Shown piece by piece: positions 1 to 33,846 of a stretch of DNA of 33,846 nt. A program made the translations under genes and the position numbers. Source of the stretch: a virus; IMG/VR virus record IMGVR_UViG_3300027971_000138, positions 1 to 33,846 of that record; one strand, written 5' to 3'. Numbering within the stretch: the first letter of the stretch is position 1; each line of letters starts with the position of its first letter. A model generated the notes under the pieces. It was given only the letters and a program-made list of their open reading frames with translations, did not search any database and was not told the DNA's origin.

Positions 1-543
1 AAACTTGCCTACGAAGGAATCAAGACGGCAGTTCAAGCGTACCAAGACATCAAGAAGACTGGCGGTGAGGTTGCAGGTATTGCTGGTGAAGTCGGTGGGT
101 TACTCTCGAAATTCTTTCACGGTCAAGATCAGCTAGAACAAGACTATAAAGAGAAGCAAGAAGAAACAAAGGAACTTGCTAAGCAAGGTAAGGTTAAAAA
201 TGTAACAATGCAAGCTATCGATAACGTAATGCACGTTAGAGAGATTAGGCAATATTACAAAGACCTAGAGCACATGGTGCGTTATGAGTTAGGTATGCCT
301 GACTTATGGGTAGAAATACTTGAAGAAAGAGACAAGCTCATTAACGAAGCACAAGAGCTTGAGCTGCTACATAAACAAGCCCTTAGACAGGCTGAGTTAA
401 AAAGACAAGAACGTCTTAAAAGAATCAAACAGAAAGTACATATATACATAGCTGGTGTAATTGCACTAGTTTATGTGTGCATTTCTATTTGGTTATTAAC
501 TTGGTTAGTAGAATACGATAGGAAATGGCGATGGGGATATTGA
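1..543 (+). CDS. Coiled-coil protein with C-terminal membrane segment (5' partial)
   Basis: The reading frame is open from base 1 to the TGA at 541-543, giving the last 180 residues of a longer protein. The N-terminal visible part is Gly/Ala-rich and helical. The middle (about residues 45-140) is rich in Glu, Lys, Gln and Arg and looks like a coiled coil. One hydrophobic segment (about residues 148-170, containing IYIAGVIALVYVC) should cross the membrane, followed by a short basic tail. I do not recognise the family. It sits directly upstream of a second membrane peptide and the holin, so it could be a virion protein at the end of the structural operon or a lysis accessory; this is inference from position. 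An internal ATG at 208 exists, but the open frame upstream argues that it is not the start. Confidence 0.7.
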   Translation, partial: KLAYEGIKTAVQAYQDIKKTGGEVAGIAGEVGGLLSKFFHGQDQLEQDYKEKQEETKELAKQGKVKNVTMQAIDNVMHVREIRQYYKDLEHMVRYELGMPDLWVEILEERDKLINEAQELELLHKQALRQAELKRQERLKRIKQKVHIYIAGVIALVYVCISIWLLTWLVEYDRKWRWGY

Positions 544-683
544 TATGGGAAATTGCTGTGATGGTAGTTGTGACCATACTTATCGTTGTGGTGGTAGGGT
601 GTGCAACTTGGTTTGTGCGTGAGCACGACAAGCGAGCTAACTACTATAAAAAACAAGCTGAAATCTGTTGGAGAAATAAATGA
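525..683 (+). CDS. 52-aa membrane peptide, possible lysis accessory
   Basis: ATG at 525, TGA at 681-683. It overlaps the previous gene by 19 nt and the holin gene by ATGA, the layout of a translationally coupled lysis cassette. Residues 5-25 are almost purely hydrophobic (Ile/Val-rich), followed by a charged, basic tail ending in WRNK. Residues 23-26 read VVGC, which fits a lipobox, so a small lipoprotein (outer-membrane spanin type) is a possibility; a single-pass holin or antiholin is equally possible. An alternative ATG lies at 531. The function is inferred only from size, hydrophobicity and position. Confidence 0.6.
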   Translation: MAMGILIWEIAVMVVVTILIVVVVGCATWFVREHDKRANYYKKQAEICWRNK

Positions 684-1141
684 ATGACTTATTCAATTTA
701 CTCAAGGGTATTGCACCCACGTTGGCAACTGTTGTGGCTGGTCCTTTGGGTGGTGCTGCTGTTACCGCTTTGGCTAGTAAATTTGGCGTTTCTGATTCCG
801 TGGATGCTGTTGCAAAAGCTATTGCGGGCGATCCAGCTGCTGCTCAAAAGATAGCAGAGCTAGAGTTAGAGTACGCTAAGTTAGATGCAGCAGACAGAGA
901 CTCTGCTCGTAAGAACGAAGCAGCTTTGGCTACTAGTGAGAACACTCCTTTACTTAACAAATCTGTTACTCCTATCCTCGCTCTTGTTGTGGTGATTGCA
1001 TGGGGACTCATTCAATATCACTTATTGACTCACGTTGTTCCCAATGAGATGCGTGAGATTATTATTCGTGTACTAGGCACCTTAGATGGTGCTTTGGTTA
1101 TGGTTCTTTCCTACTACTTTGGTGCAAGCCACAAACATTAA
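680..1141 (+). CDS. Holin-like protein (3-TM holin family)
   Basis: A 153-residue protein. The N-terminal 35 residues are Gly/Ala-rich and hydrophobic (VVAGPLGGAAVTALAS), the middle is a charged helix, and two strong hydrophobic segments follow (about residues 97-113, ILALVVVIAWGL, and 130-147, ending in LSYYFGAS). This arrangement matches the three-TM holin family first described for gene-transfer agents. Holins form the inner-membrane lesion that releases endolysin at lysis. The M15 peptidase gene starts 2 nt downstream, which supports the assignment. The start overlaps the previous stop (ATGA). Confidence 0.8.
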   Translation: MNDLFNLLKGIAPTLATVVAGPLGGAAVTALASKFGVSDSVDAVAKAIAGDPAAAQKIAELELEYAKLDAADRDSARKNEAALATSENTPLLNKSVTPILALVVVIAWGLIQYHLLTHVVPNEMREIIIRVLGTLDGALVMVLSYYFGASHKH

Positions 1142-1142
1142 T

Positions 1143-1571
1143 ATGCAACTTACTCCACACTTTACTCTTGAAGAGTTGACTCATACTGATCACCGTACTA
1201 TTGAGAATGTTCCTAATAGCACGGAGATTAACAACCTTAAGCGTTTGGCTGAGATGCTTGAAAAAGTTAAAGACTTGTTAGACGGCAAGCCGATCATGGT
1301 TAACTCTGCATTTCGGTCAAAAGCCGTAAATGACGCTGTGGGTTCAAAAGACACATCACAGCACAGAGTTGGTTGTGCGGCTGACATACGTGTTCCTGGT
1401 CTGTCTCCAGACCAAGTAGTTAAAGCAATCATTGGTTCTCCAATAGCCTATGACCAGATCATTCGTGAGTTTGATTCTTGGACACATATATCTGTTCCTA
1501 ATGCACCTTCAGGCACACCACGCAAACAAGCGTTGATTATTGATAAGGCTGGTACACGGGCTTATTCATAA
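1143..1571 (+). CDS. Endolysin: M15-family peptidase
   Basis: A 142-residue peptidase of the M15 (D-Ala-D-Ala carboxypeptidase/endopeptidase) type, which cuts peptide cross-links in peptidoglycan. The zinc-binding pattern is visible: AFRS around residues 56-59, SQHRVGCAADI with His74 and Asp81 as likely ligands, and WTHIS with His115 as the third. The N-terminal FTLEEL is typical of phage members. The open frame extends back to 1086 inside the holin gene, but the ATG at 1143, just after the holin stop, gives the family-typical N-terminus and length. There is no signal peptide, so export would rely on the holin. Confidence 0.88.
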   Translation: MQLTPHFTLEELTHTDHRTIENVPNSTEINNLKRLAEMLEKVKDLLDGKPIMVNSAFRSKAVNDAVGSKDTSQHRVGCAADIRVPGLSPDQVVKAIIGSPIAYDQIIREFDSWTHISVPNAPSGTPRKQALIIDKAGTRAYS

Positions 1572-1603
1572 ATCATTCACATTGTCAGCATCTAATACGC
1601 ACT

Positions 1604-2026
1604 ATGAAAATCAAGCGTGTAGATGTTCGTCAACCCGAAACTAATACGAGATTGTTGGTACTTCAAAAGAAGTGCCTACCTTCTGATAAACCGTATGACA
1701 CAAATAATGGATATTGGTGGATTGCTGTTAAGGATGGCGTGGATTGTGGTTTCGCAGGTCTTGTTTATTCTTCTCGCTGGTCTGATTGCGGTTACCTTGT
1801 ACGTTGTGGTGTTGTGGCTGATCATCGTGGACAAGGGTTACAGAAGAAGTTTATTCGGGTGCGCATCAGACAAGCAAAAGCTCTCAAAATGAACTGGTTA
1901 ATCACTAGCACCTACGACAACCCTGCTTCTGCAAATTCTCTTATCTCTTGTGGTTTCAAGATGTTTGATCCAACTAATCCTTGGATGACAAAACACACAA
2001 GTTACTGGCGATTAAAACTGGAGTAA
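1604..2026 (+). CDS. GNAT-family N-acetyltransferase
   Basis: A 140-residue protein with the GNAT acetyl-CoA-binding signature: a beta strand RCGVVADH followed by RGQGLQ (residues 75-80) and a basic helix. The later YDNPASANSLISCGFKMF resembles the C-terminal GNAT motif in which an Asn and a Gly-Phe turn pack near the cofactor. GNAT enzymes transfer an acetyl group from acetyl-CoA to an amine; the substrate cannot be told from sequence. It lies between the endolysin and a metallophosphoesterase. Its stop overlaps the next gene's possible start, so the two are probably co-translated. Confidence 0.8.
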   Translation: MKIKRVDVRQPETNTRLLVLQKKCLPSDKPYDTNNGYWWIAVKDGVDCGFAGLVYSSRWSDCGYLVRCGVVADHRGQGLQKKFIRVRIRQAKALKMNWLITSTYDNPASANSLISCGFKMFDPTNPWMTKHTSYWRLKLE

Positions 2027-2028
2027 TG

Positions 2029-2994
2029 ATGACAACCCCAAATATATCTGATGCTGAGTTTATGGAGTTGTGGAAAACACATAAATCTGCTGCCGCTATA
2101 CATAAACTTATAGGGGGTAATATAAGAACTCTTCAGAGGCGTAGAGCCAATTTAGAGACTAAATATGGTCTGTTATTAGAAGCCAAGAATCCTCATGGTA
2201 GACCTGAAAGACCACAATCAGCGTATGAACGCAAACAACTAGGTGTATTGAATGGCACTGTGATTGTGTTTAGTGATGCACACTTTTGGCCTGGCATTCG
2301 CACTACAGCCTTTAACGCTCTTTTATGGGCTATTAAAGAGTTTAAACCTACATCTGTGATATGTAATGGTGATGCTCTTGATGGTGCTTCTATCAGCCGT
2401 CATCCTCCTAGCGGGGTTACTAGTAACAAAGAACCTTCAGTTGTAGAAGAACTTAAAGCTTGTAAAGAAGCCTTGGGAGAAATAGAAGAAGCAGCTAAGG
2501 AAGCTAGACACAATGTCCGATTAGTGTATACATGGGGTAACCATGATGCTAGGTTCAATGCTAGGTTAGCTGCTAATGCTCCCCAGTTTGCCGAAACCTA
2601 TGGGTTTAAATTAGAAGACCATTTCCCAACTTGGGAGTTCTGTATGACCTGCTGGGCTACGGATGATGTGGTTATTAAACATAGATACAAAAGTGGTATA
2701 CATGCCACCCATAATAATACTATCGGTGCAGGAAAGACTATTGTTACTGGACACCTTCACAGCCTTAAAGTTACTCCTTACGCTGACTACAACGGCAATA
2801 GGTTTGGAGTTGATACAGGTACACTGGCAGAACCATACGGTCCTCAGTTTAGCTATGGTGAAGATAATCCTCTAAACCATAGGTCAGGTTTCGCAATTCT
2901 GACATTTATTGATGGGAAACTGTTATGGCCTGAGCTAGTTCACAAGTGGGATGATGGTCAGGTGGAATTCAGAGGTCAAATCATTAATGTTTAA
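2029..2994 (+). CDS. Metallophosphoesterase with HTH-like N-terminal region
   Basis: A 321-residue calcineurin-like phosphoesterase. Metal-binding motifs appear in order: FSDAH (Asp83, His85), NGDALDG (Asp115), WGNHD (Asn171, His172, Asp173), HATHNN and TGHLHS. These build a two-metal site that hydrolyses phosphate mono- or diesters; the natural substrate in phages is unknown. Residues 1-50 look like a small helical, possibly HTH, domain (DAEFMELWKTHKS, then a basic RTLQRRR). I chose ATG 2029, with GGAG at 2020-2023 five bases upstream. ATG 2026 and TTG 1981 are in-frame alternatives. One copy of the palindrome GTTACTAGTAAC lies inside the gene. Confidence 0.82.
   Translation: MTTPNISDAEFMELWKTHKSAAAIHKLIGGNIRTLQRRRANLETKYGLLLEAKNPHGRPERPQSAYERKQLGVLNGTVIVFSDAHFWPGIRTTAFNALLWAIKEFKPTSVICNGDALDGASISRHPPSGVTSNKEPSVVEELKACKEALGEIEEAAKEARHNVRLVYTWGNHDARFNARLAANAPQFAETYGFKLEDHFPTWEFCMTCWATDDVVIKHRYKSGIHATHNNTIGAGKTIVTGHLHSLKVTPYADYNGNRFGVDTGTLAEPYGPQFSYGEDNPLNHRSGFAILTFIDGKLLWPELVHKWDDGQVEFRGQIINV
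2416..2427. repeat. 12-bp palindrome GTTACTAGTAAC, copy 1
   Basis: An exact palindrome inside the metallophosphoesterase gene, in frame as Val-Thr-Ser-Asn. It is one of four exact copies in the window (see findings). Confidence 0.8.
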
Positions 2995-3004
2995 AAGGAT
3001 TTAT

Positions 3005-3250
3005 ATGTATAAACTTGAGATTGAATTGGGTTGGGACGAGAAAATCGTCATTGAGACTAATGACTTCAACAAAATAGCTCTTATACAAGAGTTCATTGCA
3101 GAACAAGAAGAGTGCAACTGGGAAGTAGAAGAAGATGATGAACTGTCTTTTGTAGATGAAGATGGTCTGACTTGGATTTATGTTCCAGAGTTAGACGAAT
3201 GGGTTCTCTACGAAAGTGAAGAAGAAGAAGAAGACGAAGATCAAGAGTAA
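3005..3250 (+). CDS. Small acidic protein, 81 aa
   Basis: ATG at 3005 is preceded by AAAGGA at a good distance; an in-frame upstream ATG at 2951 lies inside the phosphoesterase gene and lacks a ribosome binding site. The protein is very acidic and ends in a run of Glu and Asp (last 15 residues), with aromatic residues in the middle (WIYVPELDEWVLY). Such acidic proteins can mimic DNA or bind basic partners, but nothing here proves that. It is the last gene of the left + strand group and ends 10 nt inside the converging - strand gene. No terminator is visible at the junction. Confidence 0.7.
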   Translation: MYKLEIELGWDEKIVIETNDFNKIALIQEFIAEQEECNWEVEEDDELSFVDEDGLTWIYVPELDEWVLYESEEEEEDEDQE

Positions 3251-3432
3251 AGCAACTGGCTTACATCTGACAAGATTTCCTGAATATTGGCTATTGTCTG
3301 TTTTTCAGAAACATCGTGTTTAGTATGTGAGCGTATTGCTTGATTGATGTCTAACATGGCTGTCCACACATCATGTGCATGGATAGCCTGTTTTGCTTCG
3401 ATTAAGTCATCAAATTCGATAGTTATTTTCAT
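3241..3432 (-). CDS. Small phage protein, 63 aa
   Basis: A 63-residue helical protein beginning MKITIEFDDLIEAKQAIHAH, with an amphipathic pattern. It resembles a type of short early phage protein that starts with a beta strand and has one long helix (EFDDL.EA...), but I cannot name a function. Its ATG overlaps the TGA of the 33-aa gene upstream. It converges with the acidic + strand gene and overlaps it by 10 nt. Confidence 0.65.
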   Translation of the reverse strand: MKITIEFDDLIEAKQAIHAHDVWTAMLDINQAIRSHTKHDVSEKQTIANIQEILSDVSQLLYS

Positions 3433-3530
3433 TTATCCTCCGATAGCATAAAGATTGCTACAAATGTAGCGATGGCAGCTACTGCGCCAAACATAATTAA
3501 GAACACTACCCACAAAACTGTTTCTAACAT
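3429..3530 (-). CDS. 33-aa single-pass membrane peptide
   Basis: Reading leftward from ATG 3530 gives 33 residues. Residues 4-28 (VLWVVFLIMFGAVAAIATF) form one hydrophobic segment, and the tail is SEDK. A strong ribosome binding site (AGGAGA) lies 7-8 nt upstream, and the stop overlaps the next gene as ATGA, so this looks like a real tiny gene. The role is unknown; small phage membrane peptides often affect host membrane proteins or superinfection. Confidence 0.62.
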   Translation of the reverse strand: MLETVLWVVFLIMFGAVAAIATFVAIFMLSEDK

Positions 3531-3549
3531 ACTTTCTCCTATTTAACAT

Positions 3550-3655
3550 TAAGACTGTTATCGTGCATTTTTTATGTTAAATGACCCGATCAGGACATTT
3601 TTTATCATCTAAGAGTGTTTTTGTGCAAATATAACCCTATCGGGATATTTATCAC
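3550..3655. repeat. Two imperfect direct repeats in an intergenic region
   Basis: Between two - strand genes lie two related units, 3550-3607 and 3610-3655. On the + strand both share AAGA.TGTT.T.GTGCA, then AT, a CCC.AT(C).GG(G)A core, and an end ATTT(TT)ATCA; the first unit carries an extra stretch in its middle. The cores are GACCCGATCAGGAC and AACCCTATCGGGAT. They lie upstream of the 33-aa membrane peptide gene, read leftward. They could be paired binding sites or promoters; no good -35/-10 pair stands out. Confidence 0.5.
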
Positions 3656-3689
3656 TTGGTGGATAACAAAAGATAATTTGCATGAAATT

Positions 3690-4121
3690 TCAATCAGACT
3701 CATCGGAAGGTTTCATTTTCACAGGCCAACACCTGACTGCCCAAGAATCGCCATATTCCTTAATTGTCAGAAGTGGATAGCCTTTTCTGACAATCCATTC
3801 GCTCATCTGACCATCTTTCTCAGGGTCGTATATGGCGGGAAAGCCAAACTTCCATCCCTCTGGTGGGTCTACCCATATCATGTGTTCTCCTTGTATTTCC
3901 TGACCTAATCTTTGCACTTCACGCATTGCTTTCTCCGACTTGATACTTAAATTGTCTGACTTGATACTTAAATCATAAACATCTTCGTACAAGCCCAAAC
4001 GAACATTTTCTTGATGCAATAAGTCCAGTGGATCGGACAAATTGTCGTGTTTTTGTTCATTATGGTGAACATCTGTCGCAACTTTGTCGCTAGTTTTTTT
4101 CTTACGCCACAAACTTGTCAT
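3690..4121 (-). CDS. Hypothetical protein, 143 aa
   Basis: No family recognised. The N-terminus is basic (SLWRKKK), residues 50-70 carry a tandem repeat (DLSIKSD, NLSIKSE), a coiled-coil-like stretch follows, and the C-terminal half (about 78-143) is rich in Trp, Gly and Pro and looks like a small folded domain (WVDPPEGWKFGFPAIYDPEKDG). AGAGGA lies about 8 nt before the start. It overlaps the upstream gene by 20 nt, so it belongs to the same operon. Confidence 0.68.
   Translation of the reverse strand: MTSLWRKKKTSDKVATDVHHNEQKHDNLSDPLDLLHQENVRLGLYEDVYDLSIKSDNLSIKSEKAMREVQRLGQEIQGEHMIWVDPPEGWKFGFPAIYDPEKDGQMSEWIVRKGYPLLTIKEYGDSWAVRCWPVKMKPSDESD
3937..3978. repeat. 21-bp tandem duplication within a gene
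   Basis: Two adjacent 21-nt units start with the identical 16 bases GACTTGATACTTAAAT and then diverge. The duplication is in frame and produces the repeated peptide L-S-I-K-S in the 143-aa protein. Confidence 0.8.
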
Positions 4122-4302
4122 TGTATTTGTCCTCTAATTCTTTAATTCTGCCAGACAACACTCGTACCATCTCAGTTAGTACTGTTACTTCAGCTATCAA
4201 TTTAGCCTCTTTGTGTGGGGTACGCAACATTTCTTTTCTAACATTGCTTAAACGCTCTATGTCGTTGAACACTTCATCTTCTTCGGGGAGTGTAGGTATC
4301 AT
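4102..4302 (-). CDS. Coiled-coil protein, 66 aa
   Basis: I chose the ATG at 4302 because it overlaps the upstream stop as ATGA and has GGAG six bases before it. An in-frame ATG at 4314 would add four residues but has a poor ribosome binding site. The product is mostly one long charged helix with Leu/Val spacing (residues 15-60), ending in KELEDKYNDKFVA. It is probably a small dimeric coiled coil. Function unknown. Confidence 0.62.
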   Translation of the reverse strand: MIPTLPEEDEVFNDIERLSNVRKEMLRTPHKEAKLIAEVTVLTEMVRVLSGRIKELEDKYNDKFVA

Positions 4303-4574
4303 GGCTTTCTCCATTCGGTTTGAGGTTTAGGTGAAATCCCATCTTCTGGGTAGGGTGTGTCTGGTGGTACTTCAACACACATCCATACGGCTGCGTATTG
4401 CCCTTTACGAGGCACTGTTTGCCATCGGTCTACATAGACTCCCCAGACACTGTTCATGGTGTGTTGCATACTCTTGTAGCTAGATCCTAGAGCCTTAGCT
4501 AATTGGTTAGTAGTCATCCCATCTGGGGATGCTAGTATGAGGTTCCTAATCTTGGTGTGTCTAGACTGTTTCAT
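4299..4574 (-). CDS. Winged-helix-like small protein, 91 aa
   Basis: Residues 5-45 fit a helix-turn-helix: a first helix (KIRNLILAS), then GMTTNQLAKALGSSYKSMQH, where TNQLAKALG is a classic second and third helix start, followed by a wing-like strand segment (VDRWQTVPRKGQYAAVW). The C-terminus is Pro-rich. It is probably a small DNA-binding regulator of phage or host genes; the target is unknown. It overlaps both neighbours by ATGA. Confidence 0.66.
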   Translation of the reverse strand: MKQSRHTKIRNLILASPDGMTTNQLAKALGSSYKSMQHTMNSVWGVYVDRWQTVPRKGQYAAVWMCVEVPPDTPYPEDGISPKPQTEWRKP

Positions 4575-4759
4575 TTGTATTTTTGGATGTCATCTTCATC
4601 GTCTTCGTAATCTTGGGTATCGTCATCACACTTATCACATCCTGGGTGATCTGGGTCACGACAATTTGGATGAGCTATTAACTGGTAGCGTGTACGTTTT
4701 TCATAGAAATCTCTAGCACGTAACTCTGAGTGATCAATGTTGTCAGGATCGTATTTCAT
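4571..4759 (-). CDS. Acidic Cys-containing small protein, 62 aa
   Basis: The ATG at 4759 has GAGAAAG upstream; a longer TTG-start frame to 4792 lacks this. The middle holds HPNCRDPDHPGCDKC (Cys33, Cys41, Cys44 with nearby His), a plausible half zinc-binding site, and the last 18 residues are nearly all Asp, Glu, Tyr and Lys. No family recognised. About 85 nt with no obvious gene separates it from the next gene upstream. Confidence 0.6.
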   Translation of the reverse strand: MKYDPDNIDHSELRARDFYEKRTRYQLIAHPNCRDPDHPGCDKCDDDTQDYEDDEDDIQKYK

Positions 4760-4843
4760 TTTCTTTCTCGTCTTGTTTAATAAACCCAGCAAACCAGAGT
4801 GACTCTAATATTACTGGGGATGGGCTATCTCTTGTTGGGATCA

Positions 4844-5005
4844 CTATGCTGCTAGTGATTGTTGGTTAGTTTTAGATTGTTGTAGTTTCTCTATGTACTC
4901 AAGAGCTGACTCTTTGTTCATGTTCTTCTCATGTTCTTTCCATTTTTCAAGTAGTTCTGTAATGATAATTTTGTTGTTGTCTGATGCTTCAAAAGATAGT
5001 TTCAT
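4844..5005 (-). CDS. Small helical protein, 53 aa
   Basis: The start at ATG 5005 overlaps the stop of the endonuclease gene (ATGA), preferred over the upstream in-frame start at 5035. The product is charged and helical (ITELLEKWKEHEKNMNKESA) with a Gln/Ser-rich tail. No family recognised. Its coupling to endonuclease I suggests shared expression, not necessarily shared function. Confidence 0.58.
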   Translation of the reverse strand: MKLSFEASDNNKIIITELLEKWKEHEKNMNKESALEYIEKLQQSKTNQQSLAA

Positions 5006-5406
5006 GGTAAATGTTTCATAATAAAGTTTTGCCAATGCTCAGTGTCTGAGAACACACAAGCGTCTAGTTCATACTTAGCTGCCCAGTCCAAGTAAGTGGT
5101 GTTACTTTTCTTTGACAGTCCTTGGTTGCGCTGTAACACATAAAGGATCGTTATCTCAGGATGCTGTTGCTTGATAAGCACAGCTTTCTTCCTATCTGTA
5201 CCAGTCCATAGACCTTTTGTTTCTATGTGTACGTTACTAGTAACAGTGAAATCTGGTGTGTAGGTATGGTTGCTTGCAGGTATTACGTACTTGATTTTGT
5301 CTTGTTCGTACCCTAGCTTCCATCCCTTTGCTTCGCAAGCTGCTTGGAATCTAACTTCTAAGCCGCTGCGGTATCCTGCTGGACTATGCCTCCTTGGTCT
5401 TGGCAT
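5002..5406 (-). CDS. Endonuclease I (Holliday-junction resolvase, T7 gp3-like)
   Basis: A 134-residue homologue of T7 endonuclease I, which cuts four-way junctions and branched DNA during replication and packaging and helps degrade host DNA. The catalytic pattern is intact: SGLE (Glu17), Glu34 in GYEQ, YVIPASNHTYTPDF (Asp52) and HIETKGLW (Glu62, Lys64), followed by the family DRKK and QHPE motifs. Length is close to T7 gp3 (149 residues). It overlaps a small gene upstream by 23 nt and the next gene downstream by ATGA. One GTTACTAGTAAC palindrome lies within it. Confidence 0.93.
   Translation of the reverse strand: MPRPRRHSPAGYRSGLEVRFQAACEAKGWKLGYEQDKIKYVIPASNHTYTPDFTVTSNVHIETKGLWTGTDRKKAVLIKQQHPEITILYVLQRNQGLSKKSNTTYLDWAAKYELDACVFSDTEHWQNFIMKHLP
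5233..5244. repeat. 12-bp palindrome GTTACTAGTAAC, copy 2
   Basis: An exact copy inside the endonuclease I gene, read on the coding strand as Val-Thr-Ser-Asn. Confidence 0.8.
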
Positions 5407-5593
5407 AACGTGCAGCTCTTACTTGCATAAATACATCTGCCCAGGTGAAACAAGTTTCAACAACCTTGGTTGAGGTTATCTCTTTCTGGTCAATCATCTT
5501 TAGAACTGCATCTTTAAATGCAAGTTCGCTGAGCAGAGCTATAGCCACATACTCTGTCATGGTCATGTGCTGCATGTTTATATCTTTAGTCAT
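5384..5593 (-). CDS. Hypothetical protein, 69 aa
   Basis: A short helical protein placed between exonuclease and endonuclease I, overlapping both (8 nt and 23 nt). CAGGAAC precedes ATG 5593; later in-frame ATGs exist at codons 7, 10 and 12. It contains Met-rich and Ala/Leu-rich helices (EYVAIALLSELAFKDAVLKM). No motif recognised. Its position suggests part of the nucleic-acid metabolism operon. Confidence 0.58.
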   Translation of the reverse strand: MTKDINMQHMTMTEYVAIALLSELAFKDAVLKMIDQKEITSTKVVETCFTWADVFMQVRAARYAKTKEA

Positions 5594-6266
5594 GTTGTTC
5601 CTGTTGTGTGATTGGTGGTTCCCAACTATCGTTGGGTTTCTGCCAGATGTATAGCAGCTTCATGTTGAGATGGAATCGTTCATCATCGCTATAGAGTTCA
5701 CGGCACTTGTCGTACCACTCTTCAGGCAACAGCTCTTCTAGTGCTCTCTCTGCCTTTACTGGACCAATGCCAGCTACGCCAATGATGTTATCACTACGAT
5801 CTCCAATCAGACTCTGCATGTAGAGAAACTTTAAACCCTGATCCGAGGTTACTTCTGTAAATACTTTCTTTACAAAGTTGTAATGCTTACCTGGGATCTG
5901 TAATAAATCTTTGTCTATGCTGCAAATGACTGTTGTTCCACCTTCCTTGTCTTGTTGTATGCCCATCTCATCGTCTGCTTCGTAGCCGTTACAGATGATT
6001 GCTTTGTGCTGTGTTACTAGGAACTCTCGTACTGCTTGCCAGTGTGTTGGTCGCTCGTCTGGTCTGTTAGCTTTGTAGCTAGGTGCTATCTCCCTACGGA
6101 AATTGTCACTACCTGTTAGGTAAACGCTGTAAGACGTTGCTCCTGTATCAGCTAGTATGTCTTGAATCATCTGGTCAGCCCTGGCTTGAGCTATCCATTG
6201 TTCATCCTCATTAGCTGATGCTGCTCCACGGTAAACAACTATGTCTCCGTCTATTAGTGCTCGCAT
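5586..6266 (-). CDS. 5'-3' exonuclease (FEN/PIN-like)
   Basis: A 226-residue flap-endonuclease-like enzyme. Metal-binding acidic residues occur in the expected order: Asp6 and Asp8 (LIDGDI), YEADDE (Glu96, Asp98, Asp99), SIDKD (Asp118, Asp120), GDRSDN (155-160), then the helix-hairpin-helix GVAGIGPVKAERAL that grips the DNA backbone. Such enzymes remove RNA primers and degrade 5' ends during phage replication, a role filled in T7 by gp6. AAGGA precedes the start. The gene follows a structured intergenic RNA that might control it. Confidence 0.9.
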   Translation of the reverse strand: MRALIDGDIVVYRGAASANEDEQWIAQARADQMIQDILADTGATSYSVYLTGSDNFRREIAPSYKANRPDERPTHWQAVREFLVTQHKAIICNGYEADDEMGIQQDKEGGTTVICSIDKDLLQIPGKHYNFVKKVFTEVTSDQGLKFLYMQSLIGDRSDNIIGVAGIGPVKAERALEELLPEEWYDKCRELYSDDERFHLNMKLLYIWQKPNDSWEPPITQQEQHD

Positions 6267-6283
6267 ATATTCCTTATAAAAAA

Positions 6284-6375
6284 ATGGGGCTACGATTTAG
6301 TCTTCAACTAGGTAGGGCAGAAAGCCAGAAAACCCCCTACGTTGACATCCTCGAATGCTGGCTTAACAGCCCCAT
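6284..6375 (-). ncRNA. Candidate structured RNA with possible pseudoknot and terminator-like end
   Basis: Between the SSB-like gene and the exonuclease gene, the - strand RNA can form P1, an 8-bp outer stem AUGGGGCU/AGCCCCAU (6375-6368 with 6291-6284), whose 3' side leads into U7 (6284-6278). Inside are P2, 7 bp AAGCCAG/CTGGCTT (6364-6358 with 6328-6322), and P3, 6 bp GTAGGG/CCCTAC (6340-6335 with 6317-6312). P2 and P3 interleave, which is an H-type pseudoknot. A small hairpin TAGT-TGAAG-ACTA follows. The shape recalls a leader regulator or riboswitch ending in an intrinsic terminator, 12 nt before the exonuclease start. I match it to no known class. Confidence 0.45.
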
Positions 6376-6377
6376 AA

Positions 6378-6402
6378 AACTAGGCAACTGCTTTCCCTAG
6401 TT
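6378..6402 (-). terminator. Possible weak terminator after the SSB-like gene
   Basis: Directly at the SSB stop codon, AACTAGG and CCTAGTT form a 7-bp stem with an 11-nt loop. Read leftward it is followed by only TTTTA, so termination would be partial. It may act with the structured RNA just downstream to lower exonuclease expression. Confidence 0.4.
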
Positions 6403-6922
6403 ATTCTTGCACTTCTTCATTCTCTGCAATAGCTTCAGCCATGTCTAAGTCACCTGCTGTGTAAGCTTCAAACTTACGAGCAAGAGAAATAACAAAGTCA
6501 AGATTGCTTGCATCTAACTCCCAAGGCTTGCCTCCACGAGCAGCAATGTAAATATCTGTAGCACGAGCTAGTGCGTTCTGACGAACAATAGCACGATCTC
6601 CATGTAAAGCTGGGATAGGAAACACCTTAGCTGCATAGCCACTACCTGTTGTTCTAGGTACTGCGGTTGTAGTGTTACTAGTAGCAGCTGGAGCTGGTGT
6701 TCCAGCACCTTTACGTAATACATTGACTGCTTTGGTTTCAAGACCATAAGTACCAGTGTTGCCATCAAACTCTACCTCATCTCCTGCACCTGCATTAGGA
6801 TTCTTAAACCCACACTTTACCCATGTGCCGTTAACTTTAAGAGAGTAAGTAGGTTTGTTGCCAAACTTAGTGTTTACGTCTTTTGTGGAAATTGCTTCCA
6901 CGATGCCTGTCATCATTGTCAT
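6401..6922 (-). CDS. Single-stranded DNA-binding protein-like (OB fold)
   Basis: 173 residues. The N-terminal 65 residues alternate strands and turns like an OB fold (GIVEAISTKDV, YSLKVNGTWVKCGF, GDEVEFDGN), then comes a Thr/Ala/Pro-rich linker (70-90), a helical domain (100-155) and an acidic tail ending in ENEEVQE, as is common in phage SSBs that recruit partners by the tail. It lies directly downstream of the DNA polymerase, 1 nt apart, which supports a replication role. It is divergent from standard SSB, so the call rests on fold pattern and context. In-frame ATGs at 6916 and 6913 are alternative starts. Confidence 0.7.
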   Translation of the reverse strand: MTMMTGIVEAISTKDVNTKFGNKPTYSLKVNGTWVKCGFKNPNAGAGDEVEFDGNTGTYGLETKAVNVLRKGAGTPAPAATSNTTTAVPRTTGSGYAAKVFPIPALHGDRAIVRQNALARATDIYIAARGGKPWELDASNLDFVISLARKFEAYTAGDLDMAEAIAENEEVQE

Positions 6923-6923
6923 A

Positions 6924-8864
6924 TCAAAGTTCTTTCATATCAAACCAATTTTTACCAATTGACGCTCCTGCATTGAGCTTCAGAGCCAATGGCACTTTAA
7001 ATCTTTCTTCAAAATACTTGTGTGTGTCTTTAAGTATTCCTGTTATCTCCTTTATAAAACCGTCCGCTGCACTTGCTTGGACATCAAACATTAGAGAATC
7101 GTGTATGGTGTTAACCATCTTCACGTTATCTCTGCTTTCTAAACATCTGAAGATAATACCCAACATCATTGGGACAATATCACCAGTTGCTAGACCTTGG
7201 ATAGGGTAGTTTTTCAACTCAGTGGGGCTGAAATTGTAAGTCCTAGAAGACCAACTACTCTCATTAAAATACTCCTTAAACAAAAACTTACGTCCAGTCT
7301 CAGTGTTTAAAACAAACGTTTTTACTTTCTCTCGAAAGCCATGTTCGTCAAGCTCATAAGTTGAGCTTCTCTCCACATCTTCTGCAAACTTAGTGTGCCA
7401 TTCACCTACCTGTGGATAACGTGTGTAGAACACATCCACAAATTTCTTAGCTTCATCTAAGCTACAACCTGCTTGCTTGCTGATAGCCTTAGCACCTGCA
7501 CCATAGATAAGCTGAAACGTTCTAGCCTTGAAAGGTTTCCGCTCTTCTTTGGTTGGTAGTCTACCGAACATAGCTTCATACAGAGCACTGTGTATATCAA
7601 CTCCTCTTTTGATGTCATAGATGAGCTGTGTGTCTCTAGTAACATGTGCTAGAGCTACAACTTCTAGTTGATTGAAATCAACCTCGACAATCACACCATC
7701 ATTAAACCTTGAATTAAAGATTTGTTTGATAGGGTTGTTGCTAATGTTTTGTAAATTAGGATTGGTTGATGACAAGCGACCTGTGACAGTTGCTGTGTGA
7801 TTCAACTTACCATGTATGAAGTCACCTATAACATGCTTGCTAAGCCCTTGTACATAAGTTGAGAGCTGCTTTGATAGCTCACGATACTCCAGTAGTTTCT
7901 CAATGATCTTGATGGCTTCTGGATCGAATGTATGCTTGAGCATGTCATTCAATACAGAGTCATCTACAGATACTTGACCTGTCTTAGCAGATATTTTTTC
8001 TGGATCTGGTGTGTATCTGATGAATGGCTTTATATCTATGGTTTTATCCATGAGCTTGTATTTTGTCTTGCCATTCTTGTATAGACCTACTTCTTCTTTC
8101 ACACGTATCTTCTTCTTACCTCCAAAGAAAAACTGTGACCATTGCTTAGGACTGTTGATGTCTTCGATTGCGTGTTTGACAGACAACTCTTCCAAGTCAA
8201 GTTTGCATTCAACATACTCGTTAACAACTTCTACTGTGTACTCATCAAGCTTTACTTTGTCAATGTGCAGACCATTGAACTGCATCTCTGTTGTTGCATG
8301 TAACGCTTCCATCTGAGAGAGTATGAGTGGTAGCTGATCTTGTTCTATCGCTCTTCCATATTGCTTCATAGCAATCTGTACAGTATTCTGAACATCTTGC
8401 TCTAGATATGGGATTAGTTCTTCAGGTGGAATCTTGTCAGAGCCAAGACCAGCCTGAAAGTATTTTTTAACTCCATCGTCTTTGATAGGCAAGCCATACT
8501 TGATTGACAACTCATCGAGGCTTGAGAACTTAGTCTGTTGAGCACTTAGGATGTACTCTGCCAACTGTGTATCCCAAATCATTCTGCGTTGTAGTTCGTA
8601 CTGCAAGTCAGAGCTAGTCTTGTAGAGATACATCAGATCAAAAGATATGTTGTGTCCACAGATAAAAGCATCTGGCCTTTGTACTCGTATTAAGTATTCA
8701 AACTTTGCTATGTCGTATGTGGTAAATGTATTGGTTACATCCGTGCTGCCACACAATCCAAATGCAATAGCTCTGTTGTCTGGGTGCATAGGATGAGCTA
8801 GTCCTACGTCATTGTTGCCATTGAGTGTTGTTTCAACATCAATAGCTATAAATGTTTTGGTCAT
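6924..8864 (-). CDS. DNA polymerase, family A (T7 gp5-like)
   Basis: 646 residues with both expected domains. The N-terminal 3'-5' proofreading exonuclease shows FIAIDVET (Asp9, Glu11), CGHNISFD (Asp76) and YLEQDVQNT. The polymerase domain shows motif A VEVDFNQLEVVAL, motif B RKPFKARTFQLIYGAGAKA and motif C TIHDSLMFD with the catalytic Asp. The fingers motif RLSSTNPNLQNI is present. It copies the phage genome together with the helicase and primase encoded upstream. Length is near T7 gp5 (704 residues). GGAAAACC precedes the ATG. Confidence 0.97.
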   Translation of the reverse strand: MTKTFIAIDVETTLNGNNDVGLAHPMHPDNRAIAFGLCGSTDVTNTFTTYDIAKFEYLIRVQRPDAFICGHNISFDLMYLYKTSSDLQYELQRRMIWDTQLAEYILSAQQTKFSSLDELSIKYGLPIKDDGVKKYFQAGLGSDKIPPEELIPYLEQDVQNTVQIAMKQYGRAIEQDQLPLILSQMEALHATTEMQFNGLHIDKVKLDEYTVEVVNEYVECKLDLEELSVKHAIEDINSPKQWSQFFFGGKKKIRVKEEVGLYKNGKTKYKLMDKTIDIKPFIRYTPDPEKISAKTGQVSVDDSVLNDMLKHTFDPEAIKIIEKLLEYRELSKQLSTYVQGLSKHVIGDFIHGKLNHTATVTGRLSSTNPNLQNISNNPIKQIFNSRFNDGVIVEVDFNQLEVVALAHVTRDTQLIYDIKRGVDIHSALYEAMFGRLPTKEERKPFKARTFQLIYGAGAKAISKQAGCSLDEAKKFVDVFYTRYPQVGEWHTKFAEDVERSSTYELDEHGFREKVKTFVLNTETGRKFLFKEYFNESSWSSRTYNFSPTELKNYPIQGLATGDIVPMMLGIIFRCLESRDNVKMVNTIHDSLMFDVQASAADGFIKEITGILKDTHKYFEERFKVPLALKLNAGASIGKNWFDMKEL

Positions 8865-8890
8865 GGTTTTCCAAAATCTTTCTTAAAAGG

Positions 8891-10153
8891 TTACTCGTAT
8901 CTAGCCCTGATGGGGTCGATGGTTACTAGAAATTGTCCGTGTCTATCTGACTCGACTTGTTTGCTTCCTCCTCCTGGTAGTTTGTTCTTAGGAACATTGA
9001 TGGTACGAATCATTTCTTCTTCGGGACTCTTTGGTTCTTTGTACTTGCCGATTGTTATCACTACGTCTGCTTCGCCTGGTTTGTCAGTCTTGGAGCCACG
9101 CAGTGCATCCAAGCCTATGAATGGTGGATCTTTCATTTCTACTGCTGACGCAGACAATTGTGATGCTGCAATAACTGGGCCATACGATCTTGCAAGTTCT
9201 CTTGCCCACTTGTATATCTTGCCCAGCTTAAGATCCTCACGCTCGTCTGACTTGAAGCCATCAACTTTGTCAAGCTGATCAAAAATAATTAGTCCTGGGT
9301 TAACTTCTCTAAACAATGTCTCAAGATCACGCACGTTGTTCATGTCCTTAGTAACACGTATCTTGTCCTTATCACCACCCATGAGTGTGGTGTATGACAC
9401 CATAGCAGCCTTAGAGTCTGCAATGAGTACCTTACTTTCTTGTCCAAGCGCAGCTTGAACAATTCTAAAGAACACAACTGAAGATTCTTCTTCGTTGTTG
9501 ACCCAGACCACAGGTCTGTCTTTAGGTAGTTGCTGTGCTAGGTAGCTGACTTCGCTTGCTAGAAAAGTGGTTTTACCCACTTCCACACGAGCAGCCACAA
9601 TAACAAAGTTCCCAGTACGGAGAGGGCCAAGAGACCTATTGAGCGCGTCAAGACGCCACTCGTAACCGCTACTAGTAATTCGATCAGCAATAACAGACAG
9701 ATCAGCACTAACAAAAAGTTCATCTTTTTCTATGTACCTTTCGACATCCTTAAGAGCGTTGGTTGCAATGATATGAACGTGCTCTAGATCACTAGAGCCT
9801 TCCTTGACTTTCTCACACTCCTCCATGATGAGGGCTAGGTAGTCTAACTCAATAAGAGTCTTGATTACTTCTTCATGTGCATGGTGTGGAACAAACGTCT
9901 TTGCTTTGGTAAGCATCATACGTAGCTTCACAATGGAATCATCTGTAAGACGTTTACTTTGATCTGCTATTAGGAACGCACTGAAGGAGTCCCAAGCAAA
10001 CTCTGTAACTGAGGGAAATGTTTTGTAGTATTTGTCCATCCCGTCAAGGATGGTATTGGTTTCTTTCATAACTACATGCGGTTTGATGTACCGCCTGTAC
10101 TTTGAGAGGTTCTCTTTGCTCTTAGCGCAAAGGTATAGAACATCGTAGTCCAT
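8891..10153 (-). CDS. Replicative DNA helicase, DnaB/gp4 helicase-like
   Basis: 420 residues. The RecA-type core has Walker A ARVEVGKTTF (188-197), the conserved VVWVNNEEE after strand 2, Walker B GLIIFDQLDKVDG (about 288-299), and a downstream AASQLSASAVE motif like the Gln sensor of DnaB-family helicases. The N-terminal 150 residues are helical and may mediate hexamer or primase contacts. It unwinds DNA ahead of the polymerase using ATP. In T7 primase and helicase are fused in gp4; here they are separate genes. AAAGGA lies just upstream of ATG 10153. Confidence 0.92.
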   Translation of the reverse strand: MDYDVLYLCAKSKENLSKYRRYIKPHVVMKETNTILDGMDKYYKTFPSVTEFAWDSFSAFLIADQSKRLTDDSIVKLRMMLTKAKTFVPHHAHEEVIKTLIELDYLALIMEECEKVKEGSSDLEHVHIIATNALKDVERYIEKDELFVSADLSVIADRITSSGYEWRLDALNRSLGPLRTGNFVIVAARVEVGKTTFLASEVSYLAQQLPKDRPVVWVNNEEESSVVFFRIVQAALGQESKVLIADSKAAMVSYTTLMGGDKDKIRVTKDMNNVRDLETLFREVNPGLIIFDQLDKVDGFKSDEREDLKLGKIYKWARELARSYGPVIAASQLSASAVEMKDPPFIGLDALRGSKTDKPGEADVVITIGKYKEPKSPEEEMIRTINVPKNKLPGGGSKQVESDRHGQFLVTIDPIRARYE

Positions 10154-10162
10154 TAGTTTCCT

Positions 10163-10363
10163 TTATGTAGTTACTGTATCGTCAAGTTTTGCTTTTTCTA
10201 CGAGACTAAATCGCAGCCTAGTCATTGCAGATACAACTTCCTTTTGTTCTGATGGCGTTAATTCATCGTCATAGTGACCTAATAGAATAGCTTTCATAAC
10301 ATAATGCAAATGATCGACTGCAACTGAGTATGCAAACTCTCTTGGTGTATATCCGTTTTTCAC
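10163..10363 (-). CDS. Hypothetical protein between primase and helicase, 66 aa
   Basis: The start codon is GTG (10363), with AAGGA six bases before it. The protein is helical with His and Leu-rich stretches (VAVDHLHYVMKAILLGHYDD) and a charged C-terminal half. No family recognised. Its position between primase and helicase suggests that it could bridge or regulate them, but that is inference only. Confidence 0.6.
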   Translation of the reverse strand: MKNGYTPREFAYSVAVDHLHYVMKAILLGHYDDELTPSEQKEVVSAMTRLRFSLVEKAKLDDTVTT

Positions 10364-10372
10364 TTTGTTCCT

Positions 10373-11173
10373 TTAAATTAGTATGCTCACAAGCTCTGCT
10401 GGTGTGCATTCTTTGGGTTCTTTATCTATGCCAAATAAGGCAACATTTATGTTGTCTGGTAAGTAGTGTGTTAGTTTCTTGTATAGCTTTGTTGTTCCCT
10501 CCATTCCTGCTTCATCTGGATCTAACCAAATAAATATAGTTTCAATGCCTAGCTCATAGATTTGAGCTAGTGTTCTGTCTGACAGATTTGTTCTTAGTAA
10601 CGCTACGGAGCTAAGACCTGTGTTTTTGTGTACTCTGTAAGCACTGAGGTAGTCTTCTGTTATGACCAATGTTTTATTGCCTTTGTAGAACCAGCTTGAT
10701 TCGCCTTTGGCGTTGTTGTTGGTGTAGTAGGTGATGTACTTAGGCTCTGCCTTTAGGTTGCGTACCTGCCAGCCTATCGGCTGTTGTTCTGGGTTGTGTA
10801 GGGTTAAGGCTACTTTGTGCCTTTCCCCTTCTATGCCGTGGAAGTTATCGTCTTCTGTGTTGCAGTAGTTTGTTCTGAGCCACACTTCACCTTCGATGCT
10901 TAGCTTTGCTAGTTGTGGTTTAGCTGGTGATTTCATTGACCCTGTATCTTCTTTTTTACTTATCCAGGTTAATAATCTGCCTTGGGATAGTCCGTCTGAA
11001 ATATGGCCAGACTCGTTGCAATGGTGGCAGTAAGCTACTAATCCCCTGTCTGAACGTTTGATGTATAGCCTACGTTTAGTATCCACACCTGCTGAACATC
11101 CATCATGGTTAATATGGATCTGCTGCCCCATGTTACTAGGAGCATTTTTAAGTATTAGCTGTTTGTTTATCAT
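10373..11173 (-). CDS. DNA primase with zinc ribbon and TOPRIM domain
   Basis: 266 residues. An N-terminal zinc-binding module uses HDGC (His23, Cys26) and CHHC (Cys49, Cys52). The TOPRIM part shows LVITEDYLSAYRV (Glu173) and FIWLDPDEAGM (Asp218, Asp220), the acidic metal-binding residues of primases. It makes short RNA primers for lagging-strand synthesis and is the counterpart of the N-terminal half of T7 gp4. The first zinc ligand pair is His-Cys, not the usual Cys-Cys. The ribosome binding site is weak, and a hairpin lies just upstream, so expression may be restrained. Confidence 0.9.
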   Translation of the reverse strand: MINKQLILKNAPSNMGQQIHINHDGCSAGVDTKRRLYIKRSDRGLVAYCHHCNESGHISDGLSQGRLLTWISKKEDTGSMKSPAKPQLAKLSIEGEVWLRTNYCNTEDDNFHGIEGERHKVALTLHNPEQQPIGWQVRNLKAEPKYITYYTNNNAKGESSWFYKGNKTLVITEDYLSAYRVHKNTGLSSVALLRTNLSDRTLAQIYELGIETIFIWLDPDEAGMEGTTKLYKKLTHYLPDNINVALFGIDKEPKECTPAELVSILI

Positions 11174-11189
11174 TTATAAAACCCAAAAT

Positions 11190-11215
11190 ATATAGCCCTC
11201 CTAAGAGGACTATAT
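11190..11215 (-). terminator. Intrinsic terminator or attenuator ahead of the primase gene
   Basis: ATATAGCCCTC (11190-11200) pairs with GAGGACTATAT (11205-11215), 10 of 11 bases, with loop CTAA. Read leftward the stem is followed by a T-rich tract (TATTTTGGGTTTT) and read rightward by ATGGTTTTG, so it may act on both strands. It lies between the AAA+ ATPase stop and the primase start. Confidence 0.55.
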
Positions 11216-11227
11216 GGTTTTGTAGTT

Positions 11228-12364
11228 TTAGATTGTGTTTTCTGATGACCCATATACCTTAGCAAAAAGCTCGCCAGCAACTTTACGTTGTGTGTCGTTC
11301 AATTTGTTTAGATATACAAGCGTAAATGCTGCTTTGAGAGTAGAACCTGCTGAGACTTTCCTACAGATACCAAACAAGGTACGAGGTGAAACAGTAAGAC
11401 TAAACTGACCTGACTTGTAGCCTTGCCTAATAAGGTTGGCTAGTTTAACCAGTTCTTTAGCTGCTTTGCCTGTTACTGTAGTAGGGTATTTACTAGTAAT
11501 GATCTTTTCTTCCACTGCTGCTGGTAAATAGTCAACGAATACTGCTGTACCAAACCTGTCTAGAGTTGCTGAGTTCTGTACGTTAGTACCTGCATGAGCA
11601 CCTGTGTCATCACCCTGACCTTGTGTGTTACCAATAGCAACAAGCCTAAAGTCCTTGTGAGGAATGATTTGCTTGTCCTTGGTACTACCTGGCATCTCCT
11701 TCAAAAAAAGCTTGCCATCGTCCTCTAAGAGCCACTGTAGACCCATTGAGATCTCTGGAGGAGTTACATCCCACTCATCCCATGCAAAGACAGCACCATA
11801 CTTGACTGCTTCTGTTGCTGCACCATCTACCCAGATTGTTGAACCATCCTTAGCTGTTAACTGACCAAAGATCATTGAGGAATCCATATCCCCAGTGCAA
11901 TTAACCCGAACAAAAGGACGATAAGTACGAGCACACAACTGCTCAATAAGACTAGATTTACCAGCCCCTGTAGGACCGAAGCAAAGTACTTTCTCATTTA
12001 ACTCCCATGCTTGAAGAATGTCAGAGGCAAGTTTTGGATCAATGACATAGGTTGAATTGATACTAGGAACAAATGCAGCTATACGCTCATCCCAATCAGA
12101 TTCTTGGAACACAGTGATTCCAAAATCATGGTCAACTTTCTGACCGATAACCTCAGAGAGGTAGACTTGATTAGATTTAAGATCTGTTGTAGGTGATCCT
12201 GCCATAAGTTCTTCGACTGTTTCGCATTCTGTAATTGTTTCATGTGAAACATCTGTTGATGTTCCTGCTGCTTTAGGTGGTTTACGTTTGTCAAGAGCTT
12301 CTTTCAAAGCTTTTTTAACAAGATCTTCCACCTTCGGTGATGGTGGTTTTACTACGGTTGTCAT
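11228..12364 (-). CDS. AAA+ ATPase, CobS/MoxR-like
   Basis: 378 residues. Walker A FGPTGAGKSS (129-138), Walker B AVFAWDEWDV (191-200), a sensor-like AIGNTQGQGDD and a probable arginine-finger segment NSATLDRFG place it with the CobS/MoxR branch of AAA+ ATPases. The N-terminal 60 residues are charged and unstructured. The branch acts as ring-shaped remodelling motors that work with VWA-domain partners; CobS itself pairs with CobT in cobalt insertion. Here the gene overlaps a CobT-like VWA gene by ATGA. With no CobN or cobalamin genes in view, a role in protein remodelling is more likely than cobalamin synthesis. Confidence 0.85.
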   Translation of the reverse strand: MTTVVKPPSPKVEDLVKKALKEALDKRKPPKAAGTSTDVSHETITECETVEELMAGSPTTDLKSNQVYLSEVIGQKVDHDFGITVFQESDWDERIAAFVPSINSTYVIDPKLASDILQAWELNEKVLCFGPTGAGKSSLIEQLCARTYRPFVRVNCTGDMDSSMIFGQLTAKDGSTIWVDGAATEAVKYGAVFAWDEWDVTPPEISMGLQWLLEDDGKLFLKEMPGSTKDKQIIPHKDFRLVAIGNTQGQGDDTGAHAGTNVQNSATLDRFGTAVFVDYLPAAVEEKIITSKYPTTVTGKAAKELVKLANLIRQGYKSGQFSLTVSPRTLFGICRKVSAGSTLKAAFTLVYLNKLNDTQRKVAGELFAKVYGSSENTI

Positions 12365-14157
12365 TTAAGAATTTTCCTTTCTATTAACTCAATCAACTTA
12401 CTTGGGATTTCATGTGGTTCTTTGACAACACTGTTAGCTTTGTAGTAGTACGTGACTGCATCACTACATAAACCTAAGCCGTATATGTCAACAGACTTTG
12501 ATGCTTCTATCTCTTTGATTACTTTCTCTGTGAATTTCTCTAGGCCACTTGATGACTTTGATGCTGCTGGACAACCATCAGACATCACAATCAATAGCTT
12601 CTTTTTCTCTTTACGCTTGTTCAAACGATCATAAGCCCACAAAATATTCTCACCATCGGGGTTACCAACCATAAACCCACTACTAAGAGCGAAATATTCT
12701 TTAAGGCTATCATCGTTTACCCTTAGATCATTGAAGCCTTTGTATACAAACATCAATGGTTTAGGTTCTGAGAATCCTGCACTAGCATCAGTGAAGCCAA
12801 GTATCTCAAGAGGTATGTTGAGTGTTGAACAAACTTCATTAACAAGTAATGTAGAAGCCAAAGCGTTTAGCACTTTGTCTCCACCCATTGAACCAGACAT
12901 GTCTACCAATACTGTGATAGCAGCATCCAGTGTCTTGTTGTCTATCTTGTTCTTAAACACACGCTCATTGAAGCCTGGTGCATTGAAACAGATACGAGAC
13001 AGTCGAGACTGATCTAGCTTTCCTTTCTTAACACCGTACTGAGTCTGTGACTTAGCTCTGATCTGAATGAGTCTACGTACCTGCTGTGCAAAGTTCTCTT
13101 GTGATACAAGGTTTGGAGTTATCCGTTTCTCATATTCTTGCAAGAAGCTTCTTCTGTAACTACTAGCCTCAAAGTATTTGTCTTCACCCCTTCTACGTGG
13201 GTAATCAACAACAATGAACTCTGAGTAGTCGGTCATGTCCCACTCACCTCTAGAACCAGTTGGTGCAAAGTTAACACCTGTTTTGCTCATCTCTGATCCT
13301 TCTTCAGGCATAGACATTGAGAAGGACTCTATGTCTTCAGGTGTGAGAATGATGTCTATAACTTTGTACTCTGTAGATGGTGCTACTTCACCTTCACCAT
13401 CAGACTTAACAGCTTCAGCAACCTCACCAGCTGCTTCTCCATCAGTTTTCTCTGTGGTCTTACCATCCATCTTGCTATCACCACTACCTTCTTTGGGTTT
13501 AGCTGGGATTGGTAGTTCTTCAGGACATTCATCACCAAGCTCTTTTAGGATGTCTTCTGCTAGTTTGTATGTAGCTTCAGTACCTATCTTTTTATCCAGT
13601 ATCGAATGACAATGAACAAGACGATCAGAGAAGTTATTAAGAACATCCATTACCTTTTTATTGGGAGTTGTTGATGATGCAGCAAGTCCAATCTTTGGAA
13701 AACTAGCTGCTGTTAGATCAGACTCCCAACACATCAAGGCTACAGTGAGTTTTGCAATGGCTGATGTATTCTTACTAGCACGAGCAAGGATTTGCTCTAC
13801 TAGCATTGAACTACAGTCATCCCAGTTTTCTCTGAAACCCTGATATTCCTTGGCTTCTATGACATTGATACGGGAATCTTCCATGAAGTTCCATACAAAC
13901 ATCAAGATGCCTTTAGGATTAAGGTCTTTGTTCTTAAGAACATCAAAGCTGCTAAAGCGATCATGTGCAACCTCGTGGTCAACAGATGCCATCAGCTGCT
14001 GTAGTTCTATGTCAGTGGTCTTATGAGTAATCCTAGGTAGATAGATGGTTTTACCATCATGCCTAGGCTCATTAGCGTCTTCAAATACTATAGATATACC
14101 AGCCCTACCTGCACTGGCTCTAATGTATTTCTGAACTTCAATAGCTTTTGTAAGCAT
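12361..14157 (-). CDS. CobT-like protein: metallopeptidase-like N-terminus and VWA domain
   Basis: 598 residues. Near the N-terminus HEVAH (61-65) fits the zinc protease motif HExxH. A disordered acidic linker (about 205-260) follows. The C-terminal third is a von Willebrand A domain with a MIDAS site: DMSGSMGG (about 416-423), a Thr in LGFTDAS and an Asp in VMSDGCP. VWA proteins with such N-terminal domains act with MoxR/CobS ATPases, which use them to hold or direct a substrate. The start overlaps the upstream stop (TAATG) and the stop overlaps the ATPase start, so the three genes are tightly coupled. Confidence 0.82.
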   Translation of the reverse strand: MLTKAIEVQKYIRASAGRAGISIVFEDANEPRHDGKTIYLPRITHKTTDIELQQLMASVDHEVAHDRFSSFDVLKNKDLNPKGILMFVWNFMEDSRINVIEAKEYQGFRENWDDCSSMLVEQILARASKNTSAIAKLTVALMCWESDLTAASFPKIGLAASSTTPNKKVMDVLNNFSDRLVHCHSILDKKIGTEATYKLAEDILKELGDECPEELPIPAKPKEGSGDSKMDGKTTEKTDGEAAGEVAEAVKSDGEGEVAPSTEYKVIDIILTPEDIESFSMSMPEEGSEMSKTGVNFAPTGSRGEWDMTDYSEFIVVDYPRRRGEDKYFEASSYRRSFLQEYEKRITPNLVSQENFAQQVRRLIQIRAKSQTQYGVKKGKLDQSRLSRICFNAPGFNERVFKNKIDNKTLDAAITVLVDMSGSMGGDKVLNALASTLLVNEVCSTLNIPLEILGFTDASAGFSEPKPLMFVYKGFNDLRVNDDSLKEYFALSSGFMVGNPDGENILWAYDRLNKRKEKKKLLIVMSDGCPAASKSSSGLEKFTEKVIKEIEASKSVDIYGLGLCSDAVTYYYKANSVVKEPHEIPSKLIELIERKILK

Positions 14158-14594
14158 TAGGCAAACAACATTTTTTTAACTTCGGAATGGATAGTCTTAG
14201 CATCAAGATGCCCTGGGATTTCCATAAGAAGTTTGAGAACTTTGTCAATGTACTGTTGGTTAGTAACTTCTTCTTTGTCAGGTTTGGTTTCCTTGATCTT
14301 GTTTTGAAGATAAGTCTTACCGCAATAGCTTCCGTTATCATCAACTAAGCTAATGCTGAGCTTCATAGCAGTATGGATAACTGATTTAGCAGATCGCCAA
14401 GGTCCAGGCATAGAACTTATTTCAAAGTCTTTCTTGATCAGCTTCTCAGTGTCTTTCAATTCCTTTGTGAAGGTGTCTACAGTGCTATGCGTATACGCAA
14501 CCTGTATCATCTTCTCAAAGGTGCTAGTAGCTGAAGCATCTGAAACTAACGATTCAGTTGCAGCAGCGTACAAGGGGGAGGAAGTAGTTTCCAC
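14157..14594 (-). CDS. Unknown third member of the ATPase/VWA module, 145 aa
   Basis: Starts at GTG 14594 with GGAG eight bases upstream. The protein is mainly helical: an Ala/Ser/Thr-rich N-terminus, a helical core (residues 25-90, with STVDTFTKELKDTEKLIKKD) and a C-terminal helical part ending in KKMLFA. No family recognised. It shares one base with the CobT-like start, so it is probably translated with it and could be an adaptor or substrate of the module. Confidence 0.62.
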   Translation of the reverse strand: METTSSPLYAAATESLVSDASATSTFEKMIQVAYTHSTVDTFTKELKDTEKLIKKDFEISSMPGPWRSAKSVIHTAMKLSISLVDDNGSYCGKTYLQNKIKETKPDKEEVTNQQYIDKVLKLLMEIPGHLDAKTIHSEVKKMLFA

Positions 14595-14665
14595 TTAGTT
14601 ATCTCCACAGTTACGGCAAGATTGCCACCATAGCAAGCTCGTTAGAACTTGCTACAGAAGTAAAC

Positions 14666-15466
14666 TTATTTGTCAGCATTAAACATACTTGGTGCTACGA
14701 TTTCACCGTCTTCACCAAGATCTTCGATTGATTCAAACTTCTCAGCTGTAAAACCAGAGTCTTCATTTTCATGTAGCCCACGATTGATGTACTCTTCTTT
14801 AAGTTCATCATCAGACATATCTTTGTATCCAGTTACACCATTCATAGCCATAGCTTCTATGCAAGATTTGAGATCATCTATAGTTCCTCTAATCTCATCC
14901 TGTAATAGTTTGTTGATAAGTTCATCTCTAGTTAGATCTACTTCTGGAACATCAAAGTTAAACATCTCTTGAATTTCTGTAGGAGCTTCTCCAGTGCTGT
15001 ACTGATGATCTTCACCATCTTTGAATACACCACAGAATCCCATACCTGGTTCGTAGTAGTAGTTTGTAATGTCAAAGCCCATAGCCACTAGTTTGAAACA
15101 AGCAGCCTCTGGTGGTGACCAAGCAGACATATAGTTAACTGTGAACTCAGCTTGGTTCTCGTTGTATGGAGCATTGTCTTCACCTTCGTCATAGCCAATG
15201 TCCCACTTAGTACCCCACTCATTGACACAGTAAGTGAACCAGTCTTGGTATCCATACTTCTTTTGGTTAGCTTCTTGCTGTGCTACTAGTAACACTTGTT
15301 CAGGATTGTCATCAGCTCCAACACGACCAGCAGTTATACACAGCTCATGTGGAATAGGAATAAAGTCTTTAAGGAATCTTCGATCCATCCAAGCATCCCG
15401 TGCTCGTTTGATCATCGAAGGATCTGTATGACGTATAGTCATTTTGTTTTCACACCAATTTGGCAT
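14666..15466 (-). CDS. Api92-like protein with ferredoxin-like fold
   Basis: 266 residues beginning MPNWCENKMTI, a signature of the Api92/YubB-like family seen in phages and plasmids. The typical motifs FIPIP (after KDF), YCVNEWGTKWDI and FTVNYMSAWSPP follow. The family fold is ferredoxin-like; its role is not established. The C-terminal 100 residues are acidic and helical and look like an added tail. AAGG precedes the ATG. It follows a run of tiny genes and precedes the VWA module after a 71-nt gap. Confidence 0.78.
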   Translation of the reverse strand: MPNWCENKMTIRHTDPSMIKRARDAWMDRRFLKDFIPIPHELCITAGRVGADDNPEQVLLVAQQEANQKKYGYQDWFTYCVNEWGTKWDIGYDEGEDNAPYNENQAEFTVNYMSAWSPPEAACFKLVAMGFDITNYYYEPGMGFCGVFKDGEDHQYSTGEAPTEIQEMFNFDVPEVDLTRDELINKLLQDEIRGTIDDLKSCIEAMAMNGVTGYKDMSDDELKEEYINRGLHENEDSGFTAEKFESIEDLGEDGEIVAPSMFNADK

Positions 15467-15468
15467 AG

Positions 15469-15555
15469 TTAACCTTTCTTAGATTTTTTAGATTTTTTGT
15501 GGCCTTGCTTGTGGTAGCGACCAGGACCACGTTTAGTTGTTGAAGGATTACGCAT
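15469..15555 (-). CDS. 28-aa very basic peptide
   Basis: Reads from ATG 15555 to TAA 15469. Twelve of 28 residues are Lys or Arg, with Gly and His (RGPGRYHKQGHKKSKKSKKG), so it should bind nucleic acid or acidic partners. AGAGG is seven bases upstream. The start overlaps the end of the 53-aa gene and the stop is 2 nt from the Api92-like start, all consistent with a real member of the operon. Confidence 0.55.
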   Translation of the reverse strand: MRNPSTTKRGPGRYHKQGHKKSKKSKKG

Positions 15556-15709
15556 TGAGTGCCTCTCTGAGTTGAGTGAATTCTTTAATTTGAGCTACTG
15601 ATAGTTCAGTAGGTTCTTCAGTACTGGCAAAAGGGTCGGGGATAATAACCTCAACCAGTACATCGTCATAGTCATTTGTTTCTATCGTCCAGTACTTAGT
15701 AATCGTCAT
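15548..15709 (-). CDS. Acidic small protein, 53 aa
   Basis: ATG at 15709, TAA at 15548. The product begins MTITKYWTIETNDYDDVLVE, with two short strands, then a helix (LSVAQIKEFTQLREAL). It overlaps the upstream gene by 14 nt and the downstream basic peptide by 8 nt. No family recognised. Confidence 0.55.
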   Translation of the reverse strand: MTITKYWTIETNDYDDVLVEVIIPDPFASTEEPTELSVAQIKEFTQLREALNA

Positions 15710-15902
15710 TCTCTATCGATCCGTCATAGAACCAATCAAGGTAAGCATGAATGCCGTTACGAAACACATGACCATGTATGTGTGTCTCTTCTGCTAAAAC
15801 TGGCTCTTCCAAACCAGCATCTTCCAATGAGATCATCTCTACTTTGCCACTATCTTCCCATTGCATCTCATCAACTAAATCTAACTGTTTATCTAAATTC
15901 AT
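15696..15902 (-). CDS. Acidic hypothetical protein, 68 aa
   Basis: AGGAG lies eight bases before ATG 15902, a strong ribosome binding site. The product is acidic throughout, with an aromatic C-terminal end (AYLDWFYDGSIENDDY). No motif recognised. It is the first gene after the structured intergenic region 15936-16043, so that RNA forms its 5' leader. Confidence 0.62.
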   Translation of the reverse strand: MNLDKQLDLVDEMQWEDSGKVEMISLEDAGLEEPVLAEETHIHGHVFRNGIHAYLDWFYDGSIENDDY

Positions 15903-15935
15903 AGCTAACTCCTATTGAGTAAAACAAAGGGCGAA

Positions 15936-16043
15936 GCCGATCTGCCCCCGCTTAAGGCGGGCAGTCGGCAAGTCCCGCTTATCTATCCAAGCGAAGGCTA
16001 AGCAAGCAAGTGCCAACGTAGTTGGCGCACAGCTTGCCAGCCT
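15936..16043 (-). ncRNA. GC-rich intergenic stretch with three hairpins
   Basis: This AT-rich genome has a GC-rich gap here with consecutive hairpins: 15936-15969 (GCCGA and CTGCCC pairing with GGGCAG and TCGGC, one bulged T); 15976-15993 (CGCTT/AAGCG); and an extended one at 15995-16043 (AGGCT/AGCCT, GCAAG/CTTGC, GCCAAC/GTTGGC around a GTA loop). No ORF of note exists. In the - transcript it separates the zinc-finger gene from the 68-aa gene. An RNase III-type processing site or a small stable RNA are possible readings. Strand is set by the operon; the stems are symmetric. Confidence 0.45.
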
Positions 16044-16054
16044 GAGCGTACTAA

Positions 16055-16270
16055 TCATTGCTTCTTAGCCCACTCTTCATACTCACCAACGTGATCAAGA
16101 ATCATCTGTTCTTGGTCACTTGGATACATATCTTTGAAGGCTACAAAGTGGTACTCACTACAACAATGGGTCTTCCCACCCTTCTCTGTTGTGCAATAGC
16201 AACAGTACAGGGTTGGAGATTTTATTAGTTCTTCACGAACTTCTTCTCTGTAAGATTTCATCTTAGTCAT
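16055..16270 (-). CDS. Cys-rich zinc-binding small protein, 71 aa
   Basis: Residues 23-41 carry CCYC...HCC...H (Cys23, 24, 26, 36, 37 with His35 and His41), consistent with a small zinc site. The N-terminus is basic and helical and the C-terminus acidic (HVGEYEEWAKKQ). ATG 16270 overlaps the upstream stop; ATG 16261 is an alternative. Function unknown. Confidence 0.62.
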   Translation of the reverse strand: MTKMKSYREEVREELIKSPTLYCCYCTTEKGGKTHCCSEYHFVAFKDMYPSDQEQMILDHVGEYEEWAKKQ

Positions 16271-16479
16271 GTGGTTACCTTGGGATTTAGTTGAGATAAA
16301 ACTGACCTGTCAGTGACAAGCATGTAGTTGCTTTTATTCATAGGAACAATGGTGTGCTTAACTTGTCTAGCAAGTTCTTCACCACAAGCAGCACACGTTG
16401 GACGTAATGCTCTAGCTCTTTGTGGTTCAACACGCACTGCATAGCAGTGAGTACATATAGGTAAATAGCGTTCATTCAT
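16267..16479 (-). CDS. Zinc-ribbon protein, 70 aa
   Basis: Two CxxC pairs, CTHC (Cys9, Cys12) and CAAC (Cys29, Cys32), separated by 16 residues, form a standard four-Cys zinc ribbon. The segment between them is Arg-rich (RVEPQRARALR), which suits nucleic-acid contact. It overlaps the next gene by ATGA. It could be a small transcription or replication factor; no family is recognised. Confidence 0.65.
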   Translation of the reverse strand: MNERYLPICTHCYAVRVEPQRARALRPTCAACGEELARQVKHTIVPMNKSNYMLVTDRSVLSQLNPKVTT

Positions 16480-16489
16480 GAGTTAACTT

Positions 16490-16771
16490 TCAATAGATAG
16501 TTCTATCTGCATCCCATTTATCAGCGACATAACGGGTTGATATGAATTTGTTACTAGGAACATTGACAGGCTCATCCAGTGAGCTTATGAGTTCAGACCA
16601 CTGTTCTTTAGTCAGAACATCCAGTCTGGTTTTCAAAGCCTCAGTTAATTTGTACTGTGAGAGAGAGTGTTCTACACAACGACATCCATGAAACCACTCC
16701 GCATCAGTGATGCCATCAGTCATAGGTCGTACAACGACCTTGCCATCAAAATGTATAGCGTGATACATCAT
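16490..16771 (-). CDS. Hypothetical protein, 93 aa
   Basis: Two adjacent ATGs (16771 and 16768) are possible starts, and the ribosome binding site is weak. The start lies inside the region coupled to the 46-aa gene. The product mixes strands and helices (YHAIHFDGKVVVRP, then GCRCVEHSLSQ). No family recognised. Confidence 0.6.
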   Translation of the reverse strand: MMYHAIHFDGKVVVRPMTDGITDAEWFHGCRCVEHSLSQYKLTEALKTRLDVLTKEQWSELISSLDEPVNVPSNKFISTRYVADKWDADRTIY

Positions 16772-16775
16772 GTGA

Positions 16776-16916
16776 TTACCAGAGGTAGATTACAAATGGA
16801 ACTGTTACAGCAGCTGCCATAACTACACAGGCTAAGTAGTCCTTCCAGGTGTAGTCGTACTTGATAGCATCCAGTTTCTGCTGAAAGATATTAGTAACAT
16901 CGTAGTGTTTACGCAT
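16776..16916 (-). CDS. 46-aa membrane peptide
   Basis: ATG 16916 with GGAG seven bases upstream, TAA at 16776. Residues 1-26 are charged, and 27-46 (YLACVVMAAAVTVPFVIYLW) form one hydrophobic segment running to the C-terminus, so it is likely tail-anchored in the inner membrane. It is the first gene after the strong terminator at 16940-16973, so it needs read-through or its own promoter. Confidence 0.6.
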   Translation of the reverse strand: MRKHYDVTNIFQQKLDAIKYDYTWKDYLACVVMAAAVTVPFVIYLW

Positions 16917-16939
16917 AGTGATCTCCAAGAGTTATGAAC

Positions 16940-16973
16940 AAAAAAAAAGGTAGTAGATTTAACTACTACCTTT
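16940..16973 (-). terminator. Strong intrinsic terminator
   Basis: Read leftward, GGTAGTAG pairs with CTACTACC (8 bp, extended to 11 by A-T pairs), loop TTAAAT, followed by nine T. It ends the transcript of the first early gene (16983-17198) and could act as a partial stop that lowers expression of the rest of the early arm. Confidence 0.85.
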
Positions 16974-16982
16974 GATTTAAGG

Positions 16983-17198
16983 TTAAGCACGAGCGAGTGC
17001 ATCAGCCTTGAGTTGAGTACGCAATGTCTTGAGAGCATTGAGTGCGTCACGAACCTCGTTTTGACGAGGATTGTCGTATTTCTCCATACTCCAAAGAGCG
17101 TTAGAGAGTAACTGCTGTGCCAAATAGATCTGCAAACCTGCTGGTTTGTGCTCTACGAGACTGTTGAAAGCGTTGAAATCGAATTTACTTTGAGACAT
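16983..17198 (-). CDS. First early-arm gene, helical protein, 71 aa
   Basis: I chose ATG 17198 because AAAGGA lies upstream and the protein then begins MSQSKFDFNAFNSLV; the frame extends to 17249 without a better start. It is helical throughout, with Ala/Leu repeats (VRDALNALKTLRTQL). No family recognised, though the FNAFNS start is loosely phasin-like. It lies alone between the control region and a strong terminator, so it is probably the most highly transcribed early gene. A 32-aa ORF on the other strand at 17426 encodes a similar N-terminus. Confidence 0.68.
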   Translation of the reverse strand: MSQSKFDFNAFNSLVEHKPAGLQIYLAQQLLSNALWSMEKYDNPRQNEVRDALNALKTLRTQLKADALARA

Positions 17199-17226
17199 TT
17201 TGTTTCCTTTGTTTCGTTGATAAAGC

Positions 17227-17267
17227 GAGGGGGTTTTCATCCCCCTCACAAAAGAGGGGGTGAAAAC
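17227..17267 (-). promoter_or_regulatory. Leader with mutually exclusive hairpins
   Basis: Three blocks, GAGGGGG (17227-17233), CCCCCTC (17241-17247) and GAGGGGG (17254-17260), can pair in only one of two ways. The longer hairpin uses 17233-17247 with 17254-17267, 14 bp with one bulged T. It lies 29-70 nt upstream of the start of the 71-aa early gene. The layout resembles an attenuator, but no U tract follows, so it may act on translation or RNA stability. Confidence 0.4.
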
Positions 17268-17314
17268 TTCCGAGCCAACGGAACCCAGTCCGACCCGCGA
17301 ACACTACACAACTA

Positions 17315-17365
17315 CCCCACGCTTGACACATGACAGGTTCCGCTTTAGCGGGTTCTGGCGTGGGG
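17315..17365. other. GC-rich stem-loop
   Basis: CCCCACGC (17315-17322) pairs perfectly with GCGTGGGG (17358-17365), enclosing a second hairpin CCGC-TTTA-GCGG (17340-17351). A further small hairpin CTGCG/CGCAG lies at 17398-17414. The acceptor-like outer stem suggested a tRNA, but no T-loop or anticodon arm fits. It could be an origin element or a structured leader. Confidence 0.4.
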
Positions 17366-17425
17366 CATGCTACGCAGTAGCCAACGCCAACCACAGACTG
17401 CGGGGCGGGCGCAGTAGGAATCACA

Positions 17426-17524
17426 ATGTCACACAGTCAATTCTTCAACGCATTCGACTCACAAGTGGCACTAACCAGCCTACAAACCTATACCAAACAA
17501 TGGCTGTTATGTAGGTTTAGATAG
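17426..17524 (+). CDS. 32-aa ORF resembling the N-terminus of the divergent early gene
   Basis: ATG 17426 with AGGA about six bases upstream, TAG at 17522-17524. The product begins MSHSQFFNAFDSQV and continues with SLQTYTKQWLL. The early protein encoded at 17198 on the other strand begins MSQSKFDFNAFNSLV and continues with GLQIYLAQQLL. The shared spacing (MS.S.F.FNAF.S.V, then LQ.Y...Q.LL) suggests an old duplication that has lost its C-terminal half. It may be a remnant or a short functional peptide. Confidence 0.42.
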   Translation: MSHSQFFNAFDSQVALTSLQTYTKQWLLCRFR

Positions 17525-17590
17525 GTACTACAACAGTAACATAGGGGGCTGTATAAGTTGTTGATATATATAGCTGCTTAATAACACAGT

Positions 17591-17621
17591 AGTATAAAGT
17601 CCTAGTTAGTGAGCACTAACT
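17591..17621 (-). promoter_or_regulatory. Palindrome over a possible leftward promoter
   Basis: AGTTAGTG-AG-CACTAACT (17604-17621) is a perfect dyad. On the - strand TATACT (17596-17591) lies 17 nt from TTAGTG (17619-17614), a fair -10 with a poor -35 inside the dyad. A repressor or activator site controlling the early arm is one reading; a hairpin in the + transcript just before a strong Shine-Dalgarno is the other. Confidence 0.28.
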
Positions 17622-17642
17622 TAACTATAAGGAGGTGCTGTT

Positions 17643-17672
17643 ATGCTGTTTAGCCTAGGTTTATTAGTTTAG
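17643..17672 (+). CDS. 9-codon ORF with near-perfect Shine-Dalgarno
   Basis: TAAGGAGGTG (17628-17637), almost fully complementary to the 3' end of 16S rRNA, sits at ideal distance before ATG 17643. The ORF codes for MLFSLGLLV and stops at TAG 17670-17672. It could be a leader peptide, a hydrophobic micropeptide or a decayed gene start. Confidence 0.35.
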   Translation: MLFSLGLLV

Positions 17673-17715
17673 TAAGGGTAGGAGGGGGAAATTATATTTT
17701 TCTTAATTATTACTT

Positions 17716-17951
17716 ATGGCAACTTATAACGCTGCTGTAGCTTTTTAAACAAGAGGGGGTTAGTCTTTAAACATGCTCGTTCTTACAGAACTCGCATCAA
17801 ACAATATGGGGGATATATACCTGAACCTAAGAAAGAAAACAGTAAAAGAAAGAAGCACTCAGTGTCCTGTTTTACAAAATACCTGTCAAGTCCACTGAAA
17901 GTATTCATTGATATATATCTCTACCCCTGTAGACAAATATTGAGAGGATGA
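17716..17951 (+). pseudogene. Frame-interrupted ORF (78 codons if joined)
   Basis: ATG 17716 opens MATYNAAVAF and stops at TAA 17746, inside TTTTTAAAC. The -1 frame is open from 17731 to TGA 17949 and reads on as LNKRGLVFKHARSYRTRIKQ and 48 further residues, basic at first and ending in a hydrophobic-aromatic part (VFIDIYLYPC), with no start codon of its own. One extra T in the T5 run (17742-17746) would join both. It may be a decayed gene, a sequence error or a -1 frameshift. There is no convincing ribosome binding site and no recognised family. Confidence 0.32.
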
Positions 17952-17957
17952 TATAGT
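17930..17957 (+). promoter_or_regulatory. Sigma70-like promoter candidate for the late arm
   Basis: TAGACA (17930-17935), a 16-nt spacer, then TATAGT (17952-17957); each hexamer matches the consensus at 5 of 6 positions. Transcription would start near 17964, about 90 nt before the first late-arm gene at 18054. The downstream leader has AGTCC/GGACT pairing potential. Confidence 0.5.
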
Positions 17958-18053
17958 GCAGTCCGTAGGGAAAACAGATACTAGTCTAAAGGATTGGACT
18001 CCTGGGTAGAACTGGTGTAATGTGCGAGTACCTACACTAACATGGAGGTAACT

Positions 18054-18347
18054 ATGGCTACAGGTAAAAAGAGTACTGGTGGAAAAAGCAGTGGAGGAAA
18101 GAGTCCAGCTTGGCAACGTAAAGAAGGCAAGTCCCCTTCGGGTGGACTAAATGCTAAAGGCAGAGCTTCTTACAATGCTGCTAACCCTGGTAAGCCAGGT
18201 TTAAAAGCTCCTCAACCTGAAGGTGGTTCTAGGAGAGATTCTTTCTGTGCTCGTATGGGTGGTATGAAGAAGAAACTTACTTCTGCTAAGACAGCCAATG
18301 ATCCCAACAGCAGAATTAATAAAGCCCTTCGTGCTTGGAATTGTTAA
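18054..18347 (+). CDS. Basic Gly/Ser/Lys-rich phage protein, 97 aa
   Basis: Start at ATG 18054, with GGAGG six bases upstream; the ATG at 18042 is part of that ribosome binding site. The first 40 residues are Lys/Gly/Ser-rich, followed by a conserved-looking block with GGLNAKGRASYNAANPGKPG, then GGSRRDSFCARMGGM. I have the impression that this block recurs in phages, but I assign no function. It starts the packaging operon and may bind DNA. Confidence 0.72.
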   Translation: MATGKKSTGGKSSGGKSPAWQRKEGKSPSGGLNAKGRASYNAANPGKPGLKAPQPEGGSRRDSFCARMGGMKKKLTSAKTANDPNSRINKALRAWNC

Positions 18348-18348
18348 T

Positions 18349-18531
18349 ATGGCAACCAAATCTACTGTCAATGCTGCTGGTAACTACACAAAGCCTAGTC
18401 TTCGTAAGAGGATTGTGTCTCAGGTGAAAGCTGCTGCAACTCAAGGTACGGGTGCTGGACAATGGTCAGCTCGTAAAGCTCAGCTTGTTGCTAAGAAATA
18501 CAAAGCAGCAGGTGGAGGATACAAAAGTTGA
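18349..18531 (+). CDS. Basic small protein, 60 aa
   Basis: ATG 18349 lies 1 nt after the previous stop. The product begins MATKSTVNAAGNYTKPSLRK and ends in AGQWSARKAQLVAKKYKAAG plus a Gly/Tyr/Lys tail. Its composition (Lys, Arg, Ala, Gly) fits a nucleic-acid-binding protein. The QWSARKAQ...YK.AGGGY pattern looks familiar from phage small proteins of unknown role. The open frame extends to 18298, but that start is inside the previous gene. Confidence 0.7.
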   Translation: MATKSTVNAAGNYTKPSLRKRIVSQVKAAATQGTGAGQWSARKAQLVAKKYKAAGGGYKS

Positions 18532-18761
18532 AAGCTCCTCAGAAATCCCTAAAAGACTGGGGTGACCAAAAGTGGCGTACTAAGTCGGGTAAACCCTCAT
18601 CTAAAACTGGGGAGAGATACTTACCTGAGAAGGCAATTAAGTCTCTAACTTCTGCTGAATATGCAGCCACAACCAAAGCAAAAAGAGCAGGTAAAGCGGC
18701 TGGTAAGCAATTCGTTGCTCAACCAAAAGCAATAGCAAAGAAAACAGCGAGTTACAGATGA
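18528..18761 (+). CDS. Basic small protein, 77 aa
   Basis: Starts at TTG 18528, overlapping the previous stop, with GGAGG nine bases upstream. It is strongly basic, with motifs SLKDWGDQKWRTKSGKPSS, GERYLPEKAIKSL and SAEYAATTKAKR. The layout (W..QKWRT.SGK, YLP.KA..SL) looks like a conserved viral small-protein family. It may coat or condense DNA near packaging; this is inferred from charge and position. Confidence 0.7.
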   Translation: MKAPQKSLKDWGDQKWRTKSGKPSSKTGERYLPEKAIKSLTSAEYAATTKAKRAGKAAGKQFVAQPKAIAKKTASYR

Positions 18762-18967
18762 CCATAGCAAGCCATATCCAAAAGCAACTCGATATTAGTG
18801 AACAACTATTTGAGATGATGAGACGCGACCACAAGGAGCGTATGAGTCAAGTACTAGTTTGGGCTGATATGAATGAGAGCCTAATGCACAAACTACAAGA
18901 GCGGGATAAAGAAATAGAACGCTTAAGAGGTCTTTTACAAGCACACGAAACTGCGGAGAAACTCTAA
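18758..18967 (+). CDS. Coiled-coil protein, 69 aa
   Basis: Overlaps the previous gene by 4 nt (ATGA). The whole product is one amphipathic, charged helix with Leu/Met heptads (LMHKLQERDKEIERLRGLLQ), so it is probably a coiled-coil dimer. It sits among small basic genes upstream of the terminase. Function unknown. Confidence 0.65.
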   Translation: MTIASHIQKQLDISEQLFEMMRRDHKERMSQVLVWADMNESLMHKLQERDKEIERLRGLLQAHETAEKL

Positions 18968-19146
18968 TGGCTAAAGAAAACTGGATTGCTAAAGCAACTA
19001 AGAACAAAGGTGGTCTTCATCGTAGTCTTGGCATACCCCTAGGTACAAAGATACCAGGTCCCAAGATAGCTGCTGCTGTTAAAAAGGGTGGGAAAGTTGG
19101 TAGACAAGCAAGATTAGCACAAACCCTAGCTAAAATGCGTAAATAA
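18967..19146 (+). CDS. Basic small protein, 59 aa
   Basis: ATG 18967 shares one base with the previous stop (TAATG) and TAA is at 19144-19146. It begins MAKENWIAKATKNKGGLHRS and continues with LGIPLGTKIP and a Lys/Arg/Ala-rich end. This layout (GGLHR.LG.P.G..IP) recurs in phage small proteins placed before terminase genes. It is probably a nucleic-acid-associated factor; no activity is known to me. Confidence 0.68.
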   Translation: MAKENWIAKATKNKGGLHRSLGIPLGTKIPGPKIAAAVKKGGKVGRQARLAQTLAKMRK

Positions 19147-19155
19147 TAAGCACCT

Positions 19156-19680
19156 ATGCGTAGAAAAACATCTCACGATAAGCGATATAAGAAGTCCCAC
19201 TGGACTCAGAACCAAAAACTACAGGCTGTCAGCACATATCTGATGCTTGGCAACATGGCTGAGACAGCTGTTGTTACGGGTATACCCTTAGCTACCCTAA
19301 AAATTTGGAAAGTAACCGATTGGTTTAAAGAATATTGCCTACAACTTCAGTCTGAAGATGTTCAACAGATGGATTCCAACCTCAAAAGGGTTATAACCAA
19401 AGCTCTTAAGGCTACAGAAGATAGATTAGATCTTGGTGATGCTCAATTTGACCAAAAAACTGGAGAAATTATCCGTATTCCAGTCAAAGCTCACGTAGCT
19501 TTGAAGATTTCTACAGAACTAATGACCAAACAACAGAAACTTTACGAGAATCCTGTTAGAGAAGAAGTAGAAAGAACGATTGATGAGCGTTTATTAAAGC
19601 TTTCTGAAGAGTTTGCTAGATTTGCTACCATGAAAAAGAACACTATAGATGTAGAGGCTAGAGTAATTGAGCAAACTTAA
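19156..19680 (+). CDS. Terminase small subunit-like protein
   Basis: 174 residues directly before the large terminase. The N-terminal part (residues 17-60) reads as a helix-turn-helix (NQKLQAVSTYLMLGNMAETA, then GIPLATLKIWK), as in TerS DNA-recognition domains. A long helical oligomerisation region follows and an acidic C-terminal region (EEVERTIDERLLKLSEEFAR). TerS proteins bind the packaging start site and load TerL. The assignment rests on the HTH and on position. Confidence 0.78.
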   Translation: MRRKTSHDKRYKKSHWTQNQKLQAVSTYLMLGNMAETAVVTGIPLATLKIWKVTDWFKEYCLQLQSEDVQQMDSNLKRVITKALKATEDRLDLGDAQFDQKTGEIIRIPVKAHVALKISTELMTKQQKLYENPVREEVERTIDERLLKLSEEFARFATMKKNTIDVEARVIEQT

Positions 19681-21181
19681 TGCTGAAGTAATGGAAGGAT
19701 TTGTCAACTCTGTTCTTAGAAAGAACTTTGACAAACCAGCCCCTACTCCTCAGTTCCACAAAGAGATATGGGAGCTTGTTACTAGTAACATCAAGCAAGT
19801 AGCCATAGCTGCTCCTCGTTATCACGCTAAGTCTACGGCTGTAACCCACGCCTATACCCTAGCTTCAGTCCTATTTAGAGAATCTCGTTATGTCCTTATC
19901 GTCAGCGATACGGTTACCCAAGCAGTCCAGTTCCTTGGAGACATCAAAAAAGAACTACTCGACAACGATGACTTACGCTCCCTATTCTCAGTCTCATCTT
20001 TCCCTAAAGATACTGAAGATGATCTTATCGTAGAGATGGAAGATGGGTACACCTTTCGTATCCAAGCCAAAGGTTCAGAGCAAAAGCTCCGTGGACTTAA
20101 GTGGGCGAATCTTAGACCAGATCTCATCATTGGCGATGATATGGAGAATGATGAAATTGTTATGAATAAGGATAGGAGACAGAAGTTTAAGAGGTGGTTC
20201 TATGGTGCTCTTATTCCCTGTGTCTCCTCCTCTGGCAAGATTAGGGTTGTTGGAACTATTCTCCACCTAGATAGTTTGCTTGAGAATCTAATGCCAGCAT
20301 CCCTTGTCAACTCCCATAGAGGAGTTAAAAGCCTTATACGAGAGGATTTGAAAGAGTATTCTCTCAATGTTTTACCTTGGAAGTCTGTCAAATACCGTGC
20401 TCATACGGATGACTTTAAAGTTCTACTCTGGCCTGAGATGAAGACTGCTGCCGAGTTTAGACTCCAAAAGGAAGACTATGTAAGGCAGGGATTAGCTGAT
20501 GTCTACTCCCAAGAGATGCTTAATGTTCCTCTAGATGTAGGGGATACCTTCTTTAAGAAGACTGACTTTGTGCCTATGAAGCCAGAAGATCAGAAGAAGA
20601 AACTTGTTTTCTACGCTACCTGTGACTTAGCTGTATCCCAGTCTCAGAGGGCTGACTACTCAGCTTTTGCTGTTGGTGGTATGGACGAAGATGGCAAACT
20701 GTACTGCAAACATGTCATAGAAGCTCGTATGGATGGTCTTGAGATCATAGATACAATCTTTATGATTCAAAAAATATATAAGCCCGTACTCTTTGGATTT
20801 GAGCAAGGTGTCATCCAGAAAGCGTTAGGACCCTTCTTTAATGAGGAGATGCTTAAGCGGGGCGAGTTCATCAACACTGTTCTACTCAAGCCTAGTGGTG
20901 ACAAACTTACCCGTGCTAGAAGTATCCAAGCTCGTATGAGAAGTGGTGCTTGCAGATTTGATAAGGATGCTGAGTGGTACCAGTCTTTTGAAGATCAGCT
21001 TCTTAGATTTCCTAGAGATAAGCATGACGATCAGGTTGACGCTTGGGCATACCTGGGGTTAATGCTCGATAAGATGTGGGAAGCTCCAACTGAGAAAGAG
21101 CTTGAGGAAGAAGAGTACGAGGCTTTTGTTCGGGATAGTAATGTAGTAGACTCTGGGCGTTCTACAGTCTGTGGGTACTGA
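19667..21181 (+). CDS. Terminase large subunit
   Basis: 504 residues. The ATPase motor has a phage-type Walker A APRYHAKST (49-57), Walker B DLIIGDDMEN (about 149-158), and a C-motif-like VVGTILH. The C-terminal RNase H-like nuclease has TCDLAVSQSQRADYSAF, FGFEQG and KHDDQVDAWAYLG, supplying metal-binding Asp residues. It pumps DNA into the prohead and cuts it. TTG 19667 overlaps the TerS gene by 14 nt; ATG 19691 is a shorter alternative, and neither has a strong ribosome binding site. One GTTACTAGTAAC palindrome is present. Confidence 0.95.
   Translation: MSKLNAEVMEGFVNSVLRKNFDKPAPTPQFHKEIWELVTSNIKQVAIAAPRYHAKSTAVTHAYTLASVLFRESRYVLIVSDTVTQAVQFLGDIKKELLDNDDLRSLFSVSSFPKDTEDDLIVEMEDGYTFRIQAKGSEQKLRGLKWANLRPDLIIGDDMENDEIVMNKDRRQKFKRWFYGALIPCVSSSGKIRVVGTILHLDSLLENLMPASLVNSHRGVKSLIREDLKEYSLNVLPWKSVKYRAHTDDFKVLLWPEMKTAAEFRLQKEDYVRQGLADVYSQEMLNVPLDVGDTFFKKTDFVPMKPEDQKKKLVFYATCDLAVSQSQRADYSAFAVGGMDEDGKLYCKHVIEARMDGLEIIDTIFMIQKIYKPVLFGFEQGVIQKALGPFFNEEMLKRGEFINTVLLKPSGDKLTRARSIQARMRSGACRFDKDAEWYQSFEDQLLRFPRDKHDDQVDAWAYLGLMLDKMWEAPTEKELEEEEYEAFVRDSNVVDSGRSTVCGY
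19778..19789. repeat. 12-bp palindrome GTTACTAGTAAC, copy 3
   Basis: An exact copy inside the large terminase gene, in frame as Val-Thr-Ser-Asn. Confidence 0.8.
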
Positions 21182-21182
21182 C

Positions 21183-23258
21183 ATGAATTTAAAAAATACG
21201 TTTGATATTAATGAGCTTGTATACGAGCCAAACATAGCTAATCTTTTATCCAAAGATGATCTTGAAACAATTGGAATGCAAGTTGTTAAAGACTTTGACA
21301 ATGATTTATTGTCTAGAAGTTCTTGGGAAAAACGTACTGAAACTTCTTTAAAACTTGCTTTGCAAGTAGTTGAAAATAAAAACTTTCCTTGGGCTAATGC
21401 TTCCAATGTTAAGTTCCCTCTTATCACTATTGCTGCTTTGCAATACCATGCTCGTAGTTATCCTGTACTCATAGACAATGACTTACCTGTCAAATGTAGA
21501 GTAGTAGGAGAAGACAAAGACGGATTACGTACTTTACGTGCTACTCGTGTAGAACAACACATGTCTTACCAACTTCTTGAAGAAGATGAAGATTGGGAAT
21601 CAGAGATGGATAAAGTTCTTATTACACAACCTATCATTGGTTGTGCATTTAAGAAAACTTACTATGATCCAATACGCAAACACAATATTTCTGAAAATGT
21701 ATTAGCTAAAGATTTGGTAGTTAACTACTGGACTAAAAGTCTAGAGACAGCTAATCGTGTTACTCATGTTTTACAGATGAGTAAGAATGAAATCTATGAA
21801 CGTACTGCTCGTGGATTATGGTTAGAAGGTGTAAGTGAAGGTCGCCAACAACAGTACTCGTCTATTGCAATGGGTAATGGACTACAGTCATTACAAGATA
21901 AAGCTCAGGGTATGCAACCTCCTGAACCCAATGACTCTAGCACTCCAACTGAAATCTTAGAACAACATTGCCATATCGATTTTGATGGTGATGGGTACGC
22001 TGAACCCTACATTGTGTACGTGCGTAGAGACAACAAGAAGGTTGCTCGTATTGTTGCTAGGTACACACAAAAAGACATTGAACGTAATGAGAGCAACGAT
22101 GTTCTTAGTATCAGAGCAGAACAATACTTTACCAAGTACCCATTTATTCCGTCACCAGATGGAGGTTTTTATGACCTTGGGTTTGGAGTTTTGCTTGGGC
22201 CTCTTAATGAGTCTATTAATACAATTATTAATCAGCTTGTTGATGCTGGGACGATGGCGAACACTGCTGGTGGTTTCCTTAGTCGTGGCATTAAGTTACG
22301 TGGTGGCAACTACACATTTAATCCGATGGAGTGGAAGCATGTAGATACTACTGGAGATGATTTGCGGAAAGGCATTGTTCCTTTGCCAGTACGTGAGCCT
22401 TCACAAGTAATGTTTACGCTACTTAACCTACTCATCAACTATGGTGAACGTATTGGTGGTTCTGTAGATATTCTTTCTGGACAGAATCCTGGACAGAATA
22501 CTCCTGCTGAGACTACTCGCACTATGGCTGAGCAAGGAATGAAAGTATTTAACGGTATCTTTAAACGAACTCACCGTAGTTTGAAACAAGAGTTCCGTAA
22601 ACTCTATCGTTTGAACCAGATATTTGTTAGTGAAAATACACCTTACGTATCTGATTCGACTGGTTCTGGTATGGTCTTAGCATCTGACTACGAAGGACCA
22701 GTAACTGATGTTATGCCTACTTCTGATCCAAGTATTACATCTGAAGCCCAACGTATAAACCAAGCCTCTGCTATTGCTTCTCGTGTAGCAGCAACTCCTG
22801 GTTTATATAACAGATACGAAGCTGAGTACGCATTCCTCAAGGCACTCAAAGTTACTAACATTGATAGATTATTACCAGATCCTAGTGGTCCAAATGCTAT
22901 CCCTGCCCCTGTTAATCCAAAACTCCAGATAGAACAAATGAAGTTACAAGCTAAACAAGCTTCTGATCAATTGACTATGAAGATAGCATTGCTTAAATTA
23001 ATGGGCGAAGCAGAATTAGATCAAGCACAGATACAAAAGTTACAAGCAGAGGTAGAAGAAATCAAGATTGGTATTGTTACTGAAGGCGAAAGAATGCGTA
23101 TTCAGGAAATTAATATGCAAATTGGTTTACAAAGAGAACGTAGAGAAGGCGTTATGAATGCCATCAAAACTATGAATACTGCCTTTGAAAAAATGATAGC
23201 AGGTAGCAAAGAAGATTTAGGTCAGTTTAATGTGGAGATGCCACAACTACCTCAGTGA
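21183..23258 (+). CDS. Portal protein (P22-like size)
   Basis: 691 residues from ATG 21183, just past the terminase stop; a GTG at 21171 inside the terminase gene is a less likely start. Its position, length and pattern (Trp/Asn/Pro-rich N-terminal third, then GFGVLLGPLNESINTIINQL and later GQNPGQNTPAETT) match large podovirus portals such as P22 gp1 (725 residues), longer than T7 gp8. The last 130 residues form a Gln/Lys/Glu-rich coiled coil. The dodecameric portal is the DNA channel and terminase docking site. Confidence 0.88.
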   Translation: MNLKNTFDINELVYEPNIANLLSKDDLETIGMQVVKDFDNDLLSRSSWEKRTETSLKLALQVVENKNFPWANASNVKFPLITIAALQYHARSYPVLIDNDLPVKCRVVGEDKDGLRTLRATRVEQHMSYQLLEEDEDWESEMDKVLITQPIIGCAFKKTYYDPIRKHNISENVLAKDLVVNYWTKSLETANRVTHVLQMSKNEIYERTARGLWLEGVSEGRQQQYSSIAMGNGLQSLQDKAQGMQPPEPNDSSTPTEILEQHCHIDFDGDGYAEPYIVYVRRDNKKVARIVARYTQKDIERNESNDVLSIRAEQYFTKYPFIPSPDGGFYDLGFGVLLGPLNESINTIINQLVDAGTMANTAGGFLSRGIKLRGGNYTFNPMEWKHVDTTGDDLRKGIVPLPVREPSQVMFTLLNLLINYGERIGGSVDILSGQNPGQNTPAETTRTMAEQGMKVFNGIFKRTHRSLKQEFRKLYRLNQIFVSENTPYVSDSTGSGMVLASDYEGPVTDVMPTSDPSITSEAQRINQASAIASRVAATPGLYNRYEAEYAFLKALKVTNIDRLLPDPSGPNAIPAPVNPKLQIEQMKLQAKQASDQLTMKIALLKLMGEAELDQAQIQKLQAEVEEIKIGIVTEGERMRIQEINMQIGLQRERREGVMNAIKTMNTAFEKMIAGSKEDLGQFNVEMPQLPQ

Positions 23259-23277
23259 GGATTTTTAAGGAGAGAGA

Positions 23278-23505
23278 ATGGAAATAGTAACTTCCGATAA
23301 CTTTGATGAGTGGAAACATCATCCAGTAACCAAACGTCTGATGAAGATGCTAGGTACAGACCGTGAGGCCATGAAAGAGGGGCTTGTCAACAATACGTTT
23401 GACGATGAGCAAGAGGTTAAAGGTAGATGCCGAGCAATTGCAATCATCCTTAACTTAGAGTATGAAGACCTATTTGAAGTAAAGAGAGAAACAAATGAGC
23501 AATGA
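23278..23505 (+). CDS. Small protein between portal and co-chaperonin, 75 aa
   Basis: AAGGAGAG precedes ATG 23278. The product is short and charged, with Trp near the N-terminus (NFDEWKHHPVTKRLMKML) and an acidic C-terminal part. This type of short ORF is common between portal and capsid genes in phages; its role is not known to me. It overlaps the next gene by 11 nt. Confidence 0.65.
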   Translation: MEIVTSDNFDEWKHHPVTKRLMKMLGTDREAMKEGLVNNTFDDEQEVKGRCRAIAIILNLEYEDLFEVKRETNEQ

Positions 23506-23842
23506 AAGCGGTATTAATCCTGTAGGTTGGCGGGTGCTTATCAAACCCCAAGAAGTAAAGGAAGTCTCCGAAGGGGGAATTATCCTAACAACAGAGGTAA
23601 CCAAAGATAGAGAACAGATGGGTAACACCACTGGAATCGTTGTCTCTATGGGTGACCAATGTTATGCCGATGAACCTGCACCTTGGTGTCAGGTTGGGGA
23701 TAAGGTAATCTTTGCTAAGTATGCAGGTTTGTTGTACTTGGGTAAAGATGGATTCAAGTATCGAATGATTAACGACAAGGACATCACAGGTACGTTAGAT
23801 GCTGACGTAGATCTGGTTGATCCTTACCTAGCTAAAACGTAA
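23495..23842 (+). CDS. GroES-like co-chaperonin (Cpn10 family)
   Basis: 115 residues with the Cpn10 pattern: GWRVLIKPQE, EGGIILTTE, then GIVVSMGD, WCQVGDKVIFAKYAG, and YRMINDKDI. The mobile-loop region (EVSEGGIILTTEVTKDREQM) is present, which in GroES contacts GroEL. A phage version would cap host GroEL and help fold capsid proteins, as T4 gp31 does. It lies between portal and scaffold in the head operon. No GroEL homologue is in the window. Confidence 0.85.
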   Translation: MSNESGINPVGWRVLIKPQEVKEVSEGGIILTTEVTKDREQMGNTTGIVVSMGDQCYADEPAPWCQVGDKVIFAKYAGLLYLGKDGFKYRMINDKDITGTLDADVDLVDPYLAKT

Positions 23843-23873
23843 GTTGACATTCTTTAAAATATAGGAGTAAGAT

Positions 23874-24707
23874 ATGAGTGAAGAAAATGTTACTAGTAAC
23901 GAAACAACTCCAGAGATACGCCAAGAGGCTGAATCTCAAGGGTGGGTTCCAAAAGAAAGGTTTCGTGGAAACGAGACTGATTGGGTTGATGCTGATGTAT
24001 TTGTAAAGCGTGGTCGAGAGATTCTTCCTATTCTGCGTAAGAATAATGAAAACCTTATTAAAGACTTGCAGTCAACCAAAGAACAGCTCAAAGAGTTTCG
24101 TGAAGCAGCAGAAGAGTTTAAGAGATTTCAGAAAGATGCTTATGAACGTAAAGCTCAAGATTATGAGTTACGTATCCAAGCAATAAAAGAAAGCCGTGCT
24201 CAAGCTATTAGCGATGGGGACGGACAGAAAGTCAATGCTTTAGATGATGCCCTAGATCAAGCTAAAGATGAACTCAAAGATGCTAAGCAAGCAGTTAAAG
24301 ATGCTGACAAGACACCAATTAGTGCTGCCCCAGTAAGTCAAGAGGTTGATCCAGGACTACAACAGTGGTTGGATAAAAACACTTGGTTTGGGCAAGACAA
24401 GCGGATGACTGGCATAGTTAACGGTATTGGTGAAAGCCTTCGATTAGAGTTCCCTTTGCTTAAAGGACAGGCATTTTTAAATAAGCTTGATGAAGTGTTA
24501 GCAGAAGAATTTCCAAATAAGTTTGGGGAAAAGAAAAACCCATCTAGTCGAGTGGAATCAGGCTCAGGTAGAGCAAGTCGTGGTAGCAGCAGTAATGCTC
24601 CATCCTATGACAACCTCCCCCAAGAAGCTAAAGCAGCCTGTGATCGGTTTGTTAAGCAAAAGCTTATGACTCGTGAACAGTATGTAGCTGATTTTGACTG
24701 GAATTAA
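23874..24707 (+). CDS. Scaffolding protein (probable)
   Basis: 277 residues, almost entirely helical and charged. A coiled coil spans about residues 55-150 (LIKDLQSTKEQLKEFREAAE and on), followed by a helix near DPGLQQWLDKN, a Ser/Gly/Arg linker (225-250) and a short C-terminal helical end (EAKAACDRFVKQKLMTREQY) that could bind capsid. The position before the capsid genes and this composition are typical of phage scaffolds, which guide prohead assembly and leave. One GTTACTAGTAAC copy lies near its start. Confidence 0.75.
   Translation: MSEENVTSNETTPEIRQEAESQGWVPKERFRGNETDWVDADVFVKRGREILPILRKNNENLIKDLQSTKEQLKEFREAAEEFKRFQKDAYERKAQDYELRIQAIKESRAQAISDGDGQKVNALDDALDQAKDELKDAKQAVKDADKTPISAAPVSQEVDPGLQQWLDKNTWFGQDKRMTGIVNGIGESLRLEFPLLKGQAFLNKLDEVLAEEFPNKFGEKKNPSSRVESGSGRASRGSSSNAPSYDNLPQEAKAACDRFVKQKLMTREQYVADFDWN
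23889..23900. repeat. 12-bp palindrome GTTACTAGTAAC, copy 4
   Basis: An exact copy near the start of the scaffold gene, in frame as Val-Thr-Ser-Asn. Confidence 0.8.
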
Positions 24708-24731
24708 TTTAATAACTTAAAGGAAATTGAT

Positions 24732-25244
24732 ATGCCCCGCGCACTAAATGAGTTTGAAAAACGTGATCGCTTAGTAGCTAAGATAGAAGAACGTAAGACA
24801 GTAGAGTCTGCTCCTACACCAGCACTAAACGGTACAACTCGTAAAAAACGTAACGTGTTTAACGGCACGGAAGCTAAGATAAATGTCCAAAAACAAATAG
24901 ATGGTTACCACTTACATGTCTTTACAGACACAGGTGGACGCATACAAGCAGCTATGGATAATGGCTACGAGTTTGTAAGACCAGATGAAGTTGGAGGCGT
25001 GAGTGAGAATGTGGTTAGCCGTAATGGTGACCTCGGAGAAAGAATTAGATTTCTTGTAAATCCTCGTGCTGAAGGCACGGAGCAATACGGTTATCTAATG
25101 AAGATTCGGCAAGAATGGCATGAGGAAGATCAAACCGAACTTCAGGCTAAAAACAATCTTATTGACGCTGCTATTCGTAAGGGTAAGATTACTGGAGAAA
25201 ATCCATCGTTCTACACCCCTAGGGACGGCATCAAACTTAACTAA
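24732..25244 (+). CDS. Head-region protein, 170 aa
   Basis: A mixed strand and helix protein between scaffold and capsid genes. It contains IDGYHLHVFTDTGGRIQAAM, then NGYEFVRPDEVGG, and ends in YTPRDGIKLN. The AAAGGA ribosome binding site is good. Such genes near the scaffold often encode minor head or connector proteins; I do not recognise this one. Confidence 0.66.
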   Translation: MPRALNEFEKRDRLVAKIEERKTVESAPTPALNGTTRKKRNVFNGTEAKINVQKQIDGYHLHVFTDTGGRIQAAMDNGYEFVRPDEVGGVSENVVSRNGDLGERIRFLVNPRAEGTEQYGYLMKIRQEWHEEDQTELQAKNNLIDAAIRKGKITGENPSFYTPRDGIKLN

Positions 25245-25263
25245 CGTTTTAAAGGAGTCTTAA

Positions 25264-25929
25264 ATGGCTAACGTAAATAAAGCCAACGGGTTCAGTCCTG
25301 TTGGTAACTTGCTAGGTGGCAAGTGGAATGAGCAGGGTCGGCTCTATGCTATCCCTACTGCTGACACTACCAATAGCTATGCAATTGGTGATTGTGTAAT
25401 GTCTAGAGCTGGTTCGGATACTACTGGTATTCGTTACATCCAAAAGTGGGGTGGTGCAACTACTACTTCTGCTTTGCCTCTGGGTATTATTGTGGGCATT
25501 CGTGTTGCTGATCCAGGTGTAAGCTTGGTTGGTAACTCTTTGTCTTTAGAGAAGGCATATATTGCTGCTGGTACTCGTACTAGTGTGCGTTATGTCTATG
25601 TTGTGGATGATCCTTTTGTCTTGTTTGAAGCTCAATTTGATAGCACTGGTGCTACTCAAGCTCAATTGTCTTTGAATGCTGCTGTGACCATCTCCGCTGC
25701 TAACCAGACGTCTCTGGCTAATGGTGTGCCTTACTCTGATATGGTTCTCACAGGACCAGCAGTTACGGCTACTTTGCCAATCCGCATGTTAGGTGCTGTA
25801 CAACGTACTGACAATGAAGTAACTAGCGCAGCTAGTCCTTATGTTCGTGTATTGTGCAAATTTAACTACCACGAATACGGTACTATCGGCTCAGCTTCTG
25901 GCTCTGTCGTGAACTACCTTGCAGTCTAA
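25264..25929 (+). CDS. Head structural protein, probable decoration protein
   Basis: 221 residues rich in Gly, Ser, Thr and Val, with many short strands (SYAIGDCVMSRAGS, RYVYVVDDPFVLFEAQFD). It lies just upstream of the major capsid gene with a strong AAAGGAGT ribosome binding site. The Gly/Thr-rich beta composition and position fit a capsid decoration or minor head protein; the family is unassigned. Confidence 0.66.
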   Translation: MANVNKANGFSPVGNLLGGKWNEQGRLYAIPTADTTNSYAIGDCVMSRAGSDTTGIRYIQKWGGATTTSALPLGIIVGIRVADPGVSLVGNSLSLEKAYIAAGTRTSVRYVYVVDDPFVLFEAQFDSTGATQAQLSLNAAVTISAANQTSLANGVPYSDMVLTGPAVTATLPIRMLGAVQRTDNEVTSAASPYVRVLCKFNYHEYGTIGSASGSVVNYLAV

Positions 25930-25945
25930 TTAAGGAGATTAAATC

Positions 25946-26866
25946 ATGGCTGGAGTAATTACAACCGCATCGCATCCCAAAGCACTATGGCCTGGTATCA
26001 AGGCTTGGTGGGGACAAACTTATGATGAGCACCCAGAAGAGTACTGTGATTTGTTTGACAAAGACACCTCTACTATGAACTACGAGGAAGACGTTCAACT
26101 GTCTGGCTTCGGGTTAGTGCCAGTTAAGTCTGAAGGTCAAGGCACTGCCTATGACTCTGAGATCCAAGGCTTCACAACTCGCTATACACACGTTGCATAC
26201 GCAATGGGTTATATCGTGACTAAGGAAGAAATGGATGACAACTTGTATGAGCAAGTATCCAAGAAACGTGCTGCTGCATTGGCTATGTCTTTCCGTCAAA
26301 CGAAAGAAAACATTGCTGCTAACGTGTACAACCGTGCTTTTAACAGCACATATTTAGGTGGTGATGGTGTATCTTTATGCTCTACTGCCCACCCAAATAC
26401 TTCAGGTGGTACATTCTCTAACAAGCCAGCAGTTGATGTTGACTTGTCTGAGGCTGCTTTGGAAGATGCAGTGATTGCAATCATGGGTCTAACAAATGAC
26501 CGTGGTTTGTTAGTCGCTATTCAACCAAACAGTTTGCACATTCCTCGTCAAGAAGTGTTCAATGCTCAACGCATTTTGAAAACACAGTATCAGACAGGTA
26601 ATGCCAATAATGATTTAAACATCATTAACTCTGGCAATTACATTCCTGGTGGTTTCAAAGTGAACCATTACTTCACAGCTCCTCATGCTTGGTTTATCCG
26701 TAATACCATTCCTGGTGGCACTGGTTTGAAGTACTATGAGCGTCATGCTGTCACGTTTGATCAAGACAATGACTTTGATACTATGAACGTTAAAGCCAAA
26801 GGCTACGAGCGTTATAGTTTTGGTTGGTCTGATCCCCGTGCTATCTTTGGATCCAATGGTCCTTAA
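25946..26866 (+). CDS. Major capsid protein (HK97-fold, gpT-like)
   Basis: 306 residues. The N-terminal arm leads into SGFGLVPVKSEGQG, then YAMGYIVTKEEMDDNLYEQ (the long spine-helix area), and the highly typical CSTAHPNTSGGTFSN loop, followed by NDRGLLVAIQPNSLHIP and a strand-rich C-terminus. This profile matches Mu gpT-like and other HK97-fold major capsid proteins. TAAGGAG gives strong translation, and a terminator follows the stop, as expected for the most expressed gene of the particle. Confidence 0.86.
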   Translation: MAGVITTASHPKALWPGIKAWWGQTYDEHPEEYCDLFDKDTSTMNYEEDVQLSGFGLVPVKSEGQGTAYDSEIQGFTTRYTHVAYAMGYIVTKEEMDDNLYEQVSKKRAAALAMSFRQTKENIAANVYNRAFNSTYLGGDGVSLCSTAHPNTSGGTFSNKPAVDVDLSEAALEDAVIAIMGLTNDRGLLVAIQPNSLHIPRQEVFNAQRILKTQYQTGNANNDLNIINSGNYIPGGFKVNHYFTAPHAWFIRNTIPGGTGLKYYERHAVTFDQDNDFDTMNVKAKGYERYSFGWSDPRAIFGSNGP

Positions 26867-26882
26867 TTGTTATTAGTAACAT

Positions 26883-26912
26883 CCCCCTCCTTAAAAAGAG
26901 GGGGTTCTTTTT
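26883..26912 (+). terminator. Intrinsic terminator after the capsid gene
   Basis: CCCCCTC (26883-26889) pairs with GAGGGGG (26898-26904), loop CTTAAAAA, followed by TTCTTTTT. The same stem sequence recurs in the control region at 17241-17260. It probably sets the end of a high-level capsid transcript, with partial read-through to the later genes. Confidence 0.8.
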
Positions 26913-26928
26913 ATAAAGGAAAATTATC

Positions 26929-27075
26929 ATGGCTTACGGAATGAAAGAAAAGAAAATGATGCCAACTAAAATGGCATCTACTAAGATGGCTCCTGCTAAA
27001 AAAATGAGTGGGGCTAAGATGATGGCAGCTAAGAAAATGGCTCCAAAAGCATCTATGTACAAAAAGAAAATGTAA
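26929..27075 (+). CDS. 48-aa Met/Lys-rich peptide
   Basis: ATG 26929 with AAAGGA upstream, TAA at 27073. Of 48 residues, 12 are Met and 14 are Lys, arranged as repeated K-M-A/P units (PTKMASTKMAPAKKM and so on). It lies alone between two terminators directly after the major capsid gene. It could be a DNA-neutralising packaged peptide or a capsid-linked factor; nothing shows this directly. Confidence 0.62.
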   Translation: MAYGMKEKKMMPTKMASTKMAPAKKMSGAKMMAAKKMAPKASMYKKKM

Positions 27076-27096
27076 TATAGAATGTAATCTCCGATG

Positions 27097-27122
27097 ACGC
27101 TCTAGCAATAGAGCGTTGTTTT
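27097..27122 (+). terminator. Second intrinsic terminator
   Basis: ACGCTCTA (27097-27104) pairs exactly with TAGAGCGT (27109-27116) around loop GCAA, followed by TGTTTT. It lies between the Met/Lys peptide and the next virion gene; ACAACG further on offers a weaker alternative pairing. Confidence 0.72.
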
Positions 27123-27147
27123 AAACAACGTCAAAGGAATATTTATT

Positions 27148-27921
27148 ATGGCTTCTCCTACCCGTTTCCCCTCTGGTGTATCAACACAAGCAATTGGTTC
27201 TACATTAGGTCAATTTCCCCTTCCTGATCCTACAGACATTTCTTTAGATTTTGAAGATTTTTTCCAATATGTTGCTAATGATTGGACTGTTACTAACACT
27301 ACAACCCATCAAACTATTGGTTTAGTTGTTGGTAATGGTGGATTAATTTCTACAACTGGTGGTGCTTCTAGTGTTACTAGTGACATTGGTGCTATTCAAA
27401 GCACTCCACTTAATTTCAACATTGCTACTAATACAACTACTGCCACTGCTCCTCCTACACAACAAGCTTGGTTTTACACTGCATTTAAAGCAACTACTGC
27501 TGCTAACGATCAACTACAAATTGGTGTAGCTGCTTCTATGGCTGCATTAACTCCTACTGATGGTATCTACTTCAACAAAGCTGCTGGTTCTTCAGCTATT
27601 ACTTTTGTTGTTCGTAAAGGTAGTGCTTCATTAGCTGCTACTGCTTACTCAACTGCTACTACAACTGTTGCTACTCTTGTTAGTGGTACTTTTATTAAAC
27701 TTGGTTGGTACTACGATGGTAGAGGCAACATTGATGTTTTTGTAAATGATGTAAAAGTCTGCTCTGTTGATGTAGGCATTTCTACTGGTACTATGGTTGC
27801 TACATTCCCCAATGCTACAAACATGGGCATGGGCTTTGGTTGTAAAGCTGCTGCTACTGCACCTACTACTGCGGATATGATTGTTGACTTTATGTTGTCT
27901 GCCCAAACTCGCGCCTATTAA
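27148..27921 (+). CDS. Virion structural protein, 257 aa
   Basis: Thr, Ala, Gly and Val-rich with many predicted strands; the middle (FFQYVANDWTVTN ... FIKLGWYYDGRGNIDVFVND) has the look of a lectin-like beta-sandwich. AAAGGA precedes the start. Its position after the capsid suggests a head-fibre or tail component. No family is recognised with confidence. Confidence 0.65.
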   Translation: MASPTRFPSGVSTQAIGSTLGQFPLPDPTDISLDFEDFFQYVANDWTVTNTTTHQTIGLVVGNGGLISTTGGASSVTSDIGAIQSTPLNFNIATNTTTATAPPTQQAWFYTAFKATTAANDQLQIGVAASMAALTPTDGIYFNKAAGSSAITFVVRKGSASLAATAYSTATTTVATLVSGTFIKLGWYYDGRGNIDVFVNDVKVCSVDVGISTGTMVATFPNATNMGMGFGCKAAATAPTTADMIVDFMLSAQTRAY

Positions 27922-27934
27922 TTAGGAGAGTTAC

Positions 27935-28345
27935 ATGGCTAATTCATTTACAACTCAAATCCTTGAAGAAGGTCCACGCAATGTGGCAGTAAAACTAGTT
28001 GGAGTATTAGATACTTCAAATCTAAGTTCTACTGCTGCACTTGCAATGTCTAGCATTAACCAAGGTGGTTATGGTGTTACTCCTACAGCAGTAAAGATTG
28101 AGCACATTGAATACCAAATTGGTAGTCCATTGTCAGTACAACTGTTGTGGAATGCTACAGCTGATGTTGTAGCTGTAGCTCTTGTTGGATCTGGTTTTTC
28201 TAATTTAAAAAAATTAGGTGGACTAACTAACAATGCAGGTACTGGTAAAACAGGGACTATTAACATTTTGACTACAGGTTACTCATCAGGTACGGCAGTA
28301 TTTACTATCATCCTGAGATTAACTAAACAGGGTACAAATCTGTAA
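27935..28345 (+). CDS. Virion structural protein, 136 aa
   Basis: A beta-rich small protein with alternating hydrophobic strands (NVAVKLVGVLDTS, VAVALVGSGFSNLKKLGGL). The stop shares a base with the next ATG (TAATG), so the pair is co-translated. It is probably a virion component; no domain recognised. Confidence 0.62.
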   Translation: MANSFTTQILEEGPRNVAVKLVGVLDTSNLSSTAALAMSSINQGGYGVTPTAVKIEHIEYQIGSPLSVQLLWNATADVVAVALVGSGFSNLKKLGGLTNNAGTGKTGTINILTTGYSSGTAVFTIILRLTKQGTNL

Positions 28346-28581
28346 TGGATTATCAAAGCCTTCTAAATGCTGGCTTAGTGCTTGTGTCCTCAGTCACGGG
28401 TTGGTTTGCTCGTGAACTGTGGAATGCTGTTAAAGAACTTAAAAGTGATCTTGCTAAATTAAGAGAAGATCTTCCCAAAGAGTACGTTGCTAAAGATGAC
28501 TATCGGGAAGATGTTCGAGAACTTAAAAAGATGATTGAAAAGATTTTTGACAAGTTGGACAATAAATCTGATAGGGTGTAA
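28345..28581 (+). CDS. Membrane-anchored coiled-coil peptide, 78 aa
   Basis: Residues 5-22 (SLLNAGLVLVSSVTGWFA) are a hydrophobic segment, followed by a charged coiled coil (LWNAVKELKSDLAKLREDL onward) to the C-terminus. This shape, an N-terminal anchor plus a long helix, is shared by spanins, small holins and some tail-associated peptides. It is far from the lysis cassette, so a virion role or a second lysis factor are both possible. Confidence 0.62.
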   Translation: MDYQSLLNAGLVLVSSVTGWFARELWNAVKELKSDLAKLREDLPKEYVAKDDYREDVRELKKMIEKIFDKLDNKSDRV

Positions 28582-28583
28582 CT

Positions 28584-29030
28584 GTGTCTTACAAATCCAA
28601 CTGGGATAACGGTGGTTGGAAAGCTGTTTGTGATGTGTGTGGTCGTGTATTTAAAAACAACGAATTAAAAACTCGTTGGGATGGATTAATAGTTTGTCAT
28701 AAAGATTGGGAGACTAGACAACCACAAGACTTTGTACATGGTATAGCAGACATCCAAGCCCCTGTGTGGGTTAGACCAGAATCATCAGATTCTTTTGTTC
28801 CAATTAACTACACTCAACAGCCTAATGAGCCTATTGATGTAACTGAAGTTCTAGCAAAGATATTTGTTAGAGCAGCAGAAAGTGAGAGTGTTACTGTCTC
28901 TGAGTCAGTTTCATTGGGAGCTAACAATACTAATGCAGAAAGTGTTTCTATTTCTGAAACAGTCACTAGTGTTTTAATCTCATCATCAGCAATCAATGGC
29001 TCAGCAATTAATTCTTTAGGGATAAATTAA
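28584..29030 (+). CDS. Zinc-finger-like virion protein with Ser/Glu repeats, 148 aa
   Basis: Starts at GTG 28584, 2 nt after the previous stop. The N-terminus has CDVCGRVF (Cys16, Cys19) and VCHKDWE (Cys38, His39), a plausible zinc site. Residues 55-85 are Pro/Asp-rich. The C-terminal third repeats S-E-S-V units (ESVTVSESVSLG, ESVSISETV), and the end carries SAINGSAINSLGIN. It is probably a tail or fibre-linked protein, judged by position. Confidence 0.62.
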   Translation: MSYKSNWDNGGWKAVCDVCGRVFKNNELKTRWDGLIVCHKDWETRQPQDFVHGIADIQAPVWVRPESSDSFVPINYTQQPNEPIDVTEVLAKIFVRAAESESVTVSESVSLGANNTNAESVSISETVTSVLISSSAINGSAINSLGIN

Positions 29031-29031
29031 A

Positions 29032-29457
29032 ATGAACGAAACAATTAATTTAAAAGGTGAAGTAGAGATCCTATTAAACGACAAAATAGTCTTAGAAAAA
29101 AAGAATGTAATTGTTCAAGTAGGAAAGAACTTCTTAGCCTCTGCCATTATTAGTAGCAGTACATCTCCTTTCACTGCTATAGCAATAGGTACTAACAGTA
29201 CTCCTGCTGGAGTGAGTGATACAGCTCTTGGTACTGAGTTAACTCGTGCTGCATACACTAGTTCTAGTGTGTCTACAAACGTTGTAAGTCTATCTAAATT
29301 ATTTGCTGCTGGTGTAGGTACAGGCACTATCACTGAGGCAGGTATCTTTAATAACACTACGTCTGGTGGAACTATGTTGTCGCATGTAGTGTTTAGTGCT
29401 ATTGGTAAAGGTGCTAATGATTCTTTGACAATTAATTGGACTATCACTGTTGGTTAA
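29032..29457 (+). CDS. Virion/tail protein, 141 aa
   Basis: A beta-rich protein with KGEVEILLNDKIVLEKKNVI at the N-terminus, then a Ser/Thr/Ala-rich part with FTAIAIGTNSTPAGVSDTAL and ITEAGIFNNTTSGG. The IAIGT.STPA......L..E..R pattern occurs in tail and collar-fibre proteins of many phages. It probably contributes to the tail-fibre assembly encoded here. Confidence 0.65.
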   Translation: MNETINLKGEVEILLNDKIVLEKKNVIVQVGKNFLASAIISSSTSPFTAIAIGTNSTPAGVSDTALGTELTRAAYTSSSVSTNVVSLSKLFAAGVGTGTITEAGIFNNTTSGGTMLSHVVFSAIGKGANDSLTINWTITVG

Positions 29458-29469
29458 TAGGGAATTATT

Positions 29470-30330
29470 ATGGCTATAAAGTTCACCAACAATGCAACAT
29501 CTACTCTAGCATCAGGCATTGCTAGTGGTGCTACTAGTCTTACTGTGGCTACTGGGCAAGGTGCTTTGTTTCCTACTCTAGGTGGTAGTGACTATTTCTA
29601 TTGCACACTATCTAATGTAACTAACACAATTGAGATTGTTAAAGTAACTGCTAGGTCTACTGATACATTTACTATTGTTAGAGCACAAGACAACACTACG
29701 GCTAGTGCATTTGTTACTGGAGATAAAGTAGAGTTACGTTTAGTAGCTGCTGTTCTTAGTAACACGGCAATACTAGATCAGACTAATGTTTTTTCAGCAG
29801 CTCAAACAGTTAATATCAATGGAACAGTGGGTGCTACTACTCCTGCTGCTGCAACAATTACCACTCTTACTGCTACAGCTGATTCATCATTTACTTCAAC
29901 TGGTGCATTAAGCATCAGCAAGGGTACGACTGGTCAACGACCAACTCCTGCAAGTGGAATGCTTCGCTTTAACACTACGTCAGTAGAGTTTGAAGGATAC
30001 AACGGTACTGCTTGGGCATCTGTAGGTGGTGCGGCACTGAGCAACGACACAAGCACAGCAACTAACGTCTATCCACTGTTTGCAAACGCTACATCAGGAA
30101 CAGCATCCACTCTGTTTACAGGCAATGCTAAGTTATTGTATAAACCTAGTACTGGTGAGTTGCAAGCATCAGTCCCAGTAGCATTAAATGGCATTGTGGT
30201 TAATAGTCAAACAGTATCTGCAAGCTACACTATTGCAGCAGGATACTCAGGTATGTCTGCTGGTCCCGTTACCGTGGCATCAGGTCAAGCTGTAACTCTC
30301 TCCAGCGGTAGTCGCTGGGTAGTCGTTTAA
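29470..30330 (+). CDS. Tail-fibre-like protein, 286 aa
   Basis: N-terminal part (1-95) with ASGATSLTVATGQGALFP, YCTLSN...IEIVKVT and TIVRAQDNTTA, a layout common to phage fibre proteins that start with a small attachment domain. The middle has the fibre motif GTTGQRPTPASGMLRFNTTS followed by EFEGYNGTAWASVGG. The C-terminus is repetitive and strand-rich. It is probably a trimeric fibre part that displays or links to receptor-binding tips. Confidence 0.75.
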   Translation: MAIKFTNNATSTLASGIASGATSLTVATGQGALFPTLGGSDYFYCTLSNVTNTIEIVKVTARSTDTFTIVRAQDNTTASAFVTGDKVELRLVAAVLSNTAILDQTNVFSAAQTVNINGTVGATTPAAATITTLTATADSSFTSTGALSISKGTTGQRPTPASGMLRFNTTSVEFEGYNGTAWASVGGAALSNDTSTATNVYPLFANATSGTASTLFTGNAKLLYKPSTGELQASVPVALNGIVVNSQTVSASYTIAAGYSGMSAGPVTVASGQAVTLSSGSRWVVV

Positions 30331-30339
30331 AGGATATAT

Positions 30340-31593
30340 ATGGCATCAGTAGTTATTTCTGGGGACACAAGTGGGGCAATAACCATATCTGCACCTGCTG
30401 TAGCAGGTACTAACACGCTTACTCTTCCTGTAGCAACCGATACTCTGGTTGGTAAAACAACTACAGATACTCTGACAAACAAAACCTTAACAAGTCCCAC
30501 ATTGACAACCCCAGCACTAGGAACACCAGCAAGCGGTGTTCTTACAAGTTGTACGGGTGTGAATTACGATGGATACAAGAACCGCATCATCAATGGTGCA
30601 ATGGTGATTGACCAGCGTAATGCGGGGGCTAGTGTTACTGTAAATAGTTCAACCGCAACTTATCCTGTAGATAGATTTGCTGGTCGTGGAGTTTCATCGG
30701 CTGGTGTTTTTACTGCACAACAATCATCAACTGCGCCAACAGGATTTAACAATTCAGTAGTTTGTACAGTCACCACATCTGCGACTCCAGCATCAACCGA
30801 TGCTTATTTGTTTAGACAAAACATTGAAGGTTACAACGTAGCCGATTTAGGATTTGGTGCGGCTGGTGCTTCAACAGTTACTTTATCGTTTTGGGTGCGT
30901 TCTAGTCTTACTGGAACATTTGGCGGTGCTATTCAAAATGATGCTTTTAATAGGTTTTATCCTTTTAGTTATACCATTTCATCTGCAAATACCTTTGAAT
31001 ATAAAACAGTAACGATTACTGGAGACACAAGCGGCACATGGCTTAAAACAAACGGCAATGGAATGACAGTTAGTTTTAGTCTTGGTGCTGGAAGTAGCCG
31101 TGTAAATACTGCTGGTACTTGGACATCTTCAACTAGTGAGGGTGCAACAGGGCAAACAAATTTAATTTCTACAAATGGTGCAACCTTCTACATCACAGGC
31201 GTACAACTAGAAAAAGGCAGTACCGCAACATCTTTTGATTACAGATCTTATGGTACTGAGTTGCAGTTATGTCAGAGGTATTATTGGAAAAATTTGGCAA
31301 GTTCAACATACTCGCAATTGGGAATGACTTGCTTAACGCCAAATACTACAACTACTGTTGGCTATCCAAATTTACCTGTTGTAATGCGTTCTACGCCATC
31401 AGTTACTGTATCAAATGTTCGTATGGTAGATAGCGTAACAGGATTAGCAGTTACTGCCGTAAGCGTTACACAAAATAGCGCAATAACACCAGAGGTAAGT
31501 TTTACTGTATCTGGTGCAACGCAATATCGAGTTTATACACTGCAAGCAAACAACAATGCCTCTGCATATATAGATTATTCTGCGGAGTTATAA
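30340..31593 (+). CDS. Tail-fibre protein, 417 aa
   Basis: Begins with the fibre repeat module [20 protein letters not shown] (about residues 41-60), then a carbohydrate-binding-type beta-sandwich: NRIINGAMVIDQRN (the typical NGx(M/F)xIWQR-like entry of many fibre domains), later VTLSFWVRSSLTG and ITGVQLEKGSTATSFDYRSY, both characteristic of fibre receptor-binding domains. The rest is a strand-rich tip. AAAGGA precedes the start. It is a likely receptor-binding fibre. Confidence 0.8.
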   Translation: MASVVISGDTSGAITISAPAVAGTNTLTLPVATDTLVGKTTTDTLTNKTLTSPTLTTPALGTPASGVLTSCTGVNYDGYKNRIINGAMVIDQRNAGASVTVNSSTATYPVDRFAGRGVSSAGVFTAQQSSTAPTGFNNSVVCTVTTSATPASTDAYLFRQNIEGYNVADLGFGAAGASTVTLSFWVRSSLTGTFGGAIQNDAFNRFYPFSYTISSANTFEYKTVTITGDTSGTWLKTNGNGMTVSFSLGAGSSRVNTAGTWTSSTSEGATGQTNLISTNGATFYITGVQLEKGSTATSFDYRSYGTELQLCQRYYWKNLASSTYSQLGMTCLTPNTTTTVGYPNLPVVMRSTPSVTVSNVRMVDSVTGLAVTAVSVTQNSAITPEVSFTVSGATQYRVYTLQANNNASAYIDYSAEL

Positions 31594-31595
31594 AA

Positions 31596-31757
31596 ATGTA
31601 TAAAGAAGTAAAAAATTTAGAAGGTGCAGTTGTAAGTGTAGTTAAAGATAACTACTTATCTATCCCATTTGACCCAGACAACACCGACTACCAGCAATAT
31701 TTAGCATGGGTGGCTGAAGGCAACACGCCTACTCCCGCAGACGAAGGAACACAATAA
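31596..31757 (+). CDS. 53-aa tail-fibre-associated protein
   Basis: ATG 31596, TAA 31755-31757, sharing a base with the next gene (TAATG). The product contains IPFDPDNTDYQQYLAWVAEG followed by NTPTPAD, a motif found in small proteins encoded beside phage tail-fibre genes. It may act as an assembly factor or short fibre segment. Function unproven. Confidence 0.68.
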   Translation: MYKEVKNLEGAVVSVVKDNYLSIPFDPDNTDYQQYLAWVAEGNTPTPADEGTQ

Positions 31758-33193
31758 TGACTACTACCATAAACGCATCAACATCAGCTGGGTTAGTACA
31801 GACTGCTGACACATCTGGTGCTTTAGCTCTACAAACGGCTGGTACTACAGCATTGAGCATCAGTGCATCTCAAGTAGTTACATTAACCAATGCTCTTCCT
31901 GTTGCTTCTGGGGGTTCAGGAGTAACAACTTCTACGGGTACAGGTGCTAATGTATTGGGAACTAGCCCTACGATAACCACACCAGTTATCAGTTCACTTT
32001 CATCTGCATCTGCTACTGCGCTAACTTTGCAATCTGCTGGCACTACTGCGATTACTGTTGATACTTCACAACGAGTTGGTATTGGTACTACTGCGCCAAA
32101 CAAGCCACTAAGCGTATATGGTGGAGATGGTTATATACAAATGCTTAATGCCTCTACTGGTACTGGCAATACTGATGGTTCATTTATTGGCGTTGAGGGT
32201 GGGACAACTGCATTAAGAATTGTCAACCAAGAAAACGATGTAATGAGTTTTCACACAAATGGGTTGGCTAACGAGCGTATGCGTATTGACTCCTCTGGTA
32301 ATTTATTGGTTGGTACTACTTCAAACCCTACCAATCTTAAAATTGTTGCTTCTGGCACAGACAACAATAATTTAATTGGTTCTTACAACACTGCTTCTGG
32401 TAATGCTGGTATCCGAATCCAAGCAAACCAAGCAGGACTTTATCTCCAAGGCTCTGGAACTGTAGACCCACTTTACATTACAAACTCAAGTTCAACTGGT
32501 TATATTGTATTTAGACCTGGGTCTGATACAGAACGTGTACGTCTTGTGGCTAATGGTACTTTTATGGTTGGTACTACAAGCGAAACTCCAGCAGGTTCAG
32601 GCGATTCAAAAGGAATTGCTCTTAACAATTCTAGTACATCTAGTCAAATTTATGCAACTGGTAATAGTGACACTTGCGCTGTTTTTAACAGGGCTACTAC
32701 TGATGGTGCTGTAGTTAGATTGCGAAGACAAGGTTCGGATGTTGGTAGCATTTCTGTAAACGGAACAAATACAACATACAACACTTCATCTGACTATCGT
32801 CTTAAAGAAAACATTACGCCAATGACGGGTGCTTTGGCTAAAGTTGCACTATTAAAACCCGTTACATACAAGTGGAAAGTAAATGGTTCTGATGGAGAGG
32901 GCTTTATTGCCCATGAATTGGCAGAAGTAAAACCAGATTGTGTATCAGGCGATAAAGATGCAACCCGTCAAGAAGAATACGAAGTAACACCAGCAGTTAA
33001 AGACAAAGAAGGAAATATTACTACCCCTGCGGTAATGGGTACAAGAACTGTTCCTGTTTACCAAGGCATTGACACATCATTCTTAGTAGCCACATTAACA
33101 GCCGCCATTCAAGAACTAAAAACAATCGTTGACGCACAAGCCGCAACAATCACAACTCTAGCTGCCCGTATTACGGCATTAGAAGGAAACTAA
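31757..33193 (+). CDS. Tail fibre with C-terminal peptidase S74 chaperone domain
   Basis: 478 residues. The N-terminal half has fibre repeats ([20 protein letters not shown], and paired AGTTA.....[10 protein letters not shown]-type units); the middle has [17 protein letters not shown]. The C-terminal about 130 residues contain [10 protein letters not shown] with the conserved Ser and Lys of the S74 self-cleaving intramolecular chaperone, then [20 protein letters not shown] and a final coiled coil ([13 protein letters not shown]). S74 domains trimerise the fibre and then cleave themselves off. This is the main long fibre or spike. Confidence 0.88.
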
Positions 33194-33194
33194 T

Positions 33195-33845
33195 ATGCCA
33201 ACAATCATAGATGGAACAAGTGGCGTTACATTCCCTGCGGGTGGAGTAGGTAATCCTGCTAGTGCTGTGGTGGGTTTAACTGATACTCAGACGCTTACTA
33301 ATAAGACTTTAACTTCACCCGTTCTAACAACTCCAGCATTAGGTACGCCTTCGGCTTTGGTGTTGACTAATGCAACTGGACTACCAGCGGCTCAACTTAC
33401 AGGAACACAAACCATACCAAAGGCTACATTGCCTACGGGGTCTGTGTTGCAAGTTGTAACAGCAAATTTAACCACAGAACAATCTACAACATCAACGTCT
33501 CTTGTTACTACTACTTTAGCCGCAACTATTACTCCAACTTCATCAAGTAGCAAAATATATGTTGTTGTATCTGGTAATTTTGATAATGGTGCAATAGCCC
33601 AACAAGCATTTGTAACAGTATTTAGAGGGGCAACTAATATTGGTGCTGGTGGTAATGGAATGGGAAATTTGTATGGAAGTGCTACTAGGTCTATTGTTCC
33701 CATAGCATTTAATTATTTAGACTCACCAGCAACAACTTCTGCAACAACTTATACAGTTTATTATTCTGCTAATGCAGGAACAATTATTAGATGGTCGCAA
33801 GGTGGCGCACAATCAACAATAACTTTGATGGAGATATCCGCATGA
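33195..33845 (+). CDS. Short tail-fibre protein, 216 aa
   Basis: Begins [17 protein letters not shown], a common fibre start, followed by [20 protein letters not shown], nearly the same module as in the 417-aa fibre. The C-terminal 100 residues form a strand-rich tip ([20 protein letters not shown]) that may bind a receptor. It is complete: TGA at 33843-33845, one base from the window end. Confidence 0.76.
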
Positions 33846-33846
33846 C

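Follow-up and report, generated by a model that had tools for sequence, protein, structure and literature searches.

What do genes resembling cobS and cobT do in a tailed phage, and what is the third gene to which they are joined by overlapping codons? Two answers have been published for comparable genes. Iyer et al. (2021) described a pair consisting of a MoxR ATPase and a metallopeptidase-vWA protein in jumbo phages of group 2.2 and suggested that it acts in virion assembly with peptide processing (PMC7824862). Work on archaeal tailed viruses published in PLoS Biology that year reported that cobST is widespread in tailed viruses, proposed that the products hijack the CobN of the host, and called the 'peptidase' annotation of the cyanophage proteins mistaken (PMC8651126). 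The phage MoxR/metallopeptidase-vWA pair and the wide distribution of cobST in tailed viruses are therefore already known. Added here are a zinc site that is missing from true CobT, an association with replication genes across several groups of viruses, and the family of the third gene, hereafter X; a partial literature search found no earlier account of X, of the association with replication, or of the difference in HExxH between these proteins and true CobT.

The window, by which we mean the whole analysed stretch, is a virus record of 33,846 bases from a freshwater phage, an ICP2-like podovirus. Its replication arm (5'-3' exonuclease, PolA, DnaB-type helicase, and Toprim primase) lies on the minus strand, and its structural arm (terminase, portal, capsid, and tail fibres) lies on the plus strand, opposite the genes for CobS, CobT, and X. 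These three genes overlap head to tail on the minus strand (14594-11228), upstream of those for primase, helicase, and PolA, and the stop codon of X and the start codon of CobT share the joint TAATG. The three open reading frames, the ATGA and TAATG overlaps, HEVAH, the MIDAS, and the position in the replication arm, all described in the original prediction, were confirmed at the following coordinates.

14603-14606, minus strand: GGAG, ribosome-binding-like, 8 nt before the GTG of X (sequence)
14157-14594, minus strand: X, 145 aa, GTG start, predicted all-alpha with seven helices (ORF, profile, model)
12361-14157, minus strand: CobT-like protein, 598 aa, with an N-terminal zincin-like domain, an acidic linker, and a C-terminal VWA domain (CobT_C, 2.5e-26; phrog_1576/phrog_17276; TIGR01651, 108 bits)
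13528-14157, minus strand: N-terminal domain of the CobT-like protein, residues 1-210, predicted gluzincin-like (model, pLDDT 91; selecase 4qhi)
13963-13977, minus strand: HEVAH, residues 61-65, putative zinc ligands and catalytic Glu (HExxH conservation)
13876-13890, minus strand: NFMED, residues 90-94, putative third zinc-ligand motif NxxED (conservation)
12880-12903, minus strand: MIDAS core DMSGSMGG, residues 419-426 (conservation 52/52)
12577-12579, minus strand: D527, which completes the MIDAS (conservation 52/52)
12361-12364, minus strand: ATGA overlap, CobT stop and CobS start (sequence)
11228-12364, minus strand: CobS-like MoxR/AAA_5 ATPase, 378 aa (AAA_5, 3.8e-16; phrog_249, 3.7e-66)
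11954-11977, minus strand: Walker A GPTGAGKS, ATPase residues 130-137 (sequence; 52/52 relatives)
10373-11173, minus strand: Toprim DNA primase, directly downstream (Pfam, PHROG)
8891-10153, minus strand: DnaB-type replicative helicase (Pfam, PHROG)
6924-8864, minus strand: family A DNA polymerase (Pfam, PHROG; ~34% identity to Vibrio phage ICP2, Zobellviridae)

Homologues were gathered from IMG/VR (~100 loci) and from isolates, and residues were counted in a set of 52 viral CobT-like sequences after dereplication at 90% identity. HExxH was kept in 50 of the 52, with E62 invariant (52/52) and H61 and H65 each present in 50, and the two middle residues varied (VA, VG, VD, TS, TE, TC, CY, AG); fixed His, Glu, and His around varying middle residues indicate an active-site pattern rather than chance. 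The second motif, N90xxE93D94, follows about 25 residues past HExxH, and each of its N, E, and D was found in 51/52 proteins. The MIDAS residues D419, S421, S423, and D527 were present in all 52, the position of T456 held T in 43, S in 7, N in 1, and C in 1, and the Walker A motif of the neighbouring ATPase occurred in 52/52 relatives. HExxH was also found in the 'peptidase' of Synechococcus phage Syn19, in Pelagibacter phage HTVC008M, in Haloarcula virus HCTV-16, and in Ochrobactrum phage OC. Two isolates, nickie (DSEIS) and ANB28 (DREVS), have lost HExxH but keep the genes, so that proteolysis is not universally needed. The CobT and CobS genes overlap or stand tens of bases apart in nearly all relatives, the order X-CobT-CobS recurs, and the pair occurs in phages that are not related to one another and in many phage-plasmids; conserved motifs and conserved synteny were both what the original prediction led one to look for. 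The CobS-like matches in Listeria and Gordonia are a separate matter, as no HExxH-VWA protein was found among the flanking genes examined on the two sides.

Structural prediction gave a confident model for the N-terminal 230 residues of the CobT-like protein (pLDDT 91), with HExxH within one helix and NxxED within a following helix. The PDB match of highest probability was the minigluzincin selecase (4qhi; probabilities of 0.94 and 0.84 for two chains), and as its E-values were weak (0.64 and 1.5, below significance), the match is supportive of a gluzincin/zincin fold, not proof of it. The CobS-like ATPase matched CobS (1.7e-35) and Midasin (4e-35) in the PDB.

Next, we compared the pair with the aerobic cobaltochelatase CobNST, whose AAA+ and VWA subunits are homologous to it. 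True CobT works with CobN and lacks HExxH: the motif was found in 0/33 distinct true CobTs, taken from Alphaproteobacteria and mostly from the loci of the best TIGR01651 matches, in which the stretch aligned to HEVAH of the window typically reads D(S/A)xALRxxHH. The CobT-like proteins of Caballeronia and Paraburkholderia were considered as true CobTs and left out of the 33, because the tree set them apart, beside an HExxH-bearing Oligoflexales protein. In this unrooted tree, built from the VWA part with the zinc-site columns excluded, the true CobTs formed one well-supported group, all without HExxH, and the window fell in a well-supported podovirus group with HExxH in 23/23. The tree being unrooted, we infer loss of HExxH in CobT rather than its gain in viruses from the wide occurrence of the motif among viral and bacterial relatives. 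The proteins of the window also scored far below the equivalog cut-offs (108 bits against 759 for TIGR01651, and 128 bits against 558 for TIGR01650 with the CobS-like protein), and a search of the viral sequences found no CobN in the window record or in 21 relatives of 40-47 kb, although the host may have one. From these sequence comparisons, the pair is most likely a MoxR-type AAA+ ATPase with a metallopeptidase-VWA partner, a remodeller and not a cobaltochelatase, as the original prediction had supposed. That prediction had named CobN or cobalamin genes, or unconserved motifs and unlinked genes, as evidence against itself; both were examined, and neither was found.

Gene neighbourhood in phages is only a hint of function, and here it points to replication. 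Where 2 kb or more of downstream sequence was available, a primase gene lay downstream in 40/40 dereplicated loci and a helicase gene in 39/40, but these 40 loci belong to one lineage and therefore count as a single observation of conserved order. Elsewhere, DnaE follows the pair in SSU5, nickie, Rhizobium and Stenotrophomonas phages, and phage Cyrano; in Syn19 and OC, gp46 precedes the pair and gp45/gp44/gp62 follow it; primase/helicase/polymerase genes follow it in Cobavirinae T5S1; and in ICP2 the pair adjoins primase/helicase/polymerase. CRP-810 is a counter-example: its pair lies close to the end of the genome, and the stretch examined there holds no replication gene. With replication genes beside the pair in several groups of viruses, the context favours a replication or early role over one in virion assembly.

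The original prediction had also treated the third gene as a partner, and X proved to be a genuine linked family. Its profile matched 94 ORFs at E <= 1e-3, with the conserved core MPxxxRSAKSV...GKTxLxxxIK, and all 40 loci retrieved with X as query also encode CobT. Among 33 dereplicated podovirus loci with enough upstream sequence, from which loci fetched through X had been left out, 30 had X at this threshold, two more gave weak matches with the RSAKS motif, and one (L103) gave none within the sequence available. X adjoins CobT in nearly all relatives and lies about 2 kb away in two (L093 and L099). Its model (seven helices, pLDDT 89.5) had no fold match in the PDB, its sequence had no credible Pfam, NCBIfam, PHROG, or PADLOC family, and its good matches in BFVD were all uncharacterised phage proteins. 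No cultured phage record was matched by tblastn with four diverse members, and 0/24 tested ICP2 proteins matched the X profile in hhalign. By these profile searches, X is a new family, predicted to be all-helical, that was found only in genomes with the CobST module. As it is absent beside the pair in ICP2, SSU5, Rhizobium, Cobavirinae, and cyanophage groups and in CRP-810, X is a lineage-specific partner and not a core part of the machine.

Several described systems resemble the pair. In Midasin/Rea1, RavA-ViaA, and NorQ-NorD, an AAA_5/MoxR ATPase likewise acts through a MIDAS-bearing VWA protein, and we know of none in which that protein carries an active-site zincin domain. The VMAP/vWA-MoxR ternary conflict systems (PMC7159879) include a VMAP-C component; X had no Pfam match. 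The viral cobST genes of SSU5 phage-plasmids, ICP2, Kyanoviridae, and haloarchaeal viruses encode homologous CobT-CobS with HExxH and MIDAS, mostly beside polymerase or clamp genes; they differ in their usual label of cobalamin/porphyrin biosynthesis, and no X was found beside the pair outside the clade of the window. The jumbo-phage pair, too, comes from a tailed phage and sets a MoxR-type AAA+ next to a vWA protein whose N-terminal domain is a metallopeptidase (PMC7824862). The window has the features described for that pair (ASV44728/ASV44729), namely AAA_5 with Walker A, complete MIDAS, HExxH, and adjacency; it differs in that the phages here are ICP2-like podoviruses of roughly 45 kb, with the genes in a replication setting and with X in addition.

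The reading that we favour, with a confidence somewhat above even, is a MoxR-type AAA+ remodeller with a gluzincin-type VWA partner and with X as adaptor or substrate, acting in the early replication phase. Its mechanism is drawn by analogy with NorQD, whose VWA partner is seated on the ring of the AAA+ protein and is proposed to hold its client through the MIDAS (PMC13036017), and with Midasin, one of the strongest PDB matches; the assembly of a ring, the binding of metal, peptidase activity, timing, target, and the role of X are all inferred. The CobS-like protein would form a ring and dock the VWA domain of the CobT-like protein, whose MIDAS metal would grip an acidic residue of the target; ATP hydrolysis would strain or pull the target, and the zincin domain would clip it or hold it through a bound metal. 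X would be translated first from the same message via the overlapping start and stop codons and would most likely serve as a dedicated adaptor or substrate. The machine would act in the early phase of genome replication, most likely on a replication-complex protein or a host protein. The proteolytic output considered possible in the original prediction would fit the conservation of HExxH; cleavage itself is putative, and two members have lost the motif.

Two alternatives assign the pair to metal chemistry. Viral CobS and CobT might join host CobN, insert cobalt into corrin, and thereby raise B12 for nucleotide reduction, as published for haloarchaeal and other tailed viruses (PMC8651126). The proteins are genuine CobS/CobT homologues, and in a survey of 22 records the ribonucleotide reductases (RNRs) of several relatives had an adenosylcobalamin-dependent enzyme as best model (four classified). 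However, 15 of the 22, the window included, had no detectable RNR, one classified relative had a class I enzyme, and a true CobT and one of the phage type occur together in a single Phyllobacterium genome. Together with the HExxH contrast, the scores far below the cut-offs, and the absence of CobN from the viral records, these observations make this the least probable of the explanations considered, and the evidence sides with the peptidase reading of the cyanophage proteins. A NorQD-type chaperone, in which the HExxH domain would bind metal and cleave no protein, is also highly improbable: NorQD, a MoxR/VWA pair, does drive metal insertion (PMC13036017) and HExxH can in principle bind metal, but the Glu of the motif, invariant in 52/52, is needless for metal binding alone, and no metalloenzyme client is apparent.

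The other two alternatives keep a remodeller and change its target. For group 2.2 jumbo phages, a chaperone and protease that helps to fold or clip structural proteins has been put forward, and an archaeal virus reportedly cannot assemble its tail without a MoxR-vWA pair (PMC7824862). In the window, however, the genes lie on the strand opposite the structural arm, and here as in ICP2, SSU5-type, Rhizobium, and T4-like phages they stand among replication genes, not structural ones; this setting speaks against a function chiefly in assembly, which we judge decidedly unlikely. Unlikely too, if less so, is host takeover or counter-defence, in which the pair would unfold or cleave a host protein early and X would be the target adaptor. 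The early-region position, the occurrence of the module in unrelated phages and many phage-plasmids, and the variable, lineage-restricted nature of X, as expected of a host-facing adaptor, fit such a role. Yet PADLOC gave only generic, ATPase-level matches, on which the candidate identity as a defence system was rejected, and the recurrence of replication genes beside the module points to a core function. The original prediction had called the set a remodelling or host-takeover machine; the remodelling half is supported, and the takeover half stays conjectural; the replication linkage in unrelated virus groups points at least equally to DNA replication.

On the AAA+ remodeller and metallopeptidase-VWA reading, a wider proposition, which we put forward tentatively and hold at below even probability, is that the 'cobalamin' CobST of many tailed viruses and phage-plasmids is an ATP-driven metalloprotease or remodeller for viral DNA replication, that X was gained in the phage group of the window as its own adaptor or substrate, and that the CobT of cobaltochelatase is a relative from which the zinc site was lost. 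Surveys of viruses list 'CobS/CobT' among B12 auxiliary metabolic genes, and the cobalamin/porphyrin biosynthesis label is carried by hundreds of phages and ~900 plasmid records. By the HExxH residue test, with the motif kept in viruses and lacking from true CobT, this B12 label is probably mistaken, and what is predicted instead is an AAA+ coupled metalloprotease that works alongside replication genes. The prediction is open to direct testing in the cultured phages ICP2 and SSU5 and in cyanophages, and X would offer a lineage-specific handle on the target of the machine.

Upstream of the gene for X, the predicted all-helical 145-aa protein, the window carries a gene for another protein:
14666-15466, DUF1281_C (Api92-like ferredoxin-fold) protein.
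Two X-family genes (1602-2123 and 5468-6004) were present in the homologous locus L089, where the extra copy lies ~3.8 kb upstream of that adjoining the CobT-like gene, and the core of this extra copy has diverged, with RVQKN replacing RSAKS.

The CobT-like proteins of phages nickie (L003 3777-5861) and ANB28 (L007 3885-5870) have lost the HExxH histidines and retained the MIDAS. In Syn19 (L198 1534-4840) and phage OC (L203 1767-4885), the pair of 'peptidase'/CobT and CobS genes is located within a T4-like replication cluster, with gp46 on one side and gp45/gp44/gp62 on the other. No ribonucleotide reductase was seen in the window or in most of its relatives; those of the relatives L208, L209, L210, and L211 best matched adenosylcobalamin-dependent models, and that of L204 belonged to class I.

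A CobT-like protein, usually named as porphyrin biosynthesis or cobalamin CobT, was also encoded in 942 records of the plasmids collection; most of these are SSU5-like phage-plasmids, ~110 kb in length, from Klebsiella, Escherichia, and Acinetobacter. The CobT-like gene of phage Cyrano (L008 3702-5810) is annotated as dimethylbenzimidazole phosphoribosyltransferase, a label representing a mix-up with another protein also named CobT.

The bacterial VWA proteins of L136, L138, and L141 clustered with true CobT, albeit as distant relatives. Because no CobN was detectable in the source genomes of L138 and L141 and a CobS-like gene adjoins the VWA gene in both, these two may represent additional MoxR-VWA systems.
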